In this document: one piece after another, positions 1-64,000 of the stretch
How the letters are laid out: each line of letters begins with the position of its first letter
Numbering within the stretch: the first letter of the stretch is position 1
Assembly: GCF_000953825.1 (NCBI RefSeq)
Contig: NZ_BBUL01000091.1
Location: 62,001-126,000 of the forward strand
Direction of reading: 5' to 3'
Source of the DNA: Cellvibrio sp. OA-2007
GTDB lineage: Bacteria > Pseudomonadota > Gammaproteobacteria > Pseudomonadales > Cellvibrionaceae
DNA length: 64,000 bases
Translations under genes and position numbers: made by a program
Notes under the pieces: model-generated
Databases searched by the model: none
Told to the model about the DNA's origin: nothing
The model's input: the letters and a program-made list of their open reading frames with translations, nothing else

Positions 1-555
1 GGCAAGGGTGATTTGGGCTGGTTGATTGTTCGCGTAAACGACCCAAAACAATCTGCCCAAGTGGCTGCCGCTATCGATGCGCTGTTTGCCAACTCTCCCG
101 CCGAAACCAAAACCAGCAGCGAAAAAGAATTCGCTAAATCTTTTGCCAAACAATTTGGCGATATAGGTTTAATCACTACGTTAATTCTCGGTGCAGTGTT
201 TTTTACTATGTTGCTGGTTGCCGGCAATACCATGGCGCAATCGTTTCGCGAGCGAATTCCAGAGTTGGCGATTTTAAAAACCCTGGGTTTTTCCGATTTT
301 GCGGTGATGCTTATGGTGTTGTCAGAAGCGATTTTAATTTCGCTTATCGGCGGCCTTGCAGGCTTAATGCTGGCGAAATTTTTTATTACCGGCGCGGCAG
401 AATCCATGGCCGCTACACTGCCGGGTTTAACCCTATCCAATACCATGCTGTTGTTCGGTGTAGGCCTGATGTTTTTGTTTGGCCTGCTCACCGGCATTAT
501 TCCCGCGCTGCAAGGTTTGCAGCTTAATATTGTTGCAGCATTGCGGAGGCGTTAA
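1..555 (+). CDS. ABC transporter permease, MacB/FtsX type (3' part only)
   Basis: The frame is open from the first base of the window, so the gene begins upstream and only about 184 C-terminal residues are visible. They contain the typical FtsX/MacB permease end: a hydrophobic helix (about residues 50-72 counted from the TTG at 13), the cytoplasmic loop with the ERIPELAILKTLGFS motif that contacts the ATPase, and two more hydrophobic helices, ending in ALRRR. Such permeases work in pairs with an ABC ATPase in macrolide/lipoprotein/peptide export. Only 2 bp separate it from the next permease, so the two are an operon and probably form a heterodimer. The ATPase gene should lie upstream, outside the window. 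Confidence 0.85.
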   Translation, partial: GKGDLGWLIVRVNDPKQSAQVAAAIDALFANSPAETKTSSEKEFAKSFAKQFGDIGLITTLILGAVFFTMLLVAGNTMAQSFRERIPELAILKTLGFSDFAVMLMVLSEAILISLIGGLAGLMLAKFFITGAAESMAATLPGLTLSNTMLLFGVGLMFLFGLLTGIIPALQGLQLNIVAALRRR

Positions 556-557
556 TT

Positions 558-1748
558 ATGTTTAATGCAATTACTCAAATTATTGTTGTTACCCTAATGA
601 ATTTGCGCAACTTACCGCAGCGCCTGGGCACTTCTGCTGTTGCTGTTTTTGGTGTGGCCTGTGTGGTGGGGGTGTTTATTGCGGTGCTCTCAATGGCCAG
701 TGGTTTTCAGCGCACTATGGTGAGCGCCGGTGCCGAAGATGTATTAATTCTCATGCGCGCGGGCGCAACCTCGGAGATGAGTAGCGGCATGGGTTATGAT
801 CAAACCCAACTGATCGCTAACTTGCCCGGCATTGCCAAACTCGAAGGCAAACCGCTTAGCTCACCGGAATTATTTGTGATAGTGGATGTGCCCATGCGCA
901 CCAAAGACACTAATGCCAATGCTCCTCTGCGCGGTGTGGAGCCTATGGCATTTGAAGTGCGCGAATCGTTCAAGATTATTGAAGGGCGCAATTTTGAACC
1001 GGGCAAAAATGAATTGATTGTCGGGCGGGCCGCGCAAACACAATTTGCCAATTTAGCCGTGGGTTCAGTGGTGAAGTTTGGCCAAAATCAATGGACAGTG
1101 GTCGGTGCATTTGAGGCTGGCGGCGGTTTGGCCGAATCTGAACTCTGGTGTGATGCAAAAATTTTGCAAAATGCCTATCGCCGCGGCAACAGTTATCAAA
1201 TCGTGCGTGCGAAGTTGGACGATAAAAATGGCTTCGCTGCAGTGAAAGATGCCATCGCAGCAGACCCAAAATTTAATCTGGATGTAAAACGCGAGGCGGA
1301 TTACCTCGCCGAGCAATCAGAACCGCTGAGTAAATTTATTAAAATGGTGGGCTACCCGCTCGCATTTTTAATGGCGCTCGGCGCAATTTTTGGCGCAGTC
1401 AATACTATGTATACCTCAGTCTCCAACCGCACCCGTGAAATTGCTACGTTGCGCGCAATTGGTTTTGGTTCAACACCGGTGGCTATATCCACACTCGTTG
1501 AATCGCTGGTGCTAGCGGTGATCGGCGGCCTAATCGGCGCGCTGATTGCGTATCTGGTATTTAATGGTTACACCGTTTCCACCTTAAATTTTGCCAGCTT
1601 CAGCCAAGTGGTATTTGATTTTGCCGTCACCCCGGACCTGTTAATTCAAGGTGTTGTATTTGCAATAGTAATCGGTTTTATCGGCGGCTTCTTCCCCGCC
1701 ATTCGCGCCGCCCGCTTGCCGGTGGCGACGGCATTGCGCGAAGTATAG
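558..1748 (+). CDS. ABC transporter permease, MacB/FtsX type
   Basis: A complete 396-residue permease. There is one N-terminal membrane helix (about residues 25-50), a large periplasmic MacB_PCD-like domain (about 55-260), then three C-terminal helices with the FtsX loop motif SNRTREIATLRAIGFGS near 290-305 and the usual ending ATALREV. It follows the first permease after 2 bp, so it is translationally coupled to it. The substrate cannot be read from the sequence. A strong intrinsic terminator follows, separating this operon from the regulator gene downstream. Confidence 0.9.
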   Translation: MFNAITQIIVVTLMNLRNLPQRLGTSAVAVFGVACVVGVFIAVLSMASGFQRTMVSAGAEDVLILMRAGATSEMSSGMGYDQTQLIANLPGIAKLEGKPLSSPELFVIVDVPMRTKDTNANAPLRGVEPMAFEVRESFKIIEGRNFEPGKNELIVGRAAQTQFANLAVGSVVKFGQNQWTVVGAFEAGGGLAESELWCDAKILQNAYRRGNSYQIVRAKLDDKNGFAAVKDAIAADPKFNLDVKREADYLAEQSEPLSKFIKMVGYPLAFLMALGAIFGAVNTMYTSVSNRTREIATLRAIGFGSTPVAISTLVESLVLAVIGGLIGALIAYLVFNGYTVSTLNFASFSQVVFDFAVTPDLLIQGVVFAIVIGFIGGFFPAIRAARLPVATALREV

Positions 1749-1772
1749 ATAATCTTTAGGGGTTTTCCGGTA

Positions 1773-1800
1773 AAAGCCGCTGCCTGTCAGCGGCTTTTTT
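1773..1800 (+). terminator. Intrinsic terminator after the ABC permeases
   Basis: A 10-bp stem AAAGCCGCTG / CAGCGGCTTT with a 5-nt loop is followed by a run of T. It ends the ABC-exporter operon. Confidence 0.85.
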
Positions 1801-1900
1801 ATGGCTGGCAGTTTTGCGCTGCAGGTCAATATTTGGTCAGTACTGGGCTATTCTTGCATGCTGTACGTAAAAAGGGGGTTGATGTAGTATCGCTCCCTTA

Positions 1901-1916
1901 TTGCATAAATATGCAA
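1901..1916. promoter_or_regulatory. Variant LacI-type operator at the regulator gene
   Basis: TTGCATAAATATGCAA matches the regulon operator TTGCATACGTATGCAA at 14 of 16 positions. Only the central CG step is changed, to AA. It lies just 5' of the LacI gene and overlaps the ATG at 1911, which argues that translation starts further downstream. It is probably a weak autoregulatory site, because LacI proteins usually need the central CpG where the hinge helix inserts. Confidence 0.55.
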
Positions 1917-1961
1917 AACAACAATTACAACAAAAATGGAATCACAGCGAGGGTAAACAAG

Positions 1962-3002
1962 TTGAAAGACGATAAACCCACATCCTTTGATATTGCCTTT
2001 CGCGCCGGGGTGTCCCAGTCCACCGTTTCCCGCGCGTTGCGTAACAGCCCCTTGGTTAACTTGGAAACACGCCTCAAAGTTCAGCAAATTGCCCGCGAAT
2101 TGAATTACAAAGTCGATAAAAACGCGAGCAGCCTGCGTTCCCAGCAGACTAAAACGATTGCACTTTTATTGTGCGAAGATCACGGCACCGGCAACTCCTT
2201 AATCAATCCCTTTTTTCTATCCATGCTCGGTAGTATCACTCGCGCAACGGCGAGTCGCGGGTTCGATTTGTTGATTTCCTTTCAGCAATTCAGTGAGGAC
2301 TGGCATGCGGATTATGAAGATGCTAATCGCGCCGATGGCATTATCTTTTTAGGCTATGGTGACTACGAAACCTTTGTAAAAAAACTCACCTATCTGACGG
2401 AAGTCGGTGCACACTTTATTACCTGGGGGCCAGTACTTGAAGGTCAGCCCGGTGTTTCTATCGGCTGCGATAATTTCAATAGTGCTTACAGCGCCGCACA
2501 ACACTTGCTGTCGCTCGGGCGCAAAAACATCGCGTTCCTTGGTGATGTCTCTGAACACAGCCCTGAATTCTCTGATCGCTATCGCGGCTTCTGCAAAGCA
2601 TTGCAAGAGGCCGGAATTGAAGTGAACCCCAAGTTACAAGTTGCCGCCGAAACTTCGGAAGAAGAAGGCTACAAAGCGACCCTAAGTCTGCTGCAGCGCC
2701 GCCTGCCATTTGATGCCATTTTCGGCGCAAGTGATTTGATCGCCATAGGTGCAATGAAAGCATTGGAAGAAGCGGGCATGCATATCCCAAAAGATGTTGC
2801 AGTGATGGGCTTTGACGATATTCCCATGGCCTCCTACACCTATCCACCACTGTCTACAGTGCAGCAAGATACTCTGCTCGCGGGTGAACTATTGGTAGAG
2901 AATTTATTGCTGTTGGTAGATGGCGAAAGACCCGAGTCGATGTTATTACCCGCGAAATTAATTGTGCGCGGTTCCTGTGGGGCAAATCCGGTTAAAAAAT
3001 AA
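1962..3002 (+). CDS. LacI-family transcriptional regulator of the starch/maltodextrin locus
   Basis: The protein has an N-terminal LacI helix-turn-helix ([20 protein letters not shown], about residues 8-27) and a periplasmic-binding-protein-like ligand domain ([10 protein letters not shown] onward; [33 protein letters not shown]). I prefer the TTG at 1962: it has GAGGG 8 nt upstream and gives 346 residues, normal for the family. The frame stays open upstream, with an ATG at 1911 that has no Shine-Dalgarno and lies inside the operator-like palindrome at 1901-1916. It sits next to a maltodextrin locus whose promoters all carry a LacI-type palindrome, so it is the obvious regulator, comparable to MalR of other gammaproteobacteria. 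The ligand (maltose or similar) is inferred. Confidence 0.9.
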
Positions 3003-3058
3003 AATCATGCTTGAGAGCAGCTATAGATAATACTTGCTTGAATATTGGTCAGTGAGTA

Positions 3059-3089
3059 CCATTAAATACCCAAAATAGGTACTTAATGG
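3059..3089. promoter_or_regulatory. Inverted repeat upstream of the parD-like gene
   Basis: CCATTAAATACC and GGTACTTAATGG are 12-nt arms (11 of 12 complementary) 7 nt apart, ending 7 nt before the ATG of the antitoxin. Ribbon-helix-helix antitoxins repress their own promoter through such repeats, so this is a likely autoregulatory operator. Confidence 0.5.
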
Positions 3090-3096
3090 GGGCTGT

Positions 3097-3336
3097 ATGG
3101 TCAAAAACACAAGTATTACCTTAGGTGATCACTTTGACGGGTTTATTAGTGCCCAATTGGAGTCTGGGCGGTACGGCTCTGCCAGTGAAATTGTGAGGGC
3201 TGGTCTGCGTTTATTGGAAGATTCAGAGAATAAACTCCATGTTTTGCGACAAATGCTTATTCAAGGTGAGGAGAGCGGCGTTGCAGATTATAACTACAAG
3301 GATTTCCTTGCTGAATTGGATGAAGAAAAACCGTAA
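3097..3336 (+). CDS. ParD-family antitoxin, orphan
   Basis: A 79-residue protein of the ParD ribbon-helix-helix family: a beta strand near NTSITLGDHFDGFI, then the GRYGSASEIVRAGLRLLEDSE signature, and an acidic C-terminal tail (YKDFLAELDEEKP) of the kind that wraps the ParE toxin. It starts at the ATG at 3097 behind a G-rich ribosome binding site. A complete ParE gene should follow, but only its last 18 codons remain (3339-3395). The antitoxin is therefore orphaned, and may persist because it still binds its operator or neutralises a toxin encoded elsewhere. Confidence 0.85.
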   Translation: MVKNTSITLGDHFDGFISAQLESGRYGSASEIVRAGLRLLEDSENKLHVLRQMLIQGEESGVADYNYKDFLAELDEEKP

Positions 3337-3338
3337 AT

Positions 3339-3395
3339 GGAATCTTAATCGTAAGAGTTCTGCTCAAGAACATGGATATAGACTTGCATATCTAA
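3339..3395 (+). pseudogene. ParE toxin remnant (C-terminal tail)
   Basis: Starting right after the parD stop, one frame reads GILIVRVLLKNMDIDLHI and then a stop. This matches the usual ParE ending (ILIVRVLHxxMDxxxHI type). No start codon or toxin core lies in front of it, so about 80 codons have been deleted between the antitoxin and this tail. The stretch is short, so the call rests on family resemblance plus its exact position behind a ParD gene. Confidence 0.6.
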
Positions 3396-3409
3396 CACGA
3401 TAAAAAATC

Positions 3410-3444
3410 AAAATCCCTGTTGTTTAATAAACGGCAGGGGTTTT
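3410..3444. terminator. Bidirectional terminator between parD and the MFS gene
   Basis: AAAATCCCTG pairs with CAGGGGTTTT around an inner GTTT/AAAC pair. A- and T-rich flanks on both sides fit termination of both converging units. Confidence 0.65.
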
Positions 3445-3460
3445 ATGTTTCGATTTTGTA

Positions 3461-4933
3461 TCAATGCCCCTGCACAACCAAATCGCTTTTCTCTCCCGCA
3501 TCCTTCACAAAATAAACCGAAATCGCGCCGAGAATCATACACACGCCCGCGAGTACCAAAATATAAATCGCCTCGTTATTAAAGACATATTTCAAAATTT
3601 GCCCTGCGACTAGACCGGAAACAATTTGTGGTGCGGCGATGGTGAAGTTAAATATTCCCATGTACACACCGGTTTTATCCGCAGGGAGTGAGCCAGCGAG
3701 AATGGCGTAGGGCATGGCAAGTATTGCGGCCCAGGCGATGCCGACGCCGATCATGGGGATTAATAAATTCAGCGCGCCTTGTGGTACATCCACCTGCGTT
3801 AACCATAAATTCACATGTACAACGTCTGCGTTTTGAAATAATAAAAAACTCATATAACCCAACCCACCGGCAAGTAGCGAAAGGGAGTAGGTGAGCTTGC
3901 GGCCAAAGCGATTCGCGATGCGGGTAAGTACAATCGAAAATAGCGCAGCAAATAATGAATAGGCGGCGAAAATAATACCGACCCAATCTCCCGCTGCACC
4001 TTTTGCGGCGGCGACTTCTGGCGGGATGACTTCGAGCGAATGTAAATAATCTGCATCAAACCATTTGGCTTCTATGCCCCAAATATATTGGGTGATCGCC
4101 GGGGTGGTGTAGACCCACATAATAAATAATGAAAACCAAGAGAAGAATTGCACCACTGCGAGTTGGCGCATGGTTTTCGGCATGTTGATAAATAATTGCC
4201 AGAAATTACCGAGGCGTATAGCGAGCGATGGTTTAATTGCTGGCGCTACGGCGGCAGTTAGGCCTTTGTAGCGATTGTAATCAGCCGGTGCATATTCTTT
4301 AGTGCGAATGACTGTCCAGAGTACAGTGAGGAGCAGTGCGCTAGCGCCGATATAAAACGCCCAGGTGACCGTTGGTGCAACTTCGCCTTTGGCGGCAGTG
4401 TTTTCCAGCCCGATAACATTAGTGAGCACAAACGGCAGTATGGAGCCAATGACGGCGCCTATATTAATGAGCAGTGCTTGAATGGAGTAGCCGAGCGTGC
4501 GCTGTTCATTGGGCACCATATCGGCAACCAGTGCGCGGAATGGCTGCATGGTCACGTTAAAGGCGCCGTCCATTAACGCTAACATCAAACCGCCAAATAA
4601 CATGGGGGTGATGAATGCAACAAACAGCGATGCATTGGGCATTAATAGCATGCCGGTGGCTGCAGCAATCGCACCGCCGAGAATATAAGGGCGGCGGCGA
4701 CCAACACGGTTCCAGGTGCGATCAGAGGCGGCGCCGACAATCGGCTGTACTAACAAACCCATAATCGGTGCGGCGAGCCAAAAGAGTGAGAGTGAGTGTA
4801 GATCGGCACCGAGATCGGAGAGTACGCGGCTGACGTTAGCATTTTGTAATGCAAAGCCAAGTTGCACCCCTAAGAAGCCGAAACTGACGTTCCAGACTTG
4901 CCAGAAGGGGAGGGTGGGTTGTTTCGTCGTCAT
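3461..4933 (-). CDS. MFS sugar transporter (SLC45-like, maltose/maltodextrin type)
   Basis: 490 residues with about twelve hydrophobic helices. The major-facilitator loop signature [10 protein letters not shown] lies near residues 78-87 and a second [14 protein letters not shown] near 343. The N-terminal stretch [29 protein letters not shown] is typical of the SLC45-like carriers found beside glucoamylase and alpha-glucosidase genes in maltose regulons of Alteromonas- and Caulobacter-type bacteria. It should carry maltose or small dextrins across the inner membrane. It lies 142 bp downstream of the glucoamylase on the same strand, so the two are probably co-transcribed from the operator-rich region at 7.5-7.9 kb, with a REP-like pair in the gap. 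The exact substrate is inferred. Confidence 0.88.
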
Positions 4934-4977
4934 CGTGTACTGCCTTTGTTATAAATTTATTTTTTAAATTAAAAAAA

Positions 4978-5064
4978 TGGATCCCCGCTACGCGAGGATG
5001 ACGATTCCCATACAAATTAAATTTTTAGATGTCCGTCGTCACTCCCGCGTGCGGGAGTCCAGCT
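4978..5064. repeat. Pair of inverted REP-like hairpins
   Basis: Two related imperfect palindromes face each other: one around CCCCGCTACGCGAGG (about 4978-5005) and one around ACTCCCGCGTGCGGGAGT (about 5038-5063). Written on opposite strands both read TGGA(C)TCCCCGC...GATGACGA-like. They fill the gap between the glucoamylase and transporter genes like a BIME, and may attenuate transcription or stabilise the upstream mRNA. Confidence 0.7.
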
Positions 5065-5075
5065 GTAAAATGGTT

Positions 5076-7478
5076 CTATTTCACGTAGCGCGCTTCGGTG
5101 CTCGCGTTACGATCCCATACTTTGCCGTCGCTGTAACTGCGCAATAATTTCACATACTCCGCGTGGGTCCAGGCCAATGGCGTTGCGCCGTTAGTCCCTT
5201 CGCCGATTTGATAATGGTAAGCGGCATTACTGCCGATGCCATCCCACACTTGCTCGGGCAGCATCATGCCTTCGTTGGCAAATAATTCCATCGCTTTTAC
5301 ATAGGTATTGCGCAGTTTGTCCATGTCGATAGCGCTATTTGTTTTAGCCAGTTGCAATTCATAGTGGCCGCGTTCGCCGGTAAAAAATGGCCACACGCGC
5401 CCGCGCCCTTCGCTGGAGTTATTCGCTTCAACATAACCAAAACCGGTTTGCAGGTCTTCACCATAGCCGTCGATACCATAACGGCGCCAGCCGGGGAATG
5501 TGCCCTCAACACCGGGGAAGGTAAATTCGTATTTGATGCGCAACAAATCGGGCAGTTGTTGATTGTCGTATTCAGGAATGGTTTCAAGGATATGTTTATC
5601 ATTCGCGGCGCGTACACCGTAGCGCACCAATTCCAAAAATCCGCCATCGACAACTTGTGATTCATCGTTAATCACTTGCGCGTTGCTGGTGCCAAGTGCG
5701 GAGCGATCATTGGGGTTATCATTGGCATTAATGCGCAAATAATAATTGCCATTGCCCATCTCGCCAGTTAATGAACCGTTGGTGGTGAAGGTGAGTGATT
5801 CCAATTCACCGGAATATTTATCGGCTGCGGCAAAATACTTTTCAGCACCGGCTGTGTCGCCCGCTTGTGTGGCTATATCACCGGCAGAAACCAAACCGGC
5901 GATGATAGCGGCGGTAGTAGACGGTGAATATCCTTTTTGTTCTTCCCAGCGTTCTTGTTGGGTATAGGGAGGTTTGATTTCAGTATCGTTCCACATGATT
6001 TTAACTTTGCCGCCGTCCGCTAAAAAATCCGCAGCCGGTTTGAGCATACTGTGATACCAGCGCGTAATTTCTGCATCGCTCAATATGCCTTCTTTCCACA
6101 GGCGCCAGCCAAGCATAATCGGCATGCCGGTTTGATCGAGCTGCACACCTACCCACTCGGGTTCGCCATCAACGTGCGTTTTTTGTAAAAACCAACCGGG
6201 TGTACCGCTGTAGCCAGCAATTTTTTCGCTCGCTTGCACTTGCTGTAAATATTCAAATGCAATGCGTGGCGATTCAGTATCGCCCAGCGCTAGCATGGCC
6301 ATGGCTACCTGATAAAAATCCCGCGGCCATACTGCTTTGTATCCCGTGGCCGATTGCTCGGCGGGTTTGGTATCGCCCCAGGGGTTGGAGAGCGAGGCGA
6401 TAAAAGCACCTGCGTGAGTTTTATCTTCCTGCGCTTTTAATACCATCGCGCTGGTATAGAGTAGTTTCCCACCGTCGGTTGCGGTTGCAGATAATTTTTC
6501 TAGCGCGGGTAGCGTTTGTAAAAAATCCTGCCAGCCAATCGCATCGCCATCACCGTTGTAATGTGCGAGTACCTTGTCATAACCGCGGGCTAGGGTTTTG
6601 TCGGCTGCAGCCAGGCTCTCAGTTGAATTCTTACCAAAGCCCAAGACAAAGTCCCACTGCGCAGTTTCACCTTTTTTCATTGCTGGTAGTTGCAAAGTGA
6701 ATGCGACATTACCTTTTTCTGCGCCGGTTGTTGCATAAGTCTTGCCGAGCGTGCCGGATTTTTTTAATTCGGTTATACCATCGGACGTTCCCTCAAAACC
6801 CACGGTGCTTTGCACAACTCGCGCACTGGTTTTTAAGGTCATGCTGTTGTCGCCATCGGTAGCGGTCCAGCTGTTATTGCTAAAAGCTGCGCTATCGTTG
6901 CTACCGGTATTGGCGATTGCAGGGTTTACATAAACGTAAGGAGTTATGTCATCGGCCAGTGCGCGAAATTGCACACGCATCATTAAACTTTGCGAATCCG
7001 GGTCAGTAAAAAAATGTTTTTCAATTTCATATTGCTGGTTTTTATCTTTGTTAATAATTTTGTAGGCAAGGGATAGCGGGCGCCCTTGCGCATCAGTAGC
7101 TAAATAGTCGGTGGTGGAAACTGTGTCTTTCTTTTCTTCATCGAGAAAGTCTTGGCCTTTAATAAAAAATTGCAGCTCTTGCAGTTGCGCTTGATGAATC
7201 AAACCGTACATGGTTTCGGTGAGTACGCCCTGTGCAATCGAAAACCAGACTTTAGAAATGGTGCCCGTTGCTCCCGAATCGCGGTAAGCGCCATTGGTGT
7301 ATTGTTCGTACGATGTGCCTATGCCGGTTTTCCCCGCATAAGCCCATACCGATGGACTGCCGGGTGCGCCGGGTGCGATTGCATCGCTAGCGGCGCCAGA
7401 GCTTGTCGATGAATGATCCGAGCAGGCAGATAACAACAGGCTGCTGCTGATAACCAGCGCTAAAATATTTTTTGTCAT
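5076..7478 (-). CDS. Lipoprotein GH15 glucoamylase (glucan 1,4-alpha-glucosidase)
   Basis: 800 residues. The N-terminus is a lipoprotein signal with lipobox LSAC (Cys19). An N-terminal beta-sandwich of the glucodextranase/glucoamylase type follows (about 40-310, GIGTSYEQYTNG...), then a GH15 (alpha/alpha)6 catalytic domain with WPRDFYQVAMAML (384-396), the general-acid region ERWEEQKGYSPST (509-521) and the general-base region GRVWPFFTGERGHYE (E702). It releases glucose from non-reducing ends of dextrins by inversion. The lipid anchor places it in the envelope, probably the outer membrane. It is first gene of the leftward operon with the MFS carrier, divergent from the alpha-glucosidase and sharing its operator cluster. 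Confidence 0.92.
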   Translation of the reverse strand: MTKNILALVISSSLLLSACSDHSSTSSGAASDAIAPGAPGSPSVWAYAGKTGIGTSYEQYTNGAYRDSGATGTISKVWFSIAQGVLTETMYGLIHQAQLQELQFFIKGQDFLDEEKKDTVSTTDYLATDAQGRPLSLAYKIINKDKNQQYEIEKHFFTDPDSQSLMMRVQFRALADDITPYVYVNPAIANTGSNDSAAFSNNSWTATDGDNSMTLKTSARVVQSTVGFEGTSDGITELKKSGTLGKTYATTGAEKGNVAFTLQLPAMKKGETAQWDFVLGFGKNSTESLAAADKTLARGYDKVLAHYNGDGDAIGWQDFLQTLPALEKLSATATDGGKLLYTSAMVLKAQEDKTHAGAFIASLSNPWGDTKPAEQSATGYKAVWPRDFYQVAMAMLALGDTESPRIAFEYLQQVQASEKIAGYSGTPGWFLQKTHVDGEPEWVGVQLDQTGMPIMLGWRLWKEGILSDAEITRWYHSMLKPAADFLADGGKVKIMWNDTEIKPPYTQQERWEEQKGYSPSTTAAIIAGLVSAGDIATQAGDTAGAEKYFAAADKYSGELESLTFTTNGSLTGEMGNGNYYLRINANDNPNDRSALGTSNAQVINDESQVVDGGFLELVRYGVRAANDKHILETIPEYDNQQLPDLLRIKYEFTFPGVEGTFPGWRRYGIDGYGEDLQTGFGYVEANNSSEGRGRVWPFFTGERGHYELQLAKTNSAIDMDKLRNTYVKAMELFANEGMMLPEQVWDGIGSNAAYHYQIGEGTNGATPLAWTHAEYVKLLRSYSDGKVWDRNASTEARYVK

Positions 7479-7618
7479 GACAAGACTCTCGTGTTTTAAA
7501 TTGACTGTATTAAAAGATGTTATTGCTGTTTTGCATTCCTGGCCATCTACGGCTAATAAAGGTTATGTAGCGCTTGGATATAAGCGCTGGCAGTCATAGC
7601 AGAAATGACTCTTTCATC

Positions 7619-7647
7619 ACATTAGGCTTTGGCTAGAATCAACTCAA
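7619..7647 (-). promoter_or_regulatory. Candidate sigma70 promoter for the glucoamylase-transporter operon
   Basis: On the minus strand TTGAGT (7647-7642) and TAATGT (7624-7619) are 17 bp apart. The -35 starts 5 bp past operator 7653-7666. The -10 is a weak match, so this was chosen partly by analogy with the other promoters. Confidence 0.35.
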
Positions 7648-7652
7648 GTGCG

Positions 7653-7666
7653 TGCATACGTATTCA
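7653..7666. promoter_or_regulatory. LacI-type operator 1 (TGCATACGTATTCA)
   Basis: A 14-bp near-palindrome with central CG, proximal to the leftward glucoamylase promoter. Its centre is 17 bp from operator 2. Confidence 0.8.
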
Positions 7667-7669
7667 GCC

Positions 7670-7683
7670 TGCATACGTATGCA
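7670..7683. promoter_or_regulatory. LacI-type operator 2 (TGCATACGTATGCA)
   Basis: A perfect 14-bp palindrome, the consensus form of the site, in the divergent region between glucoamylase and alpha-glucosidase. Confidence 0.85.
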
Positions 7684-7733
7684 TTCAAGACTAGTCCAAA
7701 ATTTTTAATGCAAGGGAAAATTCTATGTATTTA

Positions 7734-7747
7734 TGAATACGTATTCT
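7734..7747. promoter_or_regulatory. LacI-type operator 3 (TGAATACGTATTCT)
   Basis: A near-palindrome with central CG. Its centre is 50 bp upstream of operator 4, which would suit looping between the two sites. Confidence 0.75.
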
Positions 7748-7783
7748 ATGTGTTTTTTGCGCGGAATTTACTGTTCGTCTGCT

Positions 7784-7797
7784 TGCATACGTATGTA
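7784..7797. promoter_or_regulatory. LacI-type operator 4 (TGCATACGTATGTA)
   Basis: It ends 5 bp upstream of the candidate -35 box (7803) of the alpha-glucosidase promoter. Confidence 0.8.
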
Positions 7798-7802
7798 GTC
7801 GC

Positions 7803-7831
7803 TTGGCGAAAAAATAGCGCTCGCGTATGGT
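7803..7831 (+). promoter_or_regulatory. Candidate sigma70 promoter of the alpha-glucosidase gene
   Basis: TTGGCG (7803-7808) and TATGGT (7826-7831) are separated by 17 bp. The -35 begins 5 bp after operator 4 and the start codon is about 100 bp downstream. Confidence 0.45.
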
Positions 7832-7932
7832 GTGTACATCGGAAACAGAATCGATGTTGGGTTGATGGCGATACCGCAATTCAGTTCGTCATCAATCAGT
7901 TCGCAAATCAATAAAAAGTAGAGATTTCTGCA

Positions 7933-9555
7933 ATGACAACAAATCCCTGGTGGCGCGGTGCAGTGGTGTATCAGGTATACCCACGCAGTTTAATGGACGC
8001 CAACAATGACGGTATTGGCGATATTCCCGGCATTATTAGCAAGCTCGACTATATCGCCAGCCTCGGTGTAGATGCGATTTGGGTGTCACCTTTTTTCAAA
8101 TCGCCAATGAAAGATTTTGGTTACGACATTAGCGATTACCGCGATATAGATCCTCTGTTTGGCAGTCTGGCTGATTTTGACAGGTTGATTGCTGAGGCTC
8201 ATGCGCGCGGCATTAAAATTATTATCGACCAGGTATTGAGCCATACATCGGACCAGCACGCCTGGTTTTTGGAGAGCCGCGAGTCGCGCGATAACGCCAA
8301 AGCTGATTGGTATGTATGGGCCGACCCCAAGCCCGATGGCACGCCGCCCAATAACTGGCTAGCGATTTTTGGTGGCTCTGCATGGGAGTGGGAGCCGCGC
8401 CGCTGCCAATACTATTTGCATAATTTTTTAAAATCCCAGCCAGACTTGAATTACCACTGCGATGCGGTGCGCGCCCAAATTTTGGAAGAGGTGGAGTTCT
8501 GGTTAAAACGCGGCGTTGATGGGTTGCGCTTGGATGCGATTATTTTTTGCTTCCACGATAAATTGCTGCGCGACAATCCGGCCAAACCGATTGAGGAGCG
8601 CAGAGGGCGCGGCTTCCGCGAAGACAATCCCTATGCTTTCCAGCGTCATGTGTACGATTGTGATCGCCCGGAAAACTTGCAGTTTTTGGAATCGCTACGC
8701 AAGTTGATGGATCGCTACCCTGGTGCCGTTACACTCGGTGAAATCGCCTCGGAAGATTCACTGAAAACCATGGCCGAATATACCGCTGGTAATTCGCGCC
8801 TGCACATGGCCTACAGTTTTGAGTTATTGGTTGATCAACTGTCGGGTTCTTATATTCGCGAAACCGTAGAAACCCTGGAGAAAAATTTAACGGAAGGTTG
8901 GCCTTGTTGGTCAATCGGTAATCACGATGTGGTGCGGGTAATGTCGCGCTGGGGTGGCGCCGAGCAGTCGCCTCAATTAGCAAAAACACTCAATGCACTC
9001 TTATTATCATTGCGCGGCAGTGTGTGCAGTTATCAAGGTGAAGAGTTGGGTTTGCCGGAAGCGGAAATTCAACAGCACGAATTGCAAGACCCCTATGGCA
9101 TTACCTTTTGGCCGCGTTTTAAAGGCCGCGATGGCTGCCGTACGCCTATGCCTTGGCACCACACGGAAACTCACGCAGGCTTTGCGCAAGCAAAAACCTG
9201 GTTGCCTATCCCCGCTGCTCACAAAGAGCGCGCGGTCAGCTTGCAAGATGATGATAGTGCGTCAATACTCAATGCATATCGCACCTTTATGCAGTGGCGT
9301 AAACAGCAGCCAGCGTTGCGTTTAGGCGAGATAGCATTTGTTGCCGATGCGCAGGATTATCTGGTGTTTATTCGTCGCTATGAAAATCAAGCGCTTTTGT
9401 GTGCGTTTAATTTTGCCAATACATCACAGCGCGTCTCGCTCGATCGGCCTTATAGTTTGGCGGCAATTAGTGGTCATGGTTTGGCATCGATAGAAGTCAA
9501 TACTGACACACTTGAATTACCTGCTTATGGCGCGTTGATCTCGCGAATTATCTGA
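7933..9555 (+). CDS. GH13 alpha-glucosidase (cytoplasmic, oligo-1,6-glucosidase/maltase type)
   Basis: 540 residues with no signal peptide, so cytoplasmic. The N-terminus WWRGAVVYQVYPRSLMDANNDGIGDIPGI is the classic alpha-glucosidase entry. Conserved GH13 regions are all present: DQVLSHTSDQH (region I, about 99-109), GVDGLRLDAI with nucleophile D201, TLGEIASED with acid/base E270, and SIGNHDVVR with D332. It should hydrolyse maltose and short maltodextrins entering through the MFS carrier. It is transcribed divergently from the glucoamylase and preceded by four LacI-type operators. Start is the ATG at 7933. No other gene is clearly co-transcribed before the operator pair at 9.8 kb. Confidence 0.93.
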   Translation: MTTNPWWRGAVVYQVYPRSLMDANNDGIGDIPGIISKLDYIASLGVDAIWVSPFFKSPMKDFGYDISDYRDIDPLFGSLADFDRLIAEAHARGIKIIIDQVLSHTSDQHAWFLESRESRDNAKADWYVWADPKPDGTPPNNWLAIFGGSAWEWEPRRCQYYLHNFLKSQPDLNYHCDAVRAQILEEVEFWLKRGVDGLRLDAIIFCFHDKLLRDNPAKPIEERRGRGFREDNPYAFQRHVYDCDRPENLQFLESLRKLMDRYPGAVTLGEIASEDSLKTMAEYTAGNSRLHMAYSFELLVDQLSGSYIRETVETLEKNLTEGWPCWSIGNHDVVRVMSRWGGAEQSPQLAKTLNALLLSLRGSVCSYQGEELGLPEAEIQQHELQDPYGITFWPRFKGRDGCRTPMPWHHTETHAGFAQAKTWLPIPAAHKERAVSLQDDDSASILNAYRTFMQWRKQQPALRLGEIAFVADAQDYLVFIRRYENQALLCAFNFANTSQRVSLDRPYSLAAISGHGLASIEVNTDTLELPAYGALISRII

Positions 9556-9804
9556 TTTTTATTGTTCGTTTTTTGTAGTAGTTCCCCTGGTTGTTTTATT
9601 GTTGGTCTCGCTTTGAGAGGGCTTGCGCTCTCTCTTTTTTCTTTTGTCCCCCGTCTTCAGTTTTTCTCTCCTTCTGTTATTGCTATCTGCGCTGTAAACA
9701 CCGCTGCTTATTTGCTTTTTATCGTTAAAATTCTGGCTGGTAAAAAAACATCAGCTAGGCTTAAGCCTGTAAAACACACGCGTTTGTTGATTTTTTTTTA
9801 GGAA
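9556..9804. other. Leader region upstream of TonB receptor 1, first part
   Basis: About 250 bp with no convincing gene. It is pyrimidine-rich on the plus strand. The small open frame inside it lacks a ribosome binding site and has no recognisable family. The alpha-glucosidase transcript probably ends here, but I see no clear terminator hairpin. Confidence 0.5.
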
Positions 9805-9818
9805 TGCATACGTATGCG
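9805..9818. promoter_or_regulatory. LacI-type operator 5 (TGCATACGTATGCG)
   Basis: It matches the palindrome at 13 of 14 positions. Its centre is 20 bp (about two helical turns) upstream of operator 6. Confidence 0.8.
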
Positions 9819-9824
9819 GCGTGT

Positions 9825-9838
9825 TGAATACGTATGCA
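9825..9838. promoter_or_regulatory. LacI-type operator 6 (TGAATACGTATGCA)
   Basis: It ends 5 bp before the candidate -35 of the TonB receptor 1 promoter. Confidence 0.8.
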
Positions 9839-9843
9839 TTCTA

Positions 9844-9873
9844 TTGTGACTAGGGCTGAGTAAGGCCTACTAT
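9844..9873 (+). promoter_or_regulatory. Candidate sigma70 promoter of TonB receptor 1
   Basis: TTGTGA (9844-9849) and TACTAT (9868-9873) with an 18-bp spacer, about 105 bp before the start codon. The -35 begins 5 bp after operator 6. Confidence 0.45.
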
Positions 9874-9978
9874 CATTTCAACGACAGAACCATTCTGTTT
9901 TGTGCTTGTCGCCTAAAACAAGAGTCGTTTACGGAAAACGTTAACAATAAAAGATATACCTCTGCGGAGAGAAACCTC

Positions 9979-12858
9979 ATGAAAAAGCAATCGTTCAACC
10001 ATATGCTCGCACTGGCCGCAACAATGGCACTCGTGTCGGGTTCACAAGCTGTTTATGCACAGCAAGCTGCTGAGCAAGTAGAAGAAGTGACTGTTACTGG
10101 TTATCGCGCTACGGTGCTTAACTCAATTGAAACCAAGCGCCAATCTGATGTGGTCGCCGATGTTGTCGATGCAAGCGCAGTTGGATCCTTACCTCAAGTA
10201 TCGATTGCCGATGCGTTGGGTCGCATTCCAGGCGTCACTACTGTGCGCGATTCTGGCCAGTCATCGCAATTAAATATTCGCGGTATGAATGGCGACTTTA
10301 TTCAAACCACTTTGAATGGCCGCGAGCAAGCGACTACCAGTTCTTACACTGAAAGTCTGCGCTGGATGTCATTCGACCAATACCCCGCTGAGTTGATTAG
10401 TCAGGCGGCGGTGTACAAATCACCAAAGGCTTCGCACATAGAAGGTGGTGTTGCAGCGGTTGTTGAACTCAAAACTGTTAACCCATTGTTGGCGGCGAAA
10501 GAGCACAATTTTAACGCCGGTGTGCGTTTGTCGAAAAACAATGACGCGACTGGCGATGATCAAGGCGAGCGCTACAGCCTCTCTTATCAAGGCAAGTTTT
10601 TAGATGACACATTGGGGGTTGCCCTGGGTTATTCCAGCCTTACCCAGCCTAATAATTTTGAAGGGTCGCGTGCCGGTGCCGACGGCCAAATTGGTTATGC
10701 CTCTGCCAACTCTGATTTTGCCCGCGCCTATCAATTTCAAACCGGTTACGGCGATGATCAGCGCGATGCATTTATGCTGACCACTGTGTTTCAGCCGAAT
10801 GATTTTTTCAAAGCGCAAATAGATTATTTTAAATCTGAGTTTGAATCAGAAGACAAGCGTCATGGTGTAACTGTGGGCGGCTTGTCAAATGCGACTGCGA
10901 CTAATGGTGTAATCAACATTGGCAATCCTAAAACGACTGGCGATTCATCGCCCTGGATTGAGGCGCGCACTGAAGATCAGTCTACTAATGCCGACTCAGA
11001 TAGCGTTGGTTTAAATCTGGAATTTAATCTGACCGACACTACCACGCTCACGCTGGATTACACCAATAGTAAAGGTGATAAAACCCGTAAAGACCGTTTG
11101 GTTTCTATGCATGCGTACCAGTTTGGTACCGCAACTGGCAACCTGAATGGCAGCAGCGTAACTGGCGCAACTTGGGAAGAGTTGGCTGGCCAAACCATTT
11201 CCATTATCGAAAATGGCGAAAAAACACCAACGATTTCATTTAACAATCCTGATTTGCTGACCAGTTCCAATATGCGTTTGTCGCGCTACGAGGAATATCC
11301 ACACGTTTATACCGATGAAGTAGAAAGCTTCAAGCTCGATGTAAAACAAGAATTGGAAATGCCATTGATAAAATCGGTTGAAGCGGGTGCGCGTATGTCA
11401 GAGCGTGTATTCGATTCTCGCCGTGGTACCTTCCTCTACGGTGCGCGCGATGGTCAATTCAACTATGTAGATGGCAGCGGTAATTGGCAGTCTTATTGTG
11501 CTGATAACCTCACTGATCCATTTATCGCTTGTAAGCCACAAGCAATTGATGGTTTTGTATCCGTGGGCTCAGTTACTGGTGCACCAGATCATTTAGTGGT
11601 GAATATGCAAGGCCTTGCCGATCAAATCTTTGGCGCAGGTAATTATCAAGGTAAGCAAGTATTCAGTCGCGATTGGACTTTTGTTGAGTCGGGTGCATTG
11701 GAAGAAAAAACCGATGCATTTTATTTAATGGCTAACTTGGAAACCACATTGGGCAGCGTTCCTGTGACCGGTAATATCGGTGTACGTTACGTAAAATCTG
11801 ATGTGAAATCCAAAGGTGTACAAAACGTTGGTGCTGGTAACGGCGAATCAATTACCGATGATGTTGGTGTAACCCAAACCAATTACAAATACGTTGAGTA
11901 CGGCCCGGAATTTAGCGATACCTTGCCCAGCTTGAACTTGAACTTTGAGTTGAGCGATAACGATGTATTGCGCTTTGCAGCAGCAAAAGTAATGGGTCGT
12001 CCACCGGCAGGTCAGTTAAAAGGTGGTGCAGGTTCTTGGAATGGCGGTGATCGCGGCGGTAACCAATACAACGTGTGGACTAAAGGCTCTCCTTATCTGG
12101 ATCCATTCCGTGCGAACCAACTTGATTTGTCTTACGAGCATTATTTTGACAATGGCGGCGCGATTACCGTTGCAGGCTTCTGGAAAGATATTGAAAGCTT
12201 GGTGGAAAATATTTCCTATAACCCGGTTATTCAGCGCGATGGCAATGGCAATCCAGTGTTGGATAGCAGTGGCCAGGTTGTGGTGGTTGAAGACACGCTA
12301 CCAATCTTCCAAGCCAATGGTTTAATTATTCCAGCAGGCATGGTTGCCGGTACCTACAATACTGCAGTAAACAATGAGAAGGGCGGTTACATTCGCGGTC
12401 TTGAATTGGCCGGTACTTATACGTTTGACTCATTGCCCGGTATTTTTTCTGGCTTAGGTACTACTGCAAGCTATTCTTTCACGCAGAGTGAAATGGAAAT
12501 TACCGGTGGCTCACTGTTCTCGGAAAAACTTTCATTGCCGGGTCTGTCGGAAAATGTCTGGTCGGTAACTGCGTTCTGGGATATTGGCCAGTTCAGCACT
12601 AACCTGAACATGCGCTACCGCGATGAATATGTGTTGAATATGCCGGTACCAGGTAGTTCAACACCGGTGCTTGGTCAGGCTTATACCACTGTGGATTATC
12701 AAGCGTCTTATGCGTTTGATAATGGCGTAGATGTAGTGTTTGAAGTTACTAACTTGACCGATGAACCAGTGGTGCTGTCTTACGGTGAAGACAATCGTTT
12801 AGGCGAGTACAAAACCTTTGGTCGTCAGTTTTATGTAGGTGTGAACTACAAGTTTTAA
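9979..12858 (+). CDS. TonB-dependent receptor, carbohydrate type (maltodextrin uptake)
   Basis: 959 residues. A Sec signal peptide ends at VYAQQ (about residue 29), followed by the TonB box EEVTVTGYR (about 36-44). The plug carries VADVVDAS...VSIADALGRIPGVTTVRD and LNIRGMNGDF, the form seen in the Xanthomonas/Caulobacter-type receptors for glycans. The barrel ends in the aromatic C-terminus VGVNYKF needed for outer-membrane insertion. It should import maltodextrins into the periplasm with TonB-ExbBD energy. Two operators precede it. A strong terminator follows immediately, so the downstream halogenase-GH13-GH97 genes would be expressed at a lower, attenuated level from the same promoter. Confidence 0.93.
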   Translation: MKKQSFNHMLALAATMALVSGSQAVYAQQAAEQVEEVTVTGYRATVLNSIETKRQSDVVADVVDASAVGSLPQVSIADALGRIPGVTTVRDSGQSSQLNIRGMNGDFIQTTLNGREQATTSSYTESLRWMSFDQYPAELISQAAVYKSPKASHIEGGVAAVVELKTVNPLLAAKEHNFNAGVRLSKNNDATGDDQGERYSLSYQGKFLDDTLGVALGYSSLTQPNNFEGSRAGADGQIGYASANSDFARAYQFQTGYGDDQRDAFMLTTVFQPNDFFKAQIDYFKSEFESEDKRHGVTVGGLSNATATNGVINIGNPKTTGDSSPWIEARTEDQSTNADSDSVGLNLEFNLTDTTTLTLDYTNSKGDKTRKDRLVSMHAYQFGTATGNLNGSSVTGATWEELAGQTISIIENGEKTPTISFNNPDLLTSSNMRLSRYEEYPHVYTDEVESFKLDVKQELEMPLIKSVEAGARMSERVFDSRRGTFLYGARDGQFNYVDGSGNWQSYCADNLTDPFIACKPQAIDGFVSVGSVTGAPDHLVVNMQGLADQIFGAGNYQGKQVFSRDWTFVESGALEEKTDAFYLMANLETTLGSVPVTGNIGVRYVKSDVKSKGVQNVGAGNGESITDDVGVTQTNYKYVEYGPEFSDTLPSLNLNFELSDNDVLRFAAAKVMGRPPAGQLKGGAGSWNGGDRGGNQYNVWTKGSPYLDPFRANQLDLSYEHYFDNGGAITVAGFWKDIESLVENISYNPVIQRDGNGNPVLDSSGQVVVVEDTLPIFQANGLIIPAGMVAGTYNTAVNNEKGGYIRGLELAGTYTFDSLPGIFSGLGTTASYSFTQSEMEITGGSLFSEKLSLPGLSENVWSVTAFWDIGQFSTNLNMRYRDEYVLNMPVPGSSTPVLGQAYTTVDYQASYAFDNGVDVVFEVTNLTDEPVVLSYGEDNRLGEYKTFGRQFYVGVNYKF

Positions 12859-12900
12859 CCGCTTGAAGTAACACTGGGAAACTCCAGCGACAATCAGGAA

Positions 12901-12934
12901 CCGCCCGTCGAGCCGATTTGACGGGCGGTTTTTT
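12901..12934 (+). terminator. Intrinsic terminator after TonB receptor 1
   Basis: A 9-bp GC-rich stem CCGCCCGTC / GACGGGCGG with a 10-nt loop is followed by TTTTTT. It lies inside an otherwise continuous gene cluster, so it probably sets receptor mRNA well above the downstream genes. Confidence 0.85.
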
Positions 12935-12963
12935 ACTAAATGGCGGCGATAAAAGGTGTTGTT

Positions 12964-14478
12964 ATGAATGGCAAACGTGTACTGATTTTGGGTGGTGGTA
13001 CTGCCGGTTGGATTACCGCTAATTTGATGGCGACCCACTGGCAAGGAAAGGGTTTCGACATCACGCTAGTGGAGTCGCCTGATATCGGCATTATCGGTGT
13101 AGGTGAAGGTTCAACACCGCCATTAAGAGGCTTCATGGATGTAATCGGAGTAACAGAGCAGGAGTGGATGGCCGAGTGTAAGGCGACTTACAAAACCGGA
13201 ATCACTTTTAAAGATTGGTCAGTAAAACCTGGCTTTACCGAGTATTTTCATCCCTTTTTATCCCAGCCAGATGATTTCAGTGCGCCGGCCTTTTTTCACA
13301 ATAGCCATTTGCGCCGCAATGGCGTGGATTTGGAAGGTCACCCCAATCACTTTTTTTTAGCCGCCGAATTAGCGCGGCAAAAGTTGGCACCTATCGCGCC
13401 GGAAAATTTTCCGTTTGAAATTAATTATGGCTATCACTTTGACTCATCGCTCTTGGGCAAATTTCTAGCCAGAGTCGCGGCGCGCAAAGGCGTTAAGTAT
13501 ATTCAAGCAACCTTGCAGGAAGTGCTGCTGGCGGAGGATGGCAATATTCGTTCGCTCAACATGCGCGACGGTCAGCAGCTAGAGGCAGATATTTTTGTTG
13601 ATTGCACAGGTTTCAACAGTGAGCTGTTACAAAAAGCCTTGAAAGTGCCGTTTATCAGTTGCGCGGATACTTTATTTAACGATTCTGCCGTGGTATTTCC
13701 CACTGAGCAAGAAGAGCAAATTGAAGTACAAACCATCGCGACTGCATTGCAATATGGCTGGGCGTGGAAAATTCCGCTTACGCATCGTAACGGTAATGGC
13801 TATGTATTTAGCTCAAGTTTTTGCGACAAAGATAAAGCAGAAACTGAATTTCGCGCGAATTTGAATTTGTTGGATACCGATGTGGAAGCGCGACATTTAA
13901 AATTCAAAGTGGGACGTGTGGCAGAGCAGTGGCATAAAAACTGTTTAGCCGTTGGTTTGGCGCAGGGCTTTATTGAACCGCTAGAAGCAACCGCATTGGA
14001 TATGGTGCAGGAAACCGTCGCGCGTTTTATTGAAGCTTACAACAACGGCAACTACAGCGATCAGTATCGCCAAGATTTTAATGATCGCATCAACGCTCGC
14101 TTTGACGCGGTGCGCGATTATATTGTGTGCCACTATCGAATTTCATCGCGCACAGACACAGATTATTGGATTGAAAATGGCCGCAATGAAAAAATTTCCA
14201 ATTCCCTTCGCGCCATTTTGCTGAGCTGGATACAGGGTAAAAGTATCACCGATGAATTGGAGCGGCAAAAACTCGACGCCTATTTCCCCAATGTCTCCTG
14301 GAGTTGTCTGTTGGCAGGCAAAGGGATTTACCCTACACAAGCACAATTAAAACCCGGTAACGAACTTGCGCACCAATATGACCTCAATCATATCAAGCGT
14401 TATGTGCGCGGCTGTGCGCTGAATTTTAAACCCCATGTTGAGCAGCTAGCCTTGTTGGCTAAATCGGCAGCGATTTAA
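12964..14478 (+). CDS. Tryptophan-halogenase-like flavoprotein
   Basis: 504 residues from the ATG at 12964, which follows an AAAGGT-like ribosome binding site; an in-frame ATG at 12940 has none. The FAD-binding motif GGGTAGW (10-16), the VGVGEGSTPP loop, the family Lys in TYKTGI (K77) and the WxWxIP motif (GWAWKIPL) are all present. It therefore belongs to the flavin-dependent tryptophan halogenase family. Where PrnA-type enzymes have EPLEST, this protein has EPLEAT, so the active-site Ser is Ala while the Glu is kept. Members of this family recur beside TonB receptors in glycan loci, but their substrate there is not established. Whether it halogenates anything here is open. Confidence 0.85.
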   Translation: MNGKRVLILGGGTAGWITANLMATHWQGKGFDITLVESPDIGIIGVGEGSTPPLRGFMDVIGVTEQEWMAECKATYKTGITFKDWSVKPGFTEYFHPFLSQPDDFSAPAFFHNSHLRRNGVDLEGHPNHFFLAAELARQKLAPIAPENFPFEINYGYHFDSSLLGKFLARVAARKGVKYIQATLQEVLLAEDGNIRSLNMRDGQQLEADIFVDCTGFNSELLQKALKVPFISCADTLFNDSAVVFPTEQEEQIEVQTIATALQYGWAWKIPLTHRNGNGYVFSSSFCDKDKAETEFRANLNLLDTDVEARHLKFKVGRVAEQWHKNCLAVGLAQGFIEPLEATALDMVQETVARFIEAYNNGNYSDQYRQDFNDRINARFDAVRDYIVCHYRISSRTDTDYWIENGRNEKISNSLRAILLSWIQGKSITDELERQKLDAYFPNVSWSCLLAGKGIYPTQAQLKPGNELAHQYDLNHIKRYVRGCALNFKPHVEQLALLAKSAAI

Positions 14479-14525
14479 CCGGGTTAGATTTATCGCGCAG
14501 CGACAATAATAAGGAATCCTCTTAG

Positions 14526-16394
14526 ATGAAGAACTCTTCTCGATCCAGCTTACTGGTGCTGGTCTCTGCACTGCTTTTTCCGATCAGTGTGTTTGCCGAC
14601 ACTTCCTATAACATAAAACACCTCGAACCTGCCAATTGGTGGGTGGGCATGAATTACCATCAAGTTGAGTTGATGGTGCACGGTGACAATATCAGCGCGA
14701 CCAAACCACAGCTTGATTACCCTGGTGTGCAAATTGTTGCGGTGACAAAAACCGATAACCCCAATTATTTATTTGTCACAATCGATATTGCCGCAAATGC
14801 CAAGCCTGGAAAATTCCCCATTCAATTCCAAGTGGATGGTAAAACCCAAAGTCGGTTTGATTATGAATTACTGACGCGGGAGAAAAATTCTGCCCAGCGA
14901 CAAGGTTTTTCCGCTAAAGATGCCATTTATTTAATCACTCCCGACCGCTTTGCCAATGGTGATACCAGTAATGATGCAGTAGTTGGTTTAACTGAACAGC
15001 CTAATCGCGCGTACAAAGGTGGTCGTCACGGCGGGGATATTGCAGGCATGACGCAGCACTTGGATTACATCGCCAAGATGGGCTTTACCCAAGTCTGGCC
15101 CAATCCGCTTGCCGAAAATAATCAGCCGGAATATTCCTACCATGGTTATGCCGCAACGGATTTGTATTTAATCGATGCTCGTTACGGCACTAATCGGGAC
15201 TTTAAAAATTTTGCACAAAAAGCCAAACAAAAAGACATAGGTGTTATTCAAGACATAGTGCTCAACCATATAGGTTCAAAACACTGGTGGATGGCGGATA
15301 TGCCCGCCAAAGATTGGTTAAATTTCCCCGAGGTATTTACTGGCACTAATCATCGCCGCACTGTGATTCAAGATCCCTATGCCGCGCCTACAGATAAGGC
15401 TCGTTTTGTTGGCGGTTGGTTTGTTAAGTCCATGCCGGATTTAAATCAGCGCAATCCGCAGCTTGCCAACTATTTAATTCAAAACAGTTTGTGGTGGATT
15501 GAATACGCCGGATTAAGTGGTATTCGGGAGGATACCTATGGTTATGCTGATGAACAATTTTTATCGCGCTGGGCAAAAGCCATTATGGACGAATACCCCA
15601 ATTTTAATATTGTGGGCGAAGAGTGGAGTTCCAATCCTGCTGTTGTGGCTCATTGGCAGCGCGGCAAAGAAAATAAAAGTGGCCATGTTTCATATATGCC
15701 TAGTGTGATGGATTTTCCCATTCATGAAACTCTGCGTACTGCGCTTAATGAAGCAGAAGGCTGGGACACAGGTTTTATTCGCCTGTACGAAATGTTGGCC
15801 AATGATTTTCTCTACGCCGATCCATTTAATCTGGTTATTTTCCCCGATAACCACGACGTATCGCGAATTTATTCCTCGCTCAATGAAGATATAGATTTGT
15901 TCAAAATGGCGATGGTGTATATGGCCACCATGCGCGGCATTCCACAATTTTATTATGGTTCGGAAATTCTATTGACCAGCCCCCGTGAGCGTGACGACGG
16001 TGCGGTGCGAGCTGATATGCCCGGTGGCTGGAAAGGTGATGCTAAAAATGCGTTTACCGGAAAAGGTTTAACGGCCAAAGAAAAAGACGCACAACAGTTT
16101 ATGAAAACGCTGCTAAATTGGCGCAAACATGCCGATGTCATTCACAACGGAAAGCTGCGTCACTATGTGCCGAGCAACGGTGTTTATGTCTATGTCCGCT
16201 ATCTGGATGATAAGGCGGTAATGGTCTTGCTCAATAAAAACAGCCAGGATGTAACGCATAATCTGCTTGCCTATCAGGACTTTTTAACGGGCAAACAAAA
16301 AGCAGTGGATGTGCTCGCTAAACGTGCGGTAGATATCAGTAAGCCACTGCAGCTTAACGCAAGGTCAGCGCTAATTATTGAGCTGGAAAAATAA
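14526..16394 (+). CDS. Periplasmic GH13 neopullulanase/cyclomaltodextrinase-like enzyme 1
   Basis: 622 residues with a signal peptide ending near VFADT (about 25). The N-terminal cyclomaltodextrinase-type sandwich starts HLEPANWWVGMNYHQVELMVHG. The GH13 barrel follows with IQDIVLNHIG (241-250), SGIREDTYGY with nucleophile D336, NIVGEEW with acid/base E365, and FPDNHDVSR with D444, then a C-terminal sandwich. This is the architecture of SusA-like neopullulanases, which cut maltodextrins and pullulan in the periplasm. It lies 47 bp after the halogenase and 47 bp before the GH97-GH13 fusion, so the three form an operon. A paralogue lies at 21631-23475. Confidence 0.9.
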   Translation: MKNSSRSSLLVLVSALLFPISVFADTSYNIKHLEPANWWVGMNYHQVELMVHGDNISATKPQLDYPGVQIVAVTKTDNPNYLFVTIDIAANAKPGKFPIQFQVDGKTQSRFDYELLTREKNSAQRQGFSAKDAIYLITPDRFANGDTSNDAVVGLTEQPNRAYKGGRHGGDIAGMTQHLDYIAKMGFTQVWPNPLAENNQPEYSYHGYAATDLYLIDARYGTNRDFKNFAQKAKQKDIGVIQDIVLNHIGSKHWWMADMPAKDWLNFPEVFTGTNHRRTVIQDPYAAPTDKARFVGGWFVKSMPDLNQRNPQLANYLIQNSLWWIEYAGLSGIREDTYGYADEQFLSRWAKAIMDEYPNFNIVGEEWSSNPAVVAHWQRGKENKSGHVSYMPSVMDFPIHETLRTALNEAEGWDTGFIRLYEMLANDFLYADPFNLVIFPDNHDVSRIYSSLNEDIDLFKMAMVYMATMRGIPQFYYGSEILLTSPRERDDGAVRADMPGGWKGDAKNAFTGKGLTAKEKDAQQFMKTLLNWRKHADVIHNGKLRHYVPSNGVYVYVRYLDDKAVMVLLNKNSQDVTHNLLAYQDFLTGKQKAVDVLAKRAVDISKPLQLNARSALIIELEK

Positions 16395-16441
16395 AACTGA
16401 ATGGTCATGGCTAGTCGGTTATCGCTTTAAATGAGAGAGTT

Positions 16442-19400
16442 ATGAAAACAAAAAATATATACGCTGGCATATGGATTTTTTTTGTTGCACTGGTGTGCGC
16501 GCCGCTCAACGCTAAAACCCTGAGCCAGGCATCACCCAGCGGCAATATTATCTTTTCTGTGAATGATGACACTGGAACACCCGTTTATTCGGTGAAGTAT
16601 CGCGGTAATGACATTATCAAACCGTCGCATTTGGGTTTGGAATTTAACAATATTGATGGCTTTGTACGCGATTTGAAAATTGCATCGCACACCAGCGCAT
16701 CGGCTGATTCAACCTGGGAGCAACCCTGGGGCGAGCAGCGGCTGATGCGCGATCATCACAATGAACTCCTGCTCACGTTTAGCGGAATTCACAACACTAA
16801 AAAAATAATGAATCTGCGCGTGCGGGTGTTTGATGATGGTGTAGGTTTTCGCTATGAGGTGCCCGAGCAAAAAGGTCTGACTAAAAAGTCAAATAGCGCG
16901 ATTGAAATCATCGACGAGAAAACCGAATTTGTTATTCCTGAGCCCACGCAAACTACGGCGTGGTGGATTCCCGGCCGCGGCTGGAATCGCTATGAGTATT
17001 TATATAATACAGCCGCGCTAACGAAGGTTGACCGCGCACACACGCCCTTCACGTTTAAATTGCCCTCGGGTGTGCATGTCAGTATTCACGAGGCGGCACT
17101 GACGGATTATGCCGCAATGGTATTGGATCAACAGCGCGACGGTGTATTAAAGGCCGATCTCACGCCTTGGTCAGATGGCATTAAAGTCAAAACCCAACTT
17201 GGGTTTACATCATCATGGCGCACCATTCAAATTGCCGATAATGCAGCGGGCTTAATTAATTCCAGTTTAATTTTAAATTTAAATGAGCCGAATAAACTGG
17301 GCGATGTCAGTTGGGTAAAACCGGGTAAATATATTGGCATCTGGTGGGGCATGCACCTGAATAAAAATACCTGGGGTTCGGGGCCAAAACACGGTGCCAC
17401 TACCGAAAATACCAAAGCCTATATAGATTTTGCTGCGCAATACGGATTTGATGGTGTATTAGTCGAAGGCTGGAATGAAGGTTGGGATGGCGACTGGTTT
17501 TATAACGGCGATGTATTTAGCTTTACCAAACCCTATAAGGATTTTGATATAGCCGACATCACTCGTTATGGGTTGAGTAAAGGTGTGCGCTTGATCGGGC
17601 ATCACGAAACTTCCGGCGCAGTGACCAACTATAAAAACCAAATGAGTGATGCCTATGACTTGTATAAAAAATACGGCGTCACACAAATCAAAACCGGTTA
17701 TGTCGCCGATGGCGGTAAAGCAAAGCGTATCGACGAAAACGGCATAGCACGCAACGAATGGCACGATGGCCAATTTATGGTGGGCGAGTATTTGCGCTCG
17801 GTCACCGAGGCAGCAAAACGACACATCAGCATTAATACTCACGAGCCGATTAAAGACACAGGTTTGCGCCGCACTTATCCCAACTGGATTGCGCGCGAAG
17901 GTGCACGCGGTCAGGAATATAACGCGTGGGGCTCGCCGCCCAATTCGCCTGAGCATACGGTGATGTTGCCCTACACCCGTTTGTTGGCTGGCCCTATGGA
18001 TTACACGCCGGGTATTTTTAATCTCGCACCCTATGGGCTGGATGCAGAAAACCGTGTGCAATCTACCCTTGCAAAAGAGCTGGCGCTCTACGTGATTATT
18101 TACAGTCCCATCCAAATGGCGGCGGATTTAATTGAAAATTATCTGCAGCCCGATGGCAAAACAATTAAGCCCGCCTTTCAATTTATTCTCGATGTACCTA
18201 CCGATTGGGAAACGTCAAAGGCGCTTGCCGGTGAGGTAGGGGACTACACGGTAATCGCGCGCAAAGAGCGTAATGGGCAGGATTGGTATCTAGGGGCAAT
18301 TACCGATGAACATGCGCGTGATATTTCAGTTTCACTCGATTTTCTCGATGAAAATAAACAATACGAAGCGCAAATTTATCGCGATGGCGCCAAAGCCGAA
18401 TGGAAAACTAATCCTTACGATATGGTCATTGAAAAGAAAATTGTTACGGCCAAAGACGTGCTGAATTTTAAGTTGGGCACCAGCGGCGGTGTTGCGATTC
18501 GGTTTAAAGCACTGCCACAACAAGGTAAGCCTGTCGTCTACCAAATTTTTACGCGCCTTTACGGCAACACCAATAAGACCAATAAACCCTGGGGTACGAT
18601 TGAAGAAAATGGTGTGGGGAAATTTAATGATATTAATGAAACTGCACTCAAATCGATTAAAGCCTTGGGTGTGACCCATGTGTGGTATACCGGTGTGCCA
18701 CACCATGCGGTGATTCGTGATTACACTGCCTATGGCATCAGCAATGACGACCCGGATGTTGTAAAAGGTCGCGCTGGTTCGCCCTATGCGGTGAAAGATT
18801 ATTACAACGTAAATCCCGACCTTGCGGTTGACCCCGCCAAACGCCTGCAAGAATTTGAAGACTTAATTGCGCGCACTCATGCGCAGGGCATGAAAGTTAT
18901 TATCGATATAGTGCCCAATCATATCGCGCGTGCGTACCACTCATTGAGTAAACCTGCCGGCGTTACAGATTTCGGTGCGCTTGATGACACAACAGTTGAA
19001 TATGCGCGCGATAATAATTTCTATTATGTGGTCGGTGAAAACTTTAAAGTCCCGGAAGCACAAAACAACTATCGTCCATTAGGCGGTGAATCGCATCCAC
19101 TTAGCGATGGGAAATTTGCAGAAAACCCTGCCAAGTGGACTGGCAATGGTTCACGCCTTGCTCAGCCGAAATTTGATGACTGGTATGAAACAGTAAAAAT
19201 TAATTACGGCGTACGCCCGGATGGCAGTAAAGATTTTCCTGAATTACCTGCAGGCTACGCACAAAAAAGCGTGCAGGAACATTATCGGTTCTGGAAAGGG
19301 AAATCCGTTCCAAATTCCTGGATTAAATTCCGCCAGATCGCCGAGTATTGGTTAAGTAAAGGCGTTGATGGTTTCCGTTACGATATGGCGGAAATGGTGC

Positions 19401-20293
19401 CGGTGGAATTCTGGAGTTATTTAAACTCAGCGATCAAACAACAAAATCCCGATGCGTTTTTGTTGGCAGAGGTCTACAACCCGCAGGAATACCGCAATTA
19501 TATTCGTCTGGGAAAAATGGATTATCTGTACGATAAAGTAGAAATGTACGATAGCTTAAAAGCGATTATGCAAGGTAAAGCCGGTACCGATGTGATCGCT
19601 AAGGTGCAAGCGGGCATGAGCGATATTGAAGAGCATATGTTGCATTTTTTGGAAAACCACGACGAACAGCGCATCGCCAGCCCGGAGTTTGCAGGCAGTG
19701 CGGAAAAAGCCAAACCGGCGATGGTGGTCTCTGCGTTAATCAGTCGCTCACCTACCATGTTGTATTTCGGTCAGGAGGTGGGTGAAGCGGGGGCGTTGAA
19801 TTCCGGTTTTGGCAGTGCATCGCGCACCACCATTTTTGATTATGCCGGTGTACCTGCACACCAACGCTTTATGAATGCCGGAAAATTTGATGCGGGCCAA
19901 TCAACAGCAGAAGAAAAATCCCTATTGGCATTTTATCGTCAGCTGTTAACGCTCTCTGCTACTGAATCGGGTTTTAACGGTGAATATCGCGAACTGCATT
20001 CATTCAATCTTGCGCAAGCGAAAGGCTACGATGAAAAAGTATTTTCTTTTGCCCGTTGGGATTCAGAACAGAAATGGTTGGTGGTGAGCAATTTCAGTGC
20101 AACAGAAGCAAGAAAGTTTAATTTGCAACTAACACCAGAGTTGGTGAATGTGTGGAATCTTTCTGGTAAGTCGCGATTACATTCGCGATTGGATAAGGAC
20201 AAGACCTACGAATTGAGTGTGAATGATAAGCATGCTCATGTTGCAATACAGTTGGCTCCGTTGGAATCAGTGGTGTTGCTATTACAAAAGTAA
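16442..20293 (+). CDS. GH97-GH13 fusion: alpha-glucosidase plus alpha-amylase-type domain
   Basis: 1283 residues with a signal peptide ending near LNAKT (about 25). Residues about 27-690 are a full GH97 (SusB-like) unit: an N-terminal sandwich, EFVIPEPTQTTAWWIPGRG, a catalytic barrel with LVEGWNEGW (E342), NTHEPI (E468) and GQEYNAWG (E492). The Glu set is that of inverting alpha-glucosidases. Residues about 696-1283 are a complete GH13 unit: PVVYQIFTRLYG, DIVPNHIAR (822-830), GVDGFRYDMAE with D981, LLAEVYNP with E1010, and ENHDEQR with D1074, plus a C-terminal sandwich. Both catalytic sets look intact. The fusion should cut and trim dextrins in the periplasm in one polypeptide, equivalent to SusA plus SusB. 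Confidence 0.9.
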   Translation: MKTKNIYAGIWIFFVALVCAPLNAKTLSQASPSGNIIFSVNDDTGTPVYSVKYRGNDIIKPSHLGLEFNNIDGFVRDLKIASHTSASADSTWEQPWGEQRLMRDHHNELLLTFSGIHNTKKIMNLRVRVFDDGVGFRYEVPEQKGLTKKSNSAIEIIDEKTEFVIPEPTQTTAWWIPGRGWNRYEYLYNTAALTKVDRAHTPFTFKLPSGVHVSIHEAALTDYAAMVLDQQRDGVLKADLTPWSDGIKVKTQLGFTSSWRTIQIADNAAGLINSSLILNLNEPNKLGDVSWVKPGKYIGIWWGMHLNKNTWGSGPKHGATTENTKAYIDFAAQYGFDGVLVEGWNEGWDGDWFYNGDVFSFTKPYKDFDIADITRYGLSKGVRLIGHHETSGAVTNYKNQMSDAYDLYKKYGVTQIKTGYVADGGKAKRIDENGIARNEWHDGQFMVGEYLRSVTEAAKRHISINTHEPIKDTGLRRTYPNWIAREGARGQEYNAWGSPPNSPEHTVMLPYTRLLAGPMDYTPGIFNLAPYGLDAENRVQSTLAKELALYVIIYSPIQMAADLIENYLQPDGKTIKPAFQFILDVPTDWETSKALAGEVGDYTVIARKERNGQDWYLGAITDEHARDISVSLDFLDENKQYEAQIYRDGAKAEWKTNPYDMVIEKKIVTAKDVLNFKLGTSGGVAIRFKALPQQGKPVVYQIFTRLYGNTNKTNKPWGTIEENGVGKFNDINETALKSIKALGVTHVWYTGVPHHAVIRDYTAYGISNDDPDVVKGRAGSPYAVKDYYNVNPDLAVDPAKRLQEFEDLIARTHAQGMKVIIDIVPNHIARAYHSLSKPAGVTDFGALDDTTVEYARDNNFYYVVGENFKVPEAQNNYRPLGGESHPLSDGKFAENPAKWTGNGSRLAQPKFDDWYETVKINYGVRPDGSKDFPELPAGYAQKSVQEHYRFWKGKSVPNSWIKFRQIAEYWLSKGVDGFRYDMAEMVPVEFWSYLNSAIKQQNPDAFLLAEVYNPQEYRNYIRLGKMDYLYDKVEMYDSLKAIMQGKAGTDVIAKVQAGMSDIEEHMLHFLENHDEQRIASPEFAGSAEKAKPAMVVSALISRSPTMLYFGQEVGEAGALNSGFGSASRTTIFDYAGVPAHQRFMNAGKFDAGQSTAEEKSLLAFYRQLLTLSATESGFNGEYRELHSFNLAQAKGYDEKVFSFARWDSEQKWLVVSNFSATEARKFNLQLTPELVNVWNLSGKSRLHSRLDKDKTYELSVNDKHAHVAIQLAPLESVVLLLQK

Positions 20294-20347
20294 ATACCGT
20301 CACGGCAAGTAATTATTCAATACATTAATAATTGTAAAGAGGATTGC

Positions 20348-20361
20348 TGAATACGTATGTA
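20348..20361. promoter_or_regulatory. LacI-type operator 7 (TGAATACGTATGTA)
   Basis: The only operator upstream of the acyltransferase gene. It ends 5 bp before a candidate -35 box. Confidence 0.75.
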
Positions 20362-20366
20362 GTGAG

Positions 20367-20395
20367 TTGGTTGCGGAAAATTTCATGGTTATTCT
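20367..20395 (+). promoter_or_regulatory. Candidate sigma70 promoter of the acyltransferase operon
   Basis: TTGGTT (20367-20372) and TATTCT (20390-20395) are 17 bp apart, about 40 bp before the start codon. Confidence 0.45.
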
Positions 20396-20432
20396 GTGTG
20401 CATAACAGTGAATAACTTAATTAGGATGTTGT

Positions 20433-21581
20433 ATGCAACCGGCTCACTTTTCAGCGATCAATCTTGATCCTGCCCGCTATATTCATTCATTAACCCCGTT
20501 GCGCGGTCTTGCAGCACTTTGGGTTGTTCTCTTTCATATTGATGTCAGTCTTTATTATCGTGACCTTGGTGCATTATTGCCTCGCGCCAGCACGGGTATA
20601 TTTTCACAGGGTTACCTGTGGGTTGATTTTTTCTTTTTGCTCAGCGGTTTTATTATTGCACACGTCTACGGCGAACGGCTTCAGTCCAGTAATAAGTCTC
20701 ATGCTATTAAAGAATATTTATGGGCAAGGTTTGCACGTATTTATCCCCTGCATGTGTTTACGCTTGCGTTGTTGGTTGTTGTTGCGCCATTGGTGGCCTA
20801 TTTTTTTCCTGCAGTCATAGATGGTAGTTGGAAAACGTATTTTGCCTGGAGTGCAATTCCCTCCCATTTGCTATTTACGAATGCAATGAACCAGCATGAG
20901 TATCTTTCCTGGAACATTGTGTCTTGGTCGATTGGTGCAGAGTGGTGGACATATCTTGCTGCGCTTGGGGCGATAATCGGTTTGTGGCGAAAGTCACTGC
21001 TGATTGTTGTAATCGGCATGTTGTTGTCTTTTATTTGTTTGACCGGATTGGTGTATTGGTTGCCAGAGAAAAAATTAGACATTACGTTTAATTATGGTTT
21101 TTGGCGCTGCTTGTTTGAATTTATTGTTGGGTTAGGAATTTACCAGTTTTATCTGCGCCATTACGGTCGGTTTTGGCTAAAGCGAGACAGTATTTTTGCG
21201 GTACTATTGGTGGGAATTGCGGCAATATTTCATTTTAAATGGGCTGACTTGATTGTTATTCCGATATTTTCACTCTTGATATTGTCTGCTGCTTATAATC
21301 AAGGCGTTTTTTTTACGATACTGCAAAAACCCTTTTTGCAGTATCTCGGCACTATTTCTTATTCAATCTATTTAATTCACGGACTGTGGTTTTTTGTTTT
21401 CTGGTTTAGCTTCCCCTTTATTAAAGAGTCCTATGAATTGGCGCAATTGCCACTATTAGCAAAGTGTGGCTATGTGTTGGTTTTTGTTGCTGCCACTCTG
21501 GTTTCTGCTCATTTTTCTTATCGTTATATAGAGGTTCCTGGCCGGCGTTGGTTTAGGCCTCAATCCTTTACTTCTGTATAA
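20433..21581 (+). CDS. Acyltransferase 3 family membrane protein (OafA/YrhL-like)
   Basis: 382 residues with about ten hydrophobic helices. The family signature is clear: LTPLRGLAALWVVLFHID (about 22-39) with the catalytic-type His, WVDFFFLLSGFIIAHVY (about 68-84) and RFARIYPLHVFTL (about 105-117). These integral inner-membrane enzymes transfer acetyl or other acyl groups onto sugars or lipids in the envelope. Its placement under a regulon operator and 49 bp ahead of a periplasmic neopullulanase makes it a candidate member of the maltodextrin regulon, which is unusual. Its acceptor is unknown. Confidence 0.85.
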   Translation: MQPAHFSAINLDPARYIHSLTPLRGLAALWVVLFHIDVSLYYRDLGALLPRASTGIFSQGYLWVDFFFLLSGFIIAHVYGERLQSSNKSHAIKEYLWARFARIYPLHVFTLALLVVVAPLVAYFFPAVIDGSWKTYFAWSAIPSHLLFTNAMNQHEYLSWNIVSWSIGAEWWTYLAALGAIIGLWRKSLLIVVIGMLLSFICLTGLVYWLPEKKLDITFNYGFWRCLFEFIVGLGIYQFYLRHYGRFWLKRDSIFAVLLVGIAAIFHFKWADLIVIPIFSLLILSAAYNQGVFFTILQKPFLQYLGTISYSIYLIHGLWFFVFWFSFPFIKESYELAQLPLLAKCGYVLVFVAATLVSAHFSYRYIEVPGRRWFRPQSFTSV

Positions 21582-21630
21582 GTTACACGGAATTTTTAAA
21601 AATCAATAAGTATTATCTATGGGAGAGTGT

Positions 21631-23475
21631 ATGAAACTGGCAATAACATTATTCATGTTGTTTTGTTCTGTGGGATCGGTGGCTGCCAATTATAAAGTTG
21701 ATCATCTTGAGCCTATGCATTGGTGGGTGGGCATGAATAACCCTCAGTTGCAATTATTGCTGCACGGGAAAAATATCGCCGAACTTGAACCAGAAGTAAA
21801 TTATGACGGCGTATCCTTGCTGGGGGTAGAGCGCACCTCTAATTCCAATTATCTATTTGTTAATTTACAAATTTCACCGGCTGCGAAAGCTGGAGAGCTA
21901 TCAATTCGGTTGATGAAAAACGGTACTCCAGAATTGACGTTGCCTTATCGGTTGGAAAGTCGTTTGGCTGGTTCCGCATTGCGCAGTAGTTTTTCGGCGA
22001 AAGATGCGGTGTATTTGATTACGCCGGATCGCTTTGTCAATGGTGATATTCGCAACGACTCACACGCGGAAATGCTTGAGCACGCAAATAGGATGAACCC
22101 GGTTGGGCGCCACGGCGGTGATATAAAAGGAGTGACAACCGCGTTGAAATACATTGCTGATATGGGTTTTACCATGCTTTGGCCTACACCGCTCATTGAA
22201 AATAATCAGTCTGAATATTCTTATCATGGTTATTCCCCAACAAACTTATACCGGATTGATCCTCGCTTTGGCAGTAATGAGGATTATAGAAAATTGGTTG
22301 CCGCTGCGAATAAACAGGGTATAGGTGTTATCCAGGATATAGTGCTTAATCACATCGGTGATGGGCACTGGTGGATGAAGGATTTACCCGCGAATGATTG
22401 GTTGAATCATCAGACGGGTTTTGTGCCAACAAATAACCAACACACCACAGTGCTGGATATCCATGCTGCCCCCGAAGACCTAAAAATGTTTACTGACGGT
22501 TGGTTTGTAGAATCCATGCCCGATATGAATCAGCGCAATCCTCTGCTGGCAAATTATCTGGTTCAAAATACGATTTGGTGGATTGAATACGCTAATTTGT
22601 CTGGCATCCGTGAAGATACTTATGCGTATTCGGATAAAGCGTTCCTTTCTCGTTGGGTTAAAGCAGTTTTGGATGAGTATCCGAATTTCAACATCGTTGG
22701 GGAAGAAATGAATTCCAATCCGCATATTCTTGCTTATTGGCAAAGAGGTGCTTCTAATCGCGACGGGTATAAATCCAATTTGCCCAGCTTGATGGACTTT
22801 CCGGTTGTGTTTTTGATGCCTGAAGTGCTAAACGCGGAAGAAAGCAGCTCCAGTGGTTTAATCAAACTCTATGAAATGATTGCCAACGATTTTGTCTATG
22901 CTGATGCCATGAGTTTGATGGTGTTTCCTGATAATCATGATATGTCCAGAATCTATTCGTTATTACATGAAAATCTGAATTTGTGGAAAACCTCCATATT
23001 ATTTACTGCTACAACACGTGGCATTCCCCAAATTTATTATGGTACTGAAGTGCTTGCTACCAGCCCAATTGTGCGCGATGACGGTTTATTGCGGTCAGAT
23101 TTTCCTGGTGGTTGGGGTGGTGATAAAGTAAATGCGTTCACAGGAAAAGGATTAACTATGCAGCAACGGGAGGCGCAATCATATTTAAAGAAACTATTGC
23201 AGTGGCGAAAGACGAGTCTGGCCGTCGAAAAAGGAAAGCTGGTTCATTACATTCCAGCCGGAGGTCATTATGTCTACTTTCGCCAACATAAGGATGAGAT
23301 GTTGATGGTAGTGTTGAACAAAAACAAACAACCTTCGCATTTGGCTCTGTCACGCTTTAAATCTATGTTAAATCACAGGACTTCAGGTGTTGATATTATT
23401 TCGGGTAAAAGAATAACCTTGGATGAGTCATTGATTCTTTCCCCTCTTCAGTCGATTGCGATTTCATTTAAGTAA
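21631..23475 (+). CDS. Periplasmic GH13 neopullulanase/cyclomaltodextrinase-like enzyme 2
   Basis: 614 residues from the ATG at 21631, which has GGGAGA just upstream; an in-frame ATG at 21619 lies within that site. A signal peptide ends near VAANY (about 20). Domain order and motifs match the enzyme at 14526-16394: HLEPMHWWVGMNNPQLQLLLHG, IQDIVLNHIG, SGIREDTYAYSD, NIVGEEMNSN, FPDNHDMSR, and a closing sandwich. The two are diverged paralogues rather than a recent duplication. Base composition is somewhat more A+T rich here, so independent acquisition is possible. It should act on maltodextrins or pullulan in the periplasm, co-transcribed with the acyltransferase. Confidence 0.9.
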   Translation: MKLAITLFMLFCSVGSVAANYKVDHLEPMHWWVGMNNPQLQLLLHGKNIAELEPEVNYDGVSLLGVERTSNSNYLFVNLQISPAAKAGELSIRLMKNGTPELTLPYRLESRLAGSALRSSFSAKDAVYLITPDRFVNGDIRNDSHAEMLEHANRMNPVGRHGGDIKGVTTALKYIADMGFTMLWPTPLIENNQSEYSYHGYSPTNLYRIDPRFGSNEDYRKLVAAANKQGIGVIQDIVLNHIGDGHWWMKDLPANDWLNHQTGFVPTNNQHTTVLDIHAAPEDLKMFTDGWFVESMPDMNQRNPLLANYLVQNTIWWIEYANLSGIREDTYAYSDKAFLSRWVKAVLDEYPNFNIVGEEMNSNPHILAYWQRGASNRDGYKSNLPSLMDFPVVFLMPEVLNAEESSSSGLIKLYEMIANDFVYADAMSLMVFPDNHDMSRIYSLLHENLNLWKTSILFTATTRGIPQIYYGTEVLATSPIVRDDGLLRSDFPGGWGGDKVNAFTGKGLTMQQREAQSYLKKLLQWRKTSLAVEKGKLVHYIPAGGHYVYFRQHKDEMLMVVLNKNKQPSHLALSRFKSMLNHRTSGVDIISGKRITLDESLILSPLQSIAISFK

Positions 23476-23484
23476 ATGTTCTCC

Positions 23485-23512
23485 ATACAGGTAATGGCTT
23501 CATTACCTGTAT
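23485..23512 (+). terminator. Hairpin after neopullulanase 2
   Basis: An 11-bp perfect stem ATACAGGTAAT / ATTACCTGTAT with a 6-nt loop starts 9 bp after the stop codon. No T-run follows, so it may protect the mRNA end rather than terminate. Confidence 0.45.
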
Positions 23513-23599
23513 CATCATCCTTCTGCACTACTCGGATATCTTTGTGATTTTTGGTTCTTCTGAATTTTTGTAAAAGTGTTACTTTTATTCCACTTTCGT

Positions 23600-23633
23600 C
23601 CCTTTGCATACGTATGCAAAGGGGCTTTTTTTT
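23600..23633 (+). terminator. Terminator whose stem contains a LacI-type operator
   Basis: Positions 23600-23623 are a perfect 24-bp palindrome (CCCTTTGCAT, ACGT, ATGCAAAGGG) followed by GC and eight T. As RNA it gives a 10-bp stem with a 4-nt loop and a U-run. The middle 14 bp are the consensus operator. Confidence 0.7.
23605..23618. promoter_or_regulatory. LacI-type operator 8 (TGCATACGTATGCA)
   Basis: A perfect consensus palindrome within the terminator stem. Its centre is 41 bp upstream of operator 9. Confidence 0.85.
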
Positions 23634-23645
23634 AACCTGAGTTTT

Positions 23646-23659
23646 TGCATACGTATGTA
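23646..23659. promoter_or_regulatory. LacI-type operator 9 (TGCATACGTATGTA)
   Basis: The proximal operator of the pullulanase-TonB receptor 2 operon, ending 2 bp before a candidate -35 box. Confidence 0.8.
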
Positions 23660-23661
23660 AA

Positions 23662-23690
23662 TTGCGGATGATTTTTTGCACTCATAGACT
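23662..23690 (+). promoter_or_regulatory. Candidate sigma70 promoter of the pullulanase operon
   Basis: TTGCGG (23662-23667) and TAGACT (23685-23690) with a 17-bp spacer, about 100 bp before the start codon. Confidence 0.45.
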
Positions 23691-23787
23691 AGACTCACAG
23701 GTGTCCATTTATTTTTTATTGGTTTTCCAATCTCATCTTTTTAGCGCAATTTTCATTTCAAAAATAATTAACCGGGGGATAAATCCA

Positions 23788-26700
23788 ATGATCATTTCAC
23801 GCGATCTTTTAACACGGCAGAGGTTGGGGCTATTGGCTCTAACATTTGGCGCGTTGCTGCTCAGCGCTTGTGGCGGTGGCAGCGGTACTGACAATAAACA
23901 AACTAATTTTCCCAGCTGCCGCGATCCTTTGGTGTTGTTGGATAACGGCACCTGCGGTGAGCCGCGCGAGCCCTATGTGCCGCCGCCATGCCCCGAAGGC
24001 CAAGTGCGCAATGGCGCAGTTTGTGTAGTGCCAGATTTTCCCGTGCCGGAAAAAATTGCTGGCCCCAATGAAGCGGTTATTTATGTCAATGTCGATAGCG
24101 ACACCAAGTTGGATAGTTTTGCCAGCTACAACCTGCATTTGTGGCAAGACTGCGGCAACGGCTGGGGTAGCACAGTGGTGGATGGCAAAGGTGCCAGTTA
24201 TGCGATTCCGACCACTTGGCCCAATGGCCCGGGTGTGGCGAGTAAAGATGATGGCCCCATCGGCGTAAGACACGACCCCTACTACGGCGCTTATTTTGTG
24301 ATTCCGATTAGCGCTACAGGCACTTGCGGCAATTACATTATTAAAACGCCCGGTGGTGCAGCGCAGACCAACGATTTACAAATCAATATTAAACGTGATG
24401 ACAGCGATTACGCGCGCATGGCCTGGGTGATTATCAACTCAGACAATATGCGCAACAGCCGCGTGAGTGCGTTGCCGATTTGTATTAACGATGTGTGCAG
24501 TTTGAAGCGCCCATTGTTGAGCATTACCGATGTGGAAGCCCATTGGATTAGCCCGCGCACTATCATTTGGAATCGCGAATTTGCGGCAAATAAAAAAGTT
24601 GAAATTTATCGCTCTACCGAAGGTGGTATGACGGCAGCAGACAACGGCAGCATCGCCGGTGGTCAATTGTTGGCGACGCTCAATGCTGGCCGCCCAATGA
24701 CCAATGAAGAGAAGGCCTTGGTGCCGCACTTGGCTTCTTACACCGCGTACGATTTACCGGCGAGCATCTCCCTCGACACCATCAAAGCGGCATTAAAAGA
24801 TGAGCTGTTAATTCTTGGCCGTTACGATTCACTTGAAGAAAACAGCAGTGGGGCGATGGTCAGTGTAGAGCGTGGTCGCGCAACCCGTATTCAATTGCCA
24901 CGGGTATTGGATGCACTGTACACCGCCGGTGTTAATGATGCAGACGAAGCAAAACTCGGCGTGAATTATGCCAATGGTGTGGGCGTTTCGGTGTGGGCAC
25001 CGGCCGCACAAAATGTAGAGTTGCGTATTTATTCGGGCGAGCCATTGCGCTTGGCGGATTCCAAAGCCATGCAGTGGAATGCCAATACCGGTATTTGGAG
25101 TTACACCGGTTCTGCCGCGGAATTGGATCGCAAGTTTTATCGTTTCCGTGTAACCACTTACAACGCGCAAGCGAAAAAAGTACAGCGTTTGGAAGTGACC
25201 GATCCCTATTCCGTATCGCTCGCCAGCAATGGCCGCTATTCACAATTTGTGAATTTGGATGATGCAGATGCAAAACCCGCCGGTTGGGATGGCCACGCCG
25301 TACCGACGGTAGTCGCGCCAGAAGCCATGACTATTTATGAAGGCCATATTCGCGATTTTAGTATCAATGACCAAAGCACGCCGGCGGCGTATCGCGGCAA
25401 ATACATGGCATTTACTGAAGCCAATAGCGCGCCGGTTGCGCATTTGCGCGAGTTAGTGGGTGCGGGTTTAACTCATATGCATTTGCTGCCGAGCAACGAC
25501 AGTTCCAACATCGAAGAAGATGTGAACGCGCAGGTCAATCTGGACAGCTACATTTTTGAGCTCTGCCAAAAAGTGCCGAACAAAGCCTCGGTCAGTGTGT
25601 GCGACGGTTCGGTTAGCAACGGTGCCACTGTGCGCAGTGTGTTGGAAAGTTTTGATCCGCAATCTGACAAAGCTCGCAACTTGATCGCTGCCATCGCCAA
25701 TTTGGATGGTTTCAACTGGGGTTATGACCCGCAGCATTTCAATGCTCCAGAAGGCAGCTATGCCACTAATCCTAACGGCATTACCCGCGTGAAAGAAATG
25801 CGCGCAATGAATATGGCGCTGCATCAACTCGGTTTGCGCGTGGTGATGGATGTGGTGTATCCGCACACAGTGTCATCGGGCAATCAGGCGGCCAACTCGG
25901 TCTTCGATAAAGTCGTGCCCGGTTATTACTATCGCACCAATCCCGCAACTGGCGAGCCGGAAACCGGCACCGGTGCCGGTCCAGATACCGCCACTGAGCA
26001 TCGCATGATGGGCAAGTTTGTGGCTGACTCTGTGGTGCAATGGGCACAGGCCTACAAAGTAGACGGCTTCCGTTTTGACCAGTCTGGTTATATGCCGAAA
26101 TCCGTTTTGGTCGATGCCTACAACGCGGTGAAAGCGGTTGACCCAGATAACTACTTCTACGCCGAAGCCTGGACACCCGGTGGTGGTTCCTCGGGCGATC
26201 GCATTGCTGAGCGCTCAGTGCAGGAGGCATTAGCCGGTACGGGTATAGGCACTTTCAATGACCGCCTGCGCAATCCGCTGCAGCAGATGGCATTGGTCAA
26301 AGGCGATAGTTTGGATGCAGTGCGCGCCGGTCTGGCGGGCAACCTGAAAGACTTTATGCTCAAAACCAAATCCGGTGCGGTAATCAAGGCGGCAACTGTG
26401 GGTGCTTACAACTTGGATCCGCAAGAAGCCATCAACTACGTTGAAAAGCACGATAACGAAACCCTGTGGGACTGGATGCATCGCCCGGGCGCATTGCCTA
26501 GCGATATGTCGCTCGCCAATCGTGTGCGGGTCGATAGCCTGACCCTGTCAGTGCCGCTGTTGAGCCAAGGTGTGCCGTTTATCCAAATGGGTAGCGACCT
26601 GCTGCGCTCTAAATCCATGTCGCCTAATAGCTACAACGCGGGCGATTGGTTTAACGCGGTGGATTTCACCAAACAAAACAACAACTGGGCCGTCGGCCTG

Positions 26701-28269
26701 CCGCCAGAATTGCGCGATGGCGTGACTGATGCGCATGTCAAAACCCTGTTTGCCAACCCCAATACCAAGCCGATGGCCACCGATATTGCCAAGTCGTCTG
26801 CAGTGTTCAACGAGTTCCTCAAAATCGCCTCGGGCAGCCCGTTGTTCAGCTTGCAAACCGCTGAGCAGGTCATGGATCGCGTCGGCTTCCACGACGGCGG
26901 CAAAACTCAGGTTGCCGGTCTGATTGTGATGAGTATCGATGACGGTGTTGGCACGGTTTCCGGTACCAGCGCAACCGCCCGTGCCGATTTGGATGCCGCG
27001 GTAAATGCCATTGTGGTGGTCGTCAACGCGACCGCAACGGCGCAATCGCCCAAGGTTAAAACTGCCAGTGGTTTTGTATTGCATCAAGTGCAGCAAAACT
27101 CGGCTGACGCCACAGTGCGCAACGCCAGCTTTGCCGTCGATGGTGAAAACGGTGTGTTTACAGTGCCTGCCTACACCACCGCTGTCTTTGTGAAACCGCA
27201 AGCGGGTGCACAGGGTATGGGCTTGGCGGCGAACGTGACTATAGGTTCCAGTGTGGCCGTGCCCTATGGCGATACCGCGCTCTATGTGCGTGGCGATGTG
27301 TCTGCCGCCGGTTGGGATGCCACCGCAGCCAACCGTATGACCTACGAAGGTGATGGCATCTACGCGGTGTACCTCAATGTCACTGCTGGCGCCCATAACT
27401 TTAAAGTGGCTGAAGCCAATTGGAGCAACCCAAACCTGGGCTCCAATCAGCCAATCGAAGTGGGTGGCAGCATCACTCTGGCGCAGGGCAGCAACGACAA
27501 TATCGCGATTAACGTTGCCACCTCTGGCACTTATCGCTTCGAGTTGGATGCGTCATCCAGCACCAGCGCACCGACCTTGAAAGTGATTGACCCAGACACC
27601 TACAAGGCGACTTCGGTCTACCTGCGCGGCACCGTCACGGCGTCCGGCTGGGGCGATACCAATTCCGGTAACAAGTTGGTCCATGAAGGTAAGAGTATCT
27701 ACGCCATCAGCGTGGCCATGACCCCGGGCGACTATATGTTCAAGGTCGCATCGAGTGACTGGAGCACAGTCAACTTGGGCTCGGCTACGGCGGTGACACT
27801 GGGTGATTACGTCGGCCTGACGCAAGGCAGCAACGACAACTTGCTGCTGACCGTTGCCACAGCGGGTAACTATCGCTTTGAAGTGGATGCCAGAAACCCA
27901 GCCGCGCCTGCGATCAAGGTGTATCGCGAAGACTTGTTTGCCGCTACCCCCGTCTACCTGCGCGGCACTGTGTCCTCGTCTGGCTGGGGCGATACCAACA
28001 GCGTCAACCGCCTCAACTACGTGGGTAAAGGGCTTTATACCCAAACCCTGACCATGGCCGCGGGCGATTACATGTTCAAAGTGGCAGAGGCTAATTGGAG
28101 CAACCCCAACCTGGGTGGTTCCGCGGCGGTGTTGGGGCAACCCACCGAGCTGACCCAAGGCTCCAACGACAATATCGGCCTGAGCATTACCACTGCCGGT
28201 GACTACCGCTTCACGCTGGATACCAGCAGCCAAAACGCCATCACCATCACCGTTGATGCGCTGAATTAA
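23788..28269 (+). CDS. Pullulanase-type GH13 lipoprotein with three C-terminal repeat modules
   Basis: 1493 residues from the ATG at 23788; the open frame extends upstream without a ribosome binding site. A lipobox LLLSAC lies near residue 28. Order: a Cys-rich spacer, a CBM41-like starch-binding domain (EAVIYVNVDSD...NLHLWQDCGNGW), an N2-type domain, a CBM48-like domain (GVGVSVWAPAAQNVELRIY), and the GH13 barrel with VVMDVVYPHT, VDGFRFDQSG (D764), YFYAEAWTP (E793) and VEKHDNETLWD (D889). After the barrel come three repeats of about 110 residues. It should cleave alpha-1,6 branches of amylopectin or pullulan at the cell surface. It is followed by TonB receptor 2 after 68 bp, so enzyme and importer are co-expressed. 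Confidence 0.92.
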   Translation: MIISRDLLTRQRLGLLALTFGALLLSACGGGSGTDNKQTNFPSCRDPLVLLDNGTCGEPREPYVPPPCPEGQVRNGAVCVVPDFPVPEKIAGPNEAVIYVNVDSDTKLDSFASYNLHLWQDCGNGWGSTVVDGKGASYAIPTTWPNGPGVASKDDGPIGVRHDPYYGAYFVIPISATGTCGNYIIKTPGGAAQTNDLQINIKRDDSDYARMAWVIINSDNMRNSRVSALPICINDVCSLKRPLLSITDVEAHWISPRTIIWNREFAANKKVEIYRSTEGGMTAADNGSIAGGQLLATLNAGRPMTNEEKALVPHLASYTAYDLPASISLDTIKAALKDELLILGRYDSLEENSSGAMVSVERGRATRIQLPRVLDALYTAGVNDADEAKLGVNYANGVGVSVWAPAAQNVELRIYSGEPLRLADSKAMQWNANTGIWSYTGSAAELDRKFYRFRVTTYNAQAKKVQRLEVTDPYSVSLASNGRYSQFVNLDDADAKPAGWDGHAVPTVVAPEAMTIYEGHIRDFSINDQSTPAAYRGKYMAFTEANSAPVAHLRELVGAGLTHMHLLPSNDSSNIEEDVNAQVNLDSYIFELCQKVPNKASVSVCDGSVSNGATVRSVLESFDPQSDKARNLIAAIANLDGFNWGYDPQHFNAPEGSYATNPNGITRVKEMRAMNMALHQLGLRVVMDVVYPHTVSSGNQAANSVFDKVVPGYYYRTNPATGEPETGTGAGPDTATEHRMMGKFVADSVVQWAQAYKVDGFRFDQSGYMPKSVLVDAYNAVKAVDPDNYFYAEAWTPGGGSSGDRIAERSVQEALAGTGIGTFNDRLRNPLQQMALVKGDSLDAVRAGLAGNLKDFMLKTKSGAVIKAATVGAYNLDPQEAINYVEKHDNETLWDWMHRPGALPSDMSLANRVRVDSLTLSVPLLSQGVPFIQMGSDLLRSKSMSPNSYNAGDWFNAVDFTKQNNNWAVGLPPELRDGVTDAHVKTLFANPNTKPMATDIAKSSAVFNEFLKIASGSPLFSLQTAEQVMDRVGFHDGGKTQVAGLIVMSIDDGVGTVSGTSATARADLDAAVNAIVVVVNATATAQSPKVKTASGFVLHQVQQNSADATVRNASFAVDGENGVFTVPAYTTAVFVKPQAGAQGMGLAANVTIGSSVAVPYGDTALYVRGDVSAAGWDATAANRMTYEGDGIYAVYLNVTAGAHNFKVAEANWSNPNLGSNQPIEVGGSITLAQGSNDNIAINVATSGTYRFELDASSSTSAPTLKVIDPDTYKATSVYLRGTVTASGWGDTNSGNKLVHEGKSIYAISVAMTPGDYMFKVASSDWSTVNLGSATAVTLGDYVGLTQGSNDNLLLTVATAGNYRFEVDARNPAAPAIKVYREDLFAATPVYLRGTVSSSGWGDTNSVNRLNYVGKGLYTQTLTMAAGDYMFKVAEANWSNPNLGGSAAVLGQPTELTQGSNDNIGLSITTAGDYRFTLDTSSQNAITITVDALN
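27283..28266 (+). repeat. Three tandem modules encoded at the pullulanase C-terminus
   Basis: Three consecutive units, beginning near 27283, 27616 and 27952, each start (L/V)Y(V/L)RG, contain a GWD/GWGDTN motif, an NFKVA/YMFKVA strand followed by xxWS, and TQGSNDN. They look like beta-sandwich modules, probably starch-binding, but I cannot assign a CBM family. Confidence 0.7.
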
Positions 28270-28275
28270 CCGGTC

Positions 28276-28296
28276 GCGCCCTCCCTGTGAGGGCGC
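28276..28296 (+). other. Intercistronic hairpin between pullulanase and TonB receptor 2
   Basis: GCGCCCTC / GAGGGCGC form an 8-bp GC-rich stem with a 5-nt loop and no T-run. It may stabilise or segment the mRNA within the operon. Confidence 0.5.
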
Positions 28297-28337
28297 TTGA
28301 AGCGATAGCAAACAGATAACACGCTGAGATAAAGCAT

Positions 28338-31337
28338 ATGAAAACATTTACTGTAAAGCCGCTGGCCGCTGTAGTGTCTGCTCTGGCCATGACCTCAATG
28401 TCCCACGCCCTGCTGGCGCAAGATGCTGCGCCAGAGGTGGATAAAGAGGTACAAATCGAAGAAGTGATGGTGACGGGTTACGCTCGCTCCATTCAAAATA
28501 GTCTGGATACCAAACGCAATGCCGATACCGTGGTGCAGGCAATTTCCGCTGCCGATATCGGCGGTTTGCCCGATGTATCCATCGCCGATGCCCTGGGCCG
28601 TGTGCCGGGCATCACCGTCACCCGCTCCGGCGGGCAGGCGGGCACAATTCAAGTGCGCGGTATGGGTGAAGGGTTTGTATTTTCCACCCTGAATGGTCGC
28701 GAGCAGGTATCGCCTAACGGCACCCGCGCTATGGAATTCAGCCAATTCCCCTCGGAGCTGATCCAATCGGTTGAAGTCTATATGTCGCCCAAGGCATCGC
28801 TGATTGAAGGTGGTGTGGCGGGTACGGTAGAGCTGAAAACCGCCAACCCGCTGGAAATGACTGAAGACCAAAAAGTGTCTATTGGCGTGCGCGGCAGCTA
28901 CAACGATCAAGCCGGTGATATTTACGGTGCTGAGCCAATCGGGCAGCGCTTTTCCGTATCCTTCCAGAAGAAATTGTTCGATGACACATTAGGTGTAGCG
29001 CTGGGTTATGCCCACTTGCTGCAACCGCGTTCGGCCACGCGCTTTGAGCAATATAATTACGAAGGTGAAGCCTATAGTTTGCTGGAGCCAAACAGCCGAT
29101 TGAACACCACTATAGTGGATCGCGATTTCAACGCCGTGCCTACCGACAACCGCCCAGCCGCCGTGTTTATGAGTGATGGCTTTGAACTGTTTCAAACCGG
29201 TGGTGAAGAGACGCGCGATGGCTACATGGCGGCGATTCAGTTTGAACCCAATGAACACCTCGCGGTGCAATCGGATTTGTTTTACTCCAAGTTCGAATCC
29301 GACAGTTACTCGCGCGGCTTCCGTATCCAACCGTTAAAAAATGCTGAAATTAGCAACTTGGTGTTGTTTGAAAATATCGCCGTAGTCGGTGGTGAATTCA
29401 AAGTGGGCGATACCAACCCCACCGCGTTTAATTTGCAAATCAACAGCAACGATGTAACGCAAACTAACGAATTGTTATCCGGTGGTTTGAATCTGAAATG
29501 GAAACAAGATGCACTGACCGCCGCGCTCGATTTGTCCCACTCCGACGCATCGGGTGTGCAGGCGGATGGCGTAGTGCGGGCGCATTTGTATCGCCCCAAA
29601 GCAACGCCTGTTGCCGGGTTTGACGCCTATGAGCGCGACCCGGATCAATCCATGACTTATTTGCTCGATGGCATTAATCGCCCCAGCATCAGCCTGAGCC
29701 GCGATTACACCCAGTACGATGCTGCAGGCGTCAGCAATTTGCGCATGACCAACTACGAACGCTATCCGCGCATTAATGACGATGTGATCAGCGCCGCGCG
29801 TTTTGATTTGAAATACGAATTGGAATTGCCGCTGATCAGTTCGGTAGAAGCGGGCGCGCGTTATTCCGAGCGCAATCATAAAGATCGCCGCCAAGTATTT
29901 GTGTATGGCGACGGCGCCAACGGCACTATTCAAACCGATTTCTCGTTGCCAATCACCACTGCGACCTCGGACGTAGTGAATTGGAAAGGCGAGTTTGCTA
30001 ATTTCCCGTCGTTCCTCGCGATCGATGGCGACAAAATTATTCAGCAAGCCTATGAGAATGGTTTGGTGTTAGGCCCAGTGCCTGCGGTAACCGCTGGCAA
30101 TTTAAATCCGGTTGCATCACCGCGTTCAATCGAACCGGCTGCACGCTGGGGCGAAGGGCGCGATTGGTCGATGAAACAGCGCTCGGAAATCGATGAAAAC
30201 GTCACCTCGTTTTATTTACAAGCGAATTTGGCCACCACATTATTTAATCGCGATTTGGTGGGCAACATTGGTGTGCGCCATGTAAAAACCGAACAGGCGA
30301 GTACTGCATTAATTAACGTCAATGGCAATTTAGAAAAAGGCGCGCGCGAAATTTGCGACGAAGTCGGCGAATGCAAAACCGATTTTTCTTATCAAGATTT
30401 AGGCGCAACTTACAGCTACAACTTGCCCTCGCTTAATTTAAATTACAGCCTCGCAGAAGATGATTATTTGCGTTTGGCCTTGGCGCGTGTCTTGTCGCGC
30501 CCGCCTATTAATCGCTTGGCTGCGCCCGACTCTGAAGGTTCGGTTTCGCTGCGTGGTGACACCCCGTATTTCAACTACGGTAGCAATACCTCGCCGTTCT
30601 TAACGCCGTTTATTGCCGACCAAGTTGACCTATCGTACGAGCACTACATGCCCGACTACAACGGTGCATTTGTCGTGGCGGTTTATCACCGTGAAATCAA
30701 ATCGTTTATTCAAGATATCACCTACGAAAATTTTGATTTCCGCGCAGCCGGTTTTGATATGCCCGACACCTGGATTGTTAACGACGGTGGCGGCAACTTT
30801 GTTGAAGCAGAAGTGCAAAACGGCAACTACGCCACCTCCATCAACAACCAAGAAGGCGGCTTCATTCGCGGGCTGGAAGTGTCCTATACCCAAACCTTTA
30901 ATTTCCTACCCGAAATTTGGCAAGGTTTAGGTGTAAGTGCGAGTTACTCACTCACCGACAGTAAAATCAGTGTGGTAAATCCGGTCGAAAGTTTTGAAGG
31001 CGACAACAATCTGCCGTTCCCCGGTTTGGTAGAAAAATCGGCAAACTTCACCCTGTTTTATAGCTTGGGTGGTTTTGAAACCCGCCTATCCACCACCTTC
31101 CAGGATTCGTTTGTCGGCGAGACACGCAACATCAATTTGCAACCGATTATCTATGCCCCGGAAACCCTGCTGGATTATCAAGCCGCGTATAAATTTGATA
31201 GCGGTTTAGATGTGGTGTTCTCCATCAGCAACCTCACCAACGAACCCAACAGAAGTTATATGTTCGACGAACAATTAACCCGCACCCTGCAATGGTTCGG
31301 CCGCACCGCGTATTTGGGGGTGAATTACACCTTCTAA
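28338..31337 (+). CDS. TonB-dependent receptor 2, carbohydrate type
   Basis: 999 residues. A signal peptide ends near LLAQD (about 28), followed by the TonB box IEEVMVTGYAR (about 41-51). The plug has DTVVQAISAADIGGLPDVSIADALGRVPGITVTR and IQVRGMGEGF, and the barrel ends LGVNYTF. It shares its architecture with the receptor at 9979-12858 but is clearly diverged. It is the second gene of the pullulanase operon, which suggests it imports the linear or branched dextrins that enzyme releases. A terminator follows 30 bp downstream and marks the right end of the starch locus. Confidence 0.93.
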   Translation: MKTFTVKPLAAVVSALAMTSMSHALLAQDAAPEVDKEVQIEEVMVTGYARSIQNSLDTKRNADTVVQAISAADIGGLPDVSIADALGRVPGITVTRSGGQAGTIQVRGMGEGFVFSTLNGREQVSPNGTRAMEFSQFPSELIQSVEVYMSPKASLIEGGVAGTVELKTANPLEMTEDQKVSIGVRGSYNDQAGDIYGAEPIGQRFSVSFQKKLFDDTLGVALGYAHLLQPRSATRFEQYNYEGEAYSLLEPNSRLNTTIVDRDFNAVPTDNRPAAVFMSDGFELFQTGGEETRDGYMAAIQFEPNEHLAVQSDLFYSKFESDSYSRGFRIQPLKNAEISNLVLFENIAVVGGEFKVGDTNPTAFNLQINSNDVTQTNELLSGGLNLKWKQDALTAALDLSHSDASGVQADGVVRAHLYRPKATPVAGFDAYERDPDQSMTYLLDGINRPSISLSRDYTQYDAAGVSNLRMTNYERYPRINDDVISAARFDLKYELELPLISSVEAGARYSERNHKDRRQVFVYGDGANGTIQTDFSLPITTATSDVVNWKGEFANFPSFLAIDGDKIIQQAYENGLVLGPVPAVTAGNLNPVASPRSIEPAARWGEGRDWSMKQRSEIDENVTSFYLQANLATTLFNRDLVGNIGVRHVKTEQASTALINVNGNLEKGAREICDEVGECKTDFSYQDLGATYSYNLPSLNLNYSLAEDDYLRLALARVLSRPPINRLAAPDSEGSVSLRGDTPYFNYGSNTSPFLTPFIADQVDLSYEHYMPDYNGAFVVAVYHREIKSFIQDITYENFDFRAAGFDMPDTWIVNDGGGNFVEAEVQNGNYATSINNQEGGFIRGLEVSYTQTFNFLPEIWQGLGVSASYSLTDSKISVVNPVESFEGDNNLPFPGLVEKSANFTLFYSLGGFETRLSTTFQDSFVGETRNINLQPIIYAPETLLDYQAAYKFDSGLDVVFSISNLTNEPNRSYMFDEQLTRTLQWFGRTAYLGVNYTF

Positions 31338-31367
31338 GTTTTCTCCATCGTCAGCGTAAAACCCTTG

Positions 31368-31392
31368 GCGCAGCATTAGCTGCGCTTTTTTT
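31368..31392 (+). terminator. Intrinsic terminator at the end of the starch locus
   Basis: GCGCAGC / GCTGCGC, a 7-bp stem with an ATTA loop, followed by seven T. Confidence 0.8.
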
Positions 31393-31427
31393 GCGCGCTT
31401 GTTTATTATTGCGCGTACTTTCGGCGA

Positions 31428-31508
31428 AATCCGTTTGTGCAGGCGCCCTATAATTCGCAGAGTTATAACCGTTATTCCTATGTGTTTAATAACCCGCTGC
31501 GGATTTGA
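31428..31508 (+). pseudogene. Rhs core 3' remnant (copy 1)
   Basis: One frame reads [20 protein letters not shown] then NNPLRI and a stop. It is nearly the same DNA as the Rhs core end at 33389-33463. There is no start and no upstream core, so it is an isolated piece of Rhs repeat. The next open frame begins within its stop region in another frame, as expected if an indel or recombination broke a former Rhs core-tip junction. Confidence 0.8.
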
Positions 31509-32050
31509 AGAATGCGATGAGTCAAGCTGACTCGACCAGCACCAACGGAAACCTATTGTCGCAAGTTGGATTGTGGGTCGGAGCCGGGGGTGGCGCATTA
31601 GAAAAATCTAGAGGTTATATTGGTATTCACAGAACTAATTCTTTTGACTGGCGGTTTTACAAAAATGGCTGGACTGGGAATGGGTACGTTAATACTCAGC
31701 GGCTTGCTAATGCGGGAAGAGCGGCAAGTGTTGCTGGGACTTTAATAGGGATTGCAGCTGACACTAACAAATTGGCTAACGCGCGTACATCAAAGCAGGT
31801 TCATGATGCTAAGGTATCACTTGTTTTAAATACAACATTAGGTGTTGCTGCTATGAAGTTTCCAAAGTTAGGATTGCCTGGGCTCGCAAAGGGCATCACT
31901 GATGAATACGGTCCGCAAATTATGGGTGGAGCGATGCAGTTACTTATAGGTGCTCAGAAAGATTCTAACGCGTATATCCGGGCTCCCAACAATGATTTAG
32001 AAAAAGCATTTGAAGCTTCCTTTGTTGGCTATAAAGCTGTGAGGCAGTGA
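31505..32050 (+). CDS. Detached Rhs C-terminal tip (putative toxin domain)
   Basis: 181 residues at most, from TTG 31505 or ATG 31517; no good ribosome binding site, so it may not be translated on its own. It begins where the Rhs core remnant ends, the position of a polymorphic-toxin tip. The sequence has a Gly-rich start (GLWVGAGGGALEKSRGYIG), a W/N/G-rich stretch (FYKNGWTGNGYVN) and two moderately hydrophobic Ala/Gly-rich helices (AASVAGTLIGIAA; VLNTTLGVAAMKF). I do not recognise the domain. The membrane protein just downstream as likely immunity fits, but does not prove, a membrane-acting toxin. Confidence 0.55.
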   Translation: MKNAMSQADSTSTNGNLLSQVGLWVGAGGGALEKSRGYIGIHRTNSFDWRFYKNGWTGNGYVNTQRLANAGRAASVAGTLIGIAADTNKLANARTSKQVHDAKVSLVLNTTLGVAAMKFPKLGLPGLAKGITDEYGPQIMGGAMQLLIGAQKDSNAYIRAPNNDLEKAFEASFVGYKAVRQ

Positions 32051-32051
32051 T

Positions 32052-32504
32052 ATGGAAAAAAATAGTTTTATTTGGTCATATGACTTCTTTTTTTACACTT
32101 GGGTAAAACATTTTAGAAAAGAAGGTACTCTCGGTGATATAGCACCTTTTGCAGCTGCATGCGCTGTGTCATTTATGATTGGCATAATTTATTTAATTGT
32201 GATGCTGATACAAATGGGAAATTGTTATCCTAACTACTTAGTTGTTTCGTTATTCCCTGAAGGTTACGACTGGTTGAATGGTCGGTCTTATTTGATATTA
32301 AGTATTGCTTTGAATGTTTTGTATTTTAAGTGGGGTAAAAGGTACCAACAAATAGAGGCTAAGTTTGATAATTTACCATTAAAAAGCAAAACAGTAGGGC
32401 ACAGAATTTCGTGGGGATGTTTTTATTTTATATTTGTTTTTTTTCTTGGTACATGTTGGTGGTTTCCGGTTGATGCTTATCTTTCTTGTAGTGAGATCCC
32501 CTAA
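32052..32504 (+). CDS. Small inner-membrane protein, candidate immunity protein
   Basis: 150 residues with three hydrophobic segments (about 37-58, 74-98 and 120-140). It starts 1 bp after the stop of the detached Rhs tip, so it is translationally coupled to it. No family is recognised. The position directly behind a toxin tip and the polytopic membrane character are what one expects of an immunity protein against an inner-membrane-targeting toxin. Base composition is A+T rich compared with the starch locus, as is common for Rhs tip cassettes. Confidence 0.6.
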   Translation: MEKNSFIWSYDFFFYTWVKHFRKEGTLGDIAPFAAACAVSFMIGIIYLIVMLIQMGNCYPNYLVVSLFPEGYDWLNGRSYLILSIALNVLYFKWGKRYQQIEAKFDNLPLKSKTVGHRISWGCFYFIFVFFLGTCWWFPVDAYLSCSEIP

Positions 32505-32678
32505 ATTTTCACGATTAAATGGTCAGGTTTCTGGATATTTAACTAAAAACAACAAACCTCAGTATTTGTTTGTGTTACAAAGTCCAAGCGGTGAAAGCTG
32601 TTCGGGCTTTTTTTAGAACAAATATCAAAGAAGGTAGGTTGATAGATAATCAGCAATAATAGAGCTAGCATTTAAAGC
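32505..32678. other. Gap after the first Rhs tip cassette
   Basis: An A+T-rich stretch with no convincing gene. It ends with a T-run near 32608-32615 that may serve as a weak terminator for the cassette. Confidence 0.4.
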
Positions 32679-32896
32679 CTAAAATCTAAATTCCAAGGAG
32701 AGGTATATGGCAAGGCTGCCGGGGTTGTACGTAGCTTCTGGCACTTCGCGCCCCATCAACGGTTGCTCGCGTAGCAGATCTACTGTTTCAACAATCCGGT
32801 CAACAAACTGCTCGGCATAAAGGGTACATCGCGGGCAATGTATGCATAGATATCGCCCAAATCCAGTTCGGCGGGCTCCGCCCATTCAATCTTCAT
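32679..32896 (-). pseudogene. ParE/RelE-type toxin, frameshifted and truncated
   Basis: On the minus strand, ATG 32896 overlaps the antitoxin stop as ATGA and reads MKIEWAEPAELDLGDIYAYI then ARDVP, a good ParE N-terminus. At about 32820 the reading must shift by one base to continue LYAEQFVDRIVETVDLLREQ then PLMGREVPEA, the typical ParE middle. Beyond that the toxin is cut off: the DNA becomes the reversed 5' end of a REP-associated transposase (32690-32734). The toxin thus carries a one-base deletion and a 3' truncation and cannot be functional. Confidence 0.8.
32690..32734 (+). mobile_element. 5' fragment of a REP-associated transposase (copy A)
   Basis: The ribosome binding site and first codons (MARLPGLYV) nearly match the start of the intact transposase at 35053. 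Homology stops near 32734, where broken toxin DNA resumes. It is a dead fragment replacing the toxin 3' end. Confidence 0.75.
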
Positions 32897-33084
32897 ACCT
32901 GTTTCTGATGTCTTGCAAGTATGCGTGCTTTGACTTGGTCGTGCGGTATGGTTCGGCCTTCCTCAATGGCCTTCAGGCCAGCCTCAATTTTTTGTTTTAC
33001 GTAAAGCTCGTACATGATGTCGCCCCACGAGGCCTGCTCGGGCAGCTGGCTGATAACTTGTTGTGCTGATTCTTTCGCATTCAT
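32893..33084 (-). CDS. Small antitoxin-like protein (addiction-module component type)
   Basis: 63 residues, mostly helical and charged: about 1-35 ESAQQVISQLPEQASWGDIMYELYVKQKI, then EAGLKAIEEGRTIPHDQVKARI. The DI(M/I)Y(E/R)LYV...GL...GRxxxHxxV pattern is that of antitoxins partnered with ParE/RelE toxins, and is shared with the protein at 36605-36790. Its toxin overlaps the stop codon but is broken. The gene cuts into the 5' side of the Rhs fragment on the opposite strand. Confidence 0.75.
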   Translation of the reverse strand: MNAKESAQQVISQLPEQASWGDIMYELYVKQKIEAGLKAIEEGRTIPHDQVKARILARHQKQV

Positions 33085-33129
33085 ATTGCACCTCGAAAGA
33101 TGGGTTGGTTTGTTGCGGGCTTATTCTGT

Positions 33130-33273
33130 TTCAGTGCTCACAATAGTAGCACGAAGAGGCTGCGCCGCTTCAACCAATGGAGTGGCCCGCTGGATAATTT
33201 ATTAATCCCAACCTCTACCGCAAAAGGGTTTACCGACCACGAACATTTGGATGCGGTGGGATTGATCCATATG
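33130..33273 (+). pseudogene. Rhs core fragment, 5' side of copy 2
   Basis: The frame reads RLRRFNQWSGPLDN, then KGFTDHEHLDAVGLIHM, the well-known end region of Rhs cores, which normally runs straight on into [12 protein letters not shown]. Here it is interrupted after IHM by about 70 bp (33274-33343). The 5' bulk of the Rhs gene is missing; an antitoxin gene on the other strand takes its place. Confidence 0.8.
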
Positions 33274-33343
33274 ACAAAAATGCAAGGAACATTTTTGAAC
33301 GCCGCAGGCGGCCCGCAGGGCGAGTCTCATGGATGAGACGAGT
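33274..33343. repeat. 70-bp structured insertion inside the Rhs core
   Basis: It sits exactly between the codons for IHM and (N/S)GRVYDPELG and shifts the frame. It holds two inverted repeats: CAAAAATG/CATTTTTG (33275-33297) and GTCTCAT/ATGAGAC (33324-33339), with a GC-rich GCCGCAGGCGGC segment between. Nature unknown; it could be a small mobile palindromic element. Confidence 0.6.
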
Positions 33344-34225
33344 AGCGGCCGTGTGTACGATCCAGAACTAGGCCGCTTTATGAGCGCCGACCCGTTTGTG
33401 CAGGCGCCCTATAATTCGCAGAGTTATAACCGCTATTCGTATGTGTTCAACAACCCGCTGAGTTTTACGGATCCGAGTGGGTACCTCACGAGCGATTATT
33501 GCCCAGGGAACAATACTGCAGTTTGCAAAAAAGATAAGAAAAAGGATGAAGATGAAGTTGAAAAGGTTGATGTTACTGGTAACAAGGGCGAGCAAACGCG
33601 CTTACAAAATCAAGAAAAAGGCAACAACATCTCACGCGATCAGCAGAATAGAGATTATATTCGAGAAACCTTATTGGGAGGAAAGGACTTTGGTGTTGTT
33701 GAGCTCGACGGTAATAAATATTTAGTCTCTGTGACAGATCCCGGAACGGTAACTGCCGGCGTTGGCGGGGCGGGAGACTACTCTAAAAACACACTTATGG
33801 GAGATATATCTGACCGGTTTGGTTTTAAATTTTTCAAACACTATCAAGGTGGAAAACTCGCTAAGTGGATAGATGCACAAAATGCCTTAGGCTTAAAGGT
33901 AAGGGTAATTTCACATAGTTGGGGTGCGGATACCGCAATGGGAGTTATTGCGAAAAAACATACAGTGGATACGCTCATCACGGTGGATCCGGTTGGTTGG
34001 TTTCGGCCAAACTTGGCAAATGTTAAGAGTAATACCCGCATGTGGATAAATTACGATTCGGATTATCCTGGCATTTCGTTTAGAGGTGGAAATTTCTGGT
34101 CTTGGATTGGAGGTTCTTATAATGACGCGCCGAAAGGATACGCTGATTTTCATTATGATATTACAACCCAGCCACATGCAGATATTTGTTCGTATTTGTG
34201 CCGACAGCAAGCAGGAAAATATTGA
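33329..34225 (+). CDS. Rhs C-terminal tip with alpha/beta-hydrolase (lipase-like) toxin domain
   Basis: 298 residues. Residues 6-52 are the Rhs core end ([20 protein letters not shown] ... [10 protein letters not shown]). The rest is a variable tip: a charged linker (about 65-105), then a hydrolase-like domain with [11 protein letters not shown] (nucleophile S197 in an SxSxG elbow), TLITVDPVG (D220) and YADFHYDI (H275, or H283) as a possible triad. This resembles lipase or phospholipase effectors. The ATG at 33329 arises only because of the upstream insertion and has no clear ribosome binding site, so the tip may be silent. The lipoprotein gene 11 bp downstream is the likely immunity gene. 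Confidence 0.75.
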
Positions 34226-34236
34226 GGAGTTAATGA

Positions 34237-34890
34237 ATGATTAGATCAATGTTAAAGATAGTATTCTGGGGTAGCTTTTTCGTTCTGTTTGGATGCAGAT
34301 TCAAAAGTATTGATATGAAAATTGACGATGCGTATATTGTTAAAAAAAGCGACATACGCGCGTATGTCGGTGATGATATTGATGGTGATTGGGTGAAAAA
34401 AAGAATTGATGGTGATTTTCTGGTGGTTGACATTAGCACAAAACAAGACCTGGTGCTTTTTCAAAAACAACATACTGCTGGGATGTTTCATCAAGCGCAT
34501 TTTTGCCAACAACCAATGATTGTTTCTCCATTAGTTATTGGTGGCGTTTATTTAAAAGGTAAGGAGGTAATCAAGTATTTGTGGGCATCATCGTCGCTCC
34601 ATGATGTCAAAAATAGCCAAAAAGAAAGCGGCTGGTATAAGTATAACGTTGTTTTTTTTACGAGATTTGATCAGGATATTCCCTTGTACGAAGAACAAAT
34701 AATGGACAAACGGCAAAAAAATTATGAAAAATTTGATCTTCGTAAGCAACCAGAAGATATATGTTTTGAAATTGGGAATGCTGGCATGATGGTTTCGTAT
34801 TTATCGAACACGGCTAGATTAACTAAAGACCAAATTAAACAAGCATTTGAAGGAGAAATCATAAGTAGTTCAGACACCTTGAAAAAATAA
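34237..34890 (+). CDS. Putative lipoprotein immunity protein for the lipase-like Rhs tip
   Basis: 217 residues beginning MIRSMLKIVFWGSFFVLFGC, a lipoprotein-type signal with Cys20 (lipobox LFGC, slightly atypical). The remainder is a soluble, mixed-charge domain with no family I recognise. It begins 11 bp after the hydrolase tip. Known lipase effectors of type VI systems are commonly neutralised by periplasmic or lipoprotein immunity proteins, so location and anchoring agree. A+T-rich codon usage matches the tip rather than the neighbouring chromosome. A terminator follows. Confidence 0.65.
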   Translation: MIRSMLKIVFWGSFFVLFGCRFKSIDMKIDDAYIVKKSDIRAYVGDDIDGDWVKKRIDGDFLVVDISTKQDLVLFQKQHTAGMFHQAHFCQQPMIVSPLVIGGVYLKGKEVIKYLWASSSLHDVKNSQKESGWYKYNVVFFTRFDQDIPLYEEQIMDKRQKNYEKFDLRKQPEDICFEIGNAGMMVSYLSNTARLTKDQIKQAFEGEIISSSDTLKK

Positions 34891-34921
34891 GTCGTTCGTT
34901 TTTAGTAGTAAAGTACAACCC

Positions 34922-34948
34922 AACCCAGCGTTTGCTGGGTTTTGTTTT
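34922..34948 (+). terminator. Intrinsic terminator after the Rhs tip/immunity cassette
   Basis: AACCCAGC / GCTGGGTT, an 8-bp stem with a GTTT loop, followed by a T-rich tail. Confidence 0.8.
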
Positions 34949-34949
34949 T

Positions 34950-34974
34950 GATCAAGGGGTCAGACTCCTTGATC
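34950..34974. repeat. Left REP-like hairpin of the transposase element
   Basis: GATCAAGG and CCTTGATC flank GGTCAGACT. The sequence is repeated in inverted orientation at the 3' end of the transposase gene, with one mismatch over 23 nt. Confidence 0.75.
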
Positions 34975-35052
34975 TGTTTTTGTTCTTGATCAATCTGATC
35001 AAAAAGTAATAAAGTAAAAAATATTGTGAAAATTAATTTCAAGGAGATGTAT

Positions 35053-35763
35053 ATGGCAAGGCTGCCGAGATTATATGTGCCGGGTTGTTCGCATCACATC
35101 ATTCAGCGAGGTAACAACCGTGATGCGTGTTTTTTTGATGAGAAAGACTACGCATTTTATTTGCAGCAATTGCAAATATCAGCGGAGCGATTTGGCGTGG
35201 CGGTTCATGCTTTTGTTTTAATGACCAATCACGTGCATTTGCTGGTAACACCTGCTGCTGCAGCTTCTTGTGCAAGCATGATGCAGTCGCTGGGTAGAAA
35301 ATACGTCCAATACATCAACTTAACGTATCGCAGAACCGGAACCTTGTGGGAGGGGCGTTATAAATCCACATTGGTTGATAGCGACTCCTATTTCCTTACC
35401 GTCAGCCGTTACATCGAACTGAATCCCGTGCGCGCCAAGATGGTTGCAAGTCCAGGCAAATATGTTTGGTCGAGCTACCGAGGAAATGCAATGGGTAAGG
35501 ATATTGGATTATTAACGTCACACCCTATCTACTTGGCATTAGGCGAAACAACCGCGCAGAGAATAATTCGATACCGTAAATTGTTCGCCGATGTTATTCC
35601 TGCGGATGCGCTTGACCAAATAAGGGAGTGCACCAATAAATCTTGGGTATTGGGCAGTTCTAAATTTAAAGCGCAGATAGAAGCTGCCGCCAATCGTAGG
35701 ATTGAATCATTAGGGCGGGGTGGTGATCGAAAATCGAAGCGGGTAAAAGATCAAGGAGTCTGA
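35053..35763 (+). CDS. REP-associated tyrosine transposase (Y1/IS200-like, RAYT)
   Basis: 236 residues from ATG 35053, which has AAGGAG 6 nt upstream. The family hallmarks are MARLPRLYVPGCSHHIIQRGNN, the HUH motif in MTNHVHLLV (about 64-72), GTLWEGRYKSTLVDSDSY, and SRYIELNPVRA with the catalytic-type Tyr. These single-strand transposases move or replicate short palindromic REP sequences. The element is bracketed by inverted REP-like hairpins at 34950-34974 and 35749-35772, and the right one contains the gene's own stop codon. Two 5' fragments of the same gene lie at 32690 and 35838, so this region has been repeatedly rearranged by it. Confidence 0.9.
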   Translation: MARLPRLYVPGCSHHIIQRGNNRDACFFDEKDYAFYLQQLQISAERFGVAVHAFVLMTNHVHLLVTPAAAASCASMMQSLGRKYVQYINLTYRRTGTLWEGRYKSTLVDSDSYFLTVSRYIELNPVRAKMVASPGKYVWSSYRGNAMGKDIGLLTSHPIYLALGETTAQRIIRYRKLFADVIPADALDQIRECTNKSWVLGSSKFKAQIEAAANRRIESLGRGGDRKSKRVKDQGV

Positions 35764-35772
35764 CCCTTTGAT
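35749..35772. repeat. Right REP-like hairpin overlapping the transposase stop
   Basis: GATCAAGG...CTTTGAT is the inverse of the left copy. A part of it, GACCCTTTGATTG, recurs about 26 bp further on as a direct repeat. Confidence 0.75.
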
Positions 35773-35820
35773 TTGCTTTGATTGTGTGACCCTTTGATTG
35801 CACAAAAATAGAGTTAAAAC

Positions 35821-35900
35821 GGAAATTCCGAGGGGGGGTATATGGCAAGGCTGCCGGGGTTGTATGTACCGTGATGCGTGTTTTTTTGATGAGAAAGACA
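35821..35900 (+). mobile_element. 5' fragment of the transposase with internal deletion (copy B)
   Basis: The leader and MARLPGLYV codons run directly into codons for RDACFFDEKD. The 14 or so codons between are missing. CCG occurs at both edges in the intact gene, suggesting deletion across a short direct repeat. Homology ends at 35900, where the toxin-antitoxin promoter begins. Confidence 0.75.
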
Positions 35901-35925
35901 TTGAAAACCAGATCATCTATACTTG

Positions 35926-35942
35926 AGGTTCTATGAGAACCT
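35926..35942. promoter_or_regulatory. Operator-like inverted repeat of the toxin-antitoxin operon
   Basis: AGGTTCT / AGAACCT with a 3-nt centre, 12 bp before the antitoxin ATG. A further GAGAACC half lies at 35945. A TATACT at 35918 could be the -10 box. Confidence 0.55.
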
Positions 35943-35954
35943 TGGAGAACCGCA

Positions 35955-36203
35955 ATGTCTTTAAAAGCTACCTCGGTGAGACTGGATGACGAAACCTTAG
36001 CCCGCGTAGGTCAGATGGCTGAAGCGATGAACAGACCTCGTGCATGGCTTATGGCGGAAGCCATCAAGCAATATGTGGCGCGTGAGGAATGGTTTATCCA
36101 TGAAGTGGAAAAGGGAGTAATAGCCGCTGATGAAGGCCGCTTGATCGACCATAAAGACATTAAGGCCAAGTGGGAGGCCAAACGTGCAGCTCAAATGGAC
36201 TGA
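35955..36203 (+). CDS. CopG/ParD-type ribbon-helix-helix antitoxin
   Basis: 82 residues. The N-terminus SLKATSVRLDDETLARVGQMAEAMNRPRAWLMAEAI is a standard ribbon-helix-helix DNA-binding domain. The C-terminal part (HEVEKGVIAADEGRLIDHKDIKAKW) is the toxin-binding region typical of the RelB/ParD partners of ParE-like toxins. It is followed by the toxin with a 20-bp overlap and preceded by an inverted repeat suitable for autoregulation. This is the only intact toxin-antitoxin pair in the window. Confidence 0.85.
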   Translation: MSLKATSVRLDDETLARVGQMAEAMNRPRAWLMAEAIKQYVAREEWFIHEVEKGVIAADEGRLIDHKDIKAKWEAKRAAQMD

Positions 36204-36480
36204 CCTTGCTGACATGGATCTGGAAAAGATCGAAGCCCATATTGCTAAAGATAACAGCCCCCTTATCGCTATCGATGTGGTGATGAACATTATCGATCGC
36301 ACACACTTAGTCCTACCTGAACACCCCCGCGCGGGACGTCAAGGCCGCGTTAAAAATACGCGAGAGGTGGTGATTGACGGCTTACCCTTTATTGTGATCT
36401 ACCGAGAGCATGTGGCTGAGAGCTGCTTAGAAATTTTACGTGTTCTCCATGAAGCCCAGCAGTGGCCGACAGCTAAATGA
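36184..36480 (+). CDS. ParE/RelE-type toxin
   Basis: 98 residues starting at GTG 36184, inside the end of the antitoxin gene. The fold signature is clear: LKWTDLADMDLEKIEAHIAKD (N-terminal helix pair), HPRAGRQGRVKNTREVVIDG and LPFIVIYREH, then LEILRVLHEAQQWP. Length and spacing are normal for a functional toxin, which would inhibit gyrase (ParE) or cleave mRNA (RelE); sequence alone does not decide between them. Confidence 0.85.
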   Translation: MQLKWTDLADMDLEKIEAHIAKDNSPLIAIDVVMNIIDRTHLVLPEHPRAGRQGRVKNTREVVIDGLPFIVIYREHVAESCLEILRVLHEAQQWPTAK

Positions 36481-36521
36481 TCAACGAACGGAGTCTGAAA
36501 CTTTGGCTTGTTGAAAATTAT

Positions 36522-36611
36522 CTATTGCTCGCGAGAAATTTCATCGGGTTGTAAATTTCGGCGTTTGTGAATAACAGCCAGCACTCCTAAGTGATCAGTC
36601 CACTTCACCAT
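36522..36611 (-). pseudogene. ParE/RelE toxin remnant with internal deletion
   Basis: ATG 36611 overlaps the end of the antitoxin gene, as in a real operon, and reads MVKWTDHL. It then jumps to GVLAVIHKRRNLQPDEISRE and a Q before the stop, which looks like the usual toxin C-terminus. Only 29 codons remain, so the central 60-70 codons are gone while start and end survive in frame. Confidence 0.65.
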
Positions 36612-36790
36612 GTTTGAATATCGCGTAGTAATTGGTCGGCATCAGTGGTTTTACCCTGCTCGGCATCCTGTTGGCCTCGACGAATATTTTCCAGTACATA
36701 AAGGCGATACATTATCTCTTCAATGTCGGCATTGTCTGGAAGGTTCTGCAGGGTTTCCAGCGCGTCTTGTTTGAGTGTATGAGCGAGCAT
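36605..36790 (-). CDS. Small antitoxin-like protein
   Basis: 61 residues, helical: QDALETLQNLPDNADIEEIMYRLYVLENI, then RRGQQDAEQGKTTDADQLLRDI. It resembles the antitoxin at 32893-33084 in the DIEEIMYRLYV/DIMYELYV core and the RxGxxxxExGxxxxxDxL tail. The overlapping toxin gene is reduced to 29 codons. The antitoxin frame is intact. Confidence 0.7.
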   Translation of the reverse strand: MLAHTLKQDALETLQNLPDNADIEEIMYRLYVLENIRRGQQDAEQGKTTDADQLLRDIQTW

Positions 36791-36951
36791 GTCAGTTCCT
36801 CATGCGTTGGTAATGGTTATATGCTAGCACTCATTAATGGCAGGTGACAGTTGCGACAGTCGTCAGGGGCGTGGATGTATATTTTCGACTCTCCCTTGAA
36901 TCACCTAAGCCTCGCCCCATCTCTTACCTAACTCAAGCCTTGGCGGCACCT

Positions 36952-37356
36952 ATGCCTATCCACTCTCCCATGCAACAGCAAACCTTTAACCGGCTCTTAT
37001 GGAGCGGGATTCTGGCTGTTGGGTTTTTGTGGCTATTGGCGCTGGGTAGTGTTGGCGATCAATTCCAGCATAGCGGCAGTGATGTCGAACGCGATGGTCG
37101 TGTGGCGTCGGTGGATATGCCGCTGCATGCTAGCAGCGAACATTCGTTATCGCTCTAACGCTTTTTTAATCGTTATAAAGATCAGCCCAAGTCTGCTGAA
37201 CCCATCGAGCCAATATGGGTATTAGGTGCAAGTGAAATTATCGTTGTGCTGCCGTTAGTAGCGGCGAATACGCACAAGCCAATCATTCATTCCCCGTATT
37301 TCAGTTTGCTGCAATTGCAGACGCTCAATATCTCCCGCGCTCCGCCAATCGTTTAA
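36952..37356 (+). pseudogene. Unrecognised membrane-anchored ORF with an in-frame stop
   Basis: From ATG 36952 the frame encodes one hydrophobic segment (LLWSGILAVGFLWLLALGSV, about 14-33), then 35 polar residues, and meets TAA at 37156-37158 (codon 69). The same frame remains open for another 65 codons (YKDQPKSAEPIEPIWVLGAS onward, ending ISRAPPIV) to TAA 37354-37356. It may be one gene broken by a nonsense mutation. The family is not recognised and the upstream ribosome binding site is weak, so coding status is uncertain. Confidence 0.4.
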
Positions 37357-37451
37357 TCACTCCCGTTTTAAAAAACACAATTCAATTAATTTTTGCTTTC
37401 CTTTTTGCTCGTTCATGTGAGTAAAAAAGAAAGCATGGTGGAGTATTAGCG
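37357..37451. other. Leader of secDF
   Basis: A short A+T-rich region. GGTGGAG at 37437-37443 is a good ribosome binding site for ATG 37452. No clear promoter boxes are assigned. Confidence 0.4.
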
Positions 37452-39758
37452 ATGAAAACACTTTTTTCGCGGGCGATTGTCTATGGCCTGATTATTTTAT
37501 TTGGGCTGCTCTGTGCACTGCCCAATGTATTACCTGATTCAGTTTCAAAAAAAATACCCGATTGGTATGCACAAAACCAATTAACGCTCGGGTTGGATTT
37601 GCGCGGCGGCTCGCATCTATTGTTGGAAGTAGATACCAGCGAGCTAACCGCGAATAAAAACCCGGCGCTGCATGAACAAATCGTGCGCGATGCGGTGGAG
37701 CAAAGTTTGGAAGTGGTGCGCCGCCGCTTGGATGAAACCGGCATGGTGGAGCCGATGATCACGCGGCAGGGCAGCGACAGCATTTTAGTGCAGCTGCCCG
37801 GTGTGAGTGATCCGCAACATATCCGCGAGTTATTGGGTACTACCGCGCGCATGACGTTTCATTGGGCAGCGAATGATAAGTCGGCGCTGTTGGGGAAAAT
37901 CATTTCTGTGCAGGGTGATACGCCCGGCGCGCGCTATCAATTGGAAGAGCGAATCGCGTTAGAGGGAAAACATATTAGCGATGCGCGTTTGGCATTTAAT
38001 TAGGAAACCGGCGAACCGGTTGTTAATTTTAAATTAGACAACGAAGGCGCGCGCCGTTTTGGCGATATGACCAAACGCAATGTTGGCCGCGTGCTTGCTA
38101 TTGTGTTGGATGACAAAGTCGTCACCGCGCCAGTAATTCGCAGTGCCATTCAAGGCGGCAGCGGCGAAATCAGTGGCTCGTTTACCAGTGCGAGCGCAAA
38201 TGATTTGGCGTTACTGTTGCGCGCGGGTGCCTTGCCTGCACCCTTAAATGTGATTGAAGAGCGAACGGTGGGGCCGGATTTGGGTAGCGATGCGATTGCA
38301 ATGGGCATTAGCACCGGCATTGTCGGCGCATTATTAGTACTCGCATTTATGGTGGGAATTTATGGTCGCTGGGGCTTAATTGCCTGTACGGGGTTAGCGA
38401 TCAATATAGGTTTGAGTTTTGGTGTGTTGAGTTTATTGGGCGCGACACTGACACTGCCGGGTATCGCCGGTTTTATTTTAAGTATCGGCATGGCGGTGGA
38501 TGCGAATATTTTAATTAATGAACGTATTCGCGAAGAAACGCGGCGCGGAGAAAACGCAAATGCTGCACTGCACGCCGGATTCCAACGCGCCTACAGCACC
38601 ATTCTCGATTCCAATATCACCTCGCTAATCGCCATCAGCTTATTGTTTTTATTTGGTAGCGGCCCAGTGCGCGGTTTTGCGGTGACTATGGCGGTGGGTT
38701 TATTAATTTCTATGTTTACTGCGATATCCTTTACCCGCTTGGTGATGGAGTGGCGTGTAGAAAAATTGGGTAAACAGTCGCTCAATATTTCCGGTATTAA
38801 ATTGCTGGATCGCATCAGTGAAAATACCATTCCGTTTTTGCGCGCGCGCTTTTTTGGTTTGATCGCATCTGCTGTATTGTCGCTCGCTTCAGTATTTTTG
38901 TTTCTCAGTCCAGGTTTGGATTACGGTGTCGATTTTAGCGGCGGTACGGTGATTGAAGTCAACGCACCCGCGACTAACATCGCGCAGTTACGCAACGTAT
39001 TTACCGAGCAAAATACTGTGCCTATGGCGATTCAGGAATTTGGCGCGCAAGGACATTACCTAATGCGCATGCCGATGCAATCAGCCGAAGATGTCGCCAA
39101 CGGCGCGAGTGTACAAGCGGTTAAAAGCGCGGTGCTAGCCATCTCGCCCGATGCAGAATTCCCACGGATAGAAATGGTTGGGCCAAGAGTGAGTGGCGAT
39201 TTTGGCGATGCCACAATTCTTGCAATTATTTTGGCAGGCTTGGGCATGTTGGGTTATTTGTGGCTGAGGTTTGAATCCCATTTTGCACTTGCCGCCACAA
39301 TCACGCTCGCGCTGGATTTAACTAAAACTATCGGTTTTTTTGCGCTCGCCGGCGTGGAGTTTAATCTCACTGCCGTAGCTGCATTGCTCGCGTTAATTGG
39401 TTATTCGGTGAATGACAAAGTGGTGGTGTTTGATCGCATCCGCGAAAACTTACGCCTATCGCCCGATAAACCCTTCGTGCAATTGCTCAATGAAAGCATC
39501 ACCTCCACCTTAACACGCACGGTGTTTACTTCCGTCACCACATTCCTCGCCCTCTTACCCATGGCAATTGCAGGCGGCAGCGCTGTATCGAGTTTTTCAT
39601 TGCCCATGTTGTTCGGCATAGTCATCGGCACCAGCTCATCAATTTTAATTGCTGCGCCGATTGTGTTGCTGCTGGGTGAGCGGCGGTTGCGCAAAGGAAA
39701 ATCACAACTGCATGCAAGTGCAGAAGCTGCGCAACGGGAGATTGATTTGTTGCCTTAG
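37452..39758 (+). pseudogene. secDF: Fused SecD-SecF protein-export subunit with a single internal amber codon
   Basis: The frame runs from ATG 37452 to 39758 (768 sense codons plus one) with one TAG at 38001-38003 (codon 184). Before it: an N-terminal helix and SecD P1 start (LTLGLDLRGGSHLLLEVD, VVRRRLDETGMVEPMI). After it, in frame: ETGEPVVNFKLDNEGARRFG, the SecD membrane half with GIAGFILSIGMAVDANILI, then SecF (LDYGVDFSGGTVIE, GYSVNDKVVVFDRIRENL). About twelve helices in all. Gln is common at this spot, so CAG to TAG is the simplest cause. A fused SecDF is unusual in gammaproteobacteria, which mostly carry separate secD and secF, so this is probably a spare copy. A sequencing error or suppression cannot be excluded. 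Confidence 0.85.
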
Positions 39759-39772
39759 TTTTTTTTGGCGAC

Positions 39773-39806
39773 TGGCTATTACTGTTTGGGGTGATAGCCA
39801 TTGCTT
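39773..39806 (+). terminator. Possible terminator after secDF
   Basis: TGGCTAT / ATAGCCA, a 7-bp stem with a 14-nt loop, then TTGC and six T. Moderate quality. Confidence 0.5.
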
Positions 39807-39978
39807 TTTTGGTTTAAGAATTAAGTGCCATGTTCGTTTGTTGTGAACTGAATGCAAGAAAATATGAGTTTTATTTGTGTATAGTTGTGGTTCTGTATTT
39901 TTGTTTTTAGATTTGGCCATATAGGATTGGCTAAAAGGATTAATAACGTCAACATGGTAGTAATCATAAGGGGTGGAA

Positions 39979-40851
39979 ATGAGTGCTGTGCGTATAGTGT
40001 GTTCGGTTGGGGAAGGTGGGAAAAATCAAAGGTCAGATGTTTTAGCTATTCAAAAATCACTTAATTGTGTTATTCGATGTAATTTATTATCTCCGCTTAT
40101 TTCGCTCAAAGAAGATGGTGTTGCAGGGAAAAATACCAAAGCAGCGATTCGTCGATTTCAACAAGTTTCGGTGCGGTTGTTAGTGCCGGATGGTCGCATT
40201 GATCCTGGCGGTAAAACCCTCGCAAAATTAAATTCAATAATTTTATCGGTTAAGCAAAGAGCTTCCTCATTAGAAAGTAAGGTTGATTTAATGGCTGTGC
40301 CGAATAGCTTGTTATCTGGCTCGGTTCGTCAGTCGGATAATAAAAAATTTGACCTTTTTGTAAAAAGTGAATCATCTGAAAATGTTGATTTTAGATCGCT
40401 TTCTAAAGAGGATTTTGTTCGGAAGGTATATGAGGCTGCACAAAAAGAGTCTTCGATTTCGGGCGTTCCTGCTGCAGTAACTGCAGCGCAAGCTATTTTA
40501 GAGACAGGTTACGGAAAGTCTGTGCCTACAGATATTAAGACAAAAAAATATAGTTATAATTTATTTGGAATTAAGGGGGTTGGAACTGCTGGTTCAGTAA
40601 GTGTTTATACGCATGAGGTAATTGGCGGTGAGAGAATAAAAATTATTGATAAATTTCAGGCTTACAATAGTTTTTCTGAGTCTATTGCAGGGAGGACGAC
40701 GTTCCTTAAGCGAAATATAAGATACAAATCTCTTTTTAATAGCACGGATTCGAGAGTATGGGCGGAGGGGTTGCAAAAAGCAGGCTATGCGACAGATCCT
40801 AATTATGCCAAAACATTAATATCAATTATGGATTCATGGAAGTTAATATGA
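39979..40851 (+). CDS. Peptidoglycan-binding glucosaminidase, effector-like
   Basis: 290 residues from ATG 39979 with AAGGGG 5 nt upstream. Residues about 5-90 form a peptidoglycan-binding domain of the kind seen in secreted effectors (SVGEGGKNQRSDVLAIQKSL; DGVAGKNTKAAIRRFQQ). Residues about 140-290 are a FlgJ-type glucosaminidase: AAVTAAQAILETGYGKS with catalytic-type E175, YNLFGIKG, KIIDKFQAYNSFSESI and WAEGLQKAGYATDPNYAKTL. It should cleave the glycan backbone of peptidoglycan. There is no signal peptide, so export would need a type VI system or phage-like lysis. The overlapping exported protein downstream suggests an effector-immunity pair. Confidence 0.8.
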   Translation: MSAVRIVCSVGEGGKNQRSDVLAIQKSLNCVIRCNLLSPLISLKEDGVAGKNTKAAIRRFQQVSVRLLVPDGRIDPGGKTLAKLNSIILSVKQRASSLESKVDLMAVPNSLLSGSVRQSDNKKFDLFVKSESSENVDFRSLSKEDFVRKVYEAAQKESSISGVPAAVTAAQAILETGYGKSVPTDIKTKKYSYNLFGIKGVGTAGSVSVYTHEVIGGERIKIIDKFQAYNSFSESIAGRTTFLKRNIRYKSLFNSTDSRVWAEGLQKAGYATDPNYAKTLISIMDSWKLI

Positions 40852-41444
40852 TTATTCGTTTGTTTTTTTTGATCTTGTTTTCCATGCACTGTGGTGCTTG
40901 TAGTGCAGAAGTGAGTAACGCCGAAGTGGAGGTTTCACTTGAGCGTGCTGTTATATCTTTCTCTGGCTCAGTATCTAGTGATGATGTTTCGGGATTTAAA
41001 AATATTGTGGATTCGGGGGGGGTGCTGCTTATTAGAAAATTCACATCAGGAAATCTTGGTGGGCGAGGAGCTGAGTTGAACGAAAAGTTTTCTGCATCCG
41101 TTGTGACAAGTGACATGGCGTTTCCAATTAAAGGGCAGACCCCGTTTAGCGTGAAAGTGTTGTTTCCTGGCTTGCCAATAAAAAATGTTAAAGGCTTGTC
41201 TCGCTACACATTTCCTGTTGCAGCTTGTGATTTACATTTTGGTCAATGGATGGCGTTGTTGAAAGAAACAATTGCGCCATTGCCTGAGGCAGTTGAGGGT
41301 AGTTCAATTATTTTAAACGCAGTGTCTGGGTGTTGGATCTATGTGGAAGCTCAAGTAATAGATGATATTTTAGTGGGCGGATTTGCTGTTTTTAAGCGAG
41401 AAGAAAATGAGGTGAAGTTAGTTTCGATTATTGAATTATTATAA
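40848..41444 (+). CDS. Exported protein, candidate immunity partner of the glucosaminidase
   Basis: 198 residues from ATG 40848, which overlaps the stop of the glucosaminidase as ATGA. A signal peptide (MIIRLFFLILFSMHCGACSA) puts it in the periplasm; whether it is lipidated is unclear because the lipobox is poor. The rest is a beta-rich soluble domain without a family I recognise. Tight coupling to a cell-wall hydrolase and a periplasmic location are typical of immunity proteins for peptidoglycan-targeting effectors. Function is inferred from context only. Confidence 0.65.
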   Translation: MIIRLFFLILFSMHCGACSAEVSNAEVEVSLERAVISFSGSVSSDDVSGFKNIVDSGGVLLIRKFTSGNLGGRGAELNEKFSASVVTSDMAFPIKGQTPFSVKVLFPGLPIKNVKGLSRYTFPVAACDLHFGQWMALLKETIAPLPEAVEGSSIILNAVSGCWIYVEAQVIDDILVGGFAVFKREENEVKLVSIIELL

Positions 41445-41513
41445 ATATTAGTTTTTCTTACCTGCATCTGTTTAAGAGTTTAGCTGTGAATTTGATTGAG
41501 AGGCTATAAGGGA

Positions 41514-41886
41514 ATGATGAGGTATCTGTGCCAGAGCGTACTTCTTTTACTGGTGTTGTCCGCTTGCTCAGCAGACGAAAATAAACAGATTGTCGCCGCA
41601 AAAACGGATTTCGATTTGTTTTGCGAGCAGTTGACAATGGTGACAGAATCCGCAGATTTTTCGTCTTTGACAAGTGAAGATTGAGCGTCAAAAACTGGAT
41701 GCTATGTTGACTGAAAAGCTCGAACCCTCCAGCAATGCTTATATCGCCTGGACTGCTATTCGCAATGGCTCGCCATCAGAGCGATATTTTTTGTATAAAG
41801 ACGCTGCTGCAAGTACAGGATATGAGGATTGGGTATGTCCGGCAGCAAAATTACACGGCTCCGAGATGGGCTCGCTTCACGATTAA
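41514..41886 (+). pseudogene. Small lipoprotein gene with a frameshift
   Basis: From ATG 41514 the product starts MMRYLCQSVLLLLVLSACSA, a lipoprotein signal with lipobox LSAC, and stops after 56 codons at 41684. Overlapping it in another frame, codons from 41674 continue with KIERQKLDAMLTEKLEPSSN and end at 41886. Joining the two gives a plausible lipoprotein of about 124 residues, so a one-base indel near 41675-41685 is likely. The family is unknown. It could be a second immunity-type gene behind the glucosaminidase pair. Confidence 0.55.
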
Positions 41887-41996
41887 ATCCGCTGACGTTT
41901 TAGAGTCAGGCCGCCGAACTTCGCAGTTCGGCCATTTTCAGACGCTGGCATTTGATGTGGGTCGTGATGGTCTGCCCCTGGTACAAAGATCATAGG

Positions 41997-43259
41997 CTAT
42001 GGATATAGCCCTATTGGATTTCTTTGAATCTCTAGAATTTTTGTCATTTCAAGCTCAGGGACATCATAAAAATGATCCTCTAAACCGTTGAACTCTGATG
42101 CTCCCTGAACGATAAAGTCACCACAAAACATAGGGGGGCGCTTCAGGTCTAAAATGGTTGGAGTCAATTCTCTTTTGCCCAGCATTTTTTCATTATTTTC
42201 AATTAAGGCAGGTAGAGCCATCTCAAAGTAAGCAACGCCACAATTCTTTGCGCTACATGCAATTTTGCAATACTCCTCATGACTTCGAGCAAAGAAATGA
42301 CTTTTTGACTTCTTCCATGTAGGAAGTAAATCAAATATAAAATCAGAACTAAGGTCTAACTCATTTCGTCTTGCAAGAAACCTAATTTTTTGCATTGCAT
42401 AAAGCAATAGAAACTCTCTTGGCCAACTGCTCGCAAGCGAAGTTGGCGGAAGTAAATGCCCTTGCTTACGAGTCAAATATACCGCGCTATCGATACTTTC
42501 TCTCAACATGTCGTTTGGCATATGAAGAAGTAGAAAACAAATCGAAGCGGCAAGCTCGTATGCCTCCGCCACGTCGGTTATTTGTGAAGCTGACGCATAC
42601 GCATGAGCAATAGCATGGTATTCAGGGAAATCGGGGTTATATACAAAATCAATAGTCTTCTTTTTAAGAGAATGCTTTTCTAATGGCCAAATCTCCGTAT
42701 TTGTGAGCATAGGGACTACATCTCGCAGCTCCTGAAAAACAGCACAACATTCTAGTATTGAGCCTAAATATATAGGTGTTTTAAAATGAATTTTAGTCTC
42801 GTCACTTGGATGGTGAAAGCAAACAGATAGATGCTCATCAAAATCATGATGCAAAGGTCTGCTTATCGAAAAGCTATGCGTCCATGGTTGCTTCAAATAT
42901 TCTCCTTTTTCAATAAACATACCAAGACTCAAATCTTTTTTTAGCTGCCAGACATAAGGCATATCCATCCTCAGAGATTTCTGCAATTCAAAAATTTTGC
43001 TAATTGTCATTATTCCCTTAATTGAACAGTTCATGTCAGTCCAGTGACGTAATTCGTGCACCAAAGGTCTAACTATTTCTTCAATGCCTTGAAAAATTTG
43101 GTAGTCAAAATTTGTGGGATCTTTTAGCGCCTTGTCAAACCTGACAACTTGGTCGGCAGTTACGCTATCTAAATGGATGGTTTGGGTTAAGTGATTGTAT
43201 TTAGCAACAGTTGTGTCTGCTATTTTGTTGCAGCCAAAAAAAGAAGCTTCTCGCATCAC
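41997..43259 (-). CDS. Unrecognised protein with an HExxH motif
   Basis: 420 residues, no signal peptide and no membrane segment. The one identifiable motif is VRPLVHELRHWTDMN, with H68-E69-x-x-H72 in a helix-like context, as in zinc metallopeptidases. I cannot identify a third ligand with certainty; E, D and H residues follow throughout. The remainder is helical and rich in Leu, Glu, His and Lys. It stands alone on the minus strand next to the effector-like genes and its codon usage is A+T rich, so it is probably part of the accessory region. Metalloprotease activity is a suggestion from the motif only. Confidence 0.6.
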   Translation of the reverse strand: MMREASFFGCNKIADTTVAKYNHLTQTIHLDSVTADQVVRFDKALKDPTNFDYQIFQGIEEIVRPLVHELRHWTDMNCSIKGIMTISKIFELQKSLRMDMPYVWQLKKDLSLGMFIEKGEYLKQPWTHSFSISRPLHHDFDEHLSVCFHHPSDETKIHFKTPIYLGSILECCAVFQELRDVVPMLTNTEIWPLEKHSLKKKTIDFVYNPDFPEYHAIAHAYASASQITDVAEAYELAASICFLLLHMPNDMLRESIDSAVYLTRKQGHLLPPTSLASSWPREFLLLYAMQKIRFLARRNELDLSSDFIFDLLPTWKKSKSHFFARSHEEYCKIACSAKNCGVAYFEMALPALIENNEKMLGKRELTPTILDLKRPPMFCGDFIVQGASEFNGLEDHFYDVPELEMTKILEIQRNPIGLYP

Positions 43260-43501
43260 TTATAACCACCCCATAAAAAAATAAATTATCTTCAATGCTA
43301 AATTCAACTTACGCTTTGGGCATAACTACGACTTCCGGCGGCTTGCTTCGCTAAACTCGCCCTACAAAACCTGGCGGTCTTGTTGCTGGATTCAATGGAC
43401 ACTACGATAGCTGTTTGTATGTGTCAATTACACGACATAACCATTGGGGTGTTGCGACCGTACCTGTTGCAATAAATCTGCGCTGTCGCTTCGGCTGGAA
43501 T
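43260..43501. other. Gene-free stretch with a REP-like sequence
   Basis: No gene found. A GC-rich patch at about 43327-43365 (TACGACTTCCGGCGGCTTGC onward to CGCCCTAC) resembles short intergenic repeats of the GTAGGGCG class. The rest is unexplained. Confidence 0.35.
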
Positions 43502-43527
43502 AAAAAACGCCCGCATCGGCGGGCGTT
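43502..43527 (-). terminator. Intrinsic terminator of the ThuA-PMT-PA14 operon
   Basis: On the minus strand AACGCCCGC / GCGGGCGTT, a 9-bp stem with a 4-nt loop, then TTTTTA. Confidence 0.85.
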
Positions 43528-43554
43528 AATCATCAGGCGACATGCTTGGAAAAT

Positions 43555-44118
43555 TTAAAACTTTACACTCTTGGAATCTTCACCAAAATAGCGGGGTTTT
43601 TCATCGCCACGTGCGAATTCAACGGTGAAGCCGGAGTTGCCGAAGCCTTGGAAGTAGGAGATGTGTACTTGGTGATCGCCTTCGTTTAAAAAGATTAAAC
43701 AGGGTTGCACTGTGTATGGGCGGTCGCCCAGATGTTCGCACACTAGTTTGCCGTCGATACTTAACGAAAAACCGTCATCACTGCCCATCAAAAAGCGATA
43801 GGTGTCTGCTTGTTTGACTGAGATTTTATGATCGACATCGACAAAAAAATCATCGCTATAGGTTGCGATATTGCCGAGTTTTGGATGGCTGAAACGACTT
43901 TTGTCGAGCAGGTTTAGGTTGTCGACCATCACTTCGCGGGTGAATTCAATATCACGCTGCTGATAGATGTTGCCAATACTGACGCGGTTTTTACTGATCA
44001 CCAGTTTTACTACCGGATCGACAGTGACTGGCGTGATGCGCACTAAGATGAGAATCACAGTTAGTGCGATAAGCGCAGTGAAAATACTGTTTTTATTTAA
44101 AAAGTTCTGCATGTTCAT
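43555..44118 (-). CDS. Membrane-anchored PA14-like domain protein
   Basis: 187 residues. One N-terminal hydrophobic anchor (ALIALTVILILVRITPV, about 15-31), then a beta-rich periplasmic domain resembling PA14: YRFLMGSDDGFSLSIDGKLV (about 107-126), GDHQVHISYFQGFGNSGFTVEF (about 150-172). PA14 domains often bind carbohydrates. It begins 2 bp after the GT39 mannosyltransferase on the same strand, so the two probably act together on the same glycan or glycoprotein. The role is inferred. Confidence 0.7.
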   Translation of the reverse strand: MNMQNFLNKNSIFTALIALTVILILVRITPVTVDPVVKLVISKNRVSIGNIYQQRDIEFTREVMVDNLNLLDKSRFSHPKLGNIATYSDDFFVDVDHKISVKQADTYRFLMGSDDGFSLSIDGKLVCEHLGDRPYTVQPCLIFLNEGDHQVHISYFQGFGNSGFTVEFARGDEKPRYFGEDSKSVKF

Positions 44119-44120
44119 GA

Positions 44121-45635
44121 TTATCTCACCACCTGTAATTTCCAGAAGCTAAACCAATTGCGTAACTCAAATTGATCCTCGGTTAACCCCAGGCCATATG
44201 TGAAGGGTGAGAAGAACGCAAATACGGCGATGACCAACAGCGCAAACAGGCCGGCGTTGATAATGGTGTGTTTATTATTGGCGAGCACTTCATCGCGATA
44301 AATATAATTAAAAATAAGTGCGAGATTGACTGCGCCGAACAGGAGTGGCACCAGGTAGTGGTAGAGATACATCACCCGCTCGATTTGCAATATCGCAATC
44401 ATGTAGCTGATATATAAGCCGGTGAATGCGCAAATCCAATAGAAGAGTTTTTCATCTTTAATCGGGTTGTTGTAAATAAAGCGGCCAATAATTAAACCGG
44501 AAGATAAAATGATACCCGCGACCACTGAGAACCACACAATCGGGTTGCCGATCAGATATTTGTATTTGGTAATGGTTTTGCCATCAACTGTGTCTCTATC
44601 CCAGCGGTAACTGATAGTTTTACTGCTCAGTGGCCAGTTCATGGCGTAGCTGCCGTTTTCATCGGCTTTGCACACATCCAAGCGCGGTACGCCATCGGCG
44701 TATTCAGACATGTATTTCCAGTTGTCGCGCATGCCGAGTGAAAATGTTTTGAGTGACCAAGTGTTGCCCATGCGAATTTGATTGAGGTATTCGGGCGAGG
44801 CTTTGTAGGTGCGATCTTGATACACCTGTGTGCCCATGCCGATATGAACATAAAAGACGGCAAAAAATACCGCGGCAACCGGAATTACACCTGAGGGTAC
44901 GGTGGTGGCGAGACGTTTAAGTAATGCTTTCCAATCCCATTGTTTAATTGCGCTCCATTGATCTATGCCAAACAGCATTGCAAACAGCAGCAGCAAAATA
45001 AAAGCATTCACTTTTACAGCAATCGCCAAACCGATCAGCACGCCGAGAATGACATAGTGTTTCAGCTGGATTGCTTTTTGATGCAGGGTAAATTGCGTAG
45101 CGGTGCGCACAAAATAATACAGTGCACCGAGCACAAAAAAGAGTTGAATGCCTTCTAGCATGGCTGCGCGTGAGTGAATGACCAAAGCGTTGTCAAAAAT
45201 CACCATGCTGGTGAACGCGGCAGCGAGCCATGCGCGCTGGGTGATGCAATTGATAATGCCGTAAAAAAATAATACCGAGAACGCCATCATCACCACTGAC
45301 GGCCAGCGAAAACCTTTGTAGGTCATCTCTGGCGGTGCGTTATCACCCGTGAGGTAATCGGTCTCCAGCAATTTGCTTTTGTTAACTTTTTCATTGCCGC
45401 CAAATAGAACTTCGCCGATGGCCATGAGCTGTTTGCCCAGCGGCGGATGTGGCTCCATATACATCACACCGTCAATGTGTTTCTGTGCGGAGGCAACGTG
45501 ATAGTTTTCATCCCAAAACATGGCTTGCGGTGTGCCGTAATAGGGAAAATAAACCCCCAGTGAAATAAGCAAAATAACGGCGGGATAAATAAATCGTGCG
45601 TAGGTCTTTAAGACGTTCTTTAAGGAATTGTTCAT
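44121..45635 (-). CDS. Dolichyl-phosphate-mannose-protein mannosyltransferase family (GT39/PMT-like)
   Basis: 504 residues with about ten hydrophobic helices. The first periplasmic loop carries the PMT/ArnT-type acidic motif FWDENYHVASAQKHIDG (about 35-51) followed by EPHPPLGKQLMAIGE (about 57-71), which fits bacterial protein O-mannosyltransferases of GT-C fold. It would use polyprenyl-phosphate mannose at the periplasmic face. It sits between a ThuA-like gene (36 bp upstream) and a PA14-like protein (2 bp downstream) in one leftward operon. Confidence 0.85.
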   Translation of the reverse strand: MNNSLKNVLKTYARFIYPAVILLISLGVYFPYYGTPQAMFWDENYHVASAQKHIDGVMYMEPHPPLGKQLMAIGEVLFGGNEKVNKSKLLETDYLTGDNAPPEMTYKGFRWPSVVMMAFSVLFFYGIINCITQRAWLAAAFTSMVIFDNALVIHSRAAMLEGIQLFFVLGALYYFVRTATQFTLHQKAIQLKHYVILGVLIGLAIAVKVNAFILLLLFAMLFGIDQWSAIKQWDWKALLKRLATTVPSGVIPVAAVFFAVFYVHIGMGTQVYQDRTYKASPEYLNQIRMGNTWSLKTFSLGMRDNWKYMSEYADGVPRLDVCKADENGSYAMNWPLSSKTISYRWDRDTVDGKTITKYKYLIGNPIVWFSVVAGIILSSGLIIGRFIYNNPIKDEKLFYWICAFTGLYISYMIAILQIERVMYLYHYLVPLLFGAVNLALIFNYIYRDEVLANNKHTIINAGLFALLVIAVFAFFSPFTYGLGLTEDQFELRNWFSFWKLQVVR

Positions 45636-45671
45636 GATGTCTGTTGTTATATTTGAAGTTGTTGTCAGGAA

Positions 45672-46445
45672 TTATTTTTTGCGCAAACCTTTACCGGTTG
45701 CTGCCCAATAAAGTCCACCGTAGATGTGCTCAAGAAACAGTGAGTCGCTGTAGGTCGCTGGCAGGTGCCCAAGCGCAGTGTAAAATGCGCGGCCGCCATC
45801 GTAGTCGTGGTACCAAGCGATGGGGTGAAATTTGCCCATGCCTTCACCTTTTTTATCGCCCCAGCTGACTTTTGGGTCGTAGGTTTGTTCATCGACTGTC
45901 AAAATATAATTCAAACCTTTGATGCGCTCGGCACCAAATTCGTACCACTCATCTGTCCACAAAAACCGCTCTGGCATGCGTTCTACACCGGGAAATTTGC
46001 GATTGGTGACGGTGAGTTCGGCAGTTTGAATAACAGGATGAATATGAAAGGTGCGCCCCACCATTTTGGTGTACCAGTCCCAGTCGTATTCGGTATCCGA
46101 TGCGCTGTGAATGCCAACAAAACCTTTGCCGGAACGGATAAAACGCTCCATCGCGGCTTGTTGTTCATCGTTGAGGATATCGCCGGTGGTTAACAGAAAA
46201 ATGACGGCTTGGTAATTTTTGAGTTTTTCATCGTTGAAAATACTCGCGTCTTCATGCCAATCGATATTGAAGTGGTGGCGCAGGGCCATAGCGCGCATGG
46301 CGGTAACCCCTTCATTAACCGACTCATGATGCCAGCCACTGGTTTTGGTGAAGAGTAAAACGTTAAATTGTTGTGCCTGGGCGCTAAGGGTGGTGCAGAG
46401 GGATGCGCAGACCAGAGCAAAGGATAAAGCGATTCGTTTATACAT
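45672..46445 (-). CDS. Exported ThuA-like domain protein
   Basis: 257 residues. A signal peptide ends at LSAQAQQ (about 25). The ThuA-like class-I glutamine amidotransferase-type fold follows: NVLLFTKTSGWHHESVNEG (28-46), YQAVIFLLTTGDILNDEQQA, GFVGIHSASDTEYDW, and HPIAWYHDYDGGRAFYTALGH. This family is found with trehalose and other sugar-utilisation genes; many members are secreted and their reaction is not known. It is probably the first gene of the operon with the GT39 protein. Confidence 0.85.
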   Translation of the reverse strand: MYKRIALSFALVCASLCTTLSAQAQQFNVLLFTKTSGWHHESVNEGVTAMRAMALRHHFNIDWHEDASIFNDEKLKNYQAVIFLLTTGDILNDEQQAAMERFIRSGKGFVGIHSASDTEYDWDWYTKMVGRTFHIHPVIQTAELTVTNRKFPGVERMPERFLWTDEWYEFGAERIKGLNYILTVDEQTYDPKVSWGDKKGEGMGKFHPIAWYHDYDGGRAFYTALGHLPATYSDSLFLEHIYGGLYWAATGKGLRKK

Positions 46446-46543
46446 ATTTTGCCTCGCTGATAGGGGAGTTATTGTTGTCCCGGTTTCTTCTTATCTTTTT
46501 TTAAACCGGCGCCATCATAAGCGATACAAATTTATAGGCAATA

Positions 46544-46570
46544 AAAAAGGGCGCTGAGAGCGCCCTTTTT
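46544..46570 (-). terminator. Intrinsic terminator after the PEP-CTERM gene
   Basis: AAAAAGGGCGCT / AGCGCCCTTTTT, a 12-bp stem with a 3-nt loop. It is T-rich on both strands, so it could work in both directions. Confidence 0.8.
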
Positions 46571-46595
46571 GGGGTGGTCTAATTCACAGTGAGAA

Positions 46596-47306
46596 CTAGA
46601 CAGTGCGACGGCGTGTAGCGATCAAGCCAAGTAAGCCCAGCGCAAACAGCATCACAGAGCCTGACTCTGGAACCTTAACGGCTTCAAAGGTGATGGACTT
46701 AAGTTTGAAATAATCATTGTTTTGCGAAAGTGTTCCACCAAAAGCACGGTTGTATGCGCCAACCAGCCAATATTGCGCTTTCACATCGGCAGGGTTAACT
46801 GCAAAAGTACCTACGCCGTTGCGATTGTAGTTGCCAACCACGCTCCAGCCACTGCTGAGCAGTGCTGCCCAGTTGCTGCCAAAGCCGGTGAGGCCGCCAG
46901 AGAAAGGGGCTGCGCCTGTGTAAGCTAATACAGATACATCGGCATCGGTTTTGTACCAGCCAATGCCCAGGCCGCTCACATCAACAACTTTGTTGAAGGA
47001 GAACAGGAGTGCGTCGTAGTCGCCATTGGAGTTATCGACTGAGTGTTGCGGGCTGTTTTGGTTCTCAACACCAATGCCTGAACCAGACCATCGTGCAATT
47101 TGATCTTGTGCGATGGCTTTATCACCTGTGGATTTGTTGGACCATCCCGTGACAACGACATTGGCTTCTGTTGATGTGTAGCTAAACGAATTAGTATAAC
47201 CGGCGGTGTTGGGCGCCAGGTTGATGGTGACCGGTACGGCAAACGCATTCATAGCGAAACCGGTGCTCAATGCGAGTCCTGCAATAAGCGATTTGATAGA
47301 TAGCAT
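46596..47306 (-). CDS. PEP-CTERM sorting-domain protein
   Basis: 236 residues from ATG 47306. A signal peptide MLSIKSLIAGLALSTGFAMN ends near AFAVP. A beta-rich middle domain follows. The C-terminus is a textbook PEP-CTERM tail: VPESGSVMLFALGLLGLIAT and then RRRTV, that is motif, hydrophobic helix, basic cluster. Such proteins are processed by an exosortase and sent to the surface, often with exopolysaccharide genes. The exosortase is not in this window. The function of the middle domain is unknown. It is divergent from the OxyR-like gene. Confidence 0.85.
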   Translation of the reverse strand: MLSIKSLIAGLALSTGFAMNAFAVPVTINLAPNTAGYTNSFSYTSTEANVVVTGWSNKSTGDKAIAQDQIARWSGSGIGVENQNSPQHSVDNSNGDYDALLFSFNKVVDVSGLGIGWYKTDADVSVLAYTGAAPFSGGLTGFGSNWAALLSSGWSVVGNYNRNGVGTFAVNPADVKAQYWLVGAYNRAFGGTLSQNNDYFKLKSITFEAVKVPESGSVMLFALGLLGLIATRRRTV

Positions 47307-47536
47307 GATAGTAGAGTCCATTAGTGAGTGGTGATGGGTACTGCAGCGGCATCTAAGGCAATTTTTGCGCCATGATTGTAACCATTTGATTTTCATTGTG
47401 ATCCGGTTCGCATCTTAGATTGTGCTGGGGATTTGTGTAAGGTTTGTCGACAGAGGGGTATGTTGTTGGGGGCTGGCTTTACCCAGGATGGGGTAGGCGG
47501 GCACACTAGGTGTCATCACATTGGACTGAGTTTTCC

Positions 47537-48490
47537 ATGACCCTGACTGAATTGCGCTATATCGTTGTGCTTGCTGAAGAGCAGCATTTTGGCCGAACCG
47601 CTGAGCGCTGCCATGTAAGTCAGCCCACCCTCAGTATTGCTGTGCGCAAGCTAGAGGAGGAGTTGGGAGTGGTGCTATTTGAGCGCAGCAAAACCAGCGT
47701 CCGCACCACCCTTTTGGGCAACAAAATTGTCGCCCAAGCGAGACTGTTACTGGCGAATGCGGCAGTGATTAAATCCTTGGCTGAGGCGGGAAGAGATCAG
47801 TTGACTGGTCCTTTGGTGGTGGGCGCAATTTTTACTCTGGGGCCCTATTTGCTGCCACAGCTTATTCCGCGCCTGAGGCAGCAAGCGCCCAATATGCCGC
47901 TCTATGTGCAGGAAGATTACGCCGAGAGTTTGCGCAAAAAACTTCGCGATGGCGTGCTGGATGCGATTGTGGTGTCGCTGCCGTTTAGTGAGCCGGATGT
48001 AGTGACCCAAGAATTATTTGATGAGCCGCTAGTGGTAGTTATGCCGCAGTCGCATCCGCTGGCGCGCAAGCAGGAAGTTGCCCCTGCGGATATCGCAAGC
48101 GCCAATTTACTGTTGCCGGGAGCGGGGCATTGCCTGCGCGAGCAAATCTTGGCATTGCATCCTGAATGGCGCGATGAACAGTCGGCGCGCCACAGGGCTG
48201 AAGGAAATAGCCTTGAAACCCTGCGCTGTATGGTGGCGGCAGGGTTGGGGGTGAGTGTGTTGCCGCGTTCAGCGGCAGAATCGGGCTTGTGTGCGGCTAA
48301 TCGATTGGTCGCTCGTCCGCTGGTGGGTGGACAGCGCAAGTTGGGGTTGGCATGGCGTGCAAGTTTTCCGCGCCACAAGGCGATTGATGTGCTGCGCAAG
48401 GCAATCCAGACTTGTAGTGGCGACTACTGGAATTTCACTACTGAGCAGGAAGCGGTTGAGCAGACCATGCTGCCGCTGCAAGGTTGGTAA
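47537..48490 (+). CDS. LysR-family regulator, OxyR homologue with Cys199 but without Cys208
   Basis: 317 residues from ATG 47537. The HTH segment TLTELRYIVVLAEEQHFGRT...HVSQPTLSIAVRKLEEELGV is that of OxyR, and the effector domain aligns throughout (PGAGHCLREQILALHPEW; LETLRCMVAAGLGVSVLP). The peroxidatic cysteine falls at position 199, as in E. coli, but position 208, the resolving cysteine, is His. A disulfide switch as in E. coli is therefore not possible with that partner, though Cys at LETLRC or SGLC might substitute. A halogenase-like flavoprotein begins 32 bp downstream and is probably co-transcribed. Confidence 0.88.
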   Translation: MTLTELRYIVVLAEEQHFGRTAERCHVSQPTLSIAVRKLEEELGVVLFERSKTSVRTTLLGNKIVAQARLLLANAAVIKSLAEAGRDQLTGPLVVGAIFTLGPYLLPQLIPRLRQQAPNMPLYVQEDYAESLRKKLRDGVLDAIVVSLPFSEPDVVTQELFDEPLVVVMPQSHPLARKQEVAPADIASANLLLPGAGHCLREQILALHPEWRDEQSARHRAEGNSLETLRCMVAAGLGVSVLPRSAAESGLCAANRLVARPLVGGQRKLGLAWRASFPRHKAIDVLRKAIQTCSGDYWNFTTEQEAVEQTMLPLQGW

Positions 48491-48522
48491 TAATTGAATG
48501 CCATGTGGCGATGGGTACAGGT

Positions 48523-50058
48523 ATGAACCCCCTTAAAAAAATTGTCATCCTCGGTGGCGGCACATCCGGCTGGATTGCAGCCTCGATGCTGGCAGCTCAT
48601 TTCAAGCGCGAGCGGTGCGAGATCGAGTTGATCGAGTCAGATGAAATAAGCTCGGTTGGCGTTGGTGAATCCACTATTCCACCGGTGGTGCGCCTGATTA
48701 ACCGCTTGGGTATCGATGAAGCCGAGTTTATCCGTGAGACTCAGGCCTGTTATAAGCTGGGGATTAAGTTCGTCGATTGGCGCACCAAAAATCAATCTTA
48801 TTTTCACCCCTATGGCGCACTGGGTAAGCGCATCGACGCGCAAGATTTTTATCAGTGCTGGCTCAAGGCGACTATGGCCGGGGAGCAGTATGATTTGCAG
48901 GATTTTTCGCCATGTGCGGTGATGGCGGCGCAGGAGCGTTTTTTTCCTCCCATGCAAGCGATGAATACGCCGATAGGCGGCGCCAGTTATGCAGTGCATC
49001 TGGATGCCAAGCTGGTCGCTGCTTATCTGCGCCGCTACGCTGAGGCGCGCGGTGTGGTGCGCAGCGAGGGCAATTGTGTGCAGGTGCTGCGCAAGGATAA
49101 TGGTTTTATCGATGCGCTTGAATTGTCGGATGGGCGCAGCATTCACGGCGACTTTTTTATTGACTGCTCGGGTTTTAGTGCGCAGCTGGTCGAAAAGGCA
49201 CTTGGTGTTGAGTTTGAAGATTGGTCGAGCTATTTGCCCTGCGATCGCGCCATAGTGGTTAAAACCCAGGTGGCGGGTTCGCGCATGCCCTATACCACGG
49301 CGACGGCGCGTAAATCCGGTTGGGCTTGGCGTATCCCGTTGCGCAATGGCACGGGGCATGGCTATGTTTATTCGAGTCAATTTTGCACCGATGCTGAAGC
49401 TAAAAATACATTGCTAAAACATTTGGATGCCCCGCGTATAAGTGAGCCGCGAGTGATCCAGTTTGCTACCGGGCGGCGGGCGGAATTGTGGAAAGATAAT
49501 TGTCTGGCGCTGGGTTTGTCAGGTGGATTTATCGAGCCGCTTGAGTCCACCGCGATTCACTTGATCGCGCGCGGCATGGATTTCTTTTTGCGTTTTTTTC
49601 CGGATGTAGAATGCGAGCCCAGCTTGCGGCGCGAGTACAATCGCCGCATGCACGCAGACTACGAAGAGGTGCGCGATTTTATTCTGCTGCATTATTGCAC
49701 CAGTGAGCGCGATGACAGCGAGTTTTGGCGCTGGTGTAAAACTCTGGTGCTGCCCGAATCCCTGCGTGAGCGTATTGAATTATTTAAGGGGCACGGAATT
49801 TTGCGCGAAGATAATGATGAGTTGTTTCGCGCGAGCAGCTGGCAGTCGGTGTTTGAGGGGATGGGGATTCGCCCATTAAAATACAGTCCGCATGTAGATA
49901 ATCTCGATTATGGTCGAATTAGCAAAACCTTGAAATTGGCGCGCTCGGCCATTTTCAATATGGTAAAAACCTTACCTTTGCACGATACCTATTTAGAGGA
50001 GCATTATGGTGCAGCTGCGGAGTCGCCAACAGCCTTGCCGCTGAACTCGGGTGACTGA
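48523..50058 (+). CDS. Tryptophan-halogenase-like flavoprotein 2
   Basis: 511 residues from ATG 48523; the open frame upstream overlaps the OxyR gene. FAD motif GGGTSGW (11-17), VGVGESTIPP (45-54), the family Lys in CYKLGIKF (K78), GWAWRIPL, and EPLEST with both Glu and Ser conserved. It thus keeps all the residues I associate with active flavin-dependent halogenases, unlike the paralogue at 12964, which has Ala for Ser. The neighbourhood (OxyR-like regulator before, small lipoprotein after) differs from the TonB-linked copy. The substrate is unknown, and a flavin reductase would be needed from elsewhere. Confidence 0.85.
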   Translation: MNPLKKIVILGGGTSGWIAASMLAAHFKRERCEIELIESDEISSVGVGESTIPPVVRLINRLGIDEAEFIRETQACYKLGIKFVDWRTKNQSYFHPYGALGKRIDAQDFYQCWLKATMAGEQYDLQDFSPCAVMAAQERFFPPMQAMNTPIGGASYAVHLDAKLVAAYLRRYAEARGVVRSEGNCVQVLRKDNGFIDALELSDGRSIHGDFFIDCSGFSAQLVEKALGVEFEDWSSYLPCDRAIVVKTQVAGSRMPYTTATARKSGWAWRIPLRNGTGHGYVYSSQFCTDAEAKNTLLKHLDAPRISEPRVIQFATGRRAELWKDNCLALGLSGGFIEPLESTAIHLIARGMDFFLRFFPDVECEPSLRREYNRRMHADYEEVRDFILLHYCTSERDDSEFWRWCKTLVLPESLRERIELFKGHGILREDNDELFRASSWQSVFEGMGIRPLKYSPHVDNLDYGRISKTLKLARSAIFNMVKTLPLHDTYLEEHYGAAAESPTALPLNSGD

Positions 50059-50123
50059 TGCAGGTCACAACTACTTGAGTGCCAAAGCGGTATGAAATCC
50101 ATTATTGATAATAGGGTGTGTGC

Positions 50124-50582
50124 ATGACTAAGTGGGGAATTTTGATTTTGGCAGCACTGTTGCTGATGGGCTGTAGTACGAACAACGGGCGCAGCTACGT
50201 CGAAACCGAAATGGCCGAGACGCTGGAGGTGGAAATATTGCCCAACACCAGCAAAATGTTCACGTATCGTTTGCGCTGGCCGGAAGAGTTAATTCCCAGT
50301 CATATCAATGTCGCGCGCAGAGGGAGTGACCCCGGCCGGGAGTTTGCTCAAGGCGGTGTTGATCTGGGGCGCAATACCTACGATCGCCTGCTGACGAATA
50401 CCGCTTACGCCGTCAAGCAGGCGGGCTATTGTCGCGATGGTTTTTTTGAGCTGGATCGCAGTATTTCGCGCTATCACCTCTGGGTGCGCGGCGAGTGTAA
50501 AGATGGTGCTACTGAGGCTGATCGGCAGGCTTTTGGCGCCAAACAAACCCTGACTCCCGAGCGCTGGCAAAAATCCTCCTAG
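50124..50582 (+). CDS. Small lipoprotein of unknown function
   Basis: 152 residues from ATG 50124. MTKWGILILAALLLMGCSTN is a lipoprotein signal with lipobox LMGC. The mature part contains EVEILPNTSKMFTYRLRWPE, an AYAVKQAGYCRDGFFELD segment and a second Cys in WVRGECKDG, which could pair with the first as a disulfide. I do not recognise the family. It follows the halogenase-like gene by 65 bp and precedes the gltB terminator region. Confidence 0.75.
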   Translation: MTKWGILILAALLLMGCSTNNGRSYVETEMAETLEVEILPNTSKMFTYRLRWPEELIPSHINVARRGSDPGREFAQGGVDLGRNTYDRLLTNTAYAVKQAGYCRDGFFELDRSISRYHLWVRGECKDGATEADRQAFGAKQTLTPERWQKSS

Positions 50583-50728
50583 TTTTGCCAATGGTAGATT
50601 AGGGGGCAGGGTAATCGTCAGGTTGGCGTGTTTTTGCGTCAATTTGGTTCGCTTTTCATCCTCTGCCACTTCGGTGCTTGTCTTGCTAATAGCCTGCTAA
50701 GCGGGTAATATCCTGCGCCCATTTGCCT

Positions 50729-50754
50729 AGCCCCTACACATCAGGGGCTTTTTT
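50729..50754 (+). terminator. Intrinsic terminator upstream of gltB
   Basis: AGCCCCT / AGGGGCT, a 7-bp stem with a 7-nt loop, followed by T5. Confidence 0.75.
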
Positions 50755-50845
50755 GTCTGGGATGTGATTTGGCGCGGCTTTCGCATGTGCTTTTGGCTTT
50801 TAGCCCACGTATCCCTTGATAGAGTTTTTTGTTGAGAATCAGCCT

Positions 50846-53800
50846 ATGACCACTGGCCTCTACCAGATAGACGAGTTCAAAGATAACTGCGGTTTTGGTT
50901 TGATTGCCCATTTAAAGGGCAAGACCAGCCATCGCCTGCTTACCACTGCTATCGAAGCCCTGACTTGCATGACCCACCGCGGTGGTATCAATGCGGACGG
51001 CAAAACCGGTGACGGTTGTGGTTTGTTAATCCAAAAACCAGACAGCTTTCTGCGCGCTGTGGCGAAAGAAGCCTGCGGTGCAGAGCTGACTCCTATCTAT
51101 GGTGTGGGCGCGATTATGCTCAGCCCAGAGGTTGCCGTTGCCGACAAGGCGCGCGCAATTATGGCGGAAGAGCTGACCGCTCAAGGGCTGATTGTGGCGG
51201 GCTGGCGCGAAGTGCCGGTTGATCCGACGTGCCTCGGTCCAATCGCGTTGAAATCGCTGCCGACCTTTAATCACCTGTTTGTAAACAACCCTGATCTGAC
51301 CATTGAGCAGGTCAATTCAAAGTTGTTTATGGCGCGTCGCAAAGCGGAAATTCGTCTTGCCGACGACAAATCCTTTTACGTGTGCAGCCTGAGCACCGGG
51401 ATTCTCTCCTATAAAGGATTGATGATGCCGGTAGACTTGCCGCGTTTCTTTTCTGATCTGGCCGATGAGCGTTTGGAGACCGCGATCTGTGTATTCCACC
51501 AGCGCTTCTCTACCAACACGTCGCCGCGCTGGCCGCTGGCGCAGCCGTTCCGTATGTTGGCGCACAACGGCGAGATCAATACTATTGTGGGCAACCGCAA
51601 CTGGGCGGTTGCACGTACCCCCAAGTTCGTCACGCCGCTCCTGCCTGACTTGAATAGCGTTACCCCGCTGGTAAACCGCACCGGTTCTGACTCTTCCAGC
51701 CTGGATAACATGCTGGAAATCCTGACCCTCGGTGGTATGGAGCTGCACCGCGCCATTCGTATGCTGGTGCCGCCGGCCTGGCAGAACGTGGAGAACATGG
51801 ACCCGGATCTGCGCGCCTTCTACGAATACAACTCTATGCATATCGAGCCCTGGGATGGCCCCGCTGGCTTGGTAATTACCGATGGTCGCTACGCGGTTTG
51901 TACGCTCGACCGCAACGGTCTGCGTCCATCGCGCTGGGTTATCACCAAAGACGATATGATCACCGTGGCTTCGGAAGTGGGCGTGTACGCTTACGATCCG
52001 GCTGACGTAGTAGCAAAAGGTCGCCTTGGCCCAGGCCAGATCATGTCGATCGATACCTTGACCGGCACCTTGCATAACACCAAAGATATAGACAACCAGT
52101 TGAAATCTACCCAGCCCTACAAAAAGTGGCTGAAAGAGCGCGCGCTGCGCATTGAATCTACCCTCAACACCGACGCCAAAGAAAACGGTCTGGACGGTAT
52201 TGCGCTGAAAGCCAATATGAAAATGTTCCAGGTCAGCTTTGAAGAGCGCGACCAGTTGTTGCGCCCACTCGCGGAAGGTGGTCAGGAGGCCGTTGGCTCC
52301 ATGGGTGACGATACCCCAATGGCTGTGTTGTCACGCCAACAGCGCTCGCTGTACGACTATTTCCGCCAGCAGTTTGCTCAGGTTACCAACCCGCCAATCG
52401 ACCCATTGCGCGAAGCGATTGTGATGTCGCTGGAAACCTGTCTCGGCCGTGAATTGCCTGTTTATGATGAGTTGCCTGAACATGCTGACCGCGTGATTCT
52501 GACTTCGCCCGTACTCTCGCCAGAGAAGTTCCGTGGTTTGATGAGTCTGAACCGCCCTGGTTATGAGCAGGCAACATTCTCGCTTTATTACAATGCTGAC
52601 GAGACCAGCTTGAAGGCGGCATTAACCAAGTTGTGCGACGACGTAGCTGCTGCGGTTAAGTCGGGCAAAGTGTTGATCGTATTGAGCGATGCAGGTTTTG
52701 CGAAGGGCCAATTGCCGATTGCTGCGCTGCTTGCAGTGGGGGCGGTCAACCAGCATTTGACTAACGTTGGTCTGCGCTGTGACGCCAACCTCATTGTGGA
52801 GACCGGCAGTGCTCGCGATCCACATCAAATCGCTGCGTTGATTGGTTACGGCGCCACCGCTGTGTATCCATTCCTGAGCTACTACGTGCTCAACGATCTG
52901 ATCGAAACCGGTGAATTGCTGAGTGATGTTGATACAGCCTACAAAAACTACCGTAAAGGTATCGACAAGGGTTTGCTGAAAATCCTGTCGAAAATGGGTA
53001 TTTCCACTATTACCTCCTACCGCAGTGCGCAATTGTTTGAAGCGATTGGTCTGTCGGAAGAAGTGGTTTCTATGTGTTTTGAGAGCACGCCGTCCCGTGT
53101 GGCGGGCGCGCGTTTTGAAGACTTGGAAGCGGATCAAAAAATTCTTGCACAGAGTGCATGGGTGGAGCGTAAGCCGATTGTACAGGGCGGTTTGCTCAAG
53201 TATGTACACGGCTCTGAGTATCACGCCTACAACCCGGATGTTGTGCAAAGCCTGCAAAAGGCAGTGCAGAGCGGTAACTATGCGCTCTGGCGCAATTACG
53301 CGGATTTGGTAAATAAGCGCCCGGTATCTATGCTGCGCGATTTGTTGGCCATCCGTGAAGATGCTTGCAAGCCTGTACCACTGTCTGAAGTTGAGCCGAT
53401 CGAAAGTGTGATCAAGCGTTTTGACTCGGCCGGTATGTCGCTCGGTGCCTTATCGCCAGAAGCGCACGAAGCCTTGGCTGAAGCGATGAACCGCTTGGGC
53501 GGTCGCTCTAACTCAGGTGAAGGTGGTGAAGATCCGGCGCGTTACGGCACCATCAAAACCTCCAAAATCAAACAAGTTGCCTCTGGCCGCTTTGGTGTTA
53601 CACCAGCCTATTTGGTTAACGCTGAAGTACTGCAAATTAAAGTTGCCCAGGGTGCAAAACCCGGTGAAGGCGGTCAGCTGCCCGGCGGTAAAGTGAATGC
53701 GTTGATTGCGCGTCTGCGTCACTCGGTTCCCGGTGTGACCCTGATTTCGCCACCGCCGCACCACGATATCTACTCGATCGAAGATTTGGCGCAGCTGATT

Positions 53801-55297
53801 TATGACCTGAAACAAGTCAATCCCGATGCGCTGGTATCGGTTAAGCTGGTGTCGCGTCCTGGTGTAGGTACTATCGCTGCCGGTGTGGCCAAGGCCTACG
53901 CCGATTTGATCACTATCTCTGGTTACGATGGTGGTACTGCGGCCAGTCCGATGACTTCTATTAAGTATGCCGGTTCACCGTGGGAGTTGGGTCTGTCTGA
54001 AACTCACCAAACCCTGCGTGCTAACGACTTGCGCGATAAAGTTCGCGTGCAAACCGACGGCGGTTTGAAAACCGGTCTGGACGTAGTGAAGGCGGCCATG
54101 TTGGGTGCGGAAAGCTTCGGTTTTGGTACTGGCCCTATGGTGGCGCTCGGCTGTAAATACCTGCGTATTTGCCATTTGAACAACTGTGCGACCGGTGTTG
54201 CTACCCAGCAAGATAAGCTGCGTAAAGACCACTACATAGGCACGGTTGAAATGGCGATGAACTTCTTCAAATTCGTCGCAGAAGAAACCCGTGAGTGGAT
54301 GGCACGTCTCGGTGTGCGCAGTTTGGGTGAATTGGTTGGCCGTGTGGATCTGTTGCAGATTCTTGAAGGTGAAACGGTTAAACAACAACAATTGGATTTA
54401 AAACCAATCATCCATACCGATGCGTTCCTTGAAACCAAGCCGCAGCTGTGTGCAGTGAGCAAAAATGAGCCGTTTGATAAAGGCGAAACCGCCGAGGCGA
54501 TGATCAAGGTATTGCTGCCAACCATCGAAGCCAAAACCGGCGGTGAGTTTGAATTTCATATCACCAACTGCGACCGCTCCATCGGTGCGCGTATCAGTGG
54601 TGAAATCGCCAAGCGCTACGGCAACCAAGGCATGGCCGACAAGCCACTGAAGCTGAAGCTGACCGGTATCGCAGGTCAAAGCTTTGGTGTGTGGAACGCC
54701 GGTGGTTTGGAGATGTATCTCGAGGGTGATGCCAACGACTACGTAGGTAAAGGCATGGCAGGCGGTAAGCTGGTCATTCGCCCACCGCGCAGCTCGGGTT
54801 TCCAATCGAACAAAACCAGCATTATGGGTAATACCTGTTTGTATGGTGCAACCGGCGGTAAGCTGTTTGCAGCCGGTACTGCAGGTGAGCGCTGTGGTGT
54901 GCGTAACTCCGGTGCCCATGTGGTAGTGGAAGGTGCGGGCGACCACTGCTGTGAATACATGACCGGTGGTGTAGTGACCGTACTGGGGCAAACCGGGGTT
55001 AACTTCGGTGCCGGTATGACCGGTGGTTTTGCCTATGTATTGGATGAAGCCAATGACTTTGTGGATCGCTACAACCACGAGTTGGTGGATATCCATCGTA
55101 TCAATACCGAAGCACTGGAAGCGCATCGCCATCATCTGCGCACCGTGATTGAAGAATTTGTGCAAGAGACTGAAAGTGCCTGGGGCCAACACCTGCTGGA
55201 CAACTTCGATGACTACATCGGCAAGTTCTGGCTGGTTAAACCTAAAGCAGCGTCTTTGGGCAGTTTGTTGGTTAGTTTCCGCCAGCGCGGCGAATAA
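50846..55297 (+). CDS. gltB: Glutamate synthase (NADPH) large subunit
   Basis: 1483 residues from ATG 50846; the upstream in-frame start lacks a ribosome binding site. The N-terminal class-II amidotransferase domain begins after a short propeptide with the nucleophilic Cys in [13 protein letters not shown] (about Cys14). The FMN/synthase domain holds [34 protein letters not shown] and [21 protein letters not shown], and the 3Fe-4S cluster site is [20 protein letters not shown]. The C-terminal GXGXG beta-helix is at [20 protein letters not shown] onward. It makes two glutamates from glutamine and 2-oxoglutarate. It is an operon with gltD, 27 bp downstream. Confidence 0.97.
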
Positions 55298-56743
<1,446 letters not shown>

Positions 56744-56760
56744 CAGGCAAATCTGACATC

Positions 56761-56843
56761 GTAGGATGGGTGGAGCGCGAGCAATACCCATCATCTGCGC
56801 CGAGATATCTGGTGGGTATCGCTTAGCGCTCCACCCACCCTAC
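56761..56843. repeat. Long imperfect inverted repeat between gltD and hemE
   Basis: GTAGGATGGGTGGAGCGC at the left is the inverse of GCGCTCCACCCACCCTAC at the right with one mismatch, and AATACCCATCA faces TGGTGGGTAT inside. It belongs to the widespread GTAGGGTGGGTGGAGCG type of intergenic palindrome in proteobacteria and could fold into a long hairpin. Confidence 0.75.
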
Positions 56844-56869
56844 AACCCCGCCTTTGCGGGGTTTGTTTT
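56844..56869 (+). terminator. Intrinsic terminator of gltBD
   Basis: AACCCCGC / GCGGGGTT, an 8-bp stem with a CTTT loop, then TGTTTT. Confidence 0.8.
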
Positions 56870-56910
56870 ATCCATAACACAAGCAAGGCTAATGGCCTGA
56901 GGATAAGAGA

Positions 56911-57978
56911 ATGACAGAGCTCAAAAACGACCGTTTTCTGCGTGCATTGCTGAAGCAACCTGTTGATGTAACGCCAGTCTGGATGATGCGTCAGGCTGGC
57001 CGCTACTTGCCAGAGTATCGCGCCAGTCGCGCTAAAGCAGGCGATTTTATGGGGCTCTGCACTAATCCTGACGCGGCTTGTGAGGTGACTCTGCAGCCGC
57101 TGGATCGCTACCCAGGTCTGGATGCGGCCATTCTCTTCTCCGATATTCTCACAATCCCCGACGCCATGGGTTTAGGCCTCTATTTTGAGACAGGTGAAGG
57201 ACCCAAGTTTAAAAAAGCCGTACGCACAGAAGCCGATGTGAATGCGCTTAAAGTGATTAACCCGGAGCAGGATTTACCCTACGTAGTTAACGCGGTCAAA
57301 ACCATTCGTCGTGAGCTTAATGGCCGCGTGCCCTTGATTGGCTTCTCGGGTAGCCCTTGGACGCTGGCAACCTACATGATCGAAGGTGGCTCCAGCCGCG
57401 ATTTTCGCCGCGCCAAAGAAATGCTATACAACCAGCCGCAGGTGATGCATCGCTTATTGGATGTATTGGCTGACTCAGTGACCGTTTATCTCAATGCGCA
57501 AATTACTGCCGGCGCACAAGCGGTACAGATTTTTGATACCTGGGGCGGCGCTTTGTCCCATGCGGCCTACCAAGAATTTTCGCTCAAGTACATGCAAAAA
57601 ATTGTCAGCGGTTTGATCCGTGAGCACGAGGGGCGCCAAGTGCCTGTGATTCTGTTTACCAAGGGTGGTGGCCAGTGGTTGGAGTCTATGGCGGCAACTG
57701 GTGCAACGGCACTAGGTTTGGATTGGACAACCGATATCGCCGCCGCGCGCGCGCGCGTGGGTAATCAAGTCGCATTGCAAGGCAATATGGATCCGACGAT
57801 TTTGTATGCCTCGCCCGAACGTATTCGCGCTGAAGTGGGCAGTATTTTGGCTGCTTACGGTAATGGCTCTGGTCACGTGTTTAATCTGGGGCACGGCATT
57901 ACGCCAGAAGTTGATCCCGCTCATGCCGGTGCGTTTATTGATGCAGTTCATGAGTTGTCTGCGCAGTATCATCCATAG
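56911..57978 (+). CDS. hemE: Uroporphyrinogen decarboxylase
   Basis: 355 residues, normal for the family. Signature 1 [19 protein letters not shown] lies near residues 22-40, [14 protein letters not shown] near 75-88, and signature 2 [18 protein letters not shown] near 143-160. The C-terminus has [17 protein letters not shown] and [13 protein letters not shown]. It removes four carboxyl groups from uroporphyrinogen III to give coproporphyrinogen III in cytosolic haem synthesis. Start ATG 56911 follows AAGAGA. It stands alone behind the gltBD terminator. Confidence 0.97.
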
Positions 57979-58214
57979 TTATTGCCTTGTAGGGTAGAGA
58001 TTGCGCCTTTAATCCGTCGGCTATGGCATGGCGCGCCTTTCTTGATTACACTCCACGCACTATTGAGGTTTTTTTAGGATAATTTAGAGCCTGAGTCAGG
58101 TTGCGCAGACGGATGAGATTTGTGAGCGCCGCCGTGCAACTCAGGAATATTTATCTAAGTCCCGAACTAAATAAGGCTGATAATGCGCACCTGAGGGTGC
58201 TGTGGGGAACAGGC

Positions 58215-59582
58215 GTGGGAATCAAGCAAGTCAAAGTTGACGTCAATGAGTTAACCATAGGCATGTTTGTGTCGGGGCTGGATCGCCCTTGGTCACAAAC
58301 GCCTTTTCCCCTGCAGGGGTTTTATTTGCGTGATCTGGGCGAAGTTAATCAGCTCAAAGCGCTCTGTAATTATGTTTTTATCGATATCGAAAAAGGTCGC
58401 GGTCCGATAGCAGCCAATCTGAAAACCGTTGCCCCCTCTGGTAAAAAGGCCCCTATTCGCGAGCGAGCGAGTTCTTTTAATGAAACTGTAGCGCCACTTA
58501 AAATCCAACGTGGACTTTATCGCGAAGTTGAACCCTTGCAGCGCGAGGTGAAAAAAGCCCGTCAATTGCATCAGAAAGTATACGGTGCGGTGGAAGAGGT
58601 GATGGAGCAGCTCGAAAAAAATCAGTTTGACTCCCTATCATTGGGCGAAACCAAGCGTGTTGCCAGCGAAATGGTAGACAGCGTACTGCGCAATCCGGAT
58701 GCCTTTACCTGGCTGTCGCGGGTGCAGGAAAAAGACGAATATACCTACAGCCATGCGGTACGTTCATCCGTATGGGCGATTTTATTTGGTCGCCACATTG
58801 GCCTGCCCAAGCGCGACCTGGATGTGCTGGCGATGGGCGTCTTGTTAAAAGATGTGGGCAAGGTCATGTTGGATGTAGCCTTGCTGTCCAAAATGGATCG
58901 CAACGCTGACGAAGAGCATCTCTACGAAACGTTTATTGAGCTCGGCTGTGAAATCCTGCGAAAGACGCCGGGAGTCGAGCCGCGCGTGATTAGCGTGGTA
59001 AAAACCCACTGTGAGCGATTGAATGGTAGCGGTTTTCCACAGGGCTTGTCGGGCGATAAAATTCCCTTGCTGGGCAAGATTGCAGGCATAGTAACCTATT
59101 ACGATTTTGTTACTAACCCGCGTGGTTCGCGTCACCCCATTGCGCCCTCCAAAGCTGTGGCCAAGCTTTATGAGTTGCGCAATATTCAATTTCAAGAAGA
59201 GCTGGTAGTGGAGTTTATTCGCGCTATTGGGCTTTATCCTACCGGCACACTGGTAGAGTTAAGCACGGGTGAAGTGGCCGTTGTGGTTGAGCAAAATTTT
59301 GAACGCCGGTTAAAGCCACGAGTCATTGTTGTACTGGATGCATATAAGCAGCCGCTAGGTGAATACTTGCTGCTGGATTTGTCGGAAGATGACAAACGCA
59401 AACAAGAATTGCTCGATTCCGGTAAAAAAACGCGTTATGAAATTGAAAAAATTGAAATTGCGCGGGATCTTGAGCCCGGCAGTTACGATGTGGATATCGC
59501 CAGTATTCGCGATCACTATTTAATGAAAAATGAGAAGAAAGGTTTGATGGCACTGCTGAGCCGGCTGACAACCCGTACCTGA
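58215..59582 (+). CDS. DUF3391 / HD-GYP-type protein with degenerate catalytic motifs
   Basis: 455 residues from GTG 58215, which has GGGGA 7 nt upstream; the frame is open back to 58101 but the added residues match nothing. Residues 1-110 are a DUF3391-like domain (IKQVKVDVNELTIGMFVSGL). A helical linker follows, then an HD-GYP-like domain from about 170. The key positions are altered: HD is K212-D213 (LLKDVGK), HHExxDGSGYP is HCERLNGSGFP (265-275), and the ADVYDA-type motif is VTYYDF. It probably does not hydrolyse cyclic-di-GMP, or does so poorly, and may act as a sensor or binding protein. No partner is visible nearby. Confidence 0.85.
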   Translation: MGIKQVKVDVNELTIGMFVSGLDRPWSQTPFPLQGFYLRDLGEVNQLKALCNYVFIDIEKGRGPIAANLKTVAPSGKKAPIRERASSFNETVAPLKIQRGLYREVEPLQREVKKARQLHQKVYGAVEEVMEQLEKNQFDSLSLGETKRVASEMVDSVLRNPDAFTWLSRVQEKDEYTYSHAVRSSVWAILFGRHIGLPKRDLDVLAMGVLLKDVGKVMLDVALLSKMDRNADEEHLYETFIELGCEILRKTPGVEPRVISVVKTHCERLNGSGFPQGLSGDKIPLLGKIAGIVTYYDFVTNPRGSRHPIAPSKAVAKLYELRNIQFQEELVVEFIRAIGLYPTGTLVELSTGEVAVVVEQNFERRLKPRVIVVLDAYKQPLGEYLLLDLSEDDKRKQELLDSGKKTRYEIEKIEIARDLEPGSYDVDIASIRDHYLMKNEKKGLMALLSRLTTRT

Positions 59583-59607
59583 TCTTAGCGTTAAGGTATT
59601 TTTTTTG

Positions 59608-59639
59608 AAAACCGCAGGCAGAATTGTCTGCGGTTTTTT
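59608..59639 (+). terminator. Intrinsic terminator after the HD-GYP-like gene
   Basis: AAAACCGCAG / CTGCGGTTTT, a 10-bp stem with a 10-nt loop, ending in T-run. Confidence 0.8.
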
Positions 59640-59677
59640 AATGGGCGTTTTATTCGTAGTCACTATCACTGGAGTTA

Positions 59678-60433
59678 ATGATGTTTGAATGGTTGGCAAG
59701 TCCGGAGGCCTGGGTTGCATTGGCAACACTCACCGCGCTGGAAATTGTATTGGGAATCGACAATATTATTTTTATTTCGATTCTAGTGGGGCGTTTACCC
59801 GAAAGTCAGCGCAAGTTTGCGCGCAACGTCGGCTTGGGTTTGGCGATGATTACACGCTTGGCATTGCTCTTTTCGCTGGCATGGATAATGGGGCTGGTGG
59901 ATCCGCTGTTTAGTGTGCTGGGGGAGGAAATCTCTGGGCGCGATATTATTCTCATCGGCGGCGGTTTGTTCCTGATCGCCAAAGCAACCCATGAAATTCA
60001 CAGTAGTCTTGAAGGTGCGATTGAAGCGGAGCGCAATGTCGCTGCTCATGGATTGATGATTGTGTTGGTGCAAATTGCAATTTTGGACATAGTGTTTTCA
60101 CTCGATTCAGTGATCACTGCAGTCGGTTTGGTGAGTCAGGTGCCGATCATGGCTACTGCAATTATTATCGCTGTGGGAGTGATGTTATTTGCCGCAAAGC
60201 CGATTGGCGATTTTGTCGATGCCCACCCCACCATTAAAATTCTTGCCTTGTCATTTTTGGTGATTGTTGGATTCACATTGCTAGTTGAAGGTTTTGATGT
60301 GCATGTGCCCAAGGGTTACATCTACTTTGCGATGGCGTTTTCACTCGGGGTAGAGATGATTAATATTAAGTTGCGCAAACATCAGGATAAACCGGTGGAG
60401 TTACGCAAAGATTATCCAGGTGAGCAGAAATAA
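59678..60433 (+). CDS. TerC-family integral membrane protein
   Basis: 251 residues with about seven hydrophobic helices. The family hallmarks are TALEIVLGIDNIIFISILVG (about 18-37) and ILDIVFSLDSVITAVGLV (about 132-149), whose Asp and Asn residues lie within helices and are thought to bind metal. TerC-type proteins are implicated in tellurite resistance and in manganese handling at the membrane. ATG 59678 or 59681 are both possible, both after GGAG. It is separate from its neighbours, with a terminator on both sides. Confidence 0.9.
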   Translation: MMFEWLASPEAWVALATLTALEIVLGIDNIIFISILVGRLPESQRKFARNVGLGLAMITRLALLFSLAWIMGLVDPLFSVLGEEISGRDIILIGGGLFLIAKATHEIHSSLEGAIEAERNVAAHGLMIVLVQIAILDIVFSLDSVITAVGLVSQVPIMATAIIIAVGVMLFAAKPIGDFVDAHPTIKILALSFLVIVGFTLLVEGFDVHVPKGYIYFAMAFSLGVEMINIKLRKHQDKPVELRKDYPGEQK

Positions 60434-60454
60434 GTATCGCCGCGCACTACAAAC

Positions 60455-60485
60455 AAAAAGGCCAATCTCGCGATTGGCCTTTTTT
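60455..60485. terminator. Bidirectional terminator between terC-like and psd genes
   Basis: AAAAAGGCCAATC / GATTGGCCTTTTT, a 13-bp perfect stem with a TCGC loop. A- and T-runs on both sides suit the converging genes. Confidence 0.9.
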
Positions 60486-60505
60486 ATTTCTCTTAGTGCG
60501 GTAGC

Positions 60506-61357
60506 TTAGATTTTATTGCCCATGCGCTCACCCATTTTGGTTGGGCTGCCTGCGCTATATTGTGTATCCCATTGCATTTTATCTTTAGCAAACAATACCA
60601 CTGCCGTCGAGCCCAATTTAAATCGCCCCATTTCATCGCCTTTGTTCAGAGTGATGTTTTGGTAGGGGTAAAGCGAAGTGGCAATTTCGCGGCTGGCAAA
60701 AGGGGCGATTTGGCCATCCCACACGGTTTCAATACCAGCCACAATCATGGCGCCTACCAGCACCACGGCCATGGGGCCTATATCGGTATCAAAAATGGCG
60801 ACCGCGCGTTCATTGCGGGAAAACAAGCGCGGGACGTTTTCAGCGGTGACAGTGTTGACCGAAAATAATTCGCCGGGGATGCTCACCATCGCGCGCAGTT
60901 TGCCACCGTAGGGCATATGTACACGGTGGTAATCGCGCGGCGATAAATACACGGTGGCAAAATTACCATCGGCAAATTCAGCGGCCAGAGCCTCATCGCC
61001 GCCGAGCAATTCCAAAGCGGTGTAACTCTGACCTTTTGCTTGAAAGATGCGACCATCAATAATTTTACCCAGTTGACTGATGGCACCATCGGCGGGGCAG
61101 ACGATTGAATCGGCATTGATATCGATGGGGCGAGCATCTGGTTTTAACGCGCGAGTAAAAAAATCATTGAAACAGGAATAGGCAAGCGGGTTTTCTTCCG
61201 CTGCTAGACTCATATCCACTTTGTAACGTTTTACAAACCACTTGATAAAGGTGTTTTTTAGTAGCGAGCTTTCTGTGCTGGCTAGCCAACCGGCGGCGCG
61301 TGAAAGGCCGTGTTGGGGTATCAAATGTTGCAAGCGGATGAAAAGTTTGTCATTCAT
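60506..61357 (-). CDS. psd: Phosphatidylserine decarboxylase proenzyme
   Basis: 283 residues. The family motifs are FNDFFTRALKPDARP (about 64-78), PADGAIS (about 88-94), YLSPRDYHRVHMPYGG (about 136-151) and the self-cleavage site FKLGSTAVVLF (about 250-260), where chain breakage at Gly-Ser creates the pyruvoyl group. It makes phosphatidylethanolamine at the inner membrane. Start ATG 61357. Convergent with the TerC-like gene. Confidence 0.96.
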   Translation of the reverse strand: MNDKLFIRLQHLIPQHGLSRAAGWLASTESSLLKNTFIKWFVKRYKVDMSLAAEENPLAYSCFNDFFTRALKPDARPIDINADSIVCPADGAISQLGKIIDGRIFQAKGQSYTALELLGGDEALAAEFADGNFATVYLSPRDYHRVHMPYGGKLRAMVSIPGELFSVNTVTAENVPRLFSRNERAVAIFDTDIGPMAVVLVGAMIVAGIETVWDGQIAPFASREIATSLYPYQNITLNKGDEMGRFKLGSTAVVLFAKDKMQWDTQYSAGSPTKMGERMGNKI

Positions 61358-61445
61358 GTATTTTTATAATTCCTGCATAGGCAGCGCACTGCCTGAAAAA
61401 GAGAGTGCCGCAGTTTAGCAAATATTGAATAACAGTGAGGTTCTT

Positions 61446-61823
61446 ATGCGTAAGTTACTGCGAGTCTTTAGCCCGCTCCTGACATTGTTTTTTCTGTCAA
61501 TTGCTGCTGCGCATGAAGGGCATGACCATATGCCGGTGACGATGAAAAAGGCGGTGGAGATTGCATTGGCTACCGCGCGGGATGCCAGCTTTGCTGCCCA
61601 GCCAGCCCTGAGTTTGCCGCAGCTGGAGCAGAGTTGGCGCGATTTGCCAGTAGGCGCCGCGCAGATTGTCGAAAACGGACGGGGCTATTATTTGGTAAGG
61701 GTGGAAAATCCGTCACAGACAAAAATACTACACCTAAAAATTTTGCTAGATGGCCGTGTTGAAGCGGCTAATGTTTCCGATCGCGTAGTATCCTCGGCGG
61801 CGACCAGCGCTATTGCACCATAG
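61446..61823 (+). CDS. Small exported protein (DUF6488-like)
   Basis: 125 residues from ATG 61446, which has TGAGG upstream; an in-frame ATG at 61425 lacks one. A signal peptide ends at SIAAA, and the mature protein starts His-rich, HEGHDHMPVTMKK. The body has ALATARDASFAAQPALSLPQ and the end LHLKILLDGRVEAANVSDRV. The His-rich start may bind metal. I connect it with the DUF6488 family with moderate certainty; its function is unknown. It stands alone. Confidence 0.75.
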   Translation: MRKLLRVFSPLLTLFFLSIAAAHEGHDHMPVTMKKAVEIALATARDASFAAQPALSLPQLEQSWRDLPVGAAQIVENGRGYYLVRVENPSQTKILHLKILLDGRVEAANVSDRVVSSAATSAIAP

Positions 61824-62216
61824 TCGATATTGGTTGACGCTTAAATATTCTTCCAGTTTGTATTCTCCAACAATTTAATCTTTCTCTGTCGCCTCAGTTT
61901 TCCAATGGTTTGACAGCGCTGTCGCAGGGGCGGATATTCGTTGGTTCGGTTGTCCATCTGCTCGCCACTCAGGAAGTTAGAATGTATTTGTGGCGATTCT
62001 CATAATAATAAGATCGACCGTGCTCTCTCCTATGATTTTGCTGTTCATAAGCACTCGCTGGACTACTGATTGTGCATCGCTTCCTGGTTTGCCCGTGTGG
62101 GGCATGAATTATTTATTTGCTAAATAGTTGCGCCGCAATACAGGTAAACCCGATGGCGACGGTGATTCCCGAAGCAGGGAATTGTGTCTAAATCCGGTTA
62201 AGTGAGGATGTGAATA
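61824..62216. other. Upstream region of the LPMO gene
   Basis: About 390 bp without a convincing gene on either strand. No consensus starch-type operator occurs here, so the LPMO is not part of that regulon by this criterion. A short palindrome TTCCC...GGGAA lies at 62165-62180. A promoter must be present but I cannot place it with confidence. Confidence 0.4.
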
Positions 62217-63368
62217 ATGAAAAATAATTTTATGACGACGAGTGGGTTGGGCGCTGTGATATTGGCCTTGTCTGCATTGAGTTTCGGGCATGGTTTTGTC
62301 GATAGTCCCGGTGCGCGCAATTACTTCTGCGGCAAGGTCACCAAACCCGATGAGGTCGCCAATGGAACCGCCAGGTACCCTGTGTGTGGCGATGCATTTG
62401 CGAATGACTTTAACGGCGGCTACTCCTATATGAGCGTGTTGAATCATCATCAGGGGCGCAAAGTGTTGGGGCCATCTACCAAGCACGTATGTGGCTTTGA
62501 CAGTGAAACATGGCAGGGCGGTAAAACCCCGTGGGACAATGCCATTAATTGGCCGGTCAATAACATCAGTTCGGGGCGGCAAGTGTTCTCTTGGGATATT
62601 AGCAACGGCCCGCACTTTGATGACACCTCCGATTTTCGTTACTGGATTACCAAACCGGGATTTACTTATCAAGTAGGGCGAGAGCTAACGTGGGCGGATT
62701 TTGAAGATCAACCTTTCTGTGATTTGCCCTACAACGACGACAATCCCGGCGCCTATCCCAACGTACGTGCGGAAAAAGCCACAGCACATATCCACACCAC
62801 CTGTACCGTACCGGCGCGCACGGGTCGCCATGTGATATACGCCGAATGGGGCCGCGAGCCGCCAACCTATGAGCGCTTTCATGGTTGTATCGATGTGCAA
62901 ATCGGCGGCGGTGGCGCCAGCTCAGTCCCTGCAACATCATCGAGTAGATCGAGCATTGCGCCAGCCTCATCAAGTCGCTCGAGTATCGCCCCCGCCTCAT
63001 CCAGTCGTTCAAGTGTTGCGCCCAGCTCAACACCCGCTTCCAGCAGGGCATCCAGCAGTGCGGGTACAACTGCCGGCTTGAGTTGTGCCTACGTAGTTAC
63101 TAACTCATGGGGCAGCGGTTTTACCGGTGTGATTCGCGTAACCAATACGGCTAGCGCGACCAAGACGGGCTGGACGGCGAGTTGGCAATATACCGGTAGC
63201 AACCGCATCACCAGCTCCTGGAATGCGACGCTTACCGGTAGCAATCCATACTCGGCGACTAATCTCAGTTGGAATGGCACTTTGATTACCGGGCAGACGG
63301 CTGAATTTGGCTTTCAGGGGAATACCAATGGCAATGGTGTAGAAACACCGGTGGTTACCTGCCGTTAA
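62217..63368 (+). CDS. AA10 lytic polysaccharide monooxygenase with Ser-rich linker and CBM2
   Basis: 383 residues. The signal peptide is cleaved before H25, giving the obligatory N-terminal His (HGFVDSPGARNYFCG). The second histidine-brace ligand is H133 in SNGPHFDDTSDF. The AA10 domain runs to about 228. A linker of about 55 residues with RSSIAPASSS-type repeats follows, then a CBM2 (SCAYVVTNSWGSGFTGVIRV...WNGTL...GNTNGNGVETPVVTC, about 285-383). CBM2 and the CGKVTKPDE type of catalytic domain suggest oxidation of crystalline cellulose, as for one Cellvibrio AA10, though chitin cannot be ruled out. Copper-dependent, secreted. Confidence 0.93.
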   Translation: MKNNFMTTSGLGAVILALSALSFGHGFVDSPGARNYFCGKVTKPDEVANGTARYPVCGDAFANDFNGGYSYMSVLNHHQGRKVLGPSTKHVCGFDSETWQGGKTPWDNAINWPVNNISSGRQVFSWDISNGPHFDDTSDFRYWITKPGFTYQVGRELTWADFEDQPFCDLPYNDDNPGAYPNVRAEKATAHIHTTCTVPARTGRHVIYAEWGREPPTYERFHGCIDVQIGGGGASSVPATSSSRSSIAPASSSRSSIAPASSSRSSVAPSSTPASSRASSSAGTTAGLSCAYVVTNSWGSGFTGVIRVTNTASATKTGWTASWQYTGSNRITSSWNATLTGSNPYSATNLSWNGTLITGQTAEFGFQGNTNGNGVETPVVTCR

Positions 63369-63391
63369 TCGCACAACATAACACTGCATTA

Positions 63392-63421
63392 CCCGACAGG
63401 AATGGTGCGATTCCTGTCGGG
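63392..63421 (+). terminator. Hairpin after the LPMO gene
   Basis: CCCGACAGGAAT / ATTCCTGTCGGG, a 12-bp perfect stem with a 6-nt loop, 23 bp after the stop. No T-run follows, so it may be an mRNA-end hairpin rather than an efficient terminator. Confidence 0.55.
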
Positions 63422-63453
63422 ATCAGTTGCGCGCAAGTCATTTGAGGTAGTGA

Positions 63454-64000
63454 GTGAATCGACCAAATACCAATAATCCTTTGCCCTTGTGGATCGCCCT
63501 AATGGTAGTGCCAATACTGTCTCTGGCACTTTATCTACAGTTTGCGGATGCGCCAGCAACAAATAAGGATGATAGTGTAGCTAGTCGTGTAACTGAGCAT
63601 GAGCAATCTGCAAACCATCATTCCAAAGCGGTAAATAGCAAGGCGGATGCTAATTCTCCCCAAGTTGCTATTACAAAAGCGCCGAATGAGTTACCTGAAC
63701 CAAAGGTAAGTTCTGATGTGAGGCTTGATCCAGAGACTGCGCGTGCAGCAGTGCAGAAGGTGGAAAACAGTGTTTACGAGCGCGCTACGGCGATGTTTGA
63801 GCGCGAGCCAGTGGATGTTGAATGGGCGAATAGATATGAGCAGTCGCTGCGCGATATGTTTGCGCTGCATCAGGGGTTGCAGCGCGTTAGCATCAATAGT
63901 ATTAGCTGTCATACCACCATGTGTCGCATAGAAGTATTTACCCCGCGCGATGCTGATGCCGATTTTTTTACTGCGATGTTTTATGACGGTCTCGCCAGCT
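63454..64000 (+). CDS. Membrane-anchored protein, 5' part, runs off the window
   Basis: GTG 63454 preceded by TTGAGG. The frame stays open for 182 codons to the end of the window. The N-terminus NRPNTNNPLPLWIALMVVPI then LSLALYLQF is a single membrane anchor. A low-complexity polar stretch (about 35-80) leads to a periplasmic domain containing SINSISCHTTMCRIEVF, with two cysteines five residues apart that may form a disulfide. I do not recognise the family. It may be co-transcribed with the LPMO (85 bp gap). Confidence 0.65.
   Translation, partial: MNRPNTNNPLPLWIALMVVPILSLALYLQFADAPATNKDDSVASRVTEHEQSANHHSKAVNSKADANSPQVAITKAPNELPEPKVSSDVRLDPETARAAVQKVENSVYERATAMFEREPVDVEWANRYEQSLRDMFALHQGLQRVSINSISCHTTMCRIEVFTPRDADADFFTAMFYDGLAS

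Follow-up and report, generated by a model that had tools for sequence, protein, structure and literature searches.

A palindromic operator upstream of a Cellvibrio pullulanase gene that probably also forms an intrinsic terminator

DNA uptake sequences inside transcription terminators were reportedly described by Ambur et al. in 2007. In Neisseria and the Pasteurellaceae, according to the available parts of PMC2346458, these sequences are a case in which a short motif recognised by a protein supplies the stem of a terminator, as does the operator described here, and their terminator role is there termed contentious; in the same parts the stem is made of inverted copies of a motif that serves DNA uptake, whereas the present site is a single palindromic operator serving regulation. 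For LacI-family sugar regulons, the available parts of PMC4052901 give as the operator rule an even palindrome of 16-22 nt with a central CG, features that our site shares along with the carbohydrate genes and the local regulator; operators in terminators are not discussed there, the word 'terminator' occurring 0 times in the text. Closest in another respect is the Lac repressor, a LacI-family protein that forms a roadblock when it sits on an operator ahead of polymerase, with read-through in one reporter of 13%, or about 25% without Mfd (PMC6593788, available parts); in that system the block depends on the protein together with Mfd, with no intrinsic terminator within the operator mentioned in those parts, while a roadblock at the present site is hypothetical. 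An ordinary Rho-independent terminator shares the stem, the small loop, the T8 tract and the position at the end of a gene or operon; here, a conserved operator provides the core of the stem. Among the matches listed, a search of the open-licence literature found no case of an operator within an intrinsic terminator.

The site lies in a 64-kb window (the whole stretch of DNA analysed, 64,000 nucleotides from Cellvibrio sp. OA-2007), between a neopullulanase-like gene and a pullulanase-type gene. We put at about 0.6 the probability that its distal operator, op1, is a dual-use site, an operator as DNA and an intrinsic terminator as RNA, co-opted in this lineage. The features concerned are the following.

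1833-3002, + strand: LacI-family regulator gene, the likely operator binder
20347-20362, + strand: operator 5' of the acyltransferase and neopullulanase 2 genes, with -35- and -10-like elements
21619-23475, + strand: neopullulanase-like gene 2, the transcript of which would stop at the terminator
23576-23586, + strand: conserved element GTGTTACTTTT upstream of op1, from the orthologue alignment
23598-23625, + strand: predicted terminator hairpin with 12 pairs closing a 4-nt loop, the outermost being G-C and U-G
23600-23623, no strand: perfect 24-bp palindrome, from the palindrome search
23604-23619, no strand: op1, the distal operator, a perfect 16-bp consensus with 0 mismatches
23626-23633, + strand: T8 tract, where RNA 3' ends are predicted, T score 4.66
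23645-23660, no strand: op2, the proximal operator, abutting the predicted -35
23662-23667, + strand: predicted pullulanase -35, TTGCGG, of which TTGCG is invariant in 11 aligned orthologues
23685-23690, + strand: predicted -10, TAGACT, after a 17-bp spacer, invariant in 11 aligned orthologues
23788-28269, + strand: pullulanase-type gene, start as searched (the true start may differ)

A preliminary description of this DNA had pointed to a palindrome enclosing the consensus operator, with GC and eight T behind it, and this was borne out over all 24 bp without a mismatch, GC occupying 23624-23625 and T8 the following positions. With its half-length of 12, the palindrome is the longest in the window, the runners-up having half-lengths of 10 and 9. 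Complementarity extends from the centre for 12 steps, or 14 when the outer G-U and G-C are counted. The RNA of 23590-23640 was predicted to fold as a single hairpin of -19.3 kcal/mol (z -5.32), a value equalled or bettered by 0 of 200 shuffles; across analyses the energy of the op1 hairpin ranged from -17.9 to -19.3. In a scan of 14-32 kb for terminator-like sites, which overall stood near shuffle level (26 matches against 23.5), op1 had the most pairs (12), and under stricter criteria applied to all 64 kb it ranked third among 27 matches in stem energy (-17.9) and second in T score. The likelihood of such features arising by chance was assessed through a random-flank model in which the 16-mer was held fixed and flanks were drawn from shuffled local DNA: in 80,000 draws the probability was 0.0034 for a half-length of at least 12, 0.043 for at least 7 T in 8, and 0.0002 for both together.

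The op1 hairpin thus has the make-up of an intrinsic terminator, a stable stem-loop containing G+C with a T-tract immediately after it, and stands 3' of a co-directional gene, the stem beginning 123 bp past the neopullulanase 2 stop. Since the T-tract is present on the + strand only, a stop here would act on transcription coming from neopullulanase 2; no reverse-strand terminator was found at op1. An Rfam scan of the window returned nothing at gathering thresholds. An attenuator or antiterminator was considered and rejected, the leader 23470-23634 keeping the terminator intact in both its best and centroid folds; op1 and op2 are able to pair, but op2 sits downstream. A further very strong terminator-like site occurs at 12901-12928, separating a TonB-dependent receptor gene from the one that follows, probably of the tryptophan-halogenase type, where it would split a set of genes resembling one operon.

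As to the operator, it looks real by its form, its conservation and its company. TTGCATACGTATGCAA is an even palindrome with a central CG and a length in the LacI-family range, it is conserved at orthologous promoters, and it co-occurs with the regulator gene. Operator-like sites with no more than 3 mismatches number 8 in the window against 0.60 expected, a figure reached in 0 of 100 shuffles. Allowing up to 1 mismatch, the 16-mer was found in 18 of 37 genomes, namely 18 of the 21 from the genus (the window's own included) and 0 of the 16 outside it. An orthologue of the regulator with at least 73% identity is present in 20 of the 21 genus genomes; the exception, G005 (best match only 30%), is also the sole one of the 21 lacking a match to a strict site pattern, one that additionally constrains two flanking bases and so samples sites rather than listing them fully.

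Close orthologues of the pullulanase were available from 16 genomes (59-100% identity; in pieces in G002), in which the paired operators are separated by 41-42 bp in 11 and by 19-20 bp in five. The next operator had been placed 41 bp from op1, centre to centre, and so it proves (23604-23619 versus 23645-23660), the same distance being kept in all 11 save G014, with 42 bp. Across the 11 orthologous op1 sites, those without a terminator included, all but one of the 16 operator columns are invariant. The centres of op1 and op2 lie about 85 and 44 bp, respectively, upstream of the predicted transcription start of the pullulanase gene. Also nearly invariant in the 11 is GTGTTACTTTT, about 36 bp before the op1 centre, a distance one base smaller for G014 and G019 in the alignment. 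Elsewhere in the window, an operator-like TTGCATAAATATGCAA at 1901-1916 falls close to the 5' end of the LacI-family frame, which may in truth start further downstream, with the gene perhaps autoregulated, and another perfect palindrome with a different core, CGACATACGCGCGTATGTCG at 34350-34369, is possibly the operator of another regulator.

The terminator is distributed quite differently from the operator. Taking -12 kcal/mol or better as a strong stem, and G000 as the genome of the window, the 30-mers at the 11 op1 sites fold strongly in four (G000 -19.3, G015 -18.9, G010 -15.4 and G011 -12.7), the remaining seven spanning -4.6 to -11.0. A strong stem joined to a strong T-tract is found in G000 only (-17.9, T 4.66). 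G015 comes nearest, with a stem of -18.4, a weaker T-tract (T 2.58) and partly different base pairs; G013 and G002 have weak stems (-7.7 and -6.9), and in the other seven of the 11 a terminator scan in which a T-tract was demanded found nothing at op1. Among the 21 genus genomes the arrangement is therefore confined to G000, save for the weaker-tailed G015. The stem is present without a T-tract in G011, the nearest genome by pullulanase identity (92%), while in G007 and G017 there is a T7 but the stem is not strong; occurring apart in this way, the two features vary independently. The outer pairs are CCC/GGG in G000, CGCC/GGCG in G015, GCC/GGC in G010 and GC/GC in G011, letters that differ and yet pair, which was counted for the terminator reading. 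Over five column pairs, outer-column pairing was weakly above controls (56% against a shuffled 47.8%, with 39 of 500 shuffles at least equal); eight cells were changed on both sides, a count that 4 of 500 shuffles reached, and the covariation score (28 of 500 as high) was the top of seven slides. A search of named genomes for exact occurrences of the 16-mer followed by 1-9 bases and T5, incomplete in that it may omit records near the window's genome and missed the pattern-fitting G007 and G017, yielded 13 stretches, none with a strong hairpin (12 of the 13 non-Cellvibrio; folds -4.6 to -10.6).

Several relatives have a terminator of their own elsewhere in the interval. In G011, G002 and G001, which by regulator identity (96%, 97% and 95%, respectively) are among the nearest relatives, a similar GCGC-containing stem with a T-tract lies about 55-60 bp before op1, and G007 has a separate terminator about 170 bp before it; these four have energies of -12.4 to -20.9 and T scores of 3.6 to 5.1. 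G010 has a candidate (-13.3, T 4.06), G014 and G015 have separate upstream terminators with weaker tails, and G017, G013 and G019 gave weak matches only, G017 being without a good terminator at op1 or elsewhere. In G000, between the neopullulanase 2 stop and op2, nothing beyond -6.0 was found except op1, and there is no counterpart of the relatives' terminators. The preliminary description had looked to related genomes for the extended palindrome together with the T-run. The operator is conserved, the strong stem only in part, and stem plus T-tract are not kept as they would be in a conserved operator-terminator switch. The single strong combination among 11 sites, alongside the separate terminators of several relatives, looks like lineage-specific co-option rather than such a switch.

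The upstream gene also differs. In the 11 orthologous intervals it is of the GH97 type in eight and neopullulanase 2 in G000 and G017 only, the upstream neighbour in G019 being a co-directional frame; outside G000 and G017 the best matches to the neopullulanase 2 protein have at most 59% identity. The window itself contains, at 16442-20293, a single 1283-aa frame combining a GH97 enzyme with an alpha-amylase-type domain. The different upstream gene, the missing separate terminator and the terminator on the operator lead, taken together, to the co-option reading; we infer from them an insertion, a loss and the order of the two. Gene insertion alone cannot explain the change, since G017 shares this upstream gene yet yielded no good terminator at op1.

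On this reading, op1 would be the distal of two operators bound by the LacI-family regulator encoded at 1833-3002, and its transcript the intrinsic terminator of an acyltransferase/neopullulanase 2 operon. It would act as an insulator, the transcript stopping at about 23626-23633 before polymerase can traverse op2 and the pullulanase promoter, and termination need not depend on the regulator. An operator that was already palindromic would have gained G-C pairs and a T-tract in this lineage, close relatives using a separate terminator upstream instead. The proposal that the same bases serve both ends finds good support at the level of sequence, and a double function of op1 is likely.

The manner in which the regulator works bears on how often it and polymerase would meet at op1. 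The genome has 24 operator-like places, of which 14 were analysed (13 with a ATACGTAT core plus C7:63901), the 10 weaker matches without that core being dropped. In five of the 14 sites (28 orientations), TTG lies 12 bp from the centre with TAnnnT 16-18 bp further, the background rate of this layout at that distance being 0.0008 per position (distances 7-15 were scanned); op2 shows the same layout at 9 bp. The activator-like sites are thus six: 7652-7667, 7783-7798, 9824-9839, 20347-20362, 23645-23660 and G000:C78:199645. Five others (op1, C7:69669, C7:69733, C7:71804 and C78:199664) are each the partner of a site close by; C2:196644, C78:79291 and C7:63901 have no such promoter layout. With a nearly fixed operator position just 5' of a -35-like element, the regulator looks placed as an activator, which would fit better than a repressor covering the start. 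If it is bound while both operons are on, polymerases and an occupied op1 would meet often, whereas with a repressor they would do so rarely. A genome-wide habit of placing operators within terminators can be set aside: op1 is the sole site of the 14 in a good terminator, C78:199645 (reverse) having a weak one (-8.9, T 1.65).

Other readings deserve to be weighed against dual use. It is distinctly unlikely that op1 is an operator only, its longer palindrome and T-tract being incidental or there for regulator binding and the upstream transcript ending by Rho, by processing or through the hairpin at 23485-23512. That hairpin, 12 pairs of ATACAGGTAATG/CATTACCTGTAT just past the neopullulanase 2 stop, is the other long stem of the leader fold and resembles one 3' of the GH97-type gene in G014, which has a weak T-tract; it could be the true 3' end of the upstream transcript, but is itself without a T-tract. 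The separate occurrence of stem (G011) and T-tract (G007, G017) likewise suits an operator alone, against which stand the chance of about 2e-4 per site for both features under the random-flank model and the outermost pairs, one of them G-U, which extend past the 16-bp operator. Conversely, op1 might be a terminator only, and by sequence it is a strong one, its operator match having no regulatory role; this is very improbable given the invariance of the operator columns even where the terminator is lacking, and the nearly fixed distance to op2 and the promoter.

Unlikely, and to be held tentatively, is a coupled device in which the regulator on op1 and op2 alters termination, making termination and pullulanase control interdependent. 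The geometry, which involves the distance from the active site of polymerase to its front edge, would allow it in both directions: polymerase ending on the T8 tract is just past op1 and has the first base of op2 12-19 bp downstream (12 bp past the last T). The front edge of a polymerase paused at the T-tract would come close to op2, so that regulator bound there could keep it at the point of release, and every upstream transcript must cross op1 and could strip the regulator off. With an operator and promoter-like elements before the acyltransferase and neopullulanase 2 genes, both operons may answer one regulator. The Lac repressor is a known roadblock (PMC6593788, available parts), and in relatives the separate terminator would mostly keep upstream polymerase from op1. 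Against coupling, a plain repressor of both operons would render upstream transcription and operator occupancy mutually exclusive, so that a roadblock would rarely be met, and the whole arrangement is not conserved among relatives. A fuller version is similarly unlikely: the GH97-type and pullulanase genes became separated by others, and the distal operator became the missing terminator, wiring together two co-regulated operons, so that polymerases clear op1, regulator bound at op2 holds them at the T-tract, and termination, occupancy and pullulanase output are coupled.

Dual use through co-option remains the preferred reading, and makes op1 a candidate case of a palindromic operator turned into a terminator by outer G-C pairs and a T-tract, with the close relatives as the likely 'before' state. 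It would make directly testable whether regulator binding and intrinsic termination at shared bases favour one another, interfere, or act with no mutual effect. Should the two prove independent, there would still be a warning for annotation, in that operators may hide in terminators and vice versa.
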